NCBI RefSeq assembly: GCF_947488135.1 | Contig: NZ_CANKYW010000001.1 | Span: 310,001 to 374,000 of the forward strand | Direction of reading: 5' to 3' | Source: an uncultured Marivita sp. | Lineage (GTDB): Bacteria > Pseudomonadota > Alphaproteobacteria > Rhodobacterales > Rhodobacteraceae | Length of the DNA stretch: 64,000 bases | Position numbers and translations under genes: made by a program | Shown here: positions 1 to 64,000 of the stretch, in pieces | Numbering within the stretch: the stretch's first letter is position 1 | Layout: every line of letters starts with the position of its first letter | The notes under the pieces: model-generated | What the model was told of the DNA's origin: nothing | The model's database searches: none | What the model saw: the letters and a program-made list of their open reading frames with translations, nothing else

Positions 1-1
1 G

Positions 2-1561
2 ACGGGCAAGCCGGTCAAATGGATCGAAGACCGGATGGATAACCTCATGACCACGGCCTTCGCCCGCGACTACTGGATGAAGGGTCAGATCAGCGCCACC
101 AAGGAGGGCAAGATCACCGGCCTGAAGTGTCATGTCACGGCCGACCACGGCGGCTTCGACGCCTGCGCCGACCCGACGAAATTCCCGGCCGGGTTCATGA
201 ACATCTGCACCGGGTCCTACGACATCCCGACCGCGCATCTCGAGGTCGATGGGGTCTACACCAACAAGGCACCGGGCGGGGTCAGCTATCGTTGCTCCTT
301 CCGCGTGACCGAGGCGGTGTACTTCATCGAACGCATGATCGAAGTGCTTGCGATCAAGCTGAACATGGACGCGGCTGAGCTGCGGAGGATCAATTTCATC
401 CGCAAAGAGCAGTTCCCCTACACTGCCGCATTGGGTTGGGAGTATGACAGCGGTGATTACCACACTGCCTGGGACAAGGCGCTGAAAGCCGTCGACTATG
501 ACGGGCTGCGGGCCGAACAGGCCCAACGGGTCGAGGATTTCAAGGCTGGCAAAACCCGCAAGCTCATGGGCATCGGTCTCAGCTTCTTTACGGAGATCGT
601 GGGCGCCGGGCCGGTGAAGAACTGCGACATCCTCGGGTTGGGCATGTTCGACAGCTGCGAGATCCGTATTCACCCAACGGGGTCGGCGATTGCACGGCTT
701 GGCACGATCTCGCAGGGGCAGGGCCACGCCACGACCTTCGCGCAGATCCTCGCCTCGGAAATCGGCCTGCCCGCTGATAGCATCACCATCGAGGAAGGCG
801 ACACCGATACCGCGCCTTATGGTCTTGGTACCTACGGATCACGGTCCACGCCTGTGGCTGGGGCAGCCACGGCGATGGCCGGTCGCAAAATCCGCGCGAA
901 AGCACAGATGATCGCGGCCTACCTGCTCGAAGTGCACGACAATGACGTGGAATTCGACGTGGATCGCTTCGTGGTCAAAGGCGCGCCGGAGAAGTTCAAG
1001 ACCATGAAGGAGATCGCCTTCGCGGCCTACAACCAGGCCATACCGGGCATCGAGCCAGGTCTGGAGGCCGTGAGCTACTACGATCCGCCGAACATGACCT
1101 ATCCCTTCGGGGCCTATGTCTGCGTGATGGACATTGACGTCGATACCGGCGTTCCGGAAATCCGCCGCTTCTATGCGCTGGACGATTGCGGTACGCGGAT
1201 CAACCCGATGATCATCGAAGGGCAGGTTCATGGCGGCCTGACCGAGGCGCTGGCCGTGGCTTTGGGACAGGAAATTGCCTACGACGACATGGGCAACGTC
1301 AAGACCGGCACTCTGATGGACTTCTTCCTGCCGACCGCGTGGGAAGTGCCAAATTACGAGACCGACTTCACCGTCACACCCAGTCCGCATCACCCGATCG
1401 GGGCCAAGGGCGTGGGCGAAAGTCCGCATGTCGGCGGTGTGCCATGTTTCTCGAACGCGGTGCAGGATGCGTTCCGCCCGTTCGGCAACACGCACACCAA
1501 CATGCCGCACGACCACTGGCGGATCTGGCGCACGGCCAACGAGCTTGGCCTGCACGACTAG
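2..1561 (+). CDS. coxL: Aerobic (form I) carbon monoxide dehydrogenase large subunit, 5' truncated by window edge
   Basis: Reading frame open from the window edge (TGKPVKWIEDRMDNLMTTAFARDY...); form I-type motif GGVSYRCSFR; followed by coxDEFG-type genes. Confidence 0.95.
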   Translation, partial: TGKPVKWIEDRMDNLMTTAFARDYWMKGQISATKEGKITGLKCHVTADHGGFDACADPTKFPAGFMNICTGSYDIPTAHLEVDGVYTNKAPGGVSYRCSFRVTEAVYFIERMIEVLAIKLNMDAAELRRINFIRKEQFPYTAALGWEYDSGDYHTAWDKALKAVDYDGLRAEQAQRVEDFKAGKTRKLMGIGLSFFTEIVGAGPVKNCDILGLGMFDSCEIRIHPTGSAIARLGTISQGQGHATTFAQILASEIGLPADSITIEEGDTDTAPYGLGTYGSRSTPVAGAATAMAGRKIRAKAQMIAAYLLEVHDNDVEFDVDRFVVKGAPEKFKTMKEIAFAAYNQAIPGIEPGLEAVSYYDPPNMTYPFGAYVCVMDIDVDTGVPEIRRFYALDDCGTRINPMIIEGQVHGGLTEALAVALGQEIAYDDMGNVKTGTLMDFFLPTAWEVPNYETDFTVTPSPHHPIGAKGVGESPHVGGVPCFSNAVQDAFRPFGNTHTNMPHDHWRIWRTANELGLHD

Positions 1562-1628
1562 GTAAAAGCGGCGCGCACCCGGCCGACCCAAGCGTTTGGT
1601 CGGGTGCCCGCCCTTGCAGGATTGTGAC

Positions 1629-2504
1629 ATGACCTGGACTGACCTTCAGACGGCCCTGGCCGCCGATGGATATGTGGCCTCTGACGATTTGAGTGTCGCG
1701 CTGCATCTCGCGCTGACGCTCGGGCGTCCCTTGCTGCTGGAAGGGGCTGCGGGTGTCGGCAAGACGCAATTGGCCGCCAGCCTTGCAACCCAGCAGGAGA
1801 CCAAGCTGATCCGGTTGCAGTGTTACGAGGGCCTGGACGCCGCGCAGGCGATCTACGAATGGAACTACCAGCGACAGCTTTTGACCATCCGTGCGGCGGC
1901 AGAGGATGGCGAAACCGGCAAAAGCGTCGAAGACCGGATTTTCTCACGGGATTTTCTGCTGGAGCGGCCTTTGCTGGCTGCCATCACCCAAGACACGCCG
2001 CCAGTCTTGTTGATCGACGAGATTGACCGGGCGGACGAGGAATTCGAAGCGTATCTTCTTGAAATACTCTCGGAGTTCCAGATCACGATACCCGAATTGG
2101 GCACCGTCACGGCGACCACCAGACCGATCGTGATCCTGACCTCCAATGGGACGCGCGATCTGTCGGACGCGCTGCGCCGCCGGTGCCTGTATTCCTACGT
2201 CGATTATCCCGACAGGCATACCGAATTGGCTATCCTCAAAGCCCGTCACACCGGTATCGAGGCACGTCTCGGAGCGCAGATCGTGGGTTTCGTCCAGAGG
2301 CTGCGCGAGGAAGAGCTCGAGAAGGTCCCCGGCGTTGCCGAGATGCTCGATTTCGCGGCGGCTGTCATGGGGCTCGGGATTGCGGATCTGACGTCCGATC
2401 CTGCCGCGCTTCAGCACACGCTAAGCACGCTTCTCAAGACACAAGGCGACCGCGCCCAGATCACGCCAGAGGTCGCAGGCCGCATCGCAGGGCGGGCCGC
2501 ATGA
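1629..2504 (+). CDS. coxD: MoxR-like AAA+ ATPase, CoxD
   Basis: Walker A GAAGVGKTQ, Walker B VLLIDEIDRAD; position between coxL and the VWA gene; ATG at 1629 inside ORF 1596..2504. Confidence 0.9.
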   Translation: MTWTDLQTALAADGYVASDDLSVALHLALTLGRPLLLEGAAGVGKTQLAASLATQQETKLIRLQCYEGLDAAQAIYEWNYQRQLLTIRAAAEDGETGKSVEDRIFSRDFLLERPLLAAITQDTPPVLLIDEIDRADEEFEAYLLEILSEFQITIPELGTVTATTRPIVILTSNGTRDLSDALRRRCLYSYVDYPDRHTELAILKARHTGIEARLGAQIVGFVQRLREEELEKVPGVAEMLDFAAAVMGLGIADLTSDPAALQHTLSTLLKTQGDRAQITPEVAGRIAGRAA

Positions 2505-3682
2505 CCCGTGTCACCCGATTTGCCGCACGGGACCCCGGGCCAGCGGCGCGGGTTGCGGGTTTCATGGCACATCTGCGCGAGAACGGTCTGCGTCTGGGTG
2601 TCTCGGAAACCGAACTGGCCCTGGCAGCTTTGTGCGAGGTAGACGTCGCCCGGCCAGATGCGACCCGCCGGGCGCTGAAGGCCGTTTGCACCGGCTGCAA
2701 GGATGAGGCGGATCGTTTCGACGCGCTTTTCGACAGCTACTGGATGGACGCGGGCCGCGTACGGCAGAAAGTCGTGCAAAGCCCGCCGGGAAAAGGCGAT
2801 GAGAACGTGCATTCGTCGCGCGATGCGCAAGGCGAGGAGACCGGGGGCGCGGGCACATCCAGCACGCCTGACGGCGGTGACGGAGAGGCCGAAAGCGACG
2901 GCGAAGGGCGTCTGATCGCCACCGAAGTGCGGAATCTGATGCGCAAGGACCTCCGCGATCTGGTGCGCCCCGAGGATATCGCAGAGGCCGAGGCTGTCGC
3001 CCAACGTCTGGGTGCCGCGCTGCGCGACCGCCGTTCGCGCCGCCGCATCGCCGCGCGCAAGGGCGACCGGCTGCATTTCCGCAAAACCATCCGCGCCAGC
3101 CTCGCAACTGGCGGTGAACCGCTGCGTCTGATGCGCAAGCATCGCCCCGACCGTCCGCGCAAGATCGTTGCCCTCTGTGACGTCTCGGGGTCGATGACTG
3201 TCTATGCGCAGGTGTTCCTCGCCTTTCTGGCTGGCCTGATGCGCAGCGACACAACTGCCGACGCGTATCTCTTTCACACCCGCCTCGTGCGTATCACCGA
3301 AGCGCTGCGCGATAAGGATACGATGCGCGCCATCGGGCGGATGTCGCTGATGGCGGACGGCTTTGGCGGCGGCTCCGAAATCGGACCCTCCATCGCGCGA
3401 TTTGCCAAAACCTATGCAAAACGCTTTGTCGACGGGCGCAGCGTCGTGCTGATCCTCTCGGATGGCTATGACACCGCGCCTCCGGCCGTTCTTGACGGCG
3501 CCCTGGCGGACCTTCGGAAACGCGGCTGCAAGATCATCTGGCTCAACCCGCTGAAGGGCTGGCGCGATTACGCCCCTGTGGCGGATGGCATGGCGGCGGC
3601 CCTGCCGCATCTCGATCTCTTTTGCGCCGCGAACACCCTGGCCGATCTGGCGGCGCTCGATCGCGAGGTGATGACGCTATGA
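2501..3682 (+). CDS. coxE: VWA domain-containing CoxE-like protein
   Basis: VALCDVSGSMTVYAQVF MIDAS-type motif; 4-nt ATGA overlap with coxD. Confidence 0.9.
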   Translation: MTRVTRFAARDPGPAARVAGFMAHLRENGLRLGVSETELALAALCEVDVARPDATRRALKAVCTGCKDEADRFDALFDSYWMDAGRVRQKVVQSPPGKGDENVHSSRDAQGEETGGAGTSSTPDGGDGEAESDGEGRLIATEVRNLMRKDLRDLVRPEDIAEAEAVAQRLGAALRDRRSRRRIAARKGDRLHFRKTIRASLATGGEPLRLMRKHRPDRPRKIVALCDVSGSMTVYAQVFLAFLAGLMRSDTTADAYLFHTRLVRITEALRDKDTMRAIGRMSLMADGFGGGSEIGPSIARFAKTYAKRFVDGRSVVLILSDGYDTAPPAVLDGALADLRKRGCKIIWLNPLKGWRDYAPVADGMAAALPHLDLFCAANTLADLAALDREVMTL

Positions 3683-4464
3683 CCCCTGCCGAGTTCCTGT
3701 CAGACGAATTGGCCGATGTGGCCACCGCGTTGCGCGCGAAGGAAGAAGCCTTTGCCTTTGCCACCATCGTGCGCACAGCGGGTGCGACCGCCGCAAAACC
3801 GGGGGCGAAAGCACTGCTCGGCGCGGATGGCACGATCCTGCATGGCTGGCTTGGCGGCGGCTGCACGCGAGGGGCGGTCAAAAAGGCCGCGCTTGCGGCT
3901 TTTGCGACCGGGCAACCTCAACTGGTTTCGGTCGCGCCGGAAGAGTTCCTTGCCGAAAAGGGCGTCACCGCAGGTGACGAAGTCGAAGGGGTCCGGTTCG
4001 CGCGGAACGGATGTCCGTCGAAGGGCAGTGTCGACATATTCATCGAGCCGTGCCTGCCGATGCCGCAACTGATCGTTCTGGGCGCATCGCCCGTGGCGCG
4101 GGCCCTCGCGAACCTGGCCCCGCAATTTCACTGGGCCGTTGTCAGGGATCTGCCGGAAAAACAGCCGCCTGCGCATCAACTCCGTGTCATCGTGGTTGCC
4201 ACGCAGGGCCAAGGCGACAGCGACGCATTGCAGGGCGCATTGAGTTTGCGCGCGCAGCATGTCGCCTTCGTCGGTAGCGCGCGCAAGTTCGAGACCTTGG
4301 CTGCAAGGCTGATCGAAAATGGCATTGCCCCTGATCGGGTCAACGCGGTCAAGGCTCCCGCCGGGCTGAAGCTCGGCGCTGTCACGCCCGAGGAAATTGC
4401 GCTGTCGATCCTCGCGGACCTCATTCAGGTGCGCCGTGCGCAAGCAGGGGTGATCCATGCATAG
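3679..4464 (+). CDS. coxF: XdhC/CoxF family molybdenum enzyme maturation protein
   Basis: XdhC-like GWLGGGCTRGAVKKAA; 4-nt overlap with coxE. Confidence 0.85.
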   Translation: MTPAEFLSDELADVATALRAKEEAFAFATIVRTAGATAAKPGAKALLGADGTILHGWLGGGCTRGAVKKAALAAFATGQPQLVSVAPEEFLAEKGVTAGDEVEGVRFARNGCPSKGSVDIFIEPCLPMPQLIVLGASPVARALANLAPQFHWAVVRDLPEKQPPAHQLRVIVVATQGQGDSDALQGALSLRAQHVAFVGSARKFETLAARLIENGIAPDRVNAVKAPAGLKLGAVTPEEIALSILADLIQVRRAQAGVIHA

Positions 4465-4546
4465 CAGTCTCGTCTTCGGCAAACGGGGCCGTTCGGCCAA
4501 AGCATTGCGCCTTTTTGGACAGCACATGCCGCCAGCGCTCACGTAG
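4457..4546 (+). CDS. Putative 29-aa micro-ORF overlapping the coxF 3' end
   Basis: ATGCATAG overlap with the coxF stop; MHSSLVFGKRGRSAKALRLFGQHMPPALT; below ORF-track length cutoff. Confidence 0.3.
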   Translation: MHSSLVFGKRGRSAKALRLFGQHMPPALT

Positions 4547-4559
4547 AGGAACACGTCAC

Positions 4560-4652
4560 ATGAAAAAGCTTATCACGATGATCGGCAGCCTTCGTAAAAA
4601 ATTGGCTCTGACACCTGAACAGGCCGATCAGATCAGATTCCCTTGTTGCTAG
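4560..4652 (+). CDS. Putative 30-aa micropeptide with C-terminal FPCC
   Basis: MKKLITMIGSLRKKLALTPEQADQIRFPCC*; purine-rich AGAGGA upstream; co-directional and ends 16 nt before coxG. Confidence 0.45.
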   Translation: MKKLITMIGSLRKKLALTPEQADQIRFPCC

Positions 4653-4668
4653 GAAAAGGACGACTCGC

Positions 4669-5121
4669 ATGGAACTTTCAGACGAAATCATCATCAACGC
4701 GCCGAAAGAGCAGGTCTACGCAGCCCTCAACGATCCGGACGTGCTGCGGCAATGTATTCCGGGGTGCGAAGAATTGGTCAAACACTCCGACACCGAGCTC
4801 GAGGCGAAGGTTGTGCTGAAAGTCGGGCCGGTCAAAGCAAAGTTCAGCGGCGACGTGCAACTCGATACCGCCGGGGCGCCGGACGCGTTTTCGCTGACCG
4901 GTCAAGGCAACGGTGGGGCGGCCGGACATGCCAAGGGCGGGGCCGACGTGACATTGACGGCTGACGGAGACCGGACAATCCTGCGCTACGACGCGAAGGC
5001 CGAGATCGGCGGCAAACTCGCGCAGTTGGGAAGCCGTTTGATCCAGAGCACGGCCAAAAAGCTCGCCGCAAAATTCTTCAAGTCTTTCGCGGAGGTCGTG
5101 AACGAGAAGACACCAGCGTGA
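4669..5121 (+). CDS. coxG: CoxG, SRPBCC family carbon monoxide dehydrogenase subunit G-like protein
   Basis: MELSDEIIINAPKEQVYAALNDPDVLRQCIPGCEEL typical CoxG N-terminus. Confidence 0.93.
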   Translation: MELSDEIIINAPKEQVYAALNDPDVLRQCIPGCEELVKHSDTELEAKVVLKVGPVKAKFSGDVQLDTAGAPDAFSLTGQGNGGAAGHAKGGADVTLTADGDRTILRYDAKAEIGGKLAQLGSRLIQSTAKKLAAKFFKSFAEVVNEKTPA

Positions 5122-5157
5122 TCTGCTGAGAGACACAGTCTGCGGGTCCGACCGCAA

Positions 5158-5565
5158 TCAGCTTTCACGCGGGCCGTTGTAATCCACGTCCGCCACGTGC
5201 TCCATCCAGTCGGCCGTCTTGCCATCGACGGCCGTTTGCACCGCGAGATGGGTCATCGCGCAATCCGGTGAGGCGCCGTGCCAATGTCGCTCGCCCGGCT
5301 CGAACCAGACCGTGTCACCCGGTCGTAGAACCCTGACGGGTTTACCCTCGGACCCGGCCAACCCAAAGCCCGACACGACGTGAAGCGTTTGTCCGGCAGG
5401 GTGGGTATGCCAGGCGGTCCGCGCACCGGGCTCGAATGTCACCGACAGGATCTTGACCGGAGAGGGATCGTCAGCCGACACAATCGGATCGAACCGAACC
5501 GTGCCGGTGAAATAGTCACTGTTCGGGGCTTGCGACGGCCGGTCCCCAGCGCGGTGGATCTTCAT
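5158..5565 (-). CDS. Cupin domain-containing protein
   Basis: WHTHPAGQTLHVVSG and PGDTVWFEPGERHWHGA cupin motifs. Confidence 0.85.
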   Translation of the reverse strand: MKIHRAGDRPSQAPNSDYFTGTVRFDPIVSADDPSPVKILSVTFEPGARTAWHTHPAGQTLHVVSGFGLAGSEGKPVRVLRPGDTVWFEPGERHWHGASPDCAMTHLAVQTAVDGKTADWMEHVADVDYNGPRES

Positions 5566-5709
5566 GGCGAACTCCTTTGTGTTGACCTGCAAGGGTCATA
5601 GCAGAATTCCGGCTGCAAACCCATACGACGGAAAGACCGTAAGGGTTTGCAGGACGATGATCTTTGGCGGTTAAACCGGTGTGGTTGAAGCTGTCCTTTT
5701 CAGAAGCGG

Positions 5710-7074
5710 TCAAGAGGCGCGCGAATACCGCACACCCTCGGGCACATGCTGGTCCAACACAGACGCGATGATCCGGGTCAGAGGTCGACCGTCTTGCGCT
5801 ATGTCCAAACGCGTGTCGTCAAGCGTTGCGTAGGGTGCGAAACGGTTGGCCATCTCGGCCAGCGCGGGGGCCAGCGCATAGGCGGCGGGGCCGAATTCGG
5901 CGCCGAGATCGTGCAGGTCGAGGGTGAAGTCGCACATCAGCCGTTCGATCGCGCGGGCGCGCAATTGGTCCTCGCCCATCATGTGATAGCCGCGCGCGCC
6001 GGGGAATTCGCCGGCCGTAATCCGCTGGATATACGCAGCGGTCGCGGGAGCGTTCTGCACGTAGCCTTCTGGAAAGCGCGAGATTGACGACGCGCCCAGC
6101 CCGATCAGGGTCTGGCAGGTGTCGGCGGTGTAGCCCTGAAAGTTCCGGCGCAGGTGGCCGTTGGACTGCGCCTCGGCAAGGTCGTCGCCGGGGCGGGCGA
6201 AATGGTCGATGCCGATGGCGGTCAGGCCTGCATCCACGAACCGCTCCGCCGCGCGGGTGGCCAGCGTATAGCGCGCCAGATCATCGGGCAATGCCTCCTC
6301 GGGGATCAGTTTTTGCCGCTTCGACACCCAGGGCACATGCGCATAGCCAAAAAGCGCGACGCGGTCGGGGGCGAAGGTCAGCACCTTGTCGATGGTATCC
6401 TCGATCCGCGCGAGCGTCTGATGCGGCAGGCCGTAGACCAGATCGGTGTTGAGCGAGGTGATGCCCGCCGCACGCAGATCGTCGACGCAGGCGCGCGTCA
6501 CCTCGAACGGTTGCAGGCGACCGATGGCCTGCTGCACCTCGGGGTCGAAATCCTGAATGCCGATGGAGGCGCGGGTCAGCCCTTCAGCGGCCAGCGCGTC
6601 GATCTTGGCGCGGTCAACCATCGTCGGGTCGATCTCGACCGAGAATTCGTATTGCTCGGCCTCGGGAAAGACAGAGCGGATCGCCTTGGCCAGCCGATGG
6701 ATCAGCGGCGGCGGCAGGATCGTTGGCGTGCCTCCGCCCCAATGCAGACGGCCCATGCGCAGGCCGGAGGGCAGGGTCCGGCGCAGCAATTCAAGCTCCG
6801 CTTCGAGCGTGCCGATATAGCTTTCGACCGGGCCGAGCGTCTGCGTGCCTTGCGTGTGGCAGGCGCAGAACCAGCAAAGCCGTTCGCAAAAGGGGATGTG
6901 GATGTAGACGGAAACCGGGTCCGCCGGATCGAGCCCTTCCAGCGCCGCTTTCTGAAACGCGCCGCCGGTCTGCGGCGAGAAGACCGCCGCAGTGGGATAG
7001 GATGTATAGCGCGGCACGCGCGCATCGAAGAGGCCAAGCGCCTTGAGGGTGTCTATATGTTCCATGACCCCCAT
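5710..7074 (-). CDS. hemN: Oxygen-independent coproporphyrinogen III oxidase (radical SAM)
   Basis: VPRYTSYPTA, YIHIPFCERLCWFCAC; start at 7074 or 7065 rather than the 7452 ORF start. Confidence 0.93.
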   Translation of the reverse strand: MGVMEHIDTLKALGLFDARVPRYTSYPTAAVFSPQTGGAFQKAALEGLDPADPVSVYIHIPFCERLCWFCACHTQGTQTLGPVESYIGTLEAELELLRRTLPSGLRMGRLHWGGGTPTILPPPLIHRLAKAIRSVFPEAEQYEFSVEIDPTMVDRAKIDALAAEGLTRASIGIQDFDPEVQQAIGRLQPFEVTRACVDDLRAAGITSLNTDLVYGLPHQTLARIEDTIDKVLTFAPDRVALFGYAHVPWVSKRQKLIPEEALPDDLARYTLATRAAERFVDAGLTAIGIDHFARPGDDLAEAQSNGHLRRNFQGYTADTCQTLIGLGASSISRFPEGYVQNAPATAAYIQRITAGEFPGARGYHMMGEDQLRARAIERLMCDFTLDLHDLGAEFGPAAYALAPALAEMANRFAPYATLDDTRLDIAQDGRPLTRIIASVLDQHVPEGVRYSRAS

Positions 7075-7099
7075 ATGCGCGGGTTTGGAAAAGCTGACT

Positions 7100-7113
7100 T
7101 TGCAGTAGATCAA
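7100..7113. promoter_or_regulatory. FNR/CRP-family box-like sequence upstream of hemN (TTGCA-GTAG-ATCAA)
   Basis: Matches TTGAT-N4-ATCAA with one perfect half-site; centre 41.5 nt from the ATG at 7065. Confidence 0.5.
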
Positions 7114-7589
7114 ATTCAGCAACAAAAAATGTACCCGGCTGTCAGGTTTCCTCTTGAGGGACGTGCCGGGTAGCAGCTTTCTCCTGATAGCGCCTAATGT
7201 GCTCGGCGGATTTTGGCTCCATCGCCATGGCGAAACGCGGCTTTTGCGGCGGGATCGGACAATCCTTGCGCCAAAGCGTCCGGTTCTGTTAGGCCTGAGT
7301 CGTGCACACGGTGTCGCGTTCAGGAGTGTCGGTTCATCGACAACGGGCAACCGAGCGATCGTGTGCAGGTGTCGCGCGGACTTCAACCGATGCGCGCGAT
7401 GAGGGAGCAACGCGAATCCCTTGGTGCGTTGGCTTTTTGTTAAGTTTGACAAGCACTTGAATCGAACGAGATGAGCGCCACGCTGATGCGGCTTGGTCTT
7501 TGCAGATCGATTCCGATGCGGTCGGGGTGCCTCTTGTCAGCCGTTTCTGAATGACCTCGGGTCAGAAGGCAGATCTTAAATGTTTCTAT

Positions 7590-7603
7590 TTGCGCTAGAT
7601 CAA
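7590..7603. promoter_or_regulatory. FNR/CRP-family box-like sequence upstream of the nos operon (TTGCG-CTAG-ATCAA)
   Basis: Same architecture as the hemN box; 35 nt before the ATG at 7639. Confidence 0.55.
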
Positions 7604-7638
7604 ACTTGGCGCGCTTGAGACCGAATAAAGAAGGCGTC

Positions 7639-8028
7639 ATGCGAACCGTCGTCTCAACTTTTCTTCTGGCATGTCTGTCACTGTCGCTCGTCTTTTCGGG
7701 CCCGGCAGCGCGTGCCATGGCGATGCCTGACACGACGATGGTGGAGCTGTGTCTCGATGGTGAGGTGCAAACGGTGCGGCTTGGGCGGAATGGTCAGCCG
7801 GTCACGCCAACGGACGATTGCGACCGCTCCCATGCCTGCTGCATCATGGCTGGAGTCCTGTCCGTGGCGGCCGTAGCCCCCGACATGACGACCCCGCTTC
7901 TCGAACAGGCGGCTTCGGTCATCGCAACTGGAGTGTTAATCCCTCGAATTGAATACCTTTCTGCCGATCAGCGCGGCCCTCCGGCAGCGCAGCGTGGGCA
8001 GATTGACCAAACGGAAATCCGCTCATGA
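7639..8028 (+). CDS. nosC: Small exported Cys-containing protein, NosC-like by position
   Basis: Signal peptide MRTVVSTFLLACLSLSLVFSGPAARA; Cys cluster DDCDRSHACC; first gene of a nosRZDFYLX cluster, as in the Paracoccus nosC arrangement. Confidence 0.55.
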   Translation: MRTVVSTFLLACLSLSLVFSGPAARAMAMPDTTMVELCLDGEVQTVRLGRNGQPVTPTDDCDRSHACCIMAGVLSVAAVAPDMTTPLLEQAASVIATGVLIPRIEYLSADQRGPPAAQRGQIDQTEIRS

Positions 8029-10226
8029 TCTTTCTTCGCTCCCTTCTCAGGGTATCGCTTTTGTGCCTCGCGACGCTGCTCTTCACGCAGTCGGTGCAGG
8101 CGCAGTCCGAACTGTCCCGGCTCCTGCCCGATATCGCCGCCGGAGACGTGGTCGAAGGGGCGACAGGCTTTGGGCGCGTTCACGACGATCTGCCGGTCGT
8201 ACAGGTGCTTCGCGACCAAGAGCAGATCGGCTGGGCCTTCATCACGTCGGATTTCGTTTCGACAACGGGCTATTCCGGCAAACCGATCCATACGATGGTC
8301 GCGGTTGATGATGCGGCCCAAGTGATCGGTGTCGAACTTGTCAAACACTATGAACCGATCGTTCTGATCGGGATACCGGATGCCAAGGTCAAGGCGCTGG
8401 TGGCGAACTATCGTGGTCTTGATCTGGTGGCCGAGGCCGAATCCGGCGGGACGGCGCATGAGCTCGACATTATTTCGGGCGCGACCGTGACGATCATGGT
8501 GATCGACGACTCAATCATCCGCGCCGGCCTGAAGGTCGCGCGGCAGCTGGGGCTTGGCGGGCTCGCCGTGGAGGTCGAAACCGGACCGCAGTTCGAGATC
8601 GACCCCGACGCCATCGCTGCCGACGACTGGATGACGCTGGAAGGCGACGGCACGCTGCGGCGGTTGTCGCTGGATGTGGGGCAGGTCAACGCCGCCTTCG
8701 CCGCGATGGACGATCCCCGCGCCGACGACCGCGCGCTGACCGAAGCGCCGGAAACCACTTTCATAGAGATGCAGGCCACCCTGATCTCGCACCCCGCGAT
8801 TGCGAAGGCGATCCTGGGCGATGCGCGCGCCGACAACCTTCAATCGTGGCTGGACGAGGGCGATCACGCGGTCGCGATCTTTGGCCGTGGGCTTTATTCC
8901 TTCAAAGGCTCCGGCTACGTGCGCGGCGGGATTTTCGACCGGATCGTTCTCATTCAGGACGATATCTCGGTGCGCTTCCGTGACCGGATGCACCAGCGCA
9001 TCAACGGCATCGACGCCGAGGGCGCGCCCCAGTTCAACGAGGCGGACCTGTTCAAGATCCCCGCAGACAGCGGCTTCGATCCGACCGAACCGTTCCGCAT
9101 CCAGCTTCTGGTGCAGCGCGAGGTGGGTGCGATCGAAAAAATCTTCACCACCTTCGATCTGGGCTACCGTCTGCCGGATCAATACCTGCGGTCCGTCGCG
9201 CCAGCCCCCACGCCCGAGGTTCCGGCGGCCGTGACCACTGTCACCACGCAATCCGAAGATCAGGCGCATCAGGCTCTCTGGAAACGCATCTGGGCTGACA
9301 AGACTACGGAAATCGCCGTGGTTGGCGGGATGCTCGCGCTGCTGACGCTGGTGTTTTTCTTTCAGGGCATCGCCACCCGCAACGAGCGCGTTTTCTTCTG
9401 GTTCCGTATGACGTTCCTGACGGTCGTCCTCGTCTATCTTGGTTGGTACGCGAATGCGCAGCTGTCCGTCGTGAACCTTATCGCGTTTTTCAACTCGTTG
9501 ACCTCGGGCTTCAGTTGGCAGGCGTTCCTGCTCGACCCGCTGACCTTCATCCTGTGGTTCTCGGTCGCCGCAGCACTTCTGTTCTGGGGGCGCGGGGCCT
9601 ATTGCGGTTGGCTGTGCCCGTTCGGCGCCTTGCAGGAATTGCTCAACCAGATCGCGCGTGCGCTGCGGATCCCGCAATGGACGCTGCCCTGGGGCCTTAA
9701 CGAACGGCTCTGGCCGGTGAAATACATGATCTTCCTCGGGCTGTTTGGCGTTTCGCTGATGAGCATCGAACAGGCGGAACGGCTGGCCGAAGTGGAGCCG
9801 TTCAAGACCGCGATCATCCTGAACTTCGTGCGCGCCTGGCCCTTTGTCGCCTACGCCGCCGCACTGTTGATCGCAGGTCTCTTCGTCGAACGGTTCTTCT
9901 GCCGTTACCTCTGCCCGCTAGGCGCGGCGCTGGCGATCCCGGCGCGGTTGCGCATGTTCGACTGGCTCAAGCGCTATCACGAGTGCGGCAACCCGTGTCA
10001 GACCTGCGCGCACCAATGCCCGGTTCAGGCGATCCACCCCACGGGTGAGATCAATCCGAACGAATGCATCAACTGCCTGCACTGCCAGGTGCTGTACCAG
10101 TCCACAACCCAATGCCCGGTCGTCATCAAGAAGATCAAGCGGCGCGCCAAGGTCGGGGCCGCTCCCGATCTGAGCCGCGACATCTCCGGGCATCCGAACC
10201 AACCCAAGACTCACCCTGCAACCTGA
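8025..10226 (+). CDS. nosR: NosR, membrane regulator / electron donor of N2O reductase
   Basis: Periplasmic FMN-binding domain (SGATVTIMV), TM helices, CX3CP motifs (CGWLCP, CRYLCP) and [13 protein letters not shown] ferredoxin motif. Confidence 0.96.
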
Positions 10227-10237
10227 AAGGATATTTT

Positions 10238-12178
10238 ATGTCTGAGGGAAAGAAACTGCCAATCACACGCCGGGGCCTTCTGGGCGCCACGGCCGGGGGC
10301 GCGGCACTTGCCGGAGCGTTCGGCTCTCGCGCGATGCTGACGGGAACCGCCGCGGTAGGCGCGGCCACCGTTGCCGGCACGACAAGCGCACGCGCCGCGA
10401 CCGGTGCCGAAGTGGCCCCCGGTCAGCTTGACGAATATTACGGCTTCTGGTCCTCGGGCCAGTGCGGTGAGATGCGCATTCTGGGAATCCCGTCGATGCG
10501 TGAATTGATGCGCGTGCCGGTGTTCAACATCTGCTCGGCCACCGGCTGGGGCATCACCAACGAATCCAAGAAAATCTTGACCGAGGGCCTGACCGAAAAG
10601 ACTAAGGCCTATCTGGCTGCCAACGGTCATGAATTCCCGCCCAACGGCGATTTGCACCACCCGCATATGTCCTTCACCGAAGGCACCTATGACGGGCGCT
10701 ATCTGTTCATGAACGACAAGGCCAACACCCGCGTCGCCCGCGTGCGCTGCGACGTGATGAAATGCGACAAGATCATCGAGATTCCCAACGCCAAGGCGAT
10801 CCACGGCCTGCGTCCGCAAAAATGGCCGCGCACCAACTACGTATTCGCCAACGGCGAGGACGAAGTGCCGATGGTCAATGACGGGCAGATCCTCGATGAG
10901 CCCGACAAGTACGTAAACTTCTACACCGCCATCAATGCCGACGAAATGACGGTCGCATGGCAAGTGATGGTGACGGGCAACCTCGACAACACCGATTGCG
11001 ACTACGACGGCAAATACGCCTTCTCAACATCGTACAACTCGGAAATGGGGATGACCCTGCCCGAGATGACCGAGAAGGACATGGACCACGTCGTTGTCTT
11101 CAACATTGCCGAGATCGAGAAAGGCATCGAGGCGGGGGATTACCAGGAACTGAACGGCGTCAAGGTTCTGGACGGACGCAAGGGGCAGAACAACAAGTAC
11201 ACCCGCTACATCCCGATCCCGAACAACCCGCACGGCATCAACATGGCGCCGGACAAGGTTCACCTCTGCGTTGCGGGCAAGCTGTCGCCGACCGTGTCCG
11301 TGATCGACGTGCGCAAGCTCGACGCGGTGTTCAACGAAGACGCGGATCCGCGCAGCGTCGTGGTGGCCGAACCGGAACTGGGGCTTGGGCCGCTTCACAC
11401 ATGCTACGATGGCAAGGGCAACGCCTATACGACGCTCTTCCTCGACAGCCAGGTGGTGAAGTGGAACATCGAGAAGGCGATTGAACTGTATAACGGTGCA
11501 GACGTGGATCCGATCATCGTCAAGAAGGACGTGCATTACCAGCCGGGCCACAACTCGACCGTGATGGGCGAAACGCTTGACGCGACCGACAAGTACTACC
11601 TGACGATGAACAAGTTTTCCAAAGACCGGTTCCTCAATGTCGGGCCGCTCAAGCCGGAAAACGAACAGTTGTTCGCAATCGACGGGGACGACCTGACGCT
11701 GATCCACGACGGCCCGACCTTCGCCGAGCCGCACGACTCGATCATCGTCGATCCGTCCAAGGTCAGCCCGAAATCGGTCTGGGATCGGAATGATCCGATG
11801 TGGCAGGACGCCCGCAATCAGGCCGAGGCCGACGGTGTCGATCTCGACGATTGGCAGGACACGGTGATCCGCGAAGGCAACAAGGTGCGTGTCTATATGT
11901 CGAGCCAGGCGCCGAACTTCTCACTCGAGTCGTTCACGGTTCAGCAGGGGGATGAAGTGACCGTCTATGTCACCAACCTCGATGACATCGACGACCTGAC
12001 CCACGGCTTCACCCTTGGCAACCACGGTCTCGCGATGGAAGTCGGGCCACAGGCAACCTCGTCTGTGACCTTCACCGCGGCGCAGCCGGGTGTTTACTGG
12101 TATTACTGCCAGTGGTTCTGCCACGCGCTCCACATGGAGATGCGCGGCCGGATGTTCGTCGAACCGCGGGCGAGCTGA
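10238..12178 (+). CDS. nosZ: Nitrous-oxide reductase, Tat-exported (clade I type)
   Basis: Tat motif TRRGLLGA; C-terminal CuA motif [12 protein letters not shown]. Confidence 0.98.
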
Positions 12179-13478
12179 GCCATGATGCGTGCCCTGACCC
12201 TTGTGCTGACGTTGCTTGTCGCGCTGCCCCTTTGGGCGGCCGAGATCGCCGTGCCGGCGGGGCAGGGCACGCTTGCCAAAGCCATCGCCGGGGCCCAACC
12301 CGGCGATGTGCTGATGCTTTCCGAAGGACGCTACGAAGGTGCCATCACCATCGACCGACCCTTGACCCTGACCGGCCCCGAAGGCGCGGTGATTGACGGC
12401 ATGGGGCAGGGCACGGTCGTGACCATCGACGCACCGGATGTCACAGTGAGCGGCCTTACCGTGACCGGATCGGGCATGGACAGCGAGGCGCTCGATGCGG
12501 GGGTGAAGATCCTCAAGGGCGCGGATCGCGCCGTGGTCGCGGACAACCGGGTGATCGGCAACCTGCACGGCGTGGATGTGCATGGCGGACACGACGCGCA
12601 GGTGCTGCGCAACACCATCGAGGGCACGCGGCAGGCCCGGGTCAATGACCGGGGCAACGGCATCTATGTCTGGAACTCTCCCGGCACGCTGGTCGAGGGC
12701 AATTCGGTGCGCTGGGGCCGCGATGGCATCTTTTCCAATGCGTCGCGCACCGGCATCTATCGCAACAACCTTTTCCGCGACCTGCGCTTTGCCGTGCATT
12801 ACATGTATACCAACGATTCCGAAGTGTCGGGCAACGTGTCCATCGGCAACGGGTTGGGCTACGCGATCATGTTTTCGAACAACATCATCGTGAAGGACAA
12901 CCTGAGCCTGTCCGACATCAGCCACGGCGTGATGCTGAACTACGCTAACAATGCCGAGGTGTCGGGCAACCTCGTGCGCGGCGGCGCGAACCGCTGCACC
13001 TTCATCTACAACGCGCACAAGAACCTGATCTACAACAACCGCTTCGAGGGCTGCGAGATTGGCATCCATTTCACCGCCGGGTCCGAACGCAACGTACTGA
13101 CCGGCAATGCCTTTATCGGCAACCGCGAGCAGGTGAAATATGTCGGCACTCGCGATATCGAATGGAGTTTCGAGGGGCGCGGCAATTACTGGTCTGATCA
13201 CCCCGGCTTCGATCTGGGCGGCGACGGCATCGCCGACAGCCCGTTCCGGCCCAACGACCTGATGGACCATATCCTCTGGTCGCAACCCGCCGCGCGCCTG
13301 CTGACCGGCGCACCCGCTGTGCAACTGATCCGCTGGGCGCAATCGAGCTTTCCGGCGACGCTGCCCGGCGGTGTCGTGGACAGCGCGCCCCTGATGACCG
13401 CACCGCAGATCGCGGTGCCCGAAGATTACGCCGCGATGGAGGCCGAAGCCGCCACGCGCCGCGATGAAAGCGATATGA

Positions 13479-14371
<893 letters not shown>

Positions 14372-14375
<4 letters not shown>

Positions 14376-15196
14376 TCGCGCGCATCCTCGCCACCGCCCG
14401 GATCGAGGCGAACATCGCCCGGCGCAACCGCTGGGTGCTGATCGCGGTGCTGCTGATGGTGGTGTTCTCGCTCGTCCTCTCCGCCGCAGGCTCCGCTCCG
14501 ACCGGCGCGCTGGGGGCGGACCGTCTGTCGGTGGTGGTCGCCTCGCTCACCTCGCTCTCGGTCTATCTGGTGCCGCTGGTGGCGCTGCTCATGTCCTTCG
14601 ACGCCATCGCCGGAGAGGTCGAGCGCGGCACGCTGCCGCTCCTGCTGACCTATCCGGTGGCCCGGTGGGAGGTGCTGGCGGGCAAGCTGCTGGCGCATGT
14701 GGCGATCCTGATCGTGGCGCTTGTCGCCGGCTATGGATCGGCCGCCCTGATCGCCATCCTGAACGATGCGGAGGCGGTCGCCGGTCTGGGCGCGCTCTGG
14801 CGGCTGACATGGACCTCGGTGCTGCTCGGCGCGACCTTCCTCGGCATCGGCTACGCGGTCTCGGCCTTGTCACGGCGTGCATCGGGGGCGGCGGGGCTGG
14901 CCATCGGCGTCTGGCTCGGGCTTGTCGTGCTTTACGATCTGGGGCTGCTGGCGGCGGTCGTCGCCGACGATGGCGGGTTCTTCACCACGCAGGTCTTTCC
15001 TGCCGCCCTTCTGGCCAATCCCGCCGACGCCTTCCGCCTGTTCAACCTGAGCGCCGCCGAGGCCAGCGCCGCCGCCTCGGGCGTGGCGGGTGCGGCGGGC
15101 GCGATCCCGCAATGGCAATCCTTGGGCTCGGTGGTGATCTGGCCCTTCCTCGCGCTGGCCCTAGCCGCGCTGACCTTCAGAAAGGTGGACGCATGA
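14372..15196 (+). CDS. nosY: NosY, ABC transporter permease
   Basis: Multi-TM protein; DAIAGEVERGTLPLLLTYPV; gene order. Confidence 0.93.
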
Positions 15197-15759
15197 AACG
15201 CCTCTCGCTTGTCCTGTTCTGTCTGGCTCTGGCTGCCTGCAAGGAAGAGGTGGCGCAGGATGTCACCCCGGTTGCGCTCAGCCCCGATGCGGTCGGGCAT
15301 TACTGCCAGATGACCCTGCTGGAACATGACGGGCCCAAGGCGCAGGCACACCTGGCCGGATTGCCCGGCGCGCCGCTTTTCTTCAGCCAGGTGCGCGACG
15401 TGGTGGCCTATCTGCGGATGCCCGAACAAAGCCACGAGGTCGTCGCCGTCTGGGTCAACGACATGGGAGCCGACGGCGCAAGCTGGGACGCCCCCGGTGC
15501 GCAGAACTGGATCGACGCGCAGGACGCGCTTTTCGTTGTCGGCGCGGATGTTGTCGGCGGCATGGGCGCGCCCGAACTGGTGCCCTTCTCCGACCCCGAC
15601 GCGGCGCAGGGCTTTGCCGCGACCAATGGCGGCGCGGTGATGACGCTCGACGAGATCCCCGACGCGGCGGTGCTGGCGCCGGTGGATCTGGTTCACGACA
15701 CTGACGACAGCGTGTTTCAGGACCGCCTCCGCGCGCTGTCCGACAAGATGGGAGACTGA
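15193..15759 (+). CDS. nosL: NosL, copper chaperone lipoprotein
   Basis: Lipobox LALAAC; HYCQMTLLEHDGPKAQ. Confidence 0.95.
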   Translation: MKRLSLVLFCLALAACKEEVAQDVTPVALSPDAVGHYCQMTLLEHDGPKAQAHLAGLPGAPLFFSQVRDVVAYLRMPEQSHEVVAVWVNDMGADGASWDAPGAQNWIDAQDALFVVGADVVGGMGAPELVPFSDPDAAQGFAATNGGAVMTLDEIPDAAVLAPVDLVHDTDDSVFQDRLRALSDKMGD

Positions 15760-15760
15760 G

Positions 15761-16675
15761 ATGACAACGATATCCCGACGCCGGATGCTGACCATCCTCG
15801 CCGCCGCGACCGCCTTTCCCGCCTCGGCGATGGCGCGCGCGGAAGTGCACACGTGGCAGGGCAGGGCGCTTGGCGCGCGCGCGACGCTGCGGCTGGCCCA
15901 TCCCGACGCCGCGGCCATCTCGGCCCGCGTCGCGTCCGAGATCGACCGGCTGGAGAATGTGTTCAGTCTCTTCCGCCCCGAAAGCGCGCTGGCGCGGCTC
16001 AATCGGGACGGCATGCTCACCGCGCCGCCGTTCGAGCTTCTGGAATGCCTGTCGCTGGCGGGGCGCGTTCATGCGGCAACCGAAGGCCGGTTCGACCCGA
16101 CAGTTCAGCCGCTCTGGCGGGCCTATGCAGACGCCGCCATCGCCGGACATGCGCCGAAGGACGCAGACCTCAGCCGCGCCCGCGCGCTGATCGGGTGGGA
16201 CGGCGTGCAGGTCGCGCCCGACCGGATCACGCTGCGGCCCGGCATGGCGCTGACACTAAATGGCATCGCGCAGGGCGTCATCGCGGATCGCATCGCAGAT
16301 CTGCTGGCGGGTGAAGGGCTCGACAACGTGCTGATCGATACCGGCGAATTCCGTGCCTTGGGCGGTGCTCCCGACGGCGACGCTTGGCCCGTGCGTCTTG
16401 CTGCCGGGGGAGAGGTGCCTCTCAAGGCCCGCGCCTTGGCCACGTCGGCACCGCGCGGTACGACCTTCGGCGAGGGAAACAGCGGGGAAAGCCATATCCT
16501 CGATCCCAAGAGCGGCACGCCGATCGCCGCCATGTGGTCCGAAATTTCCGTGTCGGCGCAATCCGCAGGTTTGGCCGATGCTCTTTCGACTGCCGCCTGC
16601 CTCATCCCGACCGGATCCGAGATCGTGAGTTGTTTGCAGAAATTCAGGGAGTGTCGTTTGGAAAAAATCTCCTGA
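15761..16675 (+). CDS. nosX: NosX, ApbE-family FAD:protein FMN transferase
   Basis: Tat-like SRRRML signal; ApbE motifs (LNGIAQGVIADRIADLL, IDTGEFRALG). Confidence 0.92.
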   Translation: MTTISRRRMLTILAAATAFPASAMARAEVHTWQGRALGARATLRLAHPDAAAISARVASEIDRLENVFSLFRPESALARLNRDGMLTAPPFELLECLSLAGRVHAATEGRFDPTVQPLWRAYADAAIAGHAPKDADLSRARALIGWDGVQVAPDRITLRPGMALTLNGIAQGVIADRIADLLAGEGLDNVLIDTGEFRALGGAPDGDAWPVRLAAGGEVPLKARALATSAPRGTTFGEGNSGESHILDPKSGTPIAAMWSEISVSAQSAGLADALSTAACLIPTGSEIVSCLQKFRECRLEKIS

Positions 16676-16789
16676 AGTCTTGTGCAGGACGACCAGAGCC
16701 AACGGGTTTACGGTATTCGATGACGGTTGGCGCCCCCGACGTAGTCCCAGAGAGCAAACAAATTTCCTCATCTCACAATCGGCAGATAC

Positions 16790-16818
16790 TTGACCTCCGA
16801 ACGTGCATGAAATACCTC
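16790..16818 (+). promoter_or_regulatory. Candidate tRNA-Gly promoter (TTGACC-N17-TACCTC)
   Basis: Consensus-like -35 and a weak -10 ending 13 nt before the tRNA. Confidence 0.35.
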
Positions 16819-16830
16819 CCAAGGCGTTGA

Positions 16831-16904
16831 GCGGGCGTTGTGTAATGGTAAGACCTCAGCCTTCCAAGCTGATGATACGGGTTCGATTCCCGTCGCCCGC
16901 TCCA
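16831..16904 (+). tRNA. tRNA-Gly (anticodon TCC), CCA encoded
   Basis: Acceptor GCGGGCG/CGCCCGC, T-arm GGGTTCGATTCCCG, anticodon loop CTTCCAA, CCA at 16902-16904. Confidence 0.97.
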
Positions 16905-17040
16905 AATTCCGCGAAATGATCCGTGAGACACGTTCCTGCCGCGGTTTTTGTCGCGTCAAAACGGCCTGCCGCCTTGGTTCGGCTTGACCCGCCCTGCATC
17001 GCCACGGTTTAAGCAGTGCCAATCAGAACGTAAGGTACTC

Positions 17041-18843
17041 ATGGCGGACACTCAGACCATTCCACCGACGAAAAACGAAGAACGTCAGAAGTCCAAGAAG
17101 ATCGGCTCGCTTCGGGCGCTATGGCCGTTCATCATGCCGTATCGCAAGTTGATGATGGCGGCGTTGTTCGCGTTGACCGCGACTGCAATGATCTCGTTGA
17201 TCCTGCCGCTGGCGGTGCGCCGCGTGGTGGACAATTTCAACACGGAAGACGATGCGCTTCTGAACCAGTATTTCGCCGCCGCGCTTGGCATTGCCGCCTT
17301 GCTCGCCATCGGTACGGCGCTGCGCTATGCGCTTGTGACCCGGCTGGGCGAACGGGTGGTCGCGGACATCCGCAAAGCGGTGTTCGACCGGGTTATCGGG
17401 TTGAGCCCGAGCTTCTTCGAAAAGGTGATGACGGGCGAGGTTCTCAGCCGGATCACCACGGATACCACACTCATCCTGAGCGTCATCGGATCGTCCATTT
17501 CCATCGCGCTCCGAAACGTCCTGATTTTCTTCGGTGGCATGATTCTCATGCTGTTCACCTCGGCCAAGCTGACCGGGATGGTGCTTTTGATCGTCCCGGC
17601 TGTCGTGGTGCCGATCCTCGTGCTCGGGCGAAAGATGCGCGTGCTGAGCCGCGAGAACCAGGACTGGATCGCGGCCTCATCGGGTAGCGCGTCGGAATCG
17701 CTCTTGTCGGTGCAGACGGTGCAGGCGTTCACGCATGAGACCATTTCCCGACGTGCGTTTTCCGATGTCACCGAAAAGAGCTTCGATGCAGCGCGACGGC
17801 GGATCTGGACGCGGGCGCAGATGACGGCGATCGTGATATTCCTCGTCTTCACCGGCATCGTGGGGGTGCTCTGGATCGGCGCGACGGATGTGCGCGAAGG
17901 CAGCATGACGGCAGGGGCGCTTGTGCAGTTCGTGATCTACGCCGTGATGGTGGCGGGCTCTGTCGCGGCGTTGTCCGAGATTTTCGGCGAATTGCAGCGC
18001 GCGGCCGGTGCGACCGAACGTCTTGTGGAACTGCTGCATGCCGAAGACACGGTAAACGACCCTGACAACCCGGTCACCCTGCCCGTACCGGTGCGGGGCG
18101 AGATCACCTTCGAAGATGTCCATTTCGCCTATCCGGCCCGACCGGGCGTCGCCGCTTTGGACGGCGTGAACCTGCGGATCGAACCCGGCGAAACGGTTGC
18201 CGTGGTCGGCCCGAGCGGCGCGGGCAAGACGACAATCATCCAATTGATCCAGCGCTTCTACGACCCGGATTCCGGCGCCGTGTGCATCGACGGCATGCGG
18301 ATCGACGCGTTGAACCGGGATGCCTTCCGCAAGCATATCGCCTTGGTGCCGCAGGACCCGGTGATCTTTGCCGACACGGCGCGCGAAAACATCCGTTTCG
18401 GCCGCCCCGATGCGTCCGATGCCGAAATCGAAGCCGCTGCCAAGGCTGCCGCCGCGCATGACTTCATCATGGCGCTACCCGATGGCTATGACAGCTGGCT
18501 CGGCGAGCGTGGGGTGATGTTGTCGGGCGGGCAAAAGCAACGCATCGCGATCGCCCGCGCCATTCTGAGGGACTCTCCGATCCTGCTTCTGGACGAGGCG
18601 ACCAGCGCGCTGGATGCCGAAAGCGAGCGCGCCGTGCAGAGGGCCGTTGACGAACTCTCTGAGGGCCGCACGACCGTCATCGTCGCGCACCGCCTTGCCA
18701 CGGTCAAGAAAGCCGACCGCATCATCGTCATGGAGCATGGCCGCATCGTGGCAACCGGGGCGCATGATGCGCTTGTCTCGGAAGACGGTCTCTACGCACG
18801 GTTGGCACGGCTCCAATTCACCGACGGTATCGCCGCCGAATAG
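17041..18843 (+). CDS. ABC exporter, fused TMD-NBD (MsbA-like)
   Basis: TMD followed by GPSGAGKTT and LSGGQKQRIAIARA. Confidence 0.93.
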   Translation: MADTQTIPPTKNEERQKSKKIGSLRALWPFIMPYRKLMMAALFALTATAMISLILPLAVRRVVDNFNTEDDALLNQYFAAALGIAALLAIGTALRYALVTRLGERVVADIRKAVFDRVIGLSPSFFEKVMTGEVLSRITTDTTLILSVIGSSISIALRNVLIFFGGMILMLFTSAKLTGMVLLIVPAVVVPILVLGRKMRVLSRENQDWIAASSGSASESLLSVQTVQAFTHETISRRAFSDVTEKSFDAARRRIWTRAQMTAIVIFLVFTGIVGVLWIGATDVREGSMTAGALVQFVIYAVMVAGSVAALSEIFGELQRAAGATERLVELLHAEDTVNDPDNPVTLPVPVRGEITFEDVHFAYPARPGVAALDGVNLRIEPGETVAVVGPSGAGKTTIIQLIQRFYDPDSGAVCIDGMRIDALNRDAFRKHIALVPQDPVIFADTARENIRFGRPDASDAEIEAAAKAAAAHDFIMALPDGYDSWLGERGVMLSGGQKQRIAIARAILRDSPILLLDEATSALDAESERAVQRAVDELSEGRTTVIVAHRLATVKKADRIIVMEHGRIVATGAHDALVSEDGLYARLARLQFTDGIAAE

Positions 18844-18944
18844 TCGCCTTTAGCCCTTCCGACACGTCCGATGTCGGTTTTGGCTCTGACAGCGCCAGAG
18901 CCGTCGCTCCACATTGTCCCTGAAATCGATGAATGGAGCGGGAC

Positions 18945-19895
18945 ATGCAGGTTGGATTTGTGGGGCTGGGCGCGGTGGGTGCCAAATTGGCGGGAACCCT
19001 TGCGCGCAACGGCGTCGATCTACAGGTCCACGACCTTGATCCCGCGCGTGTCGATTTGCTTGTTGCCCAAGGCGCGAAAGCCGGCGAGGGACCGGCGCAG
19101 TTGATGCGCGACTGTGACGTCGTGATCACGAGCCTTCCCAGCCCGGCAGCGTCGCAAGCCGTTCTGGACCTCCTGCTGCCCGAGATCGGGCCCAGCAAGA
19201 CCTGGATCGAGATGTCGACCACCGATCCCGAAGCAATCAAGGCTCAGGCGGTCGCCGTTGCCGCACGCAGCGGACGCGCAGCGGATTGTCCGGTCTCAGG
19301 CGGGTGTCATCGTGCGGCGACGGGCAACATCTCGATCTTCGCGGGGTGTGATCGCGCCACGTTCGAGGATATTCTCCCGATTCTCACCTTCATGGGACGC
19401 CGGGTGCTGCACACAGGCGATGTGGGCAGCGCGTCCGTGCTCAAGGTGATGACAAATTACCTTGCCACCATCCACCTTGCCAGCCTGTGCGAAGCGATGA
19501 CGACCATGGCAGCACACGGGATCGACCTGGCCACGACTTACGAGGCAATCAAGGCGTCGTCGGGTAATTCATTTGTGCACGAAACCGAAAGCCAGCTGAT
19601 CCTGTCCGGCAATCGCGACGTGGATTTCACGCTCGATCTGGTCCTCAAGGATATCGGTCTGTTTCAATCCCTGGCGGACGCGAAGCAAGTGCCGCTGGAG
19701 CTTTCGCCCAAACTGATCGAGATCGTGAAGGATGGACAGGCACGTTATGGCGACCGGGCGCAATCGGATCGCCTCATCGAACGTCTGGAAGAGGTAACAG
19801 GCCTGTCGATCACCGCGCCCGGTTTCCCGACCGAGCTTATTGACGACGAACCCGAGGAGCGCGGGCGCGAGGTCTCCAGACAGCACTCGTATTGA
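18945..19895 (+). CDS. NAD(P)-dependent oxidoreductase, 3-hydroxyisobutyrate dehydrogenase family
   Basis: MQVGFVGLGAVGAKLAGTLARNG Rossmann motif; CPVSGG catalytic region. Confidence 0.9.
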   Translation: MQVGFVGLGAVGAKLAGTLARNGVDLQVHDLDPARVDLLVAQGAKAGEGPAQLMRDCDVVITSLPSPAASQAVLDLLLPEIGPSKTWIEMSTTDPEAIKAQAVAVAARSGRAADCPVSGGCHRAATGNISIFAGCDRATFEDILPILTFMGRRVLHTGDVGSASVLKVMTNYLATIHLASLCEAMTTMAAHGIDLATTYEAIKASSGNSFVHETESQLILSGNRDVDFTLDLVLKDIGLFQSLADAKQVPLELSPKLIEIVKDGQARYGDRAQSDRLIERLEEVTGLSITAPGFPTELIDDEPEERGREVSRQHSY

Positions 19896-19941
19896 GATCG
19901 GGAATGCGCTATCGGCGTCCCTGCGAAACAGGAGAGACGCC

Positions 19942-20427
19942 ATGCATGACGATGATATCCTTGCCGTGGTCGACCCGCGTGGCCCCAGGCGGATCATCGG
20001 GATCTCCATGCTTCTCGCGCTGGGGGGCCTGGTTCTTTACCTCGCATTTGTCCAGCCACCCGCCAACCTGCTGTGGCAGGCGTTTCTGATCGGAATGGGG
20101 CTGGTCTCCCTGTGGTTCGCCTACCGGATGCAGGAGGCGACGACACGCAAGCTCTTCCTCACAGAAACCGCGCTCACGGACAGCGATGGAGCCGTGCTTG
20201 CCCGGGTCGAGGATATCGTCGCGGTGCATCGCGGAGCGTTCGCGATCAAGCCGTCCAATGGATTCACGCTGACATTGAAAAACCCGGCCCCACGAGAGTG
20301 GCAGCCGGGTTTGTGGTGGCGCCTCGGGCGCCGGGTTGCTGTGGGCGGGGTGACACCTGGGTCTCAGGCCCGCCCGATGGCCGACATCATCGCAGTGATG
20401 ATTGCGCGGCGCGAGGGAAAGGCTTAG
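19942..20427 (+). CDS. Hypothetical membrane protein
   Basis: Two N-terminal TM helices; ATG at 19942 after GGAGAG. Confidence 0.7.
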   Translation: MHDDDILAVVDPRGPRRIIGISMLLALGGLVLYLAFVQPPANLLWQAFLIGMGLVSLWFAYRMQEATTRKLFLTETALTDSDGAVLARVEDIVAVHRGAFAIKPSNGFTLTLKNPAPREWQPGLWWRLGRRVAVGGVTPGSQARPMADIIAVMIARREGKA

Positions 20428-21155
20428 GCGCTGTTCTTCTTGCCCTTGCCGTTGCCGCCTGTGCTGGAACCATCACAGTTGGTGGCGTTCTCAGCGTTGT
20501 TGTTGCAGAGAGAGCCGCCCGGAGCGTCTTGGTCGCCATTCCCCCAACCGTTATTTTCCCACTTCTTCCCTGATCCGTCATTCACACCTTCGAAAATAAG
20601 TTGCGGAGCGAAACGCGGGCGGTTGAAAGAATAGGTGCCAATATCGAAGGCTTCGAGACCGGCCAGATCCAGAGCTGGTTGATACCAGTCGCGAGTCTCT
20701 ACCAAAATCGACTGATCGCCTGGTGCGAGAACCGGCATCTGCGGGGTATAGGCCGTGATGTCGGCTTGCGTGAGCGCAGACCAGTCGCCCCGTGCTTCAG
20801 ACCAGACCAATTCATACGAACCGGTGTTTCCCGAACCATTACCGTTCTTATTGAATTGAACAACGGTAATGCGCAGGTCAACATTGTCGCCCTGATCCTG
20901 CGTCAAGTGAAACAGCAGGTTACGGGCATTGTCGATATAGGCGTCATCGATCATTTCAGTTTCACGCGAGAGCATGTCACCGATCGTGTAGTTGGCTTTC
21001 TGGCTAATGGAATGTTGGCGCATCACGTCGAAGTACACCCAACTCGCCGCCAAGATAACCAGCAGGGCCGGCAGAACGATCATCGCTTCAAGCGTGATGT
21101 CGCCCTGGTCGTCGCGGGTGAACCGCGACATGAGGTTTTTGATACGAGCGGACAT
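20424..21155 (-). CDS. TadE/TadG-like pilus assembly protein
   Basis: DDQGDITLEAMIVLPALLVILAASWVYFDV, TadE-like TM segment. Confidence 0.8.
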   Translation of the reverse strand: MSARIKNLMSRFTRDDQGDITLEAMIVLPALLVILAASWVYFDVMRQHSISQKANYTIGDMLSRETEMIDDAYIDNARNLLFHLTQDQGDNVDLRITVVQFNKNGNGSGNTGSYELVWSEARGDWSALTQADITAYTPQMPVLAPGDQSILVETRDWYQPALDLAGLEAFDIGTYSFNRPRFAPQLIFEGVNDGSGKKWENNGWGNGDQDAPGGSLCNNNAENATNCDGSSTGGNGKGKKNSA

Positions 21156-21694
21156 TAGTATGGCTCCTGTACAAAGGCGGCGAAGGAAACGATAGCCGTG
21201 TAACCCTGGTCGTCCTTCGGCATGGATTGCGCGAGCGCACCGGCCGGAGTGATCGGCTTGTACTTGAAACAAGCACGCAACATCATCAATTCGTTCGGCT
21301 GGCCGGGATCGAACTGACGCAATGGCCGAACTTCATCGGGCTTGTCGACACAGTCGGCGTCGCGCGTCGGCTCGGTCCAGTTGCGCAGGTCAAGCGGGAT
21401 CATCTCGAGACGCAACATCTTGTCACAATCCGCCAGTAGAATGGCGTTGTCGCAGATCATGGTCTTGAGCGTGTCGTGGCTCAGGTTTTCACCCGTACCA
21501 AGACGTACCTCACGAACCGTCAGATCCAATCCACGTTCCAGCTGCGTGTGCCGGATCGAGAGGGCGCCGACTTCGAGTCCCGCAATGATCACAGTGAGGA
21601 ACAGCGGCAACCAGACTACGAAGGGGAGCAGATAAGTCGCGCCGCTTTCGTCCCGCAGGAAGCTGCGGAGTTTTTTGCTTTGGAACCGCATCAT
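21155..21694 (-). CDS. TadE-like protein
   Basis: RDESGATYLLPFVVWLPLFLTVIIAGLEVG; overlaps both neighbours. Confidence 0.82.
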   Translation of the reverse strand: MMRFQSKKLRSFLRDESGATYLLPFVVWLPLFLTVIIAGLEVGALSIRHTQLERGLDLTVREVRLGTGENLSHDTLKTMICDNAILLADCDKMLRLEMIPLDLRNWTEPTRDADCVDKPDEVRPLRQFDPGQPNELMMLRACFKYKPITPAGALAQSMPKDDQGYTAIVSFAAFVQEPY

Positions 21695-23361
21695 TGTGTC
21701 AACCTCAACTGATTAATCGTGCGAGCAATGGACATGAACGCATCGGAAATCTCGATACCCTCGACCGGGAAGTAGTGGGCCGGAGAAGAGGCACAGTCGC
21801 GCATCGCTGCTTGACCTTCCTCGGGGGCTTCGAAACCCACGGCAAAGACCGTGATGTCTGCGTTACGTGCTTCAGAGCAGATCGTGGACAACCGAGCGTC
21901 TGCCTCGCTACCGCTGACGATGGGCTCGTACGCGTAATAGGCATTGTAGTAGTCGCTGTAGGACACCCAACCATCTTGATACGGCTTGCGGAAGAACTTC
22001 TGCCCGAAGGCGCGCGTGCCCCACCGTGCAAAGACCTCGGCATTCGACATACGACGTGCATCGCTGCCACCATCCGGTGAGGTCCTGTAGCGATCGTTCC
22101 AGTCGGAATTTTCGAAACGCTCACGGAAGTAGACATCATTGCTCGAACCGCTGTTGTCCCGAACGCGATGTGAGAACCTGTCATTGGTCGGATCATTGTC
22201 GCCACGATCGTCAATCCAGATATTCGACATACCGCTCGCGTATTCAGGGGCCAGGTCGTACTGGGTTGTGTTCATCCCGTCCGTCATGACCACAGCGATC
22301 TTGAGCGCATCGACTGCGTCATAATCCATAGGTCTACCAGCCGCTTCAGAAACAACCTTGCCATCGGCAATAAGCGCGTTCACGACCGGCCGTGCCGAAG
22401 GATCCAGCAACGCAACGCCCCACTTCATCCCGAGATCGATCGCGGTGTTGCCACCGGCACCCAGGCTTTCGATGTGGCTGATCAACTCTGCTTCGTCAGA
22501 ACTGTGCGCGATGATGGAACCATACTCTCCGACTGGACACCATGAAGCCGGTGTCACGGTCGTGTTTTGGTCCATAGTATATGGGTCGAAATGCGCCAGA
22601 CGTTGAAGCGTGTCATTCGGCGAAATAGCGCGCGAATAGAAGGCACTGTCCGGGAAGATCGCACAGGCAGATATATCGTGCTCGTCCGACAGGGCGTAGA
22701 GTTCTGAGAGGGCTGGTCCCAGATTCACCGTCGCGTTGTAGGGGATGATACTGACTGTTGTCAGTCCGGTATCGTTGGTATCGATGACGGCCTGGACGAA
22801 CTCGATTGCAGCAGCGCGTAGGTTTTCGATTTTATAGTCCGATCCCATCGAACCGGAAATATCGAGAATGAGTGAGATCTCGATGTTCGAAATACGTTCC
22901 TCAGCTTCCGAAGAACCGGCTGCCTGTAGATCGCTGACCCCGAGCAATTTCAGGAAGTTCGTCGGAAAGGTCCGCAGCGCTTCAGCTGATACGGTCCGAT
23001 AGTTCAGACCTTCATCCACCGAAATTTCGACGGTTGCCAAGGCATCTTCCAACTTCATTTTGGTGAGATAATCCTCGACGAGGGTGGTCGCATCGAGCTG
23101 TTGTTCGAGATCAGCCGCGGCGAGAACGGCACGGTCGAGTGTGCCTTGAAGTCGGGCGCGCTCCAATTCGGTATGGATCATGTCGATCCCGATGCCGCCG
23201 TAGACCATCATGATGAACGCTCCGAGCATGGCCAGGAACGACATGTTGCCATCGGTTTCCCGGGCGTATCGGTAGATCGAGGTCGCAGCGCTTGAGCGCA
23301 GCAACGACTTTTTCCGTTTCCCGACCGGCAGCCTTGGCAGAAGGTTGCTTAATCCGATCAT
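21691..23361 (-). CDS. TadG-like protein with VWA domain
   Basis: N-terminal Tad TM (GNMSFLAMLGAFIMMVYGGIGIDM), VWA MIDAS LILDISGSMGSD. Confidence 0.85.
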   Translation of the reverse strand: MIGLSNLLPRLPVGKRKKSLLRSSAATSIYRYARETDGNMSFLAMLGAFIMMVYGGIGIDMIHTELERARLQGTLDRAVLAAADLEQQLDATTLVEDYLTKMKLEDALATVEISVDEGLNYRTVSAEALRTFPTNFLKLLGVSDLQAAGSSEAEERISNIEISLILDISGSMGSDYKIENLRAAAIEFVQAVIDTNDTGLTTVSIIPYNATVNLGPALSELYALSDEHDISACAIFPDSAFYSRAISPNDTLQRLAHFDPYTMDQNTTVTPASWCPVGEYGSIIAHSSDEAELISHIESLGAGGNTAIDLGMKWGVALLDPSARPVVNALIADGKVVSEAAGRPMDYDAVDALKIAVVMTDGMNTTQYDLAPEYASGMSNIWIDDRGDNDPTNDRFSHRVRDNSGSSNDVYFRERFENSDWNDRYRTSPDGGSDARRMSNAEVFARWGTRAFGQKFFRKPYQDGWVSYSDYYNAYYAYEPIVSGSEADARLSTICSEARNADITVFAVGFEAPEEGQAAMRDCASSPAHYFPVEGIEISDAFMSIARTINQLRLTQ

Positions 23362-23657
23362 TTGTTACCTCTTTCCCGCCCCTTCAGGACGGACTGACAC
23401 CCCACTTAGATTTTGGGAGATGTGAAGGCGAAACACGGCGGGAATACGGCCTGAAATGTGGAAAAAATGTGGAGTATACTGATATTCCTGAATAATTCCC
23501 GGCCTTTCGGCTTGATTGATGTTCCTTCCGAAACAGTTCGCCACAGTCTCGGACTTCGTGCCAAAAAAGATCACACGACAATTCCGTGCCAAATTAATCA
23601 ACTTGTCATAGGCTGGTGCCAAACAGGGGCGAAATGCCTGAACCACCGGAGGGATGG

Positions 23658-25094
23658 ATGAGCACAATACCAGCAACTGAGCCGAGTTTTCGGGAATCGG
23701 TCGACCTGATGTTCAATCGCGCCGTGGCGCTGATGGAGCTTTCGCCGGGGCTCGAGGAGAAAATCCGCGTTTGCAACGCGACCTACACCGTCCGGTTCGG
23801 GGTGCGCCTGCGCGGTCAGATCAAGACGTTCACCGGGTACAGGTCCGTTCACTCGGAACATATGGAGCCGGTCAAGGGTGGCATCCGTTTCGCTCTCACC
23901 GTCAATCAGGACGAGGTGGAGGCGTTGGCTGCCCTGATGACCTACAAATGCGCGCTTGTCGAAGCGCCGTTCGGCGGGTCGAAGGGTGGGCTGCGGATCG
24001 ATCCGCGCGAATACGACGATCACGAGATGGAACAGATCACCCGGCGCTTCGCCTACGAGCTGATCAAACGCGACATGATCAACCCCGCGCAAAACGTCCC
24101 GGCCCCCGACATGGGCACCGGCGAACGCGAGATGGCCTGGATCGCCGATCAATACGCGCGGATGAATACGACCGACATCAACTCACGCGCCTGCGTGACC
24201 GGCAAACCGCTCAACGCGGGTGGTATCTCGGGCCGGGTGGAGGCAACGGGTCGCGGCGTGCAATACGCGCTGCGCGAGTTCTTCCGTCACCCTGAAGACG
24301 TGAAGGCCGCCGGAATGACGGGCAAACTGGATGGCAAGCGCGTCATCGTGCAGGGTCTGGGAAACGTGGGCTACCATGCTGCCAAATTTCTCCAGGACGA
24401 AGACGGCGCCCGGATCGTCGGGATTATCGAGCGGGATGGCGCGCTTTTCAGCGAAAGCGGCCTCGATGTCGATGCAGTCCGCGACTGGATCGTGAAACAC
24501 GATGGCATTACTGGCTTCCCGGACGCCGTTCACACCGCCGACGGGGCTCGCGTATTAGAAGAGGAATGCGACATCCTCATTCCCGCTGCTCTGGAAGGTG
24601 TGATCAACCTGTCGAATGCCGAACGCATCAAGGCGCCGCTCATCATCGAAGCGGCGAACGGTCCGATCACCGCCGGGGCGGACGACATTCTGCGCGAGAA
24701 GGGGACGGTCATCATCCCCGATATGTATGCCAACGCAGGCGGTGTCACCGTGTCCTACTTCGAATGGGTCAAGAACCTAAGCCATATCCGGTTCGGCCGA
24801 ATGCAGCGCCGCCAGGAGGAATCCCGTCACGAGCTGATCGTTCAAGAGCTGGAACGGCTGAGCAATCATCTGGGCGACCAATGGTCGATGACCCCGGATT
24901 TCAAATCGAAATACCTGCGCGGCGCGGATGAGCTCGAGCTGGTCCGATCCGGCCTCGATGACACGATGCGGATCGCCTATCAGTCGATGCGCAATGTCTG
25001 GCACTCGCGGGAGGACGTGCACGACCTGAGAACGGCGGCCTATATCGTCTCCATCGAAAAGGTCGCGGCAAGTTACCGGGCAAAAGGTCTCTGA
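23658..25094 (+). CDS. Glu/Leu/Phe/Val dehydrogenase family protein
   Basis: EPVKGGIRF, FGGSKGGLRIDP, GLGNVGYHAAK; ATG at 23658. Confidence 0.93.
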   Translation: MSTIPATEPSFRESVDLMFNRAVALMELSPGLEEKIRVCNATYTVRFGVRLRGQIKTFTGYRSVHSEHMEPVKGGIRFALTVNQDEVEALAALMTYKCALVEAPFGGSKGGLRIDPREYDDHEMEQITRRFAYELIKRDMINPAQNVPAPDMGTGEREMAWIADQYARMNTTDINSRACVTGKPLNAGGISGRVEATGRGVQYALREFFRHPEDVKAAGMTGKLDGKRVIVQGLGNVGYHAAKFLQDEDGARIVGIIERDGALFSESGLDVDAVRDWIVKHDGITGFPDAVHTADGARVLEEECDILIPAALEGVINLSNAERIKAPLIIEAANGPITAGADDILREKGTVIIPDMYANAGGVTVSYFEWVKNLSHIRFGRMQRRQEESRHELIVQELERLSNHLGDQWSMTPDFKSKYLRGADELELVRSGLDDTMRIAYQSMRNVWHSREDVHDLRTAAYIVSIEKVAASYRAKGL

Positions 25095-25153
25095 CGGATG
25101 ACAATTGGCGTGGGCTGGGCTAGGTCTGCCCAAAGACCTGACCTGCCCACTCC

Positions 25154-25468
25154 ATGAGGACGCCCATGATCCGCACCGTGCTTGCTGCAACTGCCCTGAC
25201 CTTCGGATTGTCACTCCCCGTGGCCGCGCAGGACAAGGAGGCCGAGTGCCGAAAAATCGGGCAGATTGCCACGAACATCATGACCGAACGCAAGAACGGG
25301 ACGAACATGCGCCGGGCAGAACGGCGGATCATCCGGGCCATCCCGAACAAGTCAAAAAACGATGAGGTCCTCGCCGTTCAACTCGTGAACTGGATCTATT
25401 CCCTGCCCGAAGAGCGGCTGACCCCCGAGGTCAGCAATACGCTCTACCAGACATGCCTGTCGCAGTAA
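25154..25468 (+). CDS. Hypothetical periplasmic protein
   Basis: Signal peptide IRTVLAATALTFGLSLPVAAQ; possible start at 25166. Confidence 0.7.
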   Translation: MRTPMIRTVLAATALTFGLSLPVAAQDKEAECRKIGQIATNIMTERKNGTNMRRAERRIIRAIPNKSKNDEVLAVQLVNWIYSLPEERLTPEVSNTLYQTCLSQ

Positions 25469-25543
25469 CCAACGGCTGAAAATCCCCGACCGGGCGGATC
25501 CGCCCCACTGGACTCTTGCCGGGCGAAACCCGATATTCTTGGC

Positions 25544-27490
25544 ATGAGCCTGCCACCCAATTTTCTGGACGAACTGCGCACCCGCACCAGCCTGTCACAG
25601 GTGGTGGGGCGCAAAGTGATGTGGGACACCCGCAAGTCCAATCAGGCCAAGGGCGATATGTGGGCGCCATGCCCGTTCCACCAGGAAAAATCCGCCAGTT
25701 TCCATGTCGATGACCGCAAAGGGTACTATTACTGCTTCGGCTGTCAGGCCAAAGGTGACGCCATTTCCTTTGTTCGCGAGACCGAGAATGTCGGTTTCAT
25801 GGAAGCGGTCGAAATCCTGGCCGCCGAGGCAGGGATGCAGATGCCCGCCCGCGACCCCAAGGCACAGGAAAAGGCCGATCACCGCACTCAGCTTGTCGAG
25901 GTCATGGAACAGGCCGTGCGCTTCTACCGGCTGCAATTGCGCAGTGCTGCGGGGACCGACGCGCGCGATTACCTGACCCGCAGGGGGCTGGACGAGGCGA
26001 CGCAGGACAAGTTCGGCATCGGTTTTGCACCTCCCGGCTGGCAAACGCTCTGGGATCATCTCACCGCGCAGGGGATTGCGCCCGAGCAGATCATCGAAGC
26101 CGGTCTCGCGAAACCGTCGCAGAAGGGCGGCAAGCCCTACGACACGTTCCGCAACCGGATCATGTTCCCGATCCGCGACGCGCGCGGACGCGCCATCGCC
26201 TTCGGCGGCCGCGCGATGGACCCCGACGACAACGCCAAGTACCTCAACAGCCCCGAAACCCCGCTCTTCGACAAAAGCCGGACGCTCTATAACCAAGGCC
26301 CCGCGCGAGAGGCCGCAGGCAAGGGCCAGCCTCTGATTGTGGCCGAAGGTTACATGGATGTGATCGCGCTGGCCTCCGGCGGGTTCGAAGCGGCGGTGGC
26401 GCCTCTTGGTACTGCTGTCACGGAAACGCAAATCCAGATGCTTTGGCGCATCACCGACGAGCCGATCATGGCATTGGACGGCGATAAGGCAGGGCTCAAG
26501 GCGGCCTACCGCGTGATCGACACGGCCCTGCCGCTACTGGAGGCCGGGAAATCGCTGCGCTTCGTGCTGTTGCCAGAGGGCAAGGACCCGGACGATCTGA
26601 TCCGCTCCGAAGGTCGTGACGCCATGCGCGCCCTCGTCGACGCAGCACAGCCGATGGTGCAACTTCTCTGGCGACGCGAAACCGAAGGGCGCGTGTTCGA
26701 CAGCCCGGAACGCAAGGCGGCTTTGGACAAGACCCTGCGCGAACGCATCCGTACGATCCAGGATCCGTCCCTGCGCAGCCACTACGGTGAAGAAATCAAA
26801 CGCCTCCGCTGGGAACTGTTCCGCACGCCGTCAAAGCCGGGCAACGGTCCATACCGCCGCTCGAACGCCTCAGCGCAGGGCAAACCCTCCGAAGGCACAC
26901 GCGCGTCGCTGCTGGCATCCGGCGGCAAGGATGTCGAACTCCGCCTGCGCGAAGCTGTGATCCTCGCCGCGCTCATTTCGGTGCCGGACTTGATTTCTGA
27001 ATTCGAGGCGCAGATTGAAGAGATGTCCTGCATTGACCCGGATCACGCCACTTTGAGAACGTGTCTTTTGCAACACGCTGGCGACGCACCCGAAGTGGTG
27101 CAGGCCGCAGCGGACGCGGCTCTGGGAGAGGCCGCACTTGAAAAGCTGTGCCGCGCACGCCATGTGGCGATTACGCCGTGTCTCCGCAACCCGGGTGACC
27201 GTGAACTGGCCCGATTGACGATCGCCGAAGAGCTTGCAAAGCTTGAAGCAGGGATCGGACTGGACGCCGAAATCGCGGAGGCGGCAGAGGATTTGTACGG
27301 TGCCGCCGATGAAACGCTCACATGGCGGCTTAGCCAGGCCGCCGCGGCACGGCAATCTGCGCAACGGGCGCAGTCCGAAGACAAGGCAGAATACGATCTT
27401 GGTCCCAACGGGGCCGCGATCAACCGAGATGAACGCAGCGCATTTGCCGCTTTGATGGAAACCATTCGCTTCGACAAACCCCGGAGTTGA
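25544..27490 (+). CDS. dnaG: DNA primase
   Basis: CHC2 zinc finger CPFHQEKSASFHVDDRKGYYYCFGC; TOPRIM region AEGYMDVIAL; upstream of rpoD. Confidence 0.97.
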   Translation: MSLPPNFLDELRTRTSLSQVVGRKVMWDTRKSNQAKGDMWAPCPFHQEKSASFHVDDRKGYYYCFGCQAKGDAISFVRETENVGFMEAVEILAAEAGMQMPARDPKAQEKADHRTQLVEVMEQAVRFYRLQLRSAAGTDARDYLTRRGLDEATQDKFGIGFAPPGWQTLWDHLTAQGIAPEQIIEAGLAKPSQKGGKPYDTFRNRIMFPIRDARGRAIAFGGRAMDPDDNAKYLNSPETPLFDKSRTLYNQGPAREAAGKGQPLIVAEGYMDVIALASGGFEAAVAPLGTAVTETQIQMLWRITDEPIMALDGDKAGLKAAYRVIDTALPLLEAGKSLRFVLLPEGKDPDDLIRSEGRDAMRALVDAAQPMVQLLWRRETEGRVFDSPERKAALDKTLRERIRTIQDPSLRSHYGEEIKRLRWELFRTPSKPGNGPYRRSNASAQGKPSEGTRASLLASGGKDVELRLREAVILAALISVPDLISEFEAQIEEMSCIDPDHATLRTCLLQHAGDAPEVVQAAADAALGEAALEKLCRARHVAITPCLRNPGDRELARLTIAEELAKLEAGIGLDAEIAEAAEDLYGAADETLTWRLSQAAAARQSAQRAQSEDKAEYDLGPNGAAINRDERSAFAALMETIRFDKPRS

Positions 27491-27602
27491 CGGTGTTTTG
27501 CTAAGGAAAGCGTAAACGAAACAGGGTAAACGGGTGTGCGAATCACGATTTCGCGCTAATGATTCGGGTCAATCGAATCGCCCCGCCTCGACAGGAGCAT
27601 CC

Positions 27603-29588
<1,986 letters not shown>

Positions 29589-29591
29589 GCG

Positions 29592-29870
29592 ATGTCGTTT
29601 CTGAAAAAACTTTTCGGCGGTGGGGGCGGGGCGGACACCCCGTCCAATACCGCTGAAACCCATAACGGCTTCACGATCATTCCCGAGCCGGTCAAAGACG
29701 GCGGCGCGTGGCGCATTGGGGCCCGGATCGAGAAAGAGATCAACGGCGAGGTAAAAACCCACCGCATGATCCGCGCCGATACGCTTCAAAGCTTTGAGGA
29801 CGCCGCCAAGGCATCGCTCGACAAGGCGCGGATGCTGGTGGACCAGCAGGGCGACACAATCTTCCAGTGA
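29592..29870 (+). CDS. HlyU family protein
   Basis: MSFLKKLFGGGG...YNGF-type HNGFTIIPEPVKDGGAWRIGARI. Confidence 0.8.
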   Translation: MSFLKKLFGGGGGADTPSNTAETHNGFTIIPEPVKDGGAWRIGARIEKEINGEVKTHRMIRADTLQSFEDAAKASLDKARMLVDQQGDTIFQ

Positions 29871-29889
29871 CCGCAGTCAAGGTGACGGG

Positions 29890-30126
29890 ATGAACCGATT
29901 GCAGAGCCTTATGGCCTATCTGCCCTGGTCCATCCTCATCGTATTGTGCGCCACGCTCGGCCTCGCCCCCTTCGTGCCAGAGCCGCATATCTGGGAAAAG
30001 CTGAAGATGCTCGTCTCCGGAGAGTTGACGCAACCGGTCGACATATTCGACTTCCTGTTCCACGGCACGCCATGGCTTCTGCTGATCCTGAAATTCGCCT
30101 TACGAGGCTCATTGCCAAGCGAATAG
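29890..30126 (+). CDS. Small hypothetical membrane protein
   Basis: Two hydrophobic segments (WSILIVLCATLGLAPF, PWLLLILKFAL); ATG at 29890. Confidence 0.65.
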   Translation: MNRLQSLMAYLPWSILIVLCATLGLAPFVPEPHIWEKLKMLVSGELTQPVDIFDFLFHGTPWLLLILKFALRGSLPSE

Positions 30127-30160
30127 AAAACCCCCCGCCGATGGGCGAGGGGTTTTCTTT
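30127..30160. terminator. Bidirectional intrinsic terminator between convergent genes
   Basis: AAAACCCC-CCGCC-GATG-GGC-GAGGGGTTTTCTTT stem-loop with A/T flanks on both strands. Confidence 0.85.
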
Positions 30161-30356
30161 ACGTGCGATCCGCTTGGTTGGGATCGCTGGTGGTTCCCGG
30201 ACCGGTCTCGGGGTCCGGGTTCGTTTGCTTCGGTCCGGTGGACTCCTGCGGGACGTCCTTGAACTTGTCGCGTCCGGGATAACCGGTGCGATCCGCTTGG
30301 TTTGGATCGCTCGTGGTGCCGGGACCTGTTTTGGGATCGGTGTTCTCGTCTGACAT
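30159..30356 (-). CDS. Small hydrophilic protein with internal duplication
   Basis: MSDENTDPKTGPGTTSDPNQADRT...ETGPGTTSDPNQADRT. Confidence 0.65.
   Translation of the reverse strand: MSDENTDPKTGPGTTSDPNQADRTGYPGRDKFKDVPQESTGPKQTNPDPETGPGTTSDPNQADRT
30163..30338. repeat. Imperfect ~53-bp direct repeat (30163-30215 and 30286-30338)
   Basis: Both copies begin GTGCGATCCGCTTGGTT; encode the duplicated peptide. Confidence 0.8.
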
Positions 30357-30367
30357 CGCGTCTCTCC

Positions 30368-31042
30368 TTAATTCGTGGGCATCAGGAAGACTTCCTGAAT
30401 GGTTGCGCGCGGGTCGGCTTCCAAGGCGAACACGACAGAGCGCGCCACGTCCTCAGGCTTGAGCTTGTCCGGCTTCTCTTCGTCGAAGAACGGCGTATCC
30501 ACCATGCCCGGTGCGATCACAGTACAGCGGCCTCCGAACTCGCGCATCTCCTGCGCGACGTTGCCACCGTAGCCGTGGACGAACCACTTGGATGCACCAT
30601 AGACCGACCCTTTGATATGCACGCGGCCCGCGGCGGAGCCGGTCATCAGCAAGTGCCCCTTGGATGTCTTCAAATGCGGCATCGCGGCCTTGGTCGTCCA
30701 AAGGAGACCCATGATGTTCAGATGGATCATCTGGTGCCACTCTTCGGGATCGCCCGCGTCGGTGCCAGCCGCGCTCAGACCCGTCCCGGCATTGGCATAG
30801 GCAGCGTCCACTGATCCGAAATGCTGCGCCAGTTTGTCGAGCGCGTCTGTCTGCGAATCCAGATCGGTCGCATCGCCGGGCAGCGCCAGCGCATGTTCGC
30901 CAAGCTCATCCGCCAGCTTGGCAAGCTTGTCCTCCGACCGCGCGAAAAGGCCGACGTTCCAGCCATGTTCCACGGCCGCGCGGGCCGTGGCTTCTCCGAT
31001 GCCGGTCGAGGCGCCGGTGATGAATAATGTCTTGCGGGGCAT
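30368..31042 (-). CDS. SDR family oxidoreductase
   Basis: FITGASTGIGEATARA, YGASKWFVHG. Confidence 0.92.
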   Translation of the reverse strand: MPRKTLFITGASTGIGEATARAAVEHGWNVGLFARSEDKLAKLADELGEHALALPGDATDLDSQTDALDKLAQHFGSVDAAYANAGTGLSAAGTDAGDPEEWHQMIHLNIMGLLWTTKAAMPHLKTSKGHLLMTGSAAGRVHIKGSVYGASKWFVHGYGGNVAQEMREFGGRCTVIAPGMVDTPFFDEEKPDKLKPEDVARSVVFALEADPRATIQEVFLMPTN

Positions 31043-31126
31043 GACGTGTCCTTTGTGTTGATGTCCGTGTTCAGGCCATCAACGCGAAAGGGGCCAGTCC
31101 GGGTTCCCCCGGACCGGCAAATGAGA

Positions 31127-32032
31127 TCAACTCAGATGTTCGTTGAAGAACGCGATGGTGCGATCCCACGCCAGTTCCGCCGCTTCCTCGTCATAGCGGG
31201 GCGTGCTGTCGTTGTGGAACCCGTGGTTCACGCCCGGATAGATATGGGCGGTGTATGTCTTGCCATGTTCTTGGAGCGCCGCCTCGTAGGCGGGCCAGCC
31301 TTCGTTGATCCGCTCGTCAAGCTCTGCGTAATGCAGCAACAAAGGCGCCTGGATTTTCGGAACGTCCTCCGCACTGGCTTGCCGTCCGTAAAACGGCACC
31401 GACGCGCCCAGTTCGGGATAGGCCACCGCCATCGCATTGCACACGCCGCCGCCATAGCAGAACCCGACACAGCCCACATTGCCCGTCGTGTCGGAATGAT
31501 CGGCGAGAAACTCATAGGCCGCGAAAAAATCGTTCATCAGCTTTTCGCCATCGACCGTGCTTTGCAACTCGCGTCCTTCGGCATCGTTGCCGGGATAGCC
31601 GCCGACGCTCGACAATCCGTCGGGTGCCAGCGAGATGAAGCCGGCCTTGGCCACACGGCGGGCCACGTCCTCGATATAGGGGTTCAGACCGCGGTTCTCG
31701 TGGATCACGACCACCGCCGGGGCGGTGCCTTCAAGGTTGGCCGGCTTCACCAGATAGCCGCGCACCTCGCCATGCCCGTTCGGGGACGGATAGGTGATGT
31801 ATTCGGGCACGATGTCCGGATCGTTGAAACTGACCTGCTCGGCCAGTGCGTAATTGGGCGACATCATGTTCAGCAGCGCCGCCGCCGTCAGTCCGCCAAC
31901 GGCGAACTTGCCTGCCCGGTCAAGAAATTCACGCTTGGTGATCTTGCCATGCGCGTAATAGTCGTAAAGCTCGAGCAACTCCTGATCGAAGTCCTTGGCC
32001 GTCATGCGTTTGGTTGGGGTAATCTCGTTCAT
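31127..32032 (-). CDS. Dienelactone hydrolase family protein
   Basis: [35 protein letters not shown] at 32032. Confidence 0.92.
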
Positions 32033-32120
32033 TCTAACGCTCCCTGATCGTCCGTCCCCGGATGTGGGGTGAGGATGCAATGACGATAGCCCTCGAACGC
32101 GCCCGGGGTATAATCAAATC

Positions 32121-32525
32121 ATGCAAACGACCTTTCACATTCGCACAAACGGCCCCGGCCTTTACGAATTTACGCGCGATGTCGCGGGATGGGTTCAGGG
32201 CACCGGTCTTTTGACGCTGTTCATCCAGCACACATCAGCCAGCCTTCTGATCCAGGAAAACGCCGATCCCGAGGTGCAGACAGACCTGACCGCGTATTTC
32301 CACCGCCTCGTGCCGCCCACCACCGACCCGTCCATGTCCTACCTCACGCACACCTACGAAGGACCGGACGACATGCCCGCCCATATCAAGGCGGCGATGC
32401 TGCCGGTCAGCCTGTCGATCCCCGTTGCGGACGGAAGGATCGCATTGGGAACTTGGCAGGGGATTTACGTCTTCGAGCACCGAAACGCGGCGCACACCCG
32501 CCGGGTCGTGGCGCATTTGGGCTGA
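32121..32525 (+). CDS. YjbQ/UPF0047 family (secondary thiamine-phosphate synthase-like)
   Basis: LLTLFIQHTSASLLIQENADPEV; LGTWQGIYVFEHR. Confidence 0.9.
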   Translation: MQTTFHIRTNGPGLYEFTRDVAGWVQGTGLLTLFIQHTSASLLIQENADPEVQTDLTAYFHRLVPPTTDPSMSYLTHTYEGPDDMPAHIKAAMLPVSLSIPVADGRIALGTWQGIYVFEHRNAAHTRRVVAHLG

Positions 32526-32625
32526 CCGGGGCGCGACAGACGCGCCGATCTGATGCAGACAGACCACCACCACTTGCGGGGTGAAATCCGGGCTACCCAA
32601 AACTTCGCGGCTGACCTATAGTGAC

Positions 32626-32634
32626 TGTGGATAA
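32626..32634 (-). promoter_or_regulatory. Perfect DnaA box (TTATCCACA on minus strand) upstream of nrdR
   Basis: TGTGGATAA at 32626-32634, 52 nt before the nrdR ATG. Confidence 0.5.
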
Positions 32635-32686
32635 GTGGGGTTAACCCACAGTTCGAGGCAGAGACGAAAAAAGAGGGGAACGGCCA

Positions 32687-33166
32687 ATGCGCTGCCCGTT
32701 TTGCGGAAATATCGATTCACAGGTCAAAGACAGCCGTCCCGCAGAGGACCATGTCGCCATTCGGCGCAGACGATTTTGCCCGGCCTGCGGGGGCCGCTTC
32801 ACCACCTATGAACGGGTCCAGCTGCGCGATCTCGTGGTGATCAAGTCCAACGGACGCCGCGAGGATTTCGACCGCGACAAGCTGGAACGCTCGATCCGCA
32901 TGGCGATGCAGAAACGCCCGATCGATCCCGAACGGATCGACCAGATGATCTCGGGGATCGTGCGCCGTCTGGAAAGCCTTGGCGAAACCGATATCGCCTC
33001 CAAGCAGATCGGCGAAATCGTCATGGAAACGCTCGCCCGGATCGATACCGTGGCCTATGTCCGCTTCGCAAGCGTTTACAAGAACTTCCAGGAAGCCGAC
33101 GATTTCGACAAGTTCGTCAGCGAATTGCGCCCATCGGAAAAAGACAAACCCAAATCAGACGAGTGA
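32687..33166 (+). CDS. nrdR: Transcriptional regulator NrdR
   Basis: [45 protein letters not shown]. Confidence 0.98.
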
Positions 33167-33175
33167 CCCGGCCTC

Positions 33176-34288
33176 ATGCGCCCGGATGATGCGCGCCATA
33201 TGGAGCGGGCGTTGGAACTGGGCCGACGCGGATTGGGCAACACCTGGCCCAACCCGGCGGTCGGTTGCGTCATTGTTCAACAGGACAAGGTCGTCGGCGA
33301 AGGCTGGACCCAGCCGGGCGGACGCCCCCATGCCGAAACCGAGGCGCTGCTGCAAGCGGGCGCTGCGGCCAAGGGGGCAACGGCCTATGTCACCCTCGAA
33401 CCTTGCGCCCATCACGGCCAGACACCGCCCTGCACCGATGCGCTGATCGCCGCCGGGGTCGCGCGCGTCGTGGCACCCTTCGCCGACCATGATCCGCGCG
33501 TATCAGGGCAGGGCTTTGACCGTCTGCGCGCCGCCGGGATCGAAGTGACGACGGGCGTCGGCGCCGATGCGGCAGAGGTCGATCACGCCGGGTTCTTCTG
33601 TCGTGTCGCCACCGGCCGCCCGCGTCTCACCCTGAAACTCGCCACCAGCCTCGACGGCCGCATCGCCACGGCCAGCGGAGACAGCCAGTGGATCACCGGC
33701 CCGGAAACGCGGTCCTACGTCCACAGGTTGCGCGCCTGCCATGACGCGGTGATGGTGGGGGCTGGGACCGTGCGCGCGGATGACCCGCTCTTGACTGTGC
33801 GCGGCTTCGACGTGCCGCAACAGCCCGTGCGCATCGTCATCTCGCGCCGTCTCGATCTACCGCTTGACGGCAACCTCGCCCGCACGCTGGACATTGCGCC
33901 GCTCTGGCTTTGCCACGGCGAGGATGCGCCCGAGGATGCGCGGCTTGCATGGTCGCAGATCGGGGCCAAGCTGATCCAGGTGCCGCTCGATGGTCGGCAA
34001 GTGGACATCCCGGCGCTGATGCAGGCACTGGGTGACGAAGGTCTGACGCGTGTGTTCTGCGAAGGCGGCGGTGAACTGGCCGCCAGCCTCTTGTCCGCCG
34101 ATCTCGTAGACAGGCTGGACCTGCACATGGGGGGCGTTGTCATCGGGGCAGAGGGGCGTCCTGCGCTGGGCGCGCTTGGGCTGGACCGCTTGGCGGATGC
34201 GCCGCGCTTTGCCCTGACCTCGGTGCGGCAAAGCGGTGACGATGTGGTTCAAAGCTGGACCCGTCAGCGCCGCCAGAGCCACGCGTAG
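33176..34288 (+). CDS. ribD: Bifunctional riboflavin deaminase/reductase
   Basis: GGRPHAETEAL, TLEPCAHHGQTPPCTDALI; reductase domain SLDGRIATASGDSQWITG. Confidence 0.97.
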   Translation: MRPDDARHMERALELGRRGLGNTWPNPAVGCVIVQQDKVVGEGWTQPGGRPHAETEALLQAGAAAKGATAYVTLEPCAHHGQTPPCTDALIAAGVARVVAPFADHDPRVSGQGFDRLRAAGIEVTTGVGADAAEVDHAGFFCRVATGRPRLTLKLATSLDGRIATASGDSQWITGPETRSYVHRLRACHDAVMVGAGTVRADDPLLTVRGFDVPQQPVRIVISRRLDLPLDGNLARTLDIAPLWLCHGEDAPEDARLAWSQIGAKLIQVPLDGRQVDIPALMQALGDEGLTRVFCEGGGELAASLLSADLVDRLDLHMGGVVIGAEGRPALGALGLDRLADAPRFALTSVRQSGDDVVQSWTRQRRQSHA

Positions 34289-36291
34289 CTCGCCATCACA
34301 CCCTGTGCCTTGGCCAAGAGGCGCAAAGGTTTCGACGTCGGCACCGATCCCGTGCGCAACCGGTCGAGCACCACTTCGATCGGACAGGCCATGCCCGTCA
34401 CCGGATCGAAGTAGCGCGGATAGGCGATCAAGGCCGCATGGGCCAAAGCTTCGAGGCTGATCACCCGTCCACGGCGGTCGGGCAGGGGGCACAGGTCCGT
34501 GGTCAGGCCCCAGCCCGCGTAGAACGGCACCCCGAGCGTCGTGACCCGAACCTCGCGCAGCAGGGCCTCGAACCCGGTGAGCGAGGTCATGGTCCAGACC
34601 GCATCGACCTGGCTCAGAAGCGCCGACATGGGCGCATCCGTCACAACCTGATCCGCCCATCGCGCGGCGTCCTTCACAGCGCCGGGCCGCAAACCGGCGG
34701 TCACGTCCGGGTGCGGTTTGTAGAGGATAACCGCATCCGCATTTGCATCGCGAACCCGTTGCAGCAGGGCTGCGTTGGTTGTGATCTCCGGGCTTCCCAG
34801 CACCACCGACGCGTCGTCTTCGACCTGTCCGGGAACCAGAATGACGGACCGCCCGTCCGCCGCGGGGATCGGGTATTCCGACGCGCCAGTCGCGTATTTC
34901 GTGATCCCGCCCGCGATGATCCGGTCGATCACCCGGCGCGCACGGTTCAGGGCGTGGTCTGGCAATCCGACGCTCTCGGAAATCAGCGCCTCGAGACGCG
35001 ATGGGCGGGTTGGATCGAAATAGATGCCAAGATCGTCCAGCACCAGCGACAGCGGCGGTACGAGCTCGGCACCCAGCCCCTGTGACCGGATGAACCCGTC
35101 CTCGACACTCCATTCTCCCGCACGCGCAGCGGTTCCCCAAGCCATTACGGACGGTGCATCACCCGCCCTCGGTGCGCCGAACCTCATCGGTTTCTGGCTA
35201 CCGAACATCGCTTGCATGTGCGGCCGTTTCCACAGCCTGATCTTCCGCCCGGTCCAGCCCTCGCGATCCTCGATCCACGCGCGTTGCGTCGCCTCCAGCG
35301 TGCCGACAACGCGCTCCAGATCGCAAAGACGGTCGGTATAGGGATCGTACCAGACCGGATAAAGCATCATCGCCCCGGCAAAAAGCTGGGCGCGGGTCAA
35401 CGTGCGCTGGCGGCGGATCAATTGGTGTTCGTCCTCGGTCAGCCCCCAGCCCGCGTAGAACGGCGTGCCGAACACGCGCGGTTTGTGGCCGGCAAGGATC
35501 GCCTCGAACCCCATCTGCGATGACAGGGTATAGACCGCGATGGCCCCTTCCAGCAGGTCCATCGGGGCGTGGGCGCCGTCGATGAACGACACCCGCCCCT
35601 GCGCCTGCTCCGCAGTGAAGTGGCCCGAACGCTTGCCCGCCAGGGTTTCGGGATGCGACCGGATCAGGATACGCTGCCCGGGGTGTTCGGTCTGCGCGTA
35701 ATACAGCATCTCGGCAAACCGCGCGCGGGCCATATCCGGGCCGGGAACCGACGCGAGGACCGACGCGTCACCCTCGACCTGATCCAGGACCAGCACATAG
35801 CCCGGTTCAGGCGGTTCAAGGTCGGAGTCATATGCGCTGTATTTCGCCAACCGCCCGTCACTGATCCGCGCCATCAAATCGCGCGCCGTGTTCAGAAGGG
35901 CCGTGTCATCCAGCGGGTCTTCGATCAGCAGCGTTTCAAGGTCTGAGGGGCGGGATGCGTCGAAATGCAGGCCCGTACGATCCAGCAACAGCCCAAGCGG
36001 CGGCTCCCGCTCCACCCGACCGGGATGCAGCGATCGCAGGAACGCATCCTCGACCCGCAGCACCGGCGCGTCGCGTCCCTCGGCGACGGCCACACCGCGC
36101 TCCGAACTGGGGGCCGCGCCCCAGACGCCGACCCAATCGCCGTCGGACGGGCGTCCGATGGACACCGACCAACTGGCAAGCTGAAGGATCCGCTTGATCC
36201 GCCCCTGTGTCAGGAATCCGCTGTTGTAGACGCACAAACGCCGGGAAGTCGGCTCCCCGGCGTTTGCATGTGTGAAAGAGGACGGATGCAT
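34264..36291 (-). CDS. kpsC: Capsular polysaccharide transferase/export protein KpsC family
   Basis: Two tandem KpsC-type halves, each with VGVPFYAGWGLT-like motif; ATG at 36291. Confidence 0.88.
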   Translation of the reverse strand: MHPSSFTHANAGEPTSRRLCVYNSGFLTQGRIKRILQLASWSVSIGRPSDGDWVGVWGAAPSSERGVAVAEGRDAPVLRVEDAFLRSLHPGRVEREPPLGLLLDRTGLHFDASRPSDLETLLIEDPLDDTALLNTARDLMARISDGRLAKYSAYDSDLEPPEPGYVLVLDQVEGDASVLASVPGPDMARARFAEMLYYAQTEHPGQRILIRSHPETLAGKRSGHFTAEQAQGRVSFIDGAHAPMDLLEGAIAVYTLSSQMGFEAILAGHKPRVFGTPFYAGWGLTEDEHQLIRRQRTLTRAQLFAGAMMLYPVWYDPYTDRLCDLERVVGTLEATQRAWIEDREGWTGRKIRLWKRPHMQAMFGSQKPMRFGAPRAGDAPSVMAWGTAARAGEWSVEDGFIRSQGLGAELVPPLSLVLDDLGIYFDPTRPSRLEALISESVGLPDHALNRARRVIDRIIAGGITKYATGASEYPIPAADGRSVILVPGQVEDDASVVLGSPEITTNAALLQRVRDANADAVILYKPHPDVTAGLRPGAVKDAARWADQVVTDAPMSALLSQVDAVWTMTSLTGFEALLREVRVTTLGVPFYAGWGLTTDLCPLPDRRGRVISLEALAHAALIAYPRYFDPVTGMACPIEVVLDRLRTGSVPTSKPLRLLAKAQGVMASYAWLWRR

Positions 36292-36299
36292 CACCCGTG

Positions 36300-37448
36300 T
36301 CACTCGCCGAGAGTGCCACCCGTCGCCGCTGTCGTGAGACCCTGCGCACCTCCAAGCGTGCCGGTGATCGACGCGATGGTGCGGTTCCACTGAACGATGG
36401 GGGCTTCGGTCACGTAGATCAGATCGCCGTCCCGGATCAGGAAATCGCGCGCCATGAAAAGACCATTGGGTTCGGTCAGATCGGTCACGTAGATCATACG
36501 CTGCGCACCGACGAGGTCGGACCGGCCCAGAACCGCGTTTGCGATCTCGGCGGGTTCGTTGCGGAACACGAAGACACCCGTCGGATCGGCCGTCGAGGCG
36601 CTCAGACCGCCGAGTTGGGCCAAGGCCTCCACCAGAGACAATGTGCGTGTGTCGAAGGTCAGCCGGGTTTGCGATCCGGCAGCCCCGAGCGCCGTGAAGG
36701 ACCGCTGATCGGCTTCGACCAGAATCCGGTCGCCGTCGCGCAAGGCGATGTCCAGTTTCGGATGATCGTAAAGATCCTGGAACCAGATCGTCTCGCTGTG
36801 ATTGCCACGGGTCAGCGTGATCTGCGCGATCTCGGGCGAGGTTCCGACCCCACCGGCACTGGCCAGCATCGTTCCCAGCGTGCGCGCCGGGCGGGTGATC
36901 GGGAAGATGCCCTGCACCCCGGCCGAGCCGAGGATCGACACGGTCGCCCCGTCGCCCGCCGTGCGGCGCACCTCGACCTGCGGGTCGGGCGTCTGGTCTT
37001 CAAGCTGCTGTGTGATGATCCGACGGATCGCTTCGGGCGTGTTCCCGGCGGCCTTGATGCGCCCGGCATAGGGCACGAAGATGAAGCCCGAACCATCGAC
37101 CTGCACGCTTTCCAGCGCCGTCGCGTTCGACGCTTCCCCGGCCAATAGCCCGTCGTCGACGTTCTCCCAGATCGTCAGACCCAGCGTGTCGCCCGGACGA
37201 ATGATATCGGCGCTTTGGATGCCGGCATTCTTGAGGCTGTCGGAAAATCCAAGCGCGGGCACAACCGCCGTGGTCCGCGTGACCCGGTCATTGACCGCCA
37301 CGACAAAGGCATCCCCCTCGCGCTGAACAGAGCCCGCAAAAATCTGCTTTTTGGTCGGCCCGACGCCGGGAAGCCCGCACGACGCCAGAAAGGATGCCGA
37401 AAGCACCACGACGATGGGCGTCGCCCACCGGAATTTCGAACTGAACAC
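36300..37448 (-). CDS. Polysaccharide export (OPX, Wza/KpsD-like) lipoprotein
   Basis: Lipobox SFLASC; IIRPGDTLGLTIWE and SLBB-like repeats. Confidence 0.88.
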   Translation of the reverse strand: MFSSKFRWATPIVVVLSASFLASCGLPGVGPTKKQIFAGSVQREGDAFVVAVNDRVTRTTAVVPALGFSDSLKNAGIQSADIIRPGDTLGLTIWENVDDGLLAGEASNATALESVQVDGSGFIFVPYAGRIKAAGNTPEAIRRIITQQLEDQTPDPQVEVRRTAGDGATVSILGSAGVQGIFPITRPARTLGTMLASAGGVGTSPEIAQITLTRGNHSETIWFQDLYDHPKLDIALRDGDRILVEADQRSFTALGAAGSQTRLTFDTRTLSLVEALAQLGGLSASTADPTGVFVFRNEPAEIANAVLGRSDLVGAQRMIYVTDLTEPNGLFMARDFLIRDGDLIYVTEAPIVQWNRTIASITGTLGGAQGLTTAATGGTLGE

Positions 37449-37548
37449 TGCTCGGTCTCCTCGACCAGTTATTGACTGCCTCGGTTTATATTTTTCGGGT
37501 AAGCTACCGGAATCCAGTCAGTTTGGCCAGTACTAGGGCTGGTGCCGT

Positions 37549-38856
37549 TCAGCGAACGACCCGCAACTGTTGCGCCTCGGTCTCGCGGCGCTGCAACCGC
37601 AGATCGTAAGGACCCGCCGTCGAGATCATGCGGTCGATGACCTGCCTGAGCAGTTGCGCCCGCCCTTTCGCGGAATAGAAGCCGCCCGGAATCTGGCTCG
37701 TTTCAAGCAGGAACTGCCGGTAGATCGCGTAGGCGCCCGGATCGGGCGGATGAGGATCGGCGAAGAAATCGGGCAGGGTCTGATGCGACACCAGCCCCGG
37801 CTTGTCATAGACGCTTGTGCCGAAACTGCGCACCGGCAGCCCCCGCCACAGCGCCTGATGCGCCGATGTGGAATTGACCGTGACGGCGGACCGTGCGGAC
37901 TGGAGCAGGTAGGCGAGCTTACCGCCGCGCACGAAGTGAACACGGTCCATGACCCCATGCGCCGCCGCACTTGCGCGGATGGCGCTTTCCAGCGGTGCGC
38001 GCCCATCCTCGAGCGGATGCGCCTTGAAGACCAGACGGTGATGCGACGGCGCGCCTTGTGCGAAGCCCGAGATCACCATCTCGATGAAATCGGTCTGCGA
38101 CGCAAAACCCGAGAACGCCCGAAAGCTCGCATCGTGTTCGAGTTGCAGCAACACCACGTGATAGGGGCGCCCGCCGCGCCTGATCCGTCGGGTCACCGCC
38201 CAGCGTTCGACCATATGGCGCGGGCGTCGCACCAGGCGCAGCACGTGCAGGCGAAACTCCTCGGCGACGCTCTGGTCACGGTGCGGGCGGAAGTTCGGAA
38301 AAGCCTGGTTTCGGAACAGGACATGCCAGTGATAAAGCGCCCCGTGCACCATATGCATCCGCAGATCGCCCCAGCGGTCGGGCGGCAGCGCGGGAACATC
38401 CGCGGTCCGGGTCAGGGCGCGCTCCATCTCGTCCAGCGTGATTTCCATCAACCTGGAATGACCATTCGATCCGTTGCGCTCATAGGTCGCCCAGTAGGGC
38501 CGCAGATAGCCTTCCTCGAACACGTGAACCGTAAGGCCGGCGTCCCGCGCGGCGGAGATCGCCTCGGCGTGGTGTCGGCGCACGTCACCGTAGACGACCA
38601 GATCTGTCGCTCCGGTCGTCGCGACCCAGTCGCGAAACTGCTTCGGCCACTCCTCTGCCGTGCCGCGAAAGGCCAGAAGCGTCGACCGATCACGCCATCG
38701 CGCGCCGTCCCCCGCATTGAACGCCACGCGCCAGCAGGCGGCCCCGGTTTCCGTCAAGCGCTCGGCCAATTCGCTGAAAAACGGGCCGTGCGGCCCCTGC
38801 AAGAACAGAAACACCCGCGCGGCGGCTGTGTCAGGCTTGCCCGTTGTGTTTGTCAT
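37549..38856 (-). CDS. kpsS: Capsular polysaccharide export protein KpsS family
   Basis: FLQGPHGPFFSELAERL, VFEEGYLRPYWATYER, VNSTSAHQALWRGLPV. Confidence 0.88.
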   Translation of the reverse strand: MTNTTGKPDTAAARVFLFLQGPHGPFFSELAERLTETGAACWRVAFNAGDGARWRDRSTLLAFRGTAEEWPKQFRDWVATTGATDLVVYGDVRRHHAEAISAARDAGLTVHVFEEGYLRPYWATYERNGSNGHSRLMEITLDEMERALTRTADVPALPPDRWGDLRMHMVHGALYHWHVLFRNQAFPNFRPHRDQSVAEEFRLHVLRLVRRPRHMVERWAVTRRIRRGGRPYHVVLLQLEHDASFRAFSGFASQTDFIEMVISGFAQGAPSHHRLVFKAHPLEDGRAPLESAIRASAAAHGVMDRVHFVRGGKLAYLLQSARSAVTVNSTSAHQALWRGLPVRSFGTSVYDKPGLVSHQTLPDFFADPHPPDPGAYAIYRQFLLETSQIPGGFYSAKGRAQLLRQVIDRMISTAGPYDLRLQRRETEAQQLRVVR

Positions 38857-38963
38857 GGCGTCGCAGTATCCCTCGGATCAGCGCGAGGCTACCACGGATG
38901 GTGGCCCTCTGAGAATGGCATTCCGCAAGATTTGGTGCGGAAGACGGTGATAAGGGCAAGATC

Positions 38964-39554
38964 ATGTTTACTGGCATCGTGACCGATATCGGAGAGATCC
39001 GGAGCCTCGAACACCGCGGCGACCTGCGCGCCCGTATCGGCACCGGCTACGACACAGACAGCATCGACATCGGCGCGTCCATCGCGTGCAGCGGCGTGTG
39101 TCTCACCGTGGTGCAGCTTGGCCCGGATTGGTTCGACGTAGAGATCAGCGCCGAAACGCTGGACAAGACCAATATCGGGCAGTGGACCGTGGGCCAGAAG
39201 ATCAACCTCGAACGCGCCCTCAAGGTCGGCGACGAACTTGGCGGGCATATCGTGTCGGGCCACGTCGATGGTCTGGCCGAGATCGTCGATATGCGGCCAG
39301 AGGGCGACAGCGTGCGCTACACGTTCGACGCGCCCAAAGCCCTTGCGCGGTTCATCGCGCCCAAAGGCTCGGTCGCGCTGGACGGCACATCGCTGACTGT
39401 GAACGAGGTCGAAGGCACGCGCTTCGGCGTCAACATCATCCCGCACACCCAAGAGGTCACGACCTGGGGCGCGTCCAGGGTGGGCGACAAGGTCAATCTC
39501 GAGATCGACACGCTGGCCCGCTACGTGGCGCGTCTGGCGGAGATGCAGGGGTAG
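38964..39554 (+). CDS. ribE: Riboflavin synthase alpha chain
   Basis: MFTGIVTDIGEI, SGVCLTV, VNEVEGTRFGVNIIPHT. Confidence 0.97.
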   Translation: MFTGIVTDIGEIRSLEHRGDLRARIGTGYDTDSIDIGASIACSGVCLTVVQLGPDWFDVEISAETLDKTNIGQWTVGQKINLERALKVGDELGGHIVSGHVDGLAEIVDMRPEGDSVRYTFDAPKALARFIAPKGSVALDGTSLTVNEVEGTRFGVNIIPHTQEVTTWGASRVGDKVNLEIDTLARYVARLAEMQG

Positions 39555-39598
39555 CGAATGCGTCGACGCATTCGCGCGTTTCAGTCGACTGAAACGCG
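39554..39598. repeat. Twin-palindrome element, copy 1
   Basis: GCGAATGCGTCGACGCATTCGC (39554-39575, 22-bp perfect palindrome) and CGCGTTTCAGTCGACTGAAACGCG (39575-39598, 24-bp perfect palindrome). Confidence 0.9.
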
Positions 39599-40768
39599 GC
39601 CCTCTGCCATCGCGGCGACCGCCCGGCGACCGATCGCCAATGTCACCAGAATACCCACTACGTAAGCCGTGAGCAGGAACAGGAACGGCCCCAACACCGG
39701 CGCGCCCTGGTAGAGCGCGATCAAGAGCGGCGTGCCACTCAGGTTGCCGAGGTTGCCCATCTGCGCCAGCGCCCCATTGGCCAGCGCCCGTGACGGCGCA
39801 TCGGCGTTGATCTGCGGCACGACTGCGAACCCTGCGCTCTGGATCAGCGCCATGCTGGCGAACAGCAACAGCACGCTCCATGTCGTGAACCCGGTCACCA
39901 GGATCACCACCGCCATCCCGGCGCACAGGGCGAAGCCCAGTGTCAGGACCGGCAGGGCCGGACGGCGGGACAGGACGAAGACCCCGACCGACAAGGCGAC
40001 CGCGATGGACACCAACGGGGCCGTCGCGACGAACCATGTCGGCGCTGTGCCTTGCGTCAACAATGGCAGGGCAGTCAGCACCGATACGAAGGTCAGCGTA
40101 TAGCAGAGCCACGCCAATGCAGGCGTGGCGATTCCCGGCGTCGCATAGGCGGTCAGGTGCCTTCGCAGAACCGACACGCGCGCGCTGGGCGGCACGGTCG
40201 CGATGATGGCGCGTGGCAACACGAGCATCACCGCGCCGCAAGCGAGCGCCATCCACGCCCCGTGCGCGGCGAGCACGACCGGCAATCCGCCCCAAGCGAT
40301 CATCACGGGCGCCGCAACGGCCGTAAGCGCGAAGGCCACACCGAAAAACGTGCTCCACAACGTCAGCGCGGCGGGGCGGTAGCGGTCGGGCGTCGCCTCT
40401 GCGATCAGGGTCGGGGCGGCCACCACGATCAGCAGGTGCGATGCGCCTTCCAGAACGCGGCTTGCCATCATGACCGGCAGCGCGGGCAGTGTGGCCTGCC
40501 ACAGCGACACGGCAGCACCCAGCGCCAGTGCGCCGACAAGCGCCTTCCGCGCCCCGATCCGGGACACCACGATTCCGGCGACCAATCCCAGGATCAGACC
40601 CACAAGGCTGATCAGCGACACGGTCAACCCGAGCAGGGTTTCGCCTTGCCCGGCATAAACCTCGGTCAGGGTGACGAAACTCACCGCCAGCTTCGAGAAT
40701 TGCCCCGCCGCGCCAAGCCCCGCCAGATAGAGCGTCAGGGTCAGAAGAAGCGGATGGGGTGTGCGCAT
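39581..40768 (-). CDS. MFS transporter
   Basis: 12-TM-like hydrophobic pattern; MRTPHPLLLTLTLYLAGLG start at 40768. Confidence 0.88.
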   Translation of the reverse strand: MRTPHPLLLTLTLYLAGLGAAGQFSKLAVSFVTLTEVYAGQGETLLGLTVSLISLVGLILGLVAGIVVSRIGARKALVGALALGAAVSLWQATLPALPVMMASRVLEGASHLLIVVAAPTLIAEATPDRYRPAALTLWSTFFGVAFALTAVAAPVMIAWGGLPVVLAAHGAWMALACGAVMLVLPRAIIATVPPSARVSVLRRHLTAYATPGIATPALAWLCYTLTFVSVLTALPLLTQGTAPTWFVATAPLVSIAVALSVGVFVLSRRPALPVLTLGFALCAGMAVVILVTGFTTWSVLLLFASMALIQSAGFAVVPQINADAPSRALANGALAQMGNLGNLSGTPLLIALYQGAPVLGPFLFLLTAYVVGILVTLAIGRRAVAAMAEGRVSVD

Positions 40769-40871
40769 GGGTCGGGCCTTTCGGACGTGCGCGGACCATC
40801 TGCCATCCGCGCAGCACCTGCAATCCGCGCCAAGCGTTTTTCTTTGCGCGCGCGCAGCATATGTAAGGGGC

Positions 40872-43319
40872 ATGACCGCCTTGCCCCCCTCGCTTCAGAC
40901 CTGGTTCGACAGCCGTGGTTGGAGGATCCACCCGCACCAGCAACAGATGCTGGATCGCGCGACGGACCCGTGCCTGTTGCTTATCGCGCCCACGGGGGCC
41001 GGCAAGACGCTCGCGGGGTTTCTGCCGACCTTGGTCGACCTCGCCGAGACACCGCGCGACGGGTTGCACACGCTTTACGTCAGCCCGCTCAAGGCGCTGG
41101 CCGCCGATATCAAACGCAACCTGCGCACGCCGATTGACGAGGCCGGTTTGCCGATCCGGGTGGAGGACCGCACCAGCGACACCTCGGCCCATATCAAGAA
41201 ACGCCAGCGCGCCGACCCGCCGCATATCCTGCTGACCACGCCGGAATCGCTGGCGCTGCTCACAAGCTACGAGGATGCGCCGCGCATGTTCAAAGGTGTG
41301 CAGCGCGTTGTGGTCGACGAAATCCACGCGCTTGCGGAATCCAAACGCGGCGACCAGTTGATGCTGGCCTTGGCCCGGTTGCAGGCCATGTGTCCCGATC
41401 TGCGCCGCGTCGGTCTATCCGCCACGGTCGATGACCCGGCAGCCATCGCGCGCCTGCTGGCCCGGCACCCGGACCCCTGCGAGATCGTGCTGGCCGATCC
41501 GGGGCCGGAGCCGGACATCTCCATGCTGGTGACGGACGAAGCGCCCCCTTGGTCCGGCGGTGGCGCGAAATACGCGATCCCGGCGGTGCTGGAACAGGTG
41601 AAACGCCATAAGACCACGCTGATTTTCCACAACACCCGCGCGCAGGCCGAGATCTTCTTTCACAACCTCTGGCTTGCCAATGAGGACGCGCTGCCCATCG
41701 GCATTCACCACGGCAGCCTTGATCGCGGGCAACGGGAAAAAGTCGAGGCGGCGATGGTCCGCGGCGACCTGCGGGCGATCGTCTGCACCGGATCGCTGGA
41801 CCTTGGCATCGACTGGGGCGACGTGGACCTCGTGATCCAGATCGGCGCACCGAAGAACGTCAAACGTCTGGTGCAGCGCATCGGTCGCGCGAACCACCGC
41901 TACAACGCGCCGTCGAAGGCGTTGCTGGTGCCCGCCAACCGTTTTGAAGTGGTGGAATGCGTCGCCGCATTGGAGGCGGTCAAGGCGCATGACCTTGACG
42001 GCGAATGGCGGGGGCGGGGCCCGCGCGATGTGCTCTGCCAGCATATCCTGATCGCCGCCTGTTCCGGCCCCTTCGACGCCGATGACCTTTATGCCGAGAT
42101 GACCGCCGCCGGGGCCTATGCCGACCTGAGCCGCGCCGAATTCGACGCCTGCCTGAATTTCTGCGCCACCGGCGGCTATGCCCTGCGGGCCTATGACCAG
42201 TGGCAGCGCCTCAAGCAACTGCCCGATGGCCGCTGGCAACTCCGCGATCCTCGTTCGGCGGCCCGCATCCGGCAGAATATCGGCACCATTCAGGACACCG
42301 ACACGCTCAAGGTCAAATGGCGCGGGCGCGGCGGCGCGCCCTTGGGCGAGATCGAGGAGGGGTTCGCCGCCACGCTGACCCGTGGGGACACCTTCCTGAT
42401 CGGCGGGCAGATCGTGCGCTACGAGGGTCTGCGCGAACTCACGGTCGAGGTGACGCGCGATGCGGGCAAGAAGCCCAAGATCGCCACCTTCATGGGCACC
42501 AAATTCGCCACGTCGACCCAGCTTTCCAACCGCATTGTTCGGATGTTTCAGCAGGATGATTGGCCCGAATTGCCGCGCCACACGCGCGACTGGTTGCACA
42601 TGCAGCGCCGCGTCAGCCGCCTGCCCGAACCGGGGCGGCTCTTGATCGAAAGCTTCCCGCATGACGGGCGCGAACAACTGGTGGCCTACGGCTTTGCCGG
42701 GCGCAACGCGATGCAGACGCTCGGGCTTCTGCTGACCAAACGGATGGAGGAAGAAGGCCTTGCCCCGATGGGGTTTGTCGCCACCGATTACGCGGTGCTG
42801 ATCTGGGGGCTGGACGCAGTGATCGACCCCGCGCCGCTCTTCGATATCGAGGCGCTGGAGGCGGGTCTGGAAGGCTGGCTGGCCGGGAACGCAGTGATGA
42901 AACGCACCTTCCGCGCGTCCGCGACCATCGCCGGCCTGATCGAACGCAACCTTGGCGGCCAGCGCAAGACCGGGCGGCAGGCGACCATGTCGTCGGACAT
43001 CCTCTACGACACGCTCTTGAAATACGATCCCGACCACCTGCTCATGCAGATCACCCGAGAAGAAGCGATGCGCGGGCTGGTCGATTTCTCCCGCATCCGC
43101 GAGATGGCCGAACGGGTGGGCGACCGGATCGACCTTCTGCGACTCGACCGCGTGACCCCCCTTGCCGCGCCCCTGTTTCTTGAGCCGGGACGCGTGCCGG
43201 TGCGGGGTATGGCCGATGAGCGTCTGCTCGAGGAAGAGATCACGCGACTGATGGAAACTAGCGGCCTGGCGCAGGTCGAGCCCGCCCCAAGCAAGCCGAA
43301 ATGGCGGGTGCCGTATTAA
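40872..43319 (+). CDS. Lhr-type DEAD/DEAH-box helicase (ligase-associated DNA damage response family)
   Basis: IAPTGAGKTLAGFLPTL, VVDEIHALAESKRGDQL, HHGSLDRGQREKVE, QRIGRANHR. Confidence 0.92.
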   Translation: MTALPPSLQTWFDSRGWRIHPHQQQMLDRATDPCLLLIAPTGAGKTLAGFLPTLVDLAETPRDGLHTLYVSPLKALAADIKRNLRTPIDEAGLPIRVEDRTSDTSAHIKKRQRADPPHILLTTPESLALLTSYEDAPRMFKGVQRVVVDEIHALAESKRGDQLMLALARLQAMCPDLRRVGLSATVDDPAAIARLLARHPDPCEIVLADPGPEPDISMLVTDEAPPWSGGGAKYAIPAVLEQVKRHKTTLIFHNTRAQAEIFFHNLWLANEDALPIGIHHGSLDRGQREKVEAAMVRGDLRAIVCTGSLDLGIDWGDVDLVIQIGAPKNVKRLVQRIGRANHRYNAPSKALLVPANRFEVVECVAALEAVKAHDLDGEWRGRGPRDVLCQHILIAACSGPFDADDLYAEMTAAGAYADLSRAEFDACLNFCATGGYALRAYDQWQRLKQLPDGRWQLRDPRSAARIRQNIGTIQDTDTLKVKWRGRGGAPLGEIEEGFAATLTRGDTFLIGGQIVRYEGLRELTVEVTRDAGKKPKIATFMGTKFATSTQLSNRIVRMFQQDDWPELPRHTRDWLHMQRRVSRLPEPGRLLIESFPHDGREQLVAYGFAGRNAMQTLGLLLTKRMEEEGLAPMGFVATDYAVLIWGLDAVIDPAPLFDIEALEAGLEGWLAGNAVMKRTFRASATIAGLIERNLGGQRKTGRQATMSSDILYDTLLKYDPDHLLMQITREEAMRGLVDFSRIREMAERVGDRIDLLRLDRVTPLAAPLFLEPGRVPVRGMADERLLEEEITRLMETSGLAQVEPAPSKPKWRVPY

Positions 43320-43349
43320 CGATTTCCGTCAATCGCGCGCATGGGCTGA

Positions 43350-43367
43350 AACTGTCCCCGTGGGGAC
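43350..43367. terminator. Hairpin after the Lhr gene
   Basis: CTGTCCCC-GT-GGGGACAG. Confidence 0.45.
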
Positions 43368-43462
43368 AGACGCGGACTCAAGGGGTTAGACCGCGGGGCT
43401 TTTGCCCGGCACGGTACTGTCCGTGGAAGAAAGGTTAACGTCACAGGCTTCACAGGTGCCTG

Positions 43463-44320
43463 TCACGCAAAGCCAAGAAGAACGACACCGCTCAGGATCA
43501 CACCGGCCCACATCAGCCGTCGCCGCAAATCGCCTTCGCCCAGCAGGACGCTTCCAGCGAGGACACTTAGCAGGACGCTGACCTCGCGGATCGGCGCGAC
43601 ATAGGCGACCGGCGTAAAGGTCAGCGCGTAGAGCACGAGGATATAGGCCAGCGGATTGAACACCGCGATAACCAGAACGCCGCGCCGGTGGTCTCGCCAT
43701 TGCTGGCGCACGATGTTCCAACGCCGCCGCGCGACGGGGGCGAGGAGCAGGATCCGACCAACACTCGATGCGTAGTCAAGAAGCAGAGGCGGCACGAGCA
43801 GGGTCGCCACTGTGTAGGCATCCCACGCCGTGTAGCTGCCGATCAGCGTGCCTGCGGCCAGCCCGAAACCAAGCGACGCGGTCAACCGCTGCCCGTCGGG
43901 CCGGAGCCCACCGGTGAGCATCAGCACGCCGAAGATGATGATCGCCGCACCAATGAGCATCTGGGATGAGACAATCTCGCCCAGCCAGATGACCGCAAAA
44001 GTCGTGGACAGGATCGGTCCGGTGGCCCGCGCGGTCGGATAGACGAGGGACAGATCGCCATGCCGATACCCGGCCTGAAGCAACAGGAAATACCCCAGAT
44101 GCAGCACCGCGCTACCGAAGATGAACGCGAGCCCCGGAAGGCCGATCTGCGGTTGCTGAACCACCATGATCAACAGCGCCAAAGGCAGGTAGAGGATGAC
44201 CGACAGGACGGAAAACAGCCAGATCAGCTCTGGCCCACCGTTGATACGCTTCACCTGATAATTCCAGGTGGCGTGACAAACAGCGGCAAGTAGGACGAGG
44301 ATCAGACCGGCGAGCGTCAT
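43463..44320 (-). CDS. EamA/DMT family transporter
   Basis: 10-TM pattern; CHATWNYQVKRI. Confidence 0.88.
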   Translation of the reverse strand: MTLAGLILVLLAAVCHATWNYQVKRINGGPELIWLFSVLSVILYLPLALLIMVVQQPQIGLPGLAFIFGSAVLHLGYFLLLQAGYRHGDLSLVYPTARATGPILSTTFAVIWLGEIVSSQMLIGAAIIIFGVLMLTGGLRPDGQRLTASLGFGLAAGTLIGSYTAWDAYTVATLLVPPLLLDYASSVGRILLLAPVARRRWNIVRQQWRDHRRGVLVIAVFNPLAYILVLYALTFTPVAYVAPIREVSVLLSVLAGSVLLGEGDLRRRLMWAGVILSGVVLLGFA

Positions 44321-44512
44321 GTAAAGACCTTTCAGCAGAGGGTAAGACGTGTGTCATCACGCCCTGTCCATCCCCTCTGGTCTTTTCGCCCTCGGGTGTC
44401 TGCCACGTGGCTCTTATCGGCGCTCGGTCCTGCTTGCCGGTGGCAACGGATCCCTAGCCGCACATGGATAGGCTGGGTTCAGGATGCCCCGATTTCGCCC
44501 GCTGATGCAAGT

Positions 44513-44536
44513 CAGGCCGGGCTGACGCCCGGCCTG
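44513..44536. terminator. Strong 10-bp hairpin downstream of leuA
   Basis: CAGGCCGGGC-TGAC-GCCCGGCCTG. Confidence 0.6.
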
Positions 44537-44577
44537 TTCACTGTCGCTGCGAAGTCCGGGCTTCAACCCGGCATCTC

Positions 44578-46140
44578 TCACGTCACATCGCGGTAGGAGA
44601 TTTCCTTGACGTCCTTGCCCGTTTTGCCGCGCCGCACGATCAGGCGGTTGAGCGCGTGGATATAAGCCTTGGCCGACGCGACCACGGTGTCGGTATCTGC
44701 CGACTGGCCCGTGGCGATCATGCCGTTCTCTTCCAGCCGCACGGACACGGTGGCCTGCGCATCGGTGCCCTCGGTCACGGCGTGCACCTGGTAGAGTTGC
44801 AGCTTTGCCTTGTTCGGATGCAACTGCCGGATCGCCTTGAAGGTGGCATCCACCGGGCCGTCGCCCTCGCTGACGGCGGACTTGTCCTCACCGTTGATCT
44901 CCATCTCGAGCGTCGCCTCGGCCGGTCCGCCGGTGCCGCACAGCACCTTGAGGTTCACCAGTTGCAGCGCGTCGTCGCCTTCGGTCGTCGCGGTCACAAG
45001 GGCGAGGATGTCGTCGTCGAACACCTCTTTCTTGCGGTCGGCCAGATCCTTGAAGCGGACGAAGATATCCTTGAGCTGGTTATCCCCCACGTCGACGCCC
45101 AATTCCTTGAGCTTGGCGCGCAACGCGGCCCGGCCGGAATGTTTGCCAAGCGGCAGGGACGTGCCTGCGATGCCCACATCCTCGGGGCGCATGATCTCGA
45201 AGGTTTCGGAGTTTTTGAGCATCCCGTCCTGGTGGATGCCCGACTCATGCGCAAAGGCATTCTTGCCGACGATGGCCTTGTTGAACTGCACCGGAAAGCC
45301 CGACACGGTCGCCACCCGGCGTGAGATATGCATGATCTTTTTCGTATCGATGCGCGTGTGGTACGGCATAATGTCGTTGCGCACCTTGAGCGCCATCACC
45401 ACCTCTTCCAAAGCAGTGTTGCCCGCGCGTTCGCCCAGCCCATTGATCGTGCACTCGATCTGCCGCGCACCCCCGGCAACGGCAGCCAGCGCGTTGGCGG
45501 TCGCCATGCCCAGATCGTTGTGGCAATGCGTGGCGAAGACCACCTCATCCGCGCCGGGCACCGTGTCGATCAGACGGCGGATGAGATCCGCGCTTTCCAC
45601 CGGTGCGGTATAGCCCACCGTGTCGGGAATGTTGATCGTGGTCGCCCCCGCCTTGATCGCGATCTCCACGACGCGGCACAGGTAGTCCCATTCCGTGCGC
45701 GTGGCGTCCATCGGCGACCACTGCACGTTGTCACACAGGTTGCGCGCGTGGGTCACGGTCTGTTCGATGCGGTCGGCCATCTCGTCCTGCGTGAGGTTCG
45801 GAATGGCGCGGTGCAGCGGTGAGGTGCCGATGAAGGTGTGGATGCGCGGCTGGCGCGCGTGCTTTACCGCCTCCCAGCAGCGGTCAATGTCGGGCAGTTG
45901 CGCCCGGGCAAGACCGCAGATCACGGCATCCTTGGAGCGTTCCGCGATCTCACTCACGGCGCGGAAATCACCTTCGGAGGCGATGGGAAACCCGGCTTCG
46001 ATGATGTCGACGCCCATCTCGTCCAGCAATTCGGCAATCTCGAGCTTTTCGTCATGGGTCATAGTCGCGCCCGGGGATTGTTCGCCGTCGCGCAAGGTGG
46101 TGTCGAAGATGACCACCCGGTTCTTGTCAGTCTCTGTCAT
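44578..46140 (-). CDS. leuA: 2-isopropylmalate synthase
   Basis: IFDTTLRDGEQSPGATM, HCHNDLGMATANALAAVAGGARQIE. Confidence 0.97.
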   Translation of the reverse strand: MTETDKNRVVIFDTTLRDGEQSPGATMTHDEKLEIAELLDEMGVDIIEAGFPIASEGDFRAVSEIAERSKDAVICGLARAQLPDIDRCWEAVKHARQPRIHTFIGTSPLHRAIPNLTQDEMADRIEQTVTHARNLCDNVQWSPMDATRTEWDYLCRVVEIAIKAGATTINIPDTVGYTAPVESADLIRRLIDTVPGADEVVFATHCHNDLGMATANALAAVAGGARQIECTINGLGERAGNTALEEVVMALKVRNDIMPYHTRIDTKKIMHISRRVATVSGFPVQFNKAIVGKNAFAHESGIHQDGMLKNSETFEIMRPEDVGIAGTSLPLGKHSGRAALRAKLKELGVDVGDNQLKDIFVRFKDLADRKKEVFDDDILALVTATTEGDDALQLVNLKVLCGTGGPAEATLEMEINGEDKSAVSEGDGPVDATFKAIRQLHPNKAKLQLYQVHAVTEGTDAQATVSVRLEENGMIATGQSADTDTVVASAKAYIHALNRLIVRRGKTGKDVKEISYRDVT

Positions 46141-46189
46141 GTTCTGGTCTTTCTTGTCTTGTCCCTAACCGTCGGCGCGAAGCGGTTAT

Positions 46190-46227
46190 CCTCTGAGCGG
46201 TCGCGCCGGGACGGCCGCGCTCAGAGG
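46190..46227 (-). promoter_or_regulatory. Stem-loop in the leuA leader (candidate attenuator)
   Basis: CCTCTGAGCG (46190-46199) pairs with CGCTCAGAGG (46218-46227); the 5' arm overlaps the leader ORF stop codon. Confidence 0.55.
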
Positions 46228-46307
46228 CGGATTAGGAGAAGACGGCTGGCCAGCGCAAGAGGCGCGCGTGTGCGCGTGCGAATTGCGATATGGGCCAATG
46301 CGTTCAT
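46221..46307 (-). CDS. Candidate Leu-rich leader peptide upstream of leuA (28 aa)
   Basis: MNALAHIAIRTRTRAPLALASRLLLIRL*, 7 Leu in 28 residues including CTT-CTC-CTA; TATAGT 7 nt before the ATG. Confidence 0.5.
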   Translation of the reverse strand: MNALAHIAIRTRTRAPLALASRLLLIRL

Positions 46308-46342
46308 GGCTCTGACTATACAAGGCAATTCGCGAAAGAAAA

Positions 46343-46374
46343 GCCACCCGCGCACAAAAAGACGTCCGGGTGGC
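46343..46374 (-). terminator. Intrinsic terminator downstream of glyA
   Basis: Minus strand GCCACCCG-N16-CGGGTGGC followed by TTTTCTTT. Confidence 0.7.
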
Positions 46375-46418
46375 TGACGGGCATGCCGGCTTCTTTGGGC
46401 CCCAAGTACCTCGGGGGT

Positions 46419-46482
46419 TTGGGGGCAGCGCCCCCAAGCGTTTCCGTCAACGGAAACGGCACGATGCGTCGACGCATCGTGC
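46419..46482. repeat. Twin-palindrome element, copy 2, plus adjacent hairpin
   Basis: TTGGGGGC-AGC-GCCCCCAA (46419-46437), CGTTTCCGT-CA-ACGGAAACG (46439-46458), GCACGATGCGTCGACGCATCGTGC (46459-46482, perfect). Confidence 0.9.
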
Positions 46483-46489
46483 GCCCGGG

Positions 46490-47785
46490 TCAGAGGTCGG
46501 GATAGATCGGGAAGCGGGCACAAAGTGCGGCCACTTCACCGCGCACCTTATCCTCGACCGCCGCATTGCCGTCTTCGCCATTGGCGGCCAGACCGTCGAC
46601 CACCTCGATGATCCAGTCCGCGATCTGGCGGAACTCGGCTTCGCCGAAGCCGCGTGTCGTGCCCGCCGGAGAGCCAAGGCGGATGCCCGACGTCACGGTC
46701 GGCTTTTCGGGATCGAACGGCACGCCGTTCTTGTTGCAGGTGATATGCGCGCGCCCTAACGCTTTTTCGGTGGCATTGCCCTTTACGCCCTTGGGACGCA
46801 GATCGACCAGCACCACATGGGTGTCGGTGCCGTGGGTCACGGTGTCCAGACCGCCCTTGATCAGCTGATCGGACAGCGCCTGCGCGTTGCGGATGACGTT
46901 TTGCTGGTAGGTCTTGAACTCGGGGCGCAGCGCCTCGCCGAAGGCCACGGCCTTGGCGGCGATCACGTGCATGAGCGGGCCACCCTGGATGCCCGGGAAA
47001 ATGGCCGAGTTGAACTTCTTGGCCAGTGCCTCGTCATTGGTGAGGATCATGCCGCCGCGCGGTCCGCGCAGGGTTTTGTGTGTGGTCGTGGTGGCCACAT
47101 GCGCGTGCGGGAAGGGCGAGGGGTGTTCGCCCGCCGCCACCAGACCGGCGAAATGCGCCATGTCCACATGCAACCACGCGCCGACACTATCCGCGATCTC
47201 GCGCATCCGGGCAAAGTCGATCTGGCGCGGGATGGCAGAGCCGCCCGCGATGATGAGCTTGGGCTGGTGTTCGGTCGCCAGCGCCTGAACCTGGTCGTAA
47301 TCCAGCAGGTTGTCCTCTTCGCGCACGCCGTACTGGATCGCGTTGAACCATTTGCCCGACTGGTTGGGCGCGGCACCGTGTGTGAGGTGACCACCCGCGT
47401 CGAGGCTCATCCCAAGGATCGTGTCGCCCGGCTTCAGCAGGGCGGTGAACACGCCCTGGTTCGCCTGAGAACCCGAATTCGGCTGCACGTTTGCAAACTC
47501 ACATGCAAAGAGTTTGCACGCCCGTTCGATGGCGAGGTTCTCGGCCACGTCGACGAACTGACAGCCGCCGTAATAGCGGCGGCCGGGATAGCCTTCGGCG
47601 TATTTGTTGGTCATCACCGATCCCTGCGCCTCCATCACGGCGCGGCTGACGATGTTTTCCGACGCGATCAATTCGATCTCGTCGCGCTGGCGGCCCAGCT
47701 CATCGGTGATCGACTTGAAAAGGTCCGGATCGCTGTCGGCCAGCGACTTGGTGAAAAAGCCGGTTTCGCGGTGCGGGGCATTCAT
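46490..47785 (-). CDS. glyA: Serine hydroxymethyltransferase
   Basis: [51 protein letters not shown]. Confidence 0.98.
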
Positions 47786-47956
47786 GGGCAGAGCCTCCTG
47801 GAAGCGGGTTTTGAGTTGGCGACTACGTATCCGAATTGTGGCAAAAGGCAAAGGTTGGAAAGCGACCACGCGCGACAAAGCCGCGCCATGGCTGGTGCGT
47901 GGCAGAGCTTTGTGCTTGTTTCGGAACGGCACGACCCCGATAGGAACACATATCTC

Positions 47957-48718
47957 ATGTCATTGCGCATCGCCTTTGCCGCCAGTCCCGCGCCGATCGC
48001 CCAATCCGCGAGGGCCGGGCTGACACGTCGCTACGGCGATCACGCCGAGGACGGCGCCGATGTGATCGTTGCGCTGGGCGGGGACGGGTTCATGCTTTCC
48101 ACCCTGCACCGCACGCAGGATCTGGCCGCACCGGTCTACGGGATGAACCGGGGCACGGTCGGCTTCCTGATGAACGAATACTCCGAACATGACCTTGAGG
48201 CACGGCTCGAGCAGGCGCAGGAAGAGGTCATCAACCCCCTGTCGATGACAGCCACACGGCAGGACGGCAGCACCCAGCGGGCGCTTGCGATCAACGAGGT
48301 GTCTCTGTTGCGGGCGGGGCCGCAGGCCGCACGGCTGCGGATCAGCGTCGATGGCAAGGTGCGCATGTCCGAACTGGTTTGCGATGGCGCGCTTGTCGCC
48401 ACGCCTGCGGGCTCGACCGCCTATAACTATTCGGCGCATGGCCCGATCCTGCCCATCGGGTCGGACGTTCTGGCACTCACCGCGATGGCCGCCTTCCGAC
48501 CCCGGCGCTGGCGCGGCGCGCTGCTGCCCAAGACCGCAGAGGTCACGTTCGAGGTGCTCGATCCCGACAAGCGCCCGGTCATGGCCGAAGCCGACGCCCG
48601 CGCGGTGCGGGATGTGATGCGGGTCGATATCCGGTCGGAGCCATCGATCGCGCACCGGGTGTTGTTCGATCCCGGCCACGGGCTTGAGGAACGGCTGATC
48701 CGGGAGCAGTTCGTCTAG
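47957..48718 (+). CDS. nadK: NAD kinase
   Basis: [42 protein letters not shown]. Confidence 0.96.
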
Positions 48719-48805
48719 GGCCTCGTGTCGCCGTGAAACCGCCCATTTTGTGCCATCTCGCTCCCCTAGGTTGTGCGCGATATGCCAGCCAGGGGATCGG
48801 TCTTC

Positions 48806-49618
48806 ATGCGAATCTTTCAGCGTCTTCTCGTCGTGGGGGCTATCCTTGCTGCCGGTTTGGCCCATGCGCAGGAACGCGACCGGCTGGATCACCGCGGCGA
48901 ATTGCTGGGCTGGGAAGGGGTCGGGCGGCTCGACACCGGCACGGGCACCTGTACCGGCACGCTGATTTCCAAGGATTTGGTGCTGACGGCGGCGCATTGC
49001 GTTGTCGACGCCCGCAAGGAAAACGTCCTGCCCGCCGACAAGATGCGGTTTCACGCCGGGTTGGCGCATGATTTCACCGCCGCAAGCCGCAGGATCAACA
49101 AGATCGTTCTCGCGGACGGCTATATCGGCGCGCAAGACGTGTCCCTGACCGAACAGGTCCGCACCGATCTTGCGTTGCTGCGTCTGGACGTTCCGATTTT
49201 CAGCACCGAGGCCGAGCCGTTCAAGCTCTATTCCCGGCGGGCAGAGCCGGGGCCGGTGGTTCTCGTGTCCTACGGGCAAGGGCGCAACACGTCGCTGCAA
49301 CGGGAATCCGGCTGCCGCCACAAGGAGACCTTTCTCGGGGGCGTCATGACCTTTGATTGCGACGTCACTTTCGGGTCGTCCGGCGCGCCGGTGTTCGTTC
49401 GAGATCAAGGCCTATTGCGCATCATGTCGGTGATTTCGATGATGTCCGAGGCACCGGGACAGGACAAGGTGGCCATCGGCATGTCGCTGCCTTCGGTGGT
49501 CGAAGCGATGAAACGCGAGATGCGCAACGATGCGGCCCGCGCGCCGGTCAGCGCCGGGGCGCGGCGTGTCACAATCGGCGAACGGGCCGGCGGAGCGCGG
49601 TTCGTGAAGGTGGACTGA
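48806..49618 (+). CDS. Secreted trypsin-like serine protease
   Basis: Signal peptide; LTAAHC, DLALLRLD, FGSSGAPVF triad motifs. Confidence 0.9.
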   Translation: MRIFQRLLVVGAILAAGLAHAQERDRLDHRGELLGWEGVGRLDTGTGTCTGTLISKDLVLTAAHCVVDARKENVLPADKMRFHAGLAHDFTAASRRINKIVLADGYIGAQDVSLTEQVRTDLALLRLDVPIFSTEAEPFKLYSRRAEPGPVVLVSYGQGRNTSLQRESGCRHKETFLGGVMTFDCDVTFGSSGAPVFVRDQGLLRIMSVISMMSEAPGQDKVAIGMSLPSVVEAMKREMRNDAARAPVSAGARRVTIGERAGGARFVKVD

Positions 49619-49628
49619 GCATACGCGC

Positions 49629-50114
49629 TTATGACGGCAAAGGCAGCGCGGTGTCGTCCTTGACCTGATCCATCACGATCTGGCTGTGCACTCGTCCAAT
49701 GGAATCGTGGGGCAGCAGCACGTCCTGCACCAACCGGTTCAGGGCGCGCAGGTCCGTGCAATACACCCGGAAAATGTAATCGGCCTCGCCGGTCAGGGTC
49801 CAGGCGGCGACGATTTCCGGCGTGGTCGCCACAAGGCGTTTGATCGACTGGTGGGTGCCGCTGCTTTGCGACCGGGTCTCGATCTGGATGAAGGCCTGCA
49901 CGGTCAGCCCCAGCTTTTCGGGGTTGAGGCGGGACGGTGTGCCGATGATGTATCCCTCGGCCTCGAGCCGTTGGCGGCGGCGACCGATCTGGGAGGCGGA
50001 CATACCCAGATGGTCGGCCAGCTCCTGCGCCGGGGTTTGCGCGTCTTTCTGGAGTCGCGCGAGAAGCTGGATGTCTTTGGCGTCAAGCGAAATCATGCGG
50101 GAAATTTGCATCAT
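49629..50114 (-). CDS. Lrp/AsnC family regulator
   Basis: LDAKDIQLLARLQKDAQTPAQELADHLGMSASQIGRRRQRLEAEGYI. Confidence 0.94.
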   Translation of the reverse strand: MMQISRMISLDAKDIQLLARLQKDAQTPAQELADHLGMSASQIGRRRQRLEAEGYIIGTPSRLNPEKLGLTVQAFIQIETRSQSSGTHQSIKRLVATTPEIVAAWTLTGEADYIFRVYCTDLRALNRLVQDVLLPHDSIGRVHSQIVMDQVKDDTALPLPS

Positions 50115-50223
50115 TCTATCTCAGTGCGCAAGAGGCGTGCATGCGATGCAGAGATTTGGTATGACTTCGAGCGCCCATTGCACCGAAACCGTCGTATCTT
50201 TTGTGGAAACAAAGGAGGATGCC

Positions 50224-51318
50224 ATGGGCCCGTTTCCACACGACGCACCGAAAGCCACCATTTCCGAAAAGAACCCTGCCGGAACTGACGGGTTCGAATT
50301 CGTCGAATTCGCGCACCCGGACCCGGATGCGCTGCGCGATCTGTTTGCCAAGATGGGCTACACCCACACCGCCACGCACAAGACGAAGAAGATCGAGCTG
50401 TGGCAGCAGGGCAATATCACCTACGTTCTGAACAACGAACCGGGCAGCCATGCCATGCGCTTTGTCGAGGAGCATGGTCCCTGCGCGCCGTCTATGGGGT
50501 GGCGGGTTGTCGATGCCAAACATGCCTATGACCGGGCGGTGAGCCTCGGGGCCACGCCCTATGACGGCGACGGCAAGGCGATGGACGTTCCGGCGATTGT
50601 CGGGATCGGGGGATCGCTGATCTATTTCATCGACCAATATTACGGACAGAACCCCTATAACGCGGAATTCGACTGGGTGGGCAAAGCCAATCCCGAAGGC
50701 GTCGGGTTCCACTACCTCGACCACCTCACGCACAACGTGCATCGCGGGAACATGGATGTCTGGTTCGATTTCTATGGCCGCATCTTCGGCTTCAAGGAAA
50801 TCCGGTTTTTTGACATCGAGGGCAAGTTCACCGGGCTTCTGAGCCGCGCGCTCACCTCGCCCTGCGGGCGCATCCGCATTCCGATCAACGAGGATCGGGG
50901 CGAGACCGGGCAAATCGTCGAATACCTCAAGCGGTACAAGGGCGAGGGTATCCAGCACATCGCTGTGGGGGCGCGTGATATCTATGATGCGGTGGACGAG
51001 ATCGCGTCACGCGGGCTCAAGTTCATGCCCGCGCCGCCTGAAACCTATTACGAGCTGAGTAAGGATCGCGTGGTCGGTCATGAAGAGCCGATCGATCGGA
51101 TGAAGAAACATGGCATCCTGATCGATGGCGAAGGTGTCGTCGGTGGCGGTGAGACGCGCATCCTGCTTCAGATCTTCTCGAAAACTGTCATCGGGCCGAT
51201 CTTCTTCGAATTCATCCAGCGCAAGGGCGATGACGGGTTCGGCGAGGGCAATTTCAAGGCGCTCTTCGAAAGCATCGAAGCCGACCAGATCGAACGCGGT
51301 GTGCTGAAGGCCAGCTAG
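50224..51318 (+). CDS. hppD: 4-hydroxyphenylpyruvate dioxygenase
   Basis: FHYLDHLTHNVHRGNMDVWFDFY; GEGIQHIAVGARDIYDAVD; divergent Lrp/AsnC neighbour. Confidence 0.96.
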   Translation: MGPFPHDAPKATISEKNPAGTDGFEFVEFAHPDPDALRDLFAKMGYTHTATHKTKKIELWQQGNITYVLNNEPGSHAMRFVEEHGPCAPSMGWRVVDAKHAYDRAVSLGATPYDGDGKAMDVPAIVGIGGSLIYFIDQYYGQNPYNAEFDWVGKANPEGVGFHYLDHLTHNVHRGNMDVWFDFYGRIFGFKEIRFFDIEGKFTGLLSRALTSPCGRIRIPINEDRGETGQIVEYLKRYKGEGIQHIAVGARDIYDAVDEIASRGLKFMPAPPETYYELSKDRVVGHEEPIDRMKKHGILIDGEGVVGGGETRILLQIFSKTVIGPIFFEFIQRKGDDGFGEGNFKALFESIEADQIERGVLKAS

Positions 51319-51354
51319 GACACCGCGTCCTGCACCCGAGCCGTTCCCGGTCGC

Positions 51355-51735
51355 TTACCGGATCGGGAACGGCTCGGGTGCGCCGTAGGCGTTGGCGTCG
51401 GGGTCGCTGGGTTGCACGTAGAAATACAAAAGCACGAAGAACCCGACCACCGGGATGAGCGCGATCAAGAGCCACCACCCGGATTTGCCGATATCGTGCA
51501 ATCGGCGCGCTCCGACGGCAATGTTGGGCAGCAAAAGCGCCAGCGACAGAAGTGCCGAGATGGGTTGGCCATCCTCCGGGCCACTTCCGAACAGGATCGC
51601 GTCGACAGCCCCTGCGATCAGTATGGTGATGAAGACCGCAAGCACCCACCACCAGAATTCTGGACGGGACGCACGGCCTGAAAAGGTCGCGTATTTCGAC
51701 AGAACGATGTTTACGGCTGTCTTGATCTTTTCCAT
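51355..51735 (-). CDS. DUF805 family membrane protein
   Basis: FSGRASRPEFWWWVLAVFI; ARRLHDIGKSGWW. Confidence 0.93.
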   Translation of the reverse strand: MEKIKTAVNIVLSKYATFSGRASRPEFWWWVLAVFITILIAGAVDAILFGSGPEDGQPISALLSLALLLPNIAVGARRLHDIGKSGWWLLIALIPVVGFFVLLYFYVQPSDPDANAYGAPEPFPIR

Positions 51736-51810
51736 GTGAATAACTCCCTGAAAATGGTGTCAGTCACATGGTGGCCGATGGATTTCGCCTGTCAACGGGG
51801 ATCAGGCACC

Positions 51811-53472
51811 CTAGCTCGGATCACGCCAGCGGTTAACGATGGGATAGCGCCGATCCAGCCAGAAGGCGCGTTTCGACAGGCGCGGGCCGGGGGCGGATTG
51901 GAAGCGTTTGTATTCGCTGATGTAAAGAAGGTTCTCCACCCGTTTGGCATCCTCGCGGTCATATCCCGCCGCCACGCAATCGGCGATGGAGCCGTCTTCG
52001 TCCACGAGGATGTTCAGGATGCCGTCCAACACCGGGTAATCGGGCAGCGAGTCGCTGTCCTTCTGATCCGCGCGGAGTTCGGCCGACGGCGGTTTGGTGA
52101 TGATCCGGTCGGGGATCACGTCGCCTTCGGGCCCCTTCATCCAGTCACGATGGTTCGCGTTGCGCCAGCGGCAGGCCTCGAACACGCGGGTCTTGTACAT
52201 ATCCTTGATCGGGTTGTAGCCGCCCGCCATGTCTCCGTAGATCGTGGCATAGCCGACCGCGACCTCGGACTTGTTGCCGGTGGTCAGGAGCATCTCGCCG
52301 AATTTGTTGCTGAGCGCCATGAGCAGCAGGCCGCGAATGCGGGACTGGATGTTTTCTTCGGTCAGCCCTGCCTCGGTGCCTTCGAACAGCGGGGCGAGGG
52401 TTTCGGTCACGGCGTCGCGGGTTTTACCGATTGGTAAAAAATCGTACCGGCAGCCGAGGTTTTCGGCCACGGCCTTGGCATCTTCCAAAGAGGCTTCGGA
52501 GGTGTATTCCGAGGGCAGCATCACGCAGCGCACGTTTTCGGCGCCCAGAGCGTCCACGGCGATGGTCGCCACGATGGCGCTGTCGATCCCGCCGGACAGG
52601 CCCAACAGCACCTTCTTGAAGCCGGTCTTGGCCATGTAATCGTGCAGACCCATGACCATGACGCGGTAGTCCTGCTCCATCGCGTCGGGATGCAGGACAA
52701 AATCGCCCTTCGCCGCACGCCAGCCGGTTTCGTTGCGGTGCATATCGACATGGCTGATCATCTCGTCGAACACGGGTAGTTGCACCACCATTTCGCTGGG
52801 CGGGGTCAACACGAACGATCCGCCGTCGAAGACCTGGTCATCCTGACCGCCCACCATGTTCAGGTAGATCACGGGCAGGCGCGACTCGACCAAACGCGAG
52901 ATCATGTGATTCAGGCGTGTTTCGTACTTGTCGCGGAAATAGGGGGACCCGTTGGGCACAAGGATGAACTCGGCGCCGCTTTCCTCCAGCGCCTCGACCA
53001 CGTCGGGATACCATGCGTCTTCACAGATCGGCATCCCGATGCGCACACCGTTCACCGACACCGGACCCTGCATCATGTCGCGCGAGAACAGGCGGACTTC
53101 GTCGAAGACGTTGAAATTGGGCAGGAAATACTTGTGCACCACCGCCGCGATCTTGCCGCCCTGCAACGTGAAATAGCTGTTGTGCAGCTTGAGGTCCTCG
53201 CCCACGCAGGGCCCTCCGATGCACAGCGCAGGACCGTCGGCACAATCCTTGGCGAGCTGGGTGATCGCCTCATTGGCGGCGGCCACGAAGGCGGGCTTCA
53301 CGATCAGATCCTGCGCCTGGTAGCCGGTGATGAACATCTCGGGCAGGGCCACGAGATCGGCCCCGGCGGCTTTGCCTTCCTCCCAGGCGGCGCGGGCCTT
53401 GGCGGCGTTGCCTGCCAGATCGCCCACGGTGGGGTTCAACTGCGCCAGAGTGATGCGAAACCGGTCCGACAT
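51811..53472 (-). CDS. nadE: NAD+ synthase (glutamine-dependent type)
   Basis: Nitrilase domain (ALPEMFITGY, ICEDAWYPDV) plus LGLSGGIDSA. Confidence 0.96.
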   Translation of the reverse strand: MSDRFRITLAQLNPTVGDLAGNAAKARAAWEEGKAAGADLVALPEMFITGYQAQDLIVKPAFVAAANEAITQLAKDCADGPALCIGGPCVGEDLKLHNSYFTLQGGKIAAVVHKYFLPNFNVFDEVRLFSRDMMQGPVSVNGVRIGMPICEDAWYPDVVEALEESGAEFILVPNGSPYFRDKYETRLNHMISRLVESRLPVIYLNMVGGQDDQVFDGGSFVLTPPSEMVVQLPVFDEMISHVDMHRNETGWRAAKGDFVLHPDAMEQDYRVMVMGLHDYMAKTGFKKVLLGLSGGIDSAIVATIAVDALGAENVRCVMLPSEYTSEASLEDAKAVAENLGCRYDFLPIGKTRDAVTETLAPLFEGTEAGLTEENIQSRIRGLLLMALSNKFGEMLLTTGNKSEVAVGYATIYGDMAGGYNPIKDMYKTRVFEACRWRNANHRDWMKGPEGDVIPDRIITKPPSAELRADQKDSDSLPDYPVLDGILNILVDEDGSIADCVAAGYDREDAKRVENLLYISEYKRFQSAPGPRLSKRAFWLDRRYPIVNRWRDPS

Positions 53473-53627
53473 GGGGCGGTCCTTCCTTTCCCGAGATCGC
53501 CGGTGACATAGCAGAACACCGCGCGAGGGAAAGCACCTTGTCGGATAAGACATTGTCTGACCCGGCCCTCTCGCTTAGGTTTCGGGCACAGGGTCATGGC
53601 AACGGACATGAGTGGGATACCAGAAAA

Positions 53628-55025
53628 ATGAGACCGGGCATCACAGGCATTCTGGGCGCAGCCGCCGCCCTGAGCATCGCGTTTGCAGCACAGGCGCAGG
53701 ACGGCGAGGTTCAGACCAAGCAATATGACGATGGCGGGGTCTACGAAGGCACGTTCCAGAACGGCTTGCAGCACGGCACCGGCACTTATCGCCTGCCCAA
53801 CGGGTACGAATACACCGGCGACTGGGTCGAGGGCGAGATTCGCGGCAATGGCGTCGCGCGCTTTCCCAACGGGTCGGTCTACGAGGGCCAGTTTGCCAAG
53901 GGCAAACCCGAAGGGATCGGCAAGATCGTGTTTGCCGATGGCTCGACCTACGAAGGGTCCTGGCTGGACGGCAAGATAACCGGGCAAGGTGTGGCGCTCT
54001 ACGCCAACGGCGTGCGCTACGAGGGCAGTTTCCGCAACGCGCTGCACCATGGGCGCGGCACCATGACCAGCCCCGGAGGCTATGTCTACGAGGGCGATTG
54101 GGTCAACGGCGTCAAGGAAGGCAACGGGACGATCACCTATCCCGACGGGTCCATCTACGAGGGCCGTGTCGCCGATGGCGACCGCGAGGGGCAGGGCAAG
54201 CTGACCATGCCGGATGGGCTGATCTACGACGGGATGTGGAAGGATGGCCAGATCGACGGGGTCGGCACGCTGACGCAATCGAACGGCGATGTCTATGAAG
54301 GCGCGCTTGTGGCCGGTCGTCGGGACGGGCAGGGCAAGGTCACCTACGCCAATGGCGACATCTACGAGGGCGATTTCAAGGACGACCTTCGCCATGGGCA
54401 AGGCACCTTCATCGGCACCGACGGCTATCGCTACGAAGGCGCCTGGGTTGCGGGCCAGATCGAGGGAACCGGTAAGGTCACGTACCCGGACGGCTCGGTC
54501 TACGAGGGACAGTTCCGCGGCGATCTGGCCAATGGCGAGGGCAAGATCACCTATCCGGACGGCTCCACCTACGAAGGCGATTGGGTCGATGGAGTGATCG
54601 ACGGGACAGGTCGCGCGGTCTATGCCAACGGGCTGGTCTACGAGGGTGAGTTCAAGAACGCTCGCAATCACGGGGTGGGGGTCATGACCTATCCCGATGG
54701 CTACAAGTACGAGGGCGAATGGCAGGACGGCCAGCGCCACGGTCAGGGCACCGCCACCTATACCGATGGCACGGTCTATGTCGGCCAGTTCGAAAACGGA
54801 CAGCGCCACGGTCAGGGCGAAATCACGATGGCCGACGGTTTCACATATGTTGGCGCGTGGCAAAACGGCGAAATCAGCGGCCAGGGTGTCGCGACCTATG
54901 CCAATGGCGATGTATACGAGGGCATGTTCCTTGACGGCAAGCGGCAAGGCACCGGGACGATGCGCTATGCTTCGGGGGAAGAAGCGACTGGCGAATGGGT
55001 CAACGGGGCACTGACGGACGGGTAG
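53628..55025 (+). CDS. MORN repeat protein with signal peptide, 18 x 23-aa repeats
   Basis: Repeats of the form YEGxWxxGxxxGxGxxxYxDGx after IAFAAQAQ signal. Confidence 0.95.
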   Translation: MRPGITGILGAAAALSIAFAAQAQDGEVQTKQYDDGGVYEGTFQNGLQHGTGTYRLPNGYEYTGDWVEGEIRGNGVARFPNGSVYEGQFAKGKPEGIGKIVFADGSTYEGSWLDGKITGQGVALYANGVRYEGSFRNALHHGRGTMTSPGGYVYEGDWVNGVKEGNGTITYPDGSIYEGRVADGDREGQGKLTMPDGLIYDGMWKDGQIDGVGTLTQSNGDVYEGALVAGRRDGQGKVTYANGDIYEGDFKDDLRHGQGTFIGTDGYRYEGAWVAGQIEGTGKVTYPDGSVYEGQFRGDLANGEGKITYPDGSTYEGDWVDGVIDGTGRAVYANGLVYEGEFKNARNHGVGVMTYPDGYKYEGEWQDGQRHGQGTATYTDGTVYVGQFENGQRHGQGEITMADGFTYVGAWQNGEISGQGVATYANGDVYEGMFLDGKRQGTGTMRYASGEEATGEWVNGALTDG

Positions 55026-55033
55026 GGTTGGAG

Positions 55034-55062
55034 TTTGCAAACGTCCTGCACAAGTTTGCAAA
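55034..55062. repeat. TTTGCAAAC-N11-GTTTGCAAA inverted repeat between convergent genes
   Basis: Two 8-bp TTTGCAAA palindromes 21 bp apart (start to start). Confidence 0.75.
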
Positions 55063-55073
55063 GTCCTTGGGCG

Positions 55074-55466
55074 CTATTCCCACCAGCGGTCGATCTCGGC
55101 GATCTCGTCATCGGTCCAGCCGAAATGATGCGCGATTTCATGCACGACGATATGCGTTACGAGATCCTGTAACGTGACCGATCTCCGGTCGCGCCATTCC
55201 GCGAGGATCGGTTCGGCATAAAGCCACACCTGATCCGGGAACGGGGACGGATCGCCTGCCGATTTCTCGGTCAGGGGGATGCCGTCGTAAAGCCCGGTCA
55301 GTTCCAGCGGGTCGTCAATATCGAGTTCCGCCAGAATGTCTTTAGGTGGCCAGTCAGTGACCTGAAGCAGGACATCCCGACATAGATCCCGAAACGGCAA
55401 AGGCAGCCCGGTCAGGGCTGCCTCGGCATAGCGTGTGATGTCGTCGATATCGTCCTGCGCGGTCAT
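55074..55466 (-). CDS. Metallopeptidase family protein (zincin-like)
   Basis: VTHIVVHEIAHHFGWTDDEI. Confidence 0.9.
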   Translation of the reverse strand: MTAQDDIDDITRYAEAALTGLPLPFRDLCRDVLLQVTDWPPKDILAELDIDDPLELTGLYDGIPLTEKSAGDPSPFPDQVWLYAEPILAEWRDRRSVTLQDLVTHIVVHEIAHHFGWTDDEIAEIDRWWE

Positions 55467-55508
55467 GCGCGTATCAGCACCGCGCAGGGGGGCCGCGTCA
55501 AGTTGCGA

Positions 55509-56438
55509 TCAGAGATAAAGCTGATAGCTGTGCGGCACGTAGTGGAAGCCTTCGCCACGGGTTTCGACATAGCCGACACCGGGGAACGGCATGTGGTAGC
55601 CGATGAAAGGAATACCGTCCGTGGCCAGCATGCCCAGCACGTTGCGACGCGACGCGGCGGCGGCGGCCTTGTCCATGTCGAAGCGTACTTCCCAATCGGG
55701 GCGCGCCAGCGACCAGACATAGTGGTTGGCGAGATCGGCGAAGATCAAAAGCTGCTGGTCGTCGCTGTCGAGCATGTAGGTCATGTGACCCGGCGTGTGC
55801 CCGAACGCGGCCATCGCGGTGATGCCCGAGGTCACGCTGTCGCCATCGCCGAGGAATGTCATCTTTTCCGCCAGTGGTGCGACGTTGTTGGCGAAGCCTT
55901 CGTTGTCGGTGCCGGACCAGTGGTCGAATTCGACCTGACCGGTGATGTAGGCGGCATTCGAGAAGGTCTCTGCGCCATCGGTCATCAAGCCACCGATATG
56001 ATCGCCGTGCATGTGGGTCAGCACCACATGGGTGACGGCGTCCGGCGCATAGCCTGCCATCTCCACTGCCTGCGCGGTGGTCGCCCCGTTGAGGCCAGTG
56101 TCGAACAGGATCAGTTCGGACCCGGTGTTGACGAGGGTCGGAGTGAAGAAGAATTGCGTCTGGTCGACCGGGATGTGCGCCTCGTTCGACACTTCGGCAA
56201 AGGTCTCTGCATCGACATTCATGCCAAAGGTGCCTTGCGGTTCATCGGCGGTGCGGGTGCCGACGAGCAATGTCGTCACTTCGAAATTGCCGACTCCGAT
56301 GCGGTTGGCGCGCGGCACTTCGGGTGCGGCCTGCATATGGCCTTCGGCGCGGGCTTTGGTGACGCCAAGCCCGCCCGCCATCGGCATGGCGGCGGCACCT
56401 GCCAAGAGTGCGCGGCGTGAAATGGAAAAGTCTGTCAT
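55509..56438 (-). CDS. MBL-fold metallohydrolase with Tat-like signal
   Basis: SRRALLAGAA; THMHGDHIGG. Confidence 0.93.
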   Translation of the reverse strand: MTDFSISRRALLAGAAAMPMAGGLGVTKARAEGHMQAAPEVPRANRIGVGNFEVTTLLVGTRTADEPQGTFGMNVDAETFAEVSNEAHIPVDQTQFFFTPTLVNTGSELILFDTGLNGATTAQAVEMAGYAPDAVTHVVLTHMHGDHIGGLMTDGAETFSNAAYITGQVEFDHWSGTDNEGFANNVAPLAEKMTFLGDGDSVTSGITAMAAFGHTPGHMTYMLDSDDQQLLIFADLANHYVWSLARPDWEVRFDMDKAAAAASRRNVLGMLATDGIPFIGYHMPFPGVGYVETRGEGFHYVPHSYQLYL

Positions 56439-56602
56439 TTGGATACTCCCCTCGTTGATGCTTTTGTTGTAGCAGCAGTTTACGCTGCGGCATGTCCTTT
56501 CACGGCTTCGTGACTGTGCGCAGGTGCAGGGGATTGGTGCGCGGCTTTCTGGACAAAGCCATCCCGGTATGGGAAAGCGCGACCCAACAGGAGATGCATT
56601 CC

Positions 56603-57940
56603 ATGACCACCACCCGCTTCGCGCCGTCGCCCACCGGTTACATCCATGTCGGCAACCTGCGCACCGCCTTGTTCAACTACCTGATCGCCCGCAAATCCGG
56701 CGGCACGTTCATCCTGCGGATCGACGACACCGATCCCGAGCGGTCGAAGGAAGAATATGTCGATGCGCTCAAGCAGGATCTGGAATGGCTCGGCCTGACC
56801 TGGGACCGGGTCGAGCGGCAGTCGGAACGGCTGGACCGCTATCACGCGGCTGCCGACACGCTGCGCGAGATGGGGCGGTTTTACGAGGCGTTCGAGACGC
56901 CGACCGAGCTTGACCTGAAGCGCAAGAAGCAGCTCAACATGGGCAAGCCACCGGTCTATGACCGCGCCGCGCTGGCGTTGTCGGATGAGGAAAAGGCAAA
57001 GCTGCGGGCGGAACGTGGCGACGGTGTCTGGCGCTTCAAGCTGGATCAGGAGCGGATCGAGTGGACCGATGGGATTTTGGGCGATATCTCGATTGACGCG
57101 GCCAGCGTCAGCGACCCGGTGCTGATCCGTGCGGACGGGCAGATCCTCTACACGCTGGCATCGGTGGTGGACGACACCGAGATGGGCGTGACCCATGTGG
57201 TGCGCGGGTCTGACCATGTGACCAACACCGCGACGCAGATTCAGATCATCCGCGCGCTGGGCGGCACGGTGCCGTCCTTTGCACACCATTCGTTGCTGAC
57301 CGGGCCGCAGGGTGAGTCGCTGTCCAAGCGGCTGGGCACGCTGGCGCTGCGCGATCTGCGCGAGCAGGGGGTGGAGCCAGAAGCGCTGCTCAGCCTGATG
57401 GCGCGGCTCGGGTCGTCGCAGCCGGTGGAGCTGCGCATGTCGCTGGACGAGATCGCAGAGGGGTTCGACCTGAGCCAGTTCGGATCGGCGCCGACCAAGT
57501 TCGACTTCGAGGACCTGTTCCCGCTGACCGCGCGCAAGCTGCACGCGATGGATTACGTCGCGATGAAAGGCGACCTGACCGCGCTGGGCATCCCCGAAGA
57601 CAAGGCCGAGGCGTTCTGGAACGTGGCGCGCGAAAACATCACGACGCGCCGGGATATTGCGGCTTGGTGGGACCTGTGCGCCAACGGCGCCGAGCCAATG
57701 GTCGCGGAGGAAGACGAAGAGTTCATCGCCGAAGCCATGACGCTGTTGCCCGAAGGCCCGCTTGGCCCGGATGCCTGGAGCACCTGGACCAACGCCGTGA
57801 AAGAGGCGACGGGGCGCAAGGGCAAGGGGTTGTTCATGCCGCTGCGCAAAGCGTTGACGGGACAGGAGCGGGGGCCGGAAATGGCCGATATGCTGCCGCT
57901 CTTGCAGACGATCCCGGCGCGGAAACTGGCGAAGGGCTAG
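56603..57940 (+). CDS. gltX: Glutamate-tRNA ligase
   Basis: RFAPSPTGYIHVGNLRTALFNYLIAR; LSKRLGT. Confidence 0.96.
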   Translation: MTTTRFAPSPTGYIHVGNLRTALFNYLIARKSGGTFILRIDDTDPERSKEEYVDALKQDLEWLGLTWDRVERQSERLDRYHAAADTLREMGRFYEAFETPTELDLKRKKQLNMGKPPVYDRAALALSDEEKAKLRAERGDGVWRFKLDQERIEWTDGILGDISIDAASVSDPVLIRADGQILYTLASVVDDTEMGVTHVVRGSDHVTNTATQIQIIRALGGTVPSFAHHSLLTGPQGESLSKRLGTLALRDLREQGVEPEALLSLMARLGSSQPVELRMSLDEIAEGFDLSQFGSAPTKFDFEDLFPLTARKLHAMDYVAMKGDLTALGIPEDKAEAFWNVARENITTRRDIAAWWDLCANGAEPMVAEEDEEFIAEAMTLLPEGPLGPDAWSTWTNAVKEATGRKGKGLFMPLRKALTGQERGPEMADMLPLLQTIPARKLAKG

Positions 57941-59181
57941 GCTTCGGCCTTGCCTTTCAGGCGGTCTTCGGTTTCCGGGTCGTCGATGCGACGGTCGATG
58001 ATCGTGAGCGCCCGGTCCTGCGTTGCGCGCGCCGCCTCTGCCAGTTCGTTCCAATCGCTGCGCGACAGACGGCTGGTTGCGTTCAACACCTGTGACATCA
58101 CGTCGAACCGTCCGCCGCCATCTTCCATCAACGCTGCAAACCCATCCTGCAACAAATCTTGCGCCGACACCTTGCCCGCAATGATGTTGGTATAGCGGGG
58201 TTCAGTGTCTCGGTCGGGATCGGTCATGCGCAGGCCAAGATCCCAAAGTACCCGTTCGAGCCGGTGAATGACGTCAATGGCTGTGCCCGGATCATTGACC
58301 CCCGGCGACAGCGCGCGGGACGCGATCTCGGACAGGATCACGAGGCCGAAACGGGCATCCTGTTCGTGGCTGCGGTCCTCTCCGATGGTGAATTGATCGG
58401 CCAGCACGCCAAGGTCGATATCGCCCGAGACCCGTGCGAGGGGCATTCCCTCGAGAACCCAGCGTCCCGGCGGGGCCAACACCCACAGTGTCGCCCCGGC
58501 CTCTTCAAGAGTTTCATCAAGCGCCGCCATGCTGATGTGCTGAACGAACCCGGACCGGCGCGCATAGACAGTGGCCGCGTCATCCGGGGCTTTGGGCGCA
58601 TCTTCGGCAGGGCGGGCTCCGAGGTTCGGCGCGTCGGCCATGCGGTGCAGCGGCGGCGTCGCGGCGGTTTCCACCTTCATCAGCGTGTGGTCCATGCTGC
58701 CCAGAAGGCTGAGATGGGCGATCCAGCGCAGGATGGCGATGATGATGAGCAGGATACAAACGAGCGTCATGCCGAACACCACGACGGACGCGCCTTCGCC
58801 ATAGAGACCGGCGCGGAACATCACGATGGAAGACAGCGAGAACAGGAACGCGCCGACGAAGACCGACAGCACGTTCTGCGTGGTCATGTCCTGCATCAGG
58901 ATGCGGTAGGCGCGCGGCGTGGCCTGACCGGCGGCGGCCCGGAAGGCCTGAACCATGATGCCCAGCGAAAAGGTCGTCACCGCGAGCATCGACGAGGCGA
59001 GAATGTTCAGGATCGGCAGGACCGCTTCTGGCGGCAACCGCTCTTGCAGATCCGCCGGGATTGAGCGGTCGAAAAACGGGGCGAGGGCCGCGATCACGAG
59101 GGCGACGATGCCGAAAATCGAGATACGGACACCCGGCTTGTGCCACAACCGTGTCAGCCAGAGCCAGATGCGTTCGCGCAT
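57937..59181 (-). CDS. DUF2254 family membrane protein
   Basis: TM region, SNMLAVTTFSLGI-like SSMLAVTTFSLGIMVQAFRAAAGQATPRA; LSPGVNDPGTAIDVIHRL. Confidence 0.92.
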   Translation of the reverse strand: MRERIWLWLTRLWHKPGVRISIFGIVALVIAALAPFFDRSIPADLQERLPPEAVLPILNILASSMLAVTTFSLGIMVQAFRAAAGQATPRAYRILMQDMTTQNVLSVFVGAFLFSLSSIVMFRAGLYGEGASVVVFGMTLVCILLIIIAILRWIAHLSLLGSMDHTLMKVETAATPPLHRMADAPNLGARPAEDAPKAPDDAATVYARRSGFVQHISMAALDETLEEAGATLWVLAPPGRWVLEGMPLARVSGDIDLGVLADQFTIGEDRSHEQDARFGLVILSEIASRALSPGVNDPGTAIDVIHRLERVLWDLGLRMTDPDRDTEPRYTNIIAGKVSAQDLLQDGFAALMEDGGGRFDVMSQVLNATSRLSRSDWNELAEAARATQDRALTIIDRRIDDPETEDRLKGKAEA

Positions 59182-59744
59182 CAGGCGAAGACCCGGGCGC
59201 GCATATCGAGGAGCATGTCATCGACGAAGCTGCGTTCGCAGGCGGTCAGTACCTGCGCGCGGGGGTAGACGGGGGCCTCCCGGTCGTTGCGCACCGGCGT
59301 GTCCCAGCCTTCGGTCGTCTGGATGAAGCGGGTGGCCCCGTCTTCGCCGAATTCGCGCAGATAGCCTTGCAGGACCGCGTCGACATAGCTGAGCAGGATC
59401 GGATGATCGGCGTCGGGGCGCACCGCGTTCTCGGGGGGGATCGCGTAGATCGAGATATCGCGCACATCGGTGGCGGCGTGGTGCACCGTGTCGGTCACGG
59501 CCAGCCGGGTATAAGAAAACTCGCGCGCATCGAGCGCGACCCAGTCGTCGTTCGGCACCGGCGCGATCACCCCTTCGATCACGGCACCCGGTTCGGCGAT
59601 CACCGACAGAAACGCGGCGGGACGGTTCGGAGCCCGCCGCCAGATCCGCCGCCAACCGGTGATCCGGGACGGGTGGATCGGTGCGAATTCATGGGTGTTG
59701 CGGTTGACCAGCGATCCGTAGCCAAAGAAATGCGGATGTTTCAC
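59181..59744 (-). CDS. Gamma-glutamylcyclotransferase (AIG2-like) family protein
   Basis: FFGYGSLVNRNTH N-terminal motif. Confidence 0.88.
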   Translation of the reverse strand: MKHPHFFGYGSLVNRNTHEFAPIHPSRITGWRRIWRRAPNRPAAFLSVIAEPGAVIEGVIAPVPNDDWVALDAREFSYTRLAVTDTVHHAATDVRDISIYAIPPENAVRPDADHPILLSYVDAVLQGYLREFGEDGATRFIQTTEGWDTPVRNDREAPVYPRAQVLTACERSFVDDMLLDMRARVFA

Positions 59745-59767
59745 AGGGGGATCTTGTTCTTTGCGAG

Positions 59768-59781
59768 TTGATGTATATCAA
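59768..59781. promoter_or_regulatory. Perfect FNR-type box TTGAT-GTAT-ATCAA
   Basis: Exact TTGAT-N4-ATCAA palindrome 47 nt before the Rrf2/NsrR ATG. Confidence 0.75.
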
Positions 59782-59828
59782 AGACAGCTTTGCACAAAAG
59801 ATTAGCGTTGACCAACCGATCTGAAAGG

Positions 59829-60308
59829 ATGCCTGTCTTGCGTGTCACCAAACGAACCAACATTGCGATGCGTGTCCTCATGTTCTGCGCGGCGAATACC
59901 GGGCGGCTCGTGACCAAGTCCGAAATCGCAGAGCGCTGCAACGCGTCGGAAAATCACCTCGCTCAGGTCATCAACCAGCTGGGCCAGCTTGGGTTCCTTC
60001 ATACCCAGCGCGGACGCAACGGTGGGTTGTCGCTCGGTCGTCCGGCGGATGAGATCAATATCGGCGACGTGTTCCGCGTGCTCGAGGCACCAGTGCCATT
60101 GGCCGAATGTTTCGCCGATGTGGACAACACCTGTCCGCTCAAGGATGCCTGTCGGTTGCGGACGGCCCTGACCGACGCGGTCGAGGCGTTCTACCGGTCG
60201 CTCGATCCGATCACGCTCGACGCGCTGGTCTGCACGAATGTCGATCTTCTGGACATTCTGAACCCCGACCGCGCCTGCACGGCGCGCGAGGCCGCGCTCG
60301 CGGTTTGA
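59829..60308 (+). CDS. nsrR: Rrf2 family regulator, NsrR-like
   Basis: Rrf2 wHTH (TNIAMRVLMFCAANTGRLVTKSEIAERCNASENHLAQVINQLGQLGFL), Cys motif C-X7-C-X5-C. Confidence 0.82.
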   Translation: MPVLRVTKRTNIAMRVLMFCAANTGRLVTKSEIAERCNASENHLAQVINQLGQLGFLHTQRGRNGGLSLGRPADEINIGDVFRVLEAPVPLAECFADVDNTCPLKDACRLRTALTDAVEAFYRSLDPITLDALVCTNVDLLDILNPDRACTAREAALAV

Positions 60309-60351
60309 CCCTTGAGGCCGATCTGAAAACGGTCTACGACTGCCGTATCCA

Positions 60352-60511
60352 CGATGGGAGAACCGGTTTGACCGGTGCCGAAGGAGCAACCGCCCCCGGA
60401 AACTCTCAGGCAGACGGACCGTCGCGGACATAGACTCTGGAGAGATTTCGGGCCCGACCCGGAACGCCGAAGGGATAACGATCTCAGGCGAAAGGACAGA
60501 GGGGGCATAGG
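60352..60511 (+). ncRNA. Tandem glycine riboswitch upstream of gcvT
   Basis: Aptamer 1 GGGAGAACCGG...GCCGAAGGAGCAA...AACTCTCAGGCAGACGGAC; aptamer 2 ACTCTGGAGAG...CGCCGAAGGGATAACGATCTCAGGCGAAAGGACAGAGGG. Confidence 0.95.
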
Positions 60512-60589
60512 ACGACCGCGCGACTGCGCGGTATGGAATATGCCGGTTGTCGTTTCACAAGCACCCGGTTGAACACGAAGGGATGCCGC

Positions 60590-61714
60590 GTGAGCGATCT
60601 GAAACGCACTCCGCTCTACGATCTGCATGTGTCGCTTGGCGCGAAGATGGTACCGTTTGCGGGCTACGAGATGCCCGTTCAATACAAGCTTGGCGTGATG
60701 AAAGAGCACCTCCATTGCCGGACTGCGGCGGGGCTGTTCGACGTGAGCCATATGGGTCAGGTGATCCTGCGCGCCGATGATCCTGAGGCGGCAAAGGTCG
60801 CGTTGGAGCGCTTGATTCCGCAGGATGTGCTGGGCCTTGGCGAAGGGCGGCAGCGCTACGGGTTTTTCACCAATGACGATGGCGGGATCGAGGACGACCT
60901 CATGTTCGCCAACCGGGGCGATCATCTGTTCGTTGTGGTCAACGCCGCCTGCAAGGAGGCCGACGTAGCGCGGATGCGCGCGGCGATGGAGCCGGGCGTC
61001 ACGGTGAAGCTTCTGGAGAACCGTGCGCTTCTGGCCTTGCAGGGCCCGAAGGCGGAAGCGGTGCTGGCGGAGCATCACCCGTCGGTGGCCGAGATGCGCT
61101 TCATGGATGTAGCGACGGTGCCGCTTGCGGGCGCCGAATGCTGGGTCTCGCGGTCGGGATATACCGGCGAGGACGGATATGAGATATCCGTCCCTGTGGC
61201 TGCCGCCACAGAATTGGCGCAGGCCTTGCTGGCGCACGAAGAGGTGGAGGCCATTGGCCTTGGCGCGCGCGATTCGCTGCGGCTTGAGGCGGGGTTGTGC
61301 CTTTACGGTCATGACATCGACAGCACGACATCGCCGGTCGAGGGCGGCCTGACCTGGGCCATCCAGAAATCCCGGCGTCGCGGTGGTGCGCGGGAAGGTG
61401 GCTTCCCCGGCGCCGCGCGTATTCTTGAAGAACTGACCGACGGCGCGGCGCGGAGACGCGTTGGGTTGCAGCCCGAAGGCCGCGCGCCCATGCGCGAAGG
61501 CACGAAGCTTTTCGCGAGTGAGACCTCGGATACCCCTGTTGGCATCGTGACCTCGGGCGGCTTTGGCCCCAGCGTGAACGCGCCGGTGGCGATGGGCTAT
61601 GTCGAGACCGCCTTGTCCGACACCGGAACTGCGCTTTTTGGCGAGGTCAGGGGCAAACGCCTGCCGGTTACAGTTGCATCACTGCCCTTCGTCGCGGCAG
61701 GGTTCAAACGATAA
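60590..61714 (+). CDS. gcvT: Glycine cleavage system T protein
   Basis: [31 protein letters not shown] start at 60590. Confidence 0.96.
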
Positions 61715-61733
61715 TCACACCAAGAGGGAACTC

Positions 61734-62093
61734 ATGAAATTCACCGAAGAACACGAATGGCTGCGCGTCGAGGGCGACGAGGTGGTCGTGGGGATCACGG
61801 CACATGCGGCCGAGCAGCTGGGGGACGTCGTTTTCATCGAACTGCCCGACGAAGGTACGACCGTCAGCAAGGATGACGAGATCGTGGTGATCGAGTCGGT
61901 CAAGGCCGCGTCGGATATCCTCGCGCCGCTGGACGGCGAAATCACCGAAGTGAACGAGGCGCTGGTCGAGGAGCCGAGCAAGGTCAACGAAGACCCCGAA
62001 GGCGAGGCGTGGTTTTTCAAGATGAAGATCGAGGACATGTCGGCGCTGGACGACATGATGGATGAAGCCGCCTACAAGAAATACATCGGTTGA
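61734..62093 (+). CDS. gcvH: Glycine cleavage system H protein
   Basis: [36 protein letters not shown] lipoyl-Lys motif. Confidence 0.97.
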
Positions 62094-62226
62094 TTTTTGA
62101 GGGGCGGTTTGGTCCGCCCTTCGCATCGCCCCGGCTGGACGGCCCTTTGGCTGCCGTAGCGCGGGCATATTTGGAAAAAGAAGAAGCAGGGGACGGCGCG
62201 CCGTTCCGAGCCGCAAGGAGAGCGAC

Positions 62227-64000
62227 ATGGGTTACGATGCCATCGACTATCTGCCATATGATTTTGCCAATCGGCGACATATCGGTCCGTCCCCTGCCGA
62301 GATGGCCGAGATGCTGGCGACGGTCGGTGTCAGCAAGCTCGACGATCTGATTTCGCAGACCGTGCCGGAAAGCATCCGTCAGGCAACGCCGCTCGATTTC
62401 GGCAAGGCGCTGTCGGAGCGGGAGCTTCTTTACCACATGCGCGAGACCGCGTCGCAAAACGTTGTTCTGACCTCGCTCATCGGGATGGGGTATCACGACA
62501 CGGTCACTCCGCCCGCGATCCAGCGCAATATCTTCGAGAACCCGGCCTGGTACACCGCGTACACGCCGTATCAGCCCGAGATCAGCCAGGGGCGTCTCGA
62601 GGCGCTGCTGAACTATCAGACAATGGTCAGCGATCTGACGGGGCTGGAGATCGCCAATGCGTCGCTTCTGGACGAGGCGACGGCCTGTGCCGAGGCGATG
62701 ACGATGGCGCAGCGCGTGGCGAAATCGAAGGCGACCGCGTTCTTCGTCGATGAGAACTGCCATCCGCAGAACATCTCGGTCATGAAGACCCGCGCGGCCC
62801 CTCTGGGGATCGAGGTGATCGTGGGCGATGTCGCCGACATGGACCCGGACAAGGTGTTCGGTGCGATCTTCCAGTATCCCGGCACCTATGGGCACCTGCG
62901 GGATTTCACCGACGACATCGCGCGGCTGCACGGCGCGAAGGCGATTGCGATCATGTCTGCCGATCCAATGGCGCTGTGCCTGCTCAAGGAGCCTGGCGCG
63001 ATGGGCGCGGATATCGCGGTGGGCTCGACACAGCGTTTTGGCATTCCGCTGGGCTATGGCGGCCCACACGCGGCTTATATGGCGACCAAGGACGACTATA
63101 AACGCGCGATGCCCGGGCGGATCGTCGGCATTTCCATCGACAGCCACGGCAACAAGGCGTACCGGTTGTCGCTGCAAACCCGCGAGCAGCATATCCGGCG
63201 CGAGAAAGCGACGTCGAACGTGTGTACGGCGCAGGCGCTTCTCGCGGTGATGGCGGGGTTCTATGCGGTGTTTCACGGGCCGAAGGGCCTGCGCGCCATC
63301 GCGCAGCGCATCCATCGCAAGACGGTGCGTCTGGCCAAGGGGCTGGAGGCGGCAGGGTTCAAGGTGGAGCCCAAGGTATTCTTCGACACGATCACCGTGG
63401 ATGTGGGCCTCTTGCAGCGCGGCGTGTTGCAGGCGGCGGTGCGCGAAGGGCTGAATCTGCGGCCGGTGGGCAAGACGAAGATCGGCATTTCGCTCGACGA
63501 GAAATCGCGCCCTGCGACCATCGAAGCGGTCTGGCGCGCGTTTGGACTGGTCAAGGCGGACGACGATCTGACGCCGGAATACCGTTTGCCGGATGCGCTG
63601 CTGCGGACCTCGTCCTACCTACAACACGACGTGTTTCATATGAACCGGGCCGAGACCGAGATGATGCGCTACATGCGGCGTCTGGCGGATCGCGATCTGG
63701 CGCTGGATCGTGCGATGATCCCGCTTGGATCCTGCACGATGAAGCTCAATTCGGCGGCGGAAATGATGCCGGTGAGCTGGCGCGAATTTGCCGATATTCA
63801 TCCCTATGTGCCCGACGATCAGGTGCGCGGCTATCACAACCTGATTGCCGACCTGAACGCCAAGCTCTGCACCATCACCGGGTACGACGCGATTTCCATG
63901 CAGCCCAATTCGGGCGCGCAGGGCGAATATGCGGGGCTTTTGTCGATTGCCGGGTATCACCGCGCCAACGGGCAGGGGCATCGCAACATCTGTCTGATCC
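62227..64000 (+). CDS. gcvP: Glycine dehydrogenase (P protein), 3' truncated by window edge
   Basis: Continuous frame [30 protein letters not shown]...[14 protein letters not shown]-like [21 protein letters not shown] to the window end; absent from ORF track because no stop is reached. Confidence 0.96.

Follow-up and report, generated by a model that had tools for sequence, protein, structure and literature searches.

A leucine-codon leader and conserved RNA element upstream of leuA in Rhodobacterales and other Alphaproteobacteria

The window, a stretch of 64,000 nucleotides from an uncultured Marivita sp., carries on its reverse strand leuA, which is presumed to be the gene under control of the leader described here. 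Upstream of leuA lies glyA (SHMT) in the same direction, followed by an intrinsic-terminator-like hairpin that belongs to the context just upstream of the leuA promoter and lies outside the leader element. The features between the two genes, together with the genes themselves, were as follows.

44578..46140, reverse strand: leuA, 2-isopropylmalate synthase of the short bacterial type (NCBIfam TIGR00973, E 1.2e-199; HMGL-like and LeuA_dimer)
46148..46155, reverse strand: putative weak Shine-Dalgarno sequence (SD) of leuA, AAGAAAGA, probable from sequence
46156..46170, reverse strand: helix C 3' strand, GGUUAGGGACAAGAC, ending 15 nt before the leuA AUG and just upstream of the weak SD
46173..46180, reverse strand: helix B 3' strand, UCGCGCCG, 3' of helix A (covariation)
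46190..46199, reverse strand: helix A 3' arm, CGCTCAGAGG (also given as CGCUCAGAGG; fold, covariation)
46201..46208, reverse strand: helix B 5' strand, CGGCGCGA, within the helix A loop (covariation)
46218..46227, reverse strand: helix A 5' arm, CCTCTGAGCG (also given as CCUCUGAGCG), holding the leader stop UGA (fold, covariation)
46221..46307, reverse strand: leader ORF of 28 aa with 7 Leu, MNALAHIAIRTRTRAPLALASRLLLIRL followed by the stop (sequence, conservation)
46230..46243, reverse strand: helix C 5' strand (base stem), GUCUUCUCCUAAUC, comprising the Leu codons CUU CUC CUA and their flanks (fold, own-versus-swapped test)
46315..46320, reverse strand: -10 promoter hexamer TATAGT, spaced 7 nt from the leader ATG (sequence, conserved spacing)
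46335..46374, reverse strand: intrinsic-terminator-like hairpin 3' of glyA, GCCACCCG/CGGGTGGC followed by TTTTCTTT (sequence)
about 46490, reverse strand: 3' end of glyA

The leader ORF ends in CGT CTT CTC CTA ATC CGC CTC TGA. An ORF finder reported a longer frame of 100 aa with a TTG start (46523..46221) that encloses it; the conserved start is the ATG. The initial annotation of this locus had described a 28-aa ORF with 7 Leu and consecutive CTT CTC CTA codons, its stop inside the 5' arm of a 10-bp stem and a TATAGT box 7 nt before the ATG, and these letters were found in the window, with the UGA at 46223-46221 within the arm 46227-46218 and the hexamer at 46320-46315. Its other letters and distances also checked, apart from the 50 nt claimed between the stem and the leuA ATG (46140), which are 49 nt. 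The -10 box lies tightly against the glyA terminator-like hairpin, 14 nt from the hairpin end.

The sample of leuA upstream regions comprised 17 genomes of the genus as well as 80 named contigs, most of them from Rhodobacterales. The Leu run, the in-stem TGA and the hairpin were all retained at 85 loci with the element. The reading frame was examined where a start codon was preceded at 5-9 nt by a -10-like hexamer, a rule under which 27 loci had no such pair. At all 58 testable loci the start codon after the -10 box was in frame with the stop codon in the stem, and no internal stop occurred (58/58, a count over related loci and not a probability). The spacing from -10 box to start was 7 nt in 42 of these loci, 8 nt in 11 and 6 nt in 5. 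This conserved spacing agrees with the transcript start at the AUG that had been suggested as possible for the window, and the transcript is probably leaderless, beginning at or next to the AUG.

Codons -6, -5 and -4 were nearly always Leu, with third bases free at position -6, as would be expected of the leucine leader peptide that had been proposed. The stop codon kept the same stem position across the class, as TGA in 73 loci, TAG in 9 and TAA in 6, and its second base took part in 13 G-C to A-U double changes, i.e., compensating changes in the stem. Outside Rhodobacterales the second Leu was often replaced by Arg (CGA), giving Leu-Arg-Leu, so that many other Alphaproteobacteria are left with two Leu codons only, which counts against ribosome stalling. 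The middle and N-terminal half of the peptide drifted within the genus without codon-position bias (variable sites 9, 10 and 10), and the peptide product itself is therefore probably not the function. Despite the N-terminal drift, His-Ile (CATATC) at leader residues 6-7 (window about 46292-46287) was kept in 34/58 Rhodobacterales leaders, and might perhaps serve initiation or early elongation. The leaders of three loci (L147, L154 and L159) read CTTCGACTTAG(T/G)C(G/A)CCCTGGGC and had no hairpin stop codon; judging from this sequence, the group may use a different frame or mechanism.

The leader RNA folded with -64.8 kcal/mol (z = -2.3). Helix A is a perfect 10-bp stem, helix B is a pseudoknot between the loop of helix A and downstream sequence, and helix C takes up Leu codons two and three together with the codon that follows. 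In alignment A1, helices A and B were 95% paired and showed 20 double changes versus 2.8 in shuffles; double changes in stem A alone exceeded those in all 500 shuffles. Helices were further assessed by a swap test, in which the pairing of each sequence with its own partner is compared to pairing with the partners of other species. Over 61 non-redundant loci of Rhodobacterales type, own and swapped values were 25.98 and 24.43 for helix A, 20.15 and 17.98 for helix B, and 16.30 and 12.80 for helix C, an excess of about 8, 6 and 9 permutation standard deviations, respectively, and the own value was not reached in any of 5000 permutations. In a broad alphaproteobacterial set of 82 loci, helix A (z 9.7) and helix C (z 10.0) were again found; kinship inflates such tests, yet a sham upstream segment with the same relatedness stayed low (z 1.5). 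Helix B reached only z 1.6 in this broad set and covaries in Rhodobacterales only, and was dropped as a class-wide pseudoknot.

The RNA element is thus solid as to its ORF and frame, its in-stem stop, its conservation, helices A and C, and, in Rhodobacterales, helix B, and a chance origin of the leader ORF and hairpin is ruled out. An alignment of leuA upstream regions, which the initial annotation had proposed as a check, showed the Leu run conserved and the stem covarying. The leader and hairpin that it had recognized were borne out, while it had missed helices B and C, the class-wide spread and the likeness to an actinobacterial element.

Covariance model R1 matched 193 of 199 genomes of the family, representing 199 genera, with one copy each. 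The genome of the window itself likewise held a single copy, and a model search of that genome found no further ones. Among 385 Alphaproteobacteria, R1 matched 42 and the broader model R2 matched 132, and wherever leuA was listed for an R1 match, the match lay immediately before the gene. By a strict pattern scan the element was found in 56/100 leuA upstream regions of other Alphaproteobacteria, compared to 1-2 in shuffled sequences and 0 in reverse complements. Because part of these sequences had already been seen when R2 and the strict scan were constructed, their counts measure spread and are not a blind test. Of the Alphaproteobacteria sampled, about one third or more have a variant before leuA. 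The element also precedes long-type leuA, recognized as such by sequence and not by family search, at seven loci (L284-L288, L294 and L295). Elsewhere in the phylum sample, outside Alphaproteobacteria, R2 gave no match at leuA; two marginal matches, one before an msrA-like ORF and one before an unrelated ORF, were judged false. In five loci from small AT-rich genomes (L164, L203, L226, L241 and L247), leuA directly followed an ilvC-like 3' end and no leader element was seen. At L309 (Sinorhizobium meliloti pSymB), a Leu4-containing ORF that ends in ASLLLLGLIRGCRVR before its stop lies about 224 nt before a long-type leuA, with TATAGG shortly before its ATG; R2 did not match it, and from its sequence it may be a divergent relative of the element.

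Rfam scans matched no leader or riboswitch family, with only chance-level miRNA and sRNA matches below the cut-off, so that a known Rfam leader or riboswitch was ruled out. The leader of the enterobacterial leu operon (Rfam RF00512) also places a Leu-codon peptide before leuA and has an intrinsic terminator; no Rfam family matched the present leader. No alphaproteobacterial leuA leader was found in the open literature, although one may be mentioned in the closed survey of attenuators in Proteobacteria by Vitreschak et al. (2004). In Sinorhizobium meliloti, trpL/peTrpL carries Trp codons and a transcription attenuator that gives a small RNA (PMC7298713); like the present element, it has a leaderless leader ORF that precedes a gene for amino-acid synthesis in an alphaproteobacterium, and no structural relation is claimed. 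LeuL1, upstream of leuA in Streptomyces lividans (MRFGLLLLSCRGEGL), has a leaderless transcript and no intrinsic terminator (PMC8079986), but belongs to another phylum, and its transcription start was measured whereas the start here is predicted.

The closest likeness was to the LEU element of actinobacterial leuA, described as a leader ORF with a Leu run, a pseudoknot, a base stem between Leu codons and SD and an alternative hairpin that shares this stem, with the mechanism left open (Seliverstov et al., 2005; PMC1262725). Common to both are the Leu-run leader ORF, the lack of an obvious terminator, the hairpin and pseudoknot, and the Leu-codon base stem. They further share the core LLLLSC/CTYCTTCTTAGCTGCC, read in L304 (Nonomuraea) and L305 (Microbacterium), and in these two loci a TAxxxT box stands 6-7 nt ahead of the ATG. 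In the actinobacterial copies the core is CUYCUUCUUAGCUGCC, and the Leu codons form a base stem that lies 5-8 nt ahead of leuA: L304 reads GGG CTC CTT CTT AGC TGC C, with the base stem GCTCCTT/GAGGAGC 8 nt before leuA, and L305 reads GGC CTG CTT CTT CTT AGC TGC C, with GCTTCTTCTT/GAGAAGAAGC 5 nt before leuA. The 16-nt core shared by alphaproteobacterial and actinobacterial copies was matched by eye. On 18.5 kb of sequence, R2 matched L305 (E 0.0012) and L304 (E 0.0017) with weak scores of 16-17 bits, and the remaining four records in the same 18.5 kb (three actinobacterial, one from S. meliloti) were unmatched. There are also differences: the alphaproteobacterial leader has its stop codon within the 5' arm of helix A, beyond which actinobacterial leaders continue (LLLLSCRDESSD before the stop), many Alphaproteobacteria have Leu-Arg-Leu, and helix C lies beside and not on the SD in most Rhodobacterales. 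On this comparison, the alphaproteobacterial element would work like a LEU element and may be one.

Helix C overlapped the best SD in 26/57 loci outside Rhodobacterales versus 4/38 within, where it ended a median of 19 nt before the AUG. Since it so rarely overlaps the best SD in Rhodobacterales and ends about 19 nt off, direct SD masking is not general there. Predictions with ViennaRNA, which are free of pseudoknots, gave no gain in accessibility of the leuA ribosome-binding site (RBS) from blocking the Leu run beyond that from a control block: accessibility rose from 0.55 to 0.59 in Rhodobacterales (control 0.58) and from 0.41 to 0.48 in the broad set (control 0.48). Occlusion of the RBS as judged by accessibility was therefore null in both sets, and for Rhodobacterales we make no claim of direct SD masking.

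Taken together, the Leu-rich leader, the conserved fold, its class-wide position at leuA and the actinobacterial likeness suggest that the leader is probably a built-in leucine gauge of the cell. We consider, with a probability of roughly 55%, that the element is an alphaproteobacterial form of the LEU element which ties leuA to leucine supply and is relieved by stalling on the Leu codons. Transcription would start at or next to the leader AUG, so that ribosomes would enter at the 5' terminus of the growing transcript. With charged tRNA-Leu plentiful, the ribosome would pass the Leu codons, stop at the UGA in helix A and leave, upon which helices A and B would fold as a pseudoknot closed by the base helix C. 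Helix C would then pair the Leu codons with a segment at the leuA RBS or immediately before it and hold leuA translation down, a repression that Rho polarity may back. When leucine is short, the ribosome would stall on the Leu codons; because these form one strand of the closing helix, the stalled ribosome would open helix C, and leuA would be translated. We infer, short of proof, that the controlled step is probably translation of leuA, possibly with Rho. A more tentative proposal is that the alphaproteobacterial and actinobacterial leuA leaders form one old family, in which the Leu codons serve both as sensor and as the strand that closes the fold over the ribosome-binding region, and a stalled ribosome would itself lift the repression, with need of neither terminator, antiterminator nor protein.

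Attenuation by Rho would place the decision elsewhere: the leader ribosome would determine Rho loading, with helices A-C hiding or exposing a Rho site, and translation of leuA would stay unmasked. The missing U-run after helices A and B, the position of helix C off the leuA SD in most Rhodobacterales and the null RBS accessibility test all agree with this. However, in other Alphaproteobacteria where helix C is clear, it extends as far as the SD in close to half of the cases, and even within Rhodobacterales it lies 2-8 nt upstream of the next AUG in L010, L042-L044 and L101; we regard this reading as a less likely, though live, rival. Attenuation of the trp/leu operon type, with an intrinsic terminator, would account for a leader peptide rich in the amino acid of the pathway and for helices that look alternative to each other. 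The initial annotation had cautioned that no U-run follows the stem, rightly so, as TTTT occurred within 6 nt of helix A in 0/61 loci and T-runs in the 60 nt after helix A reached at most 4. With none of the 61 loci carrying a U-run behind the stem, the hairpin is not an intrinsic terminator, and such a terminator was ruled out; Rfam leader families were likewise unmatched, and classical attenuation is very improbable.

In Actinobacteria, mutations of the leucine codons were reported to be without influence on regulation or to act unlike classical attenuation (cited in PMC1262725), results that count against stalling. It was from such mutants that the authors of 2005 held classical attenuation unlikely (PMC1262725), and binding of the pseudoknot by a regulatory protein, as proposed for the LEU element, would leave the leader ORF secondary. 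The strict conservation of hairpin and pseudoknot fits this proposal, but the frame, the distance from promoter to start and the identity of the stop are conserved in the manner of a translated ORF, the Leu codons vary at third positions, and the protein candidate of 2005 (ML1624 orthologs) was reported absent outside Actinobacteria, making protein binding a doubtful explanation here. A leaderless leader with a stable hairpin could also give a stable small RNA, and for a leader transcript that works mainly in trans, as small RNA or peptide, rnTrpL/peTrpL of Sinorhizobium meliloti offers a precedent (PMC7298713). Yet the N-terminal half of the leader drifts within the genus without codon-position bias, and the element keeps its place immediately before leuA or its operon, so that action mainly in trans has very little probability. 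Relief of helix C by stalling on the Leu codons remains the reading that we prefer.

This putative RNA control element, present in nearly every sampled genus of the large family and widely in Alphaproteobacteria, has no Rfam match. On the preferred reading, it would carry the LEU element, for which the 2005 study had settled on no mechanism, into a class with tractable laboratory strains. The covariation of the stop codon and of the base stem yields sharp predictions that can be tested by mutation.

In some Rhodobacterales, the gene next to the leader was not leuA. In L010, L016, L042, L043 and L060, leader and leuA are separated by a cupin gene of 118 aa (Pfam Cupin_2, E 6.2e-13 for the L010 copy), and in four of these (L010, L042, L043 and L060) an AUG at the start of the cupin ORF follows 2-8 nt after the end of helix C. 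Cupin-like sequence was also seen directly upstream of leuA in L009, L015, L114 and L117.
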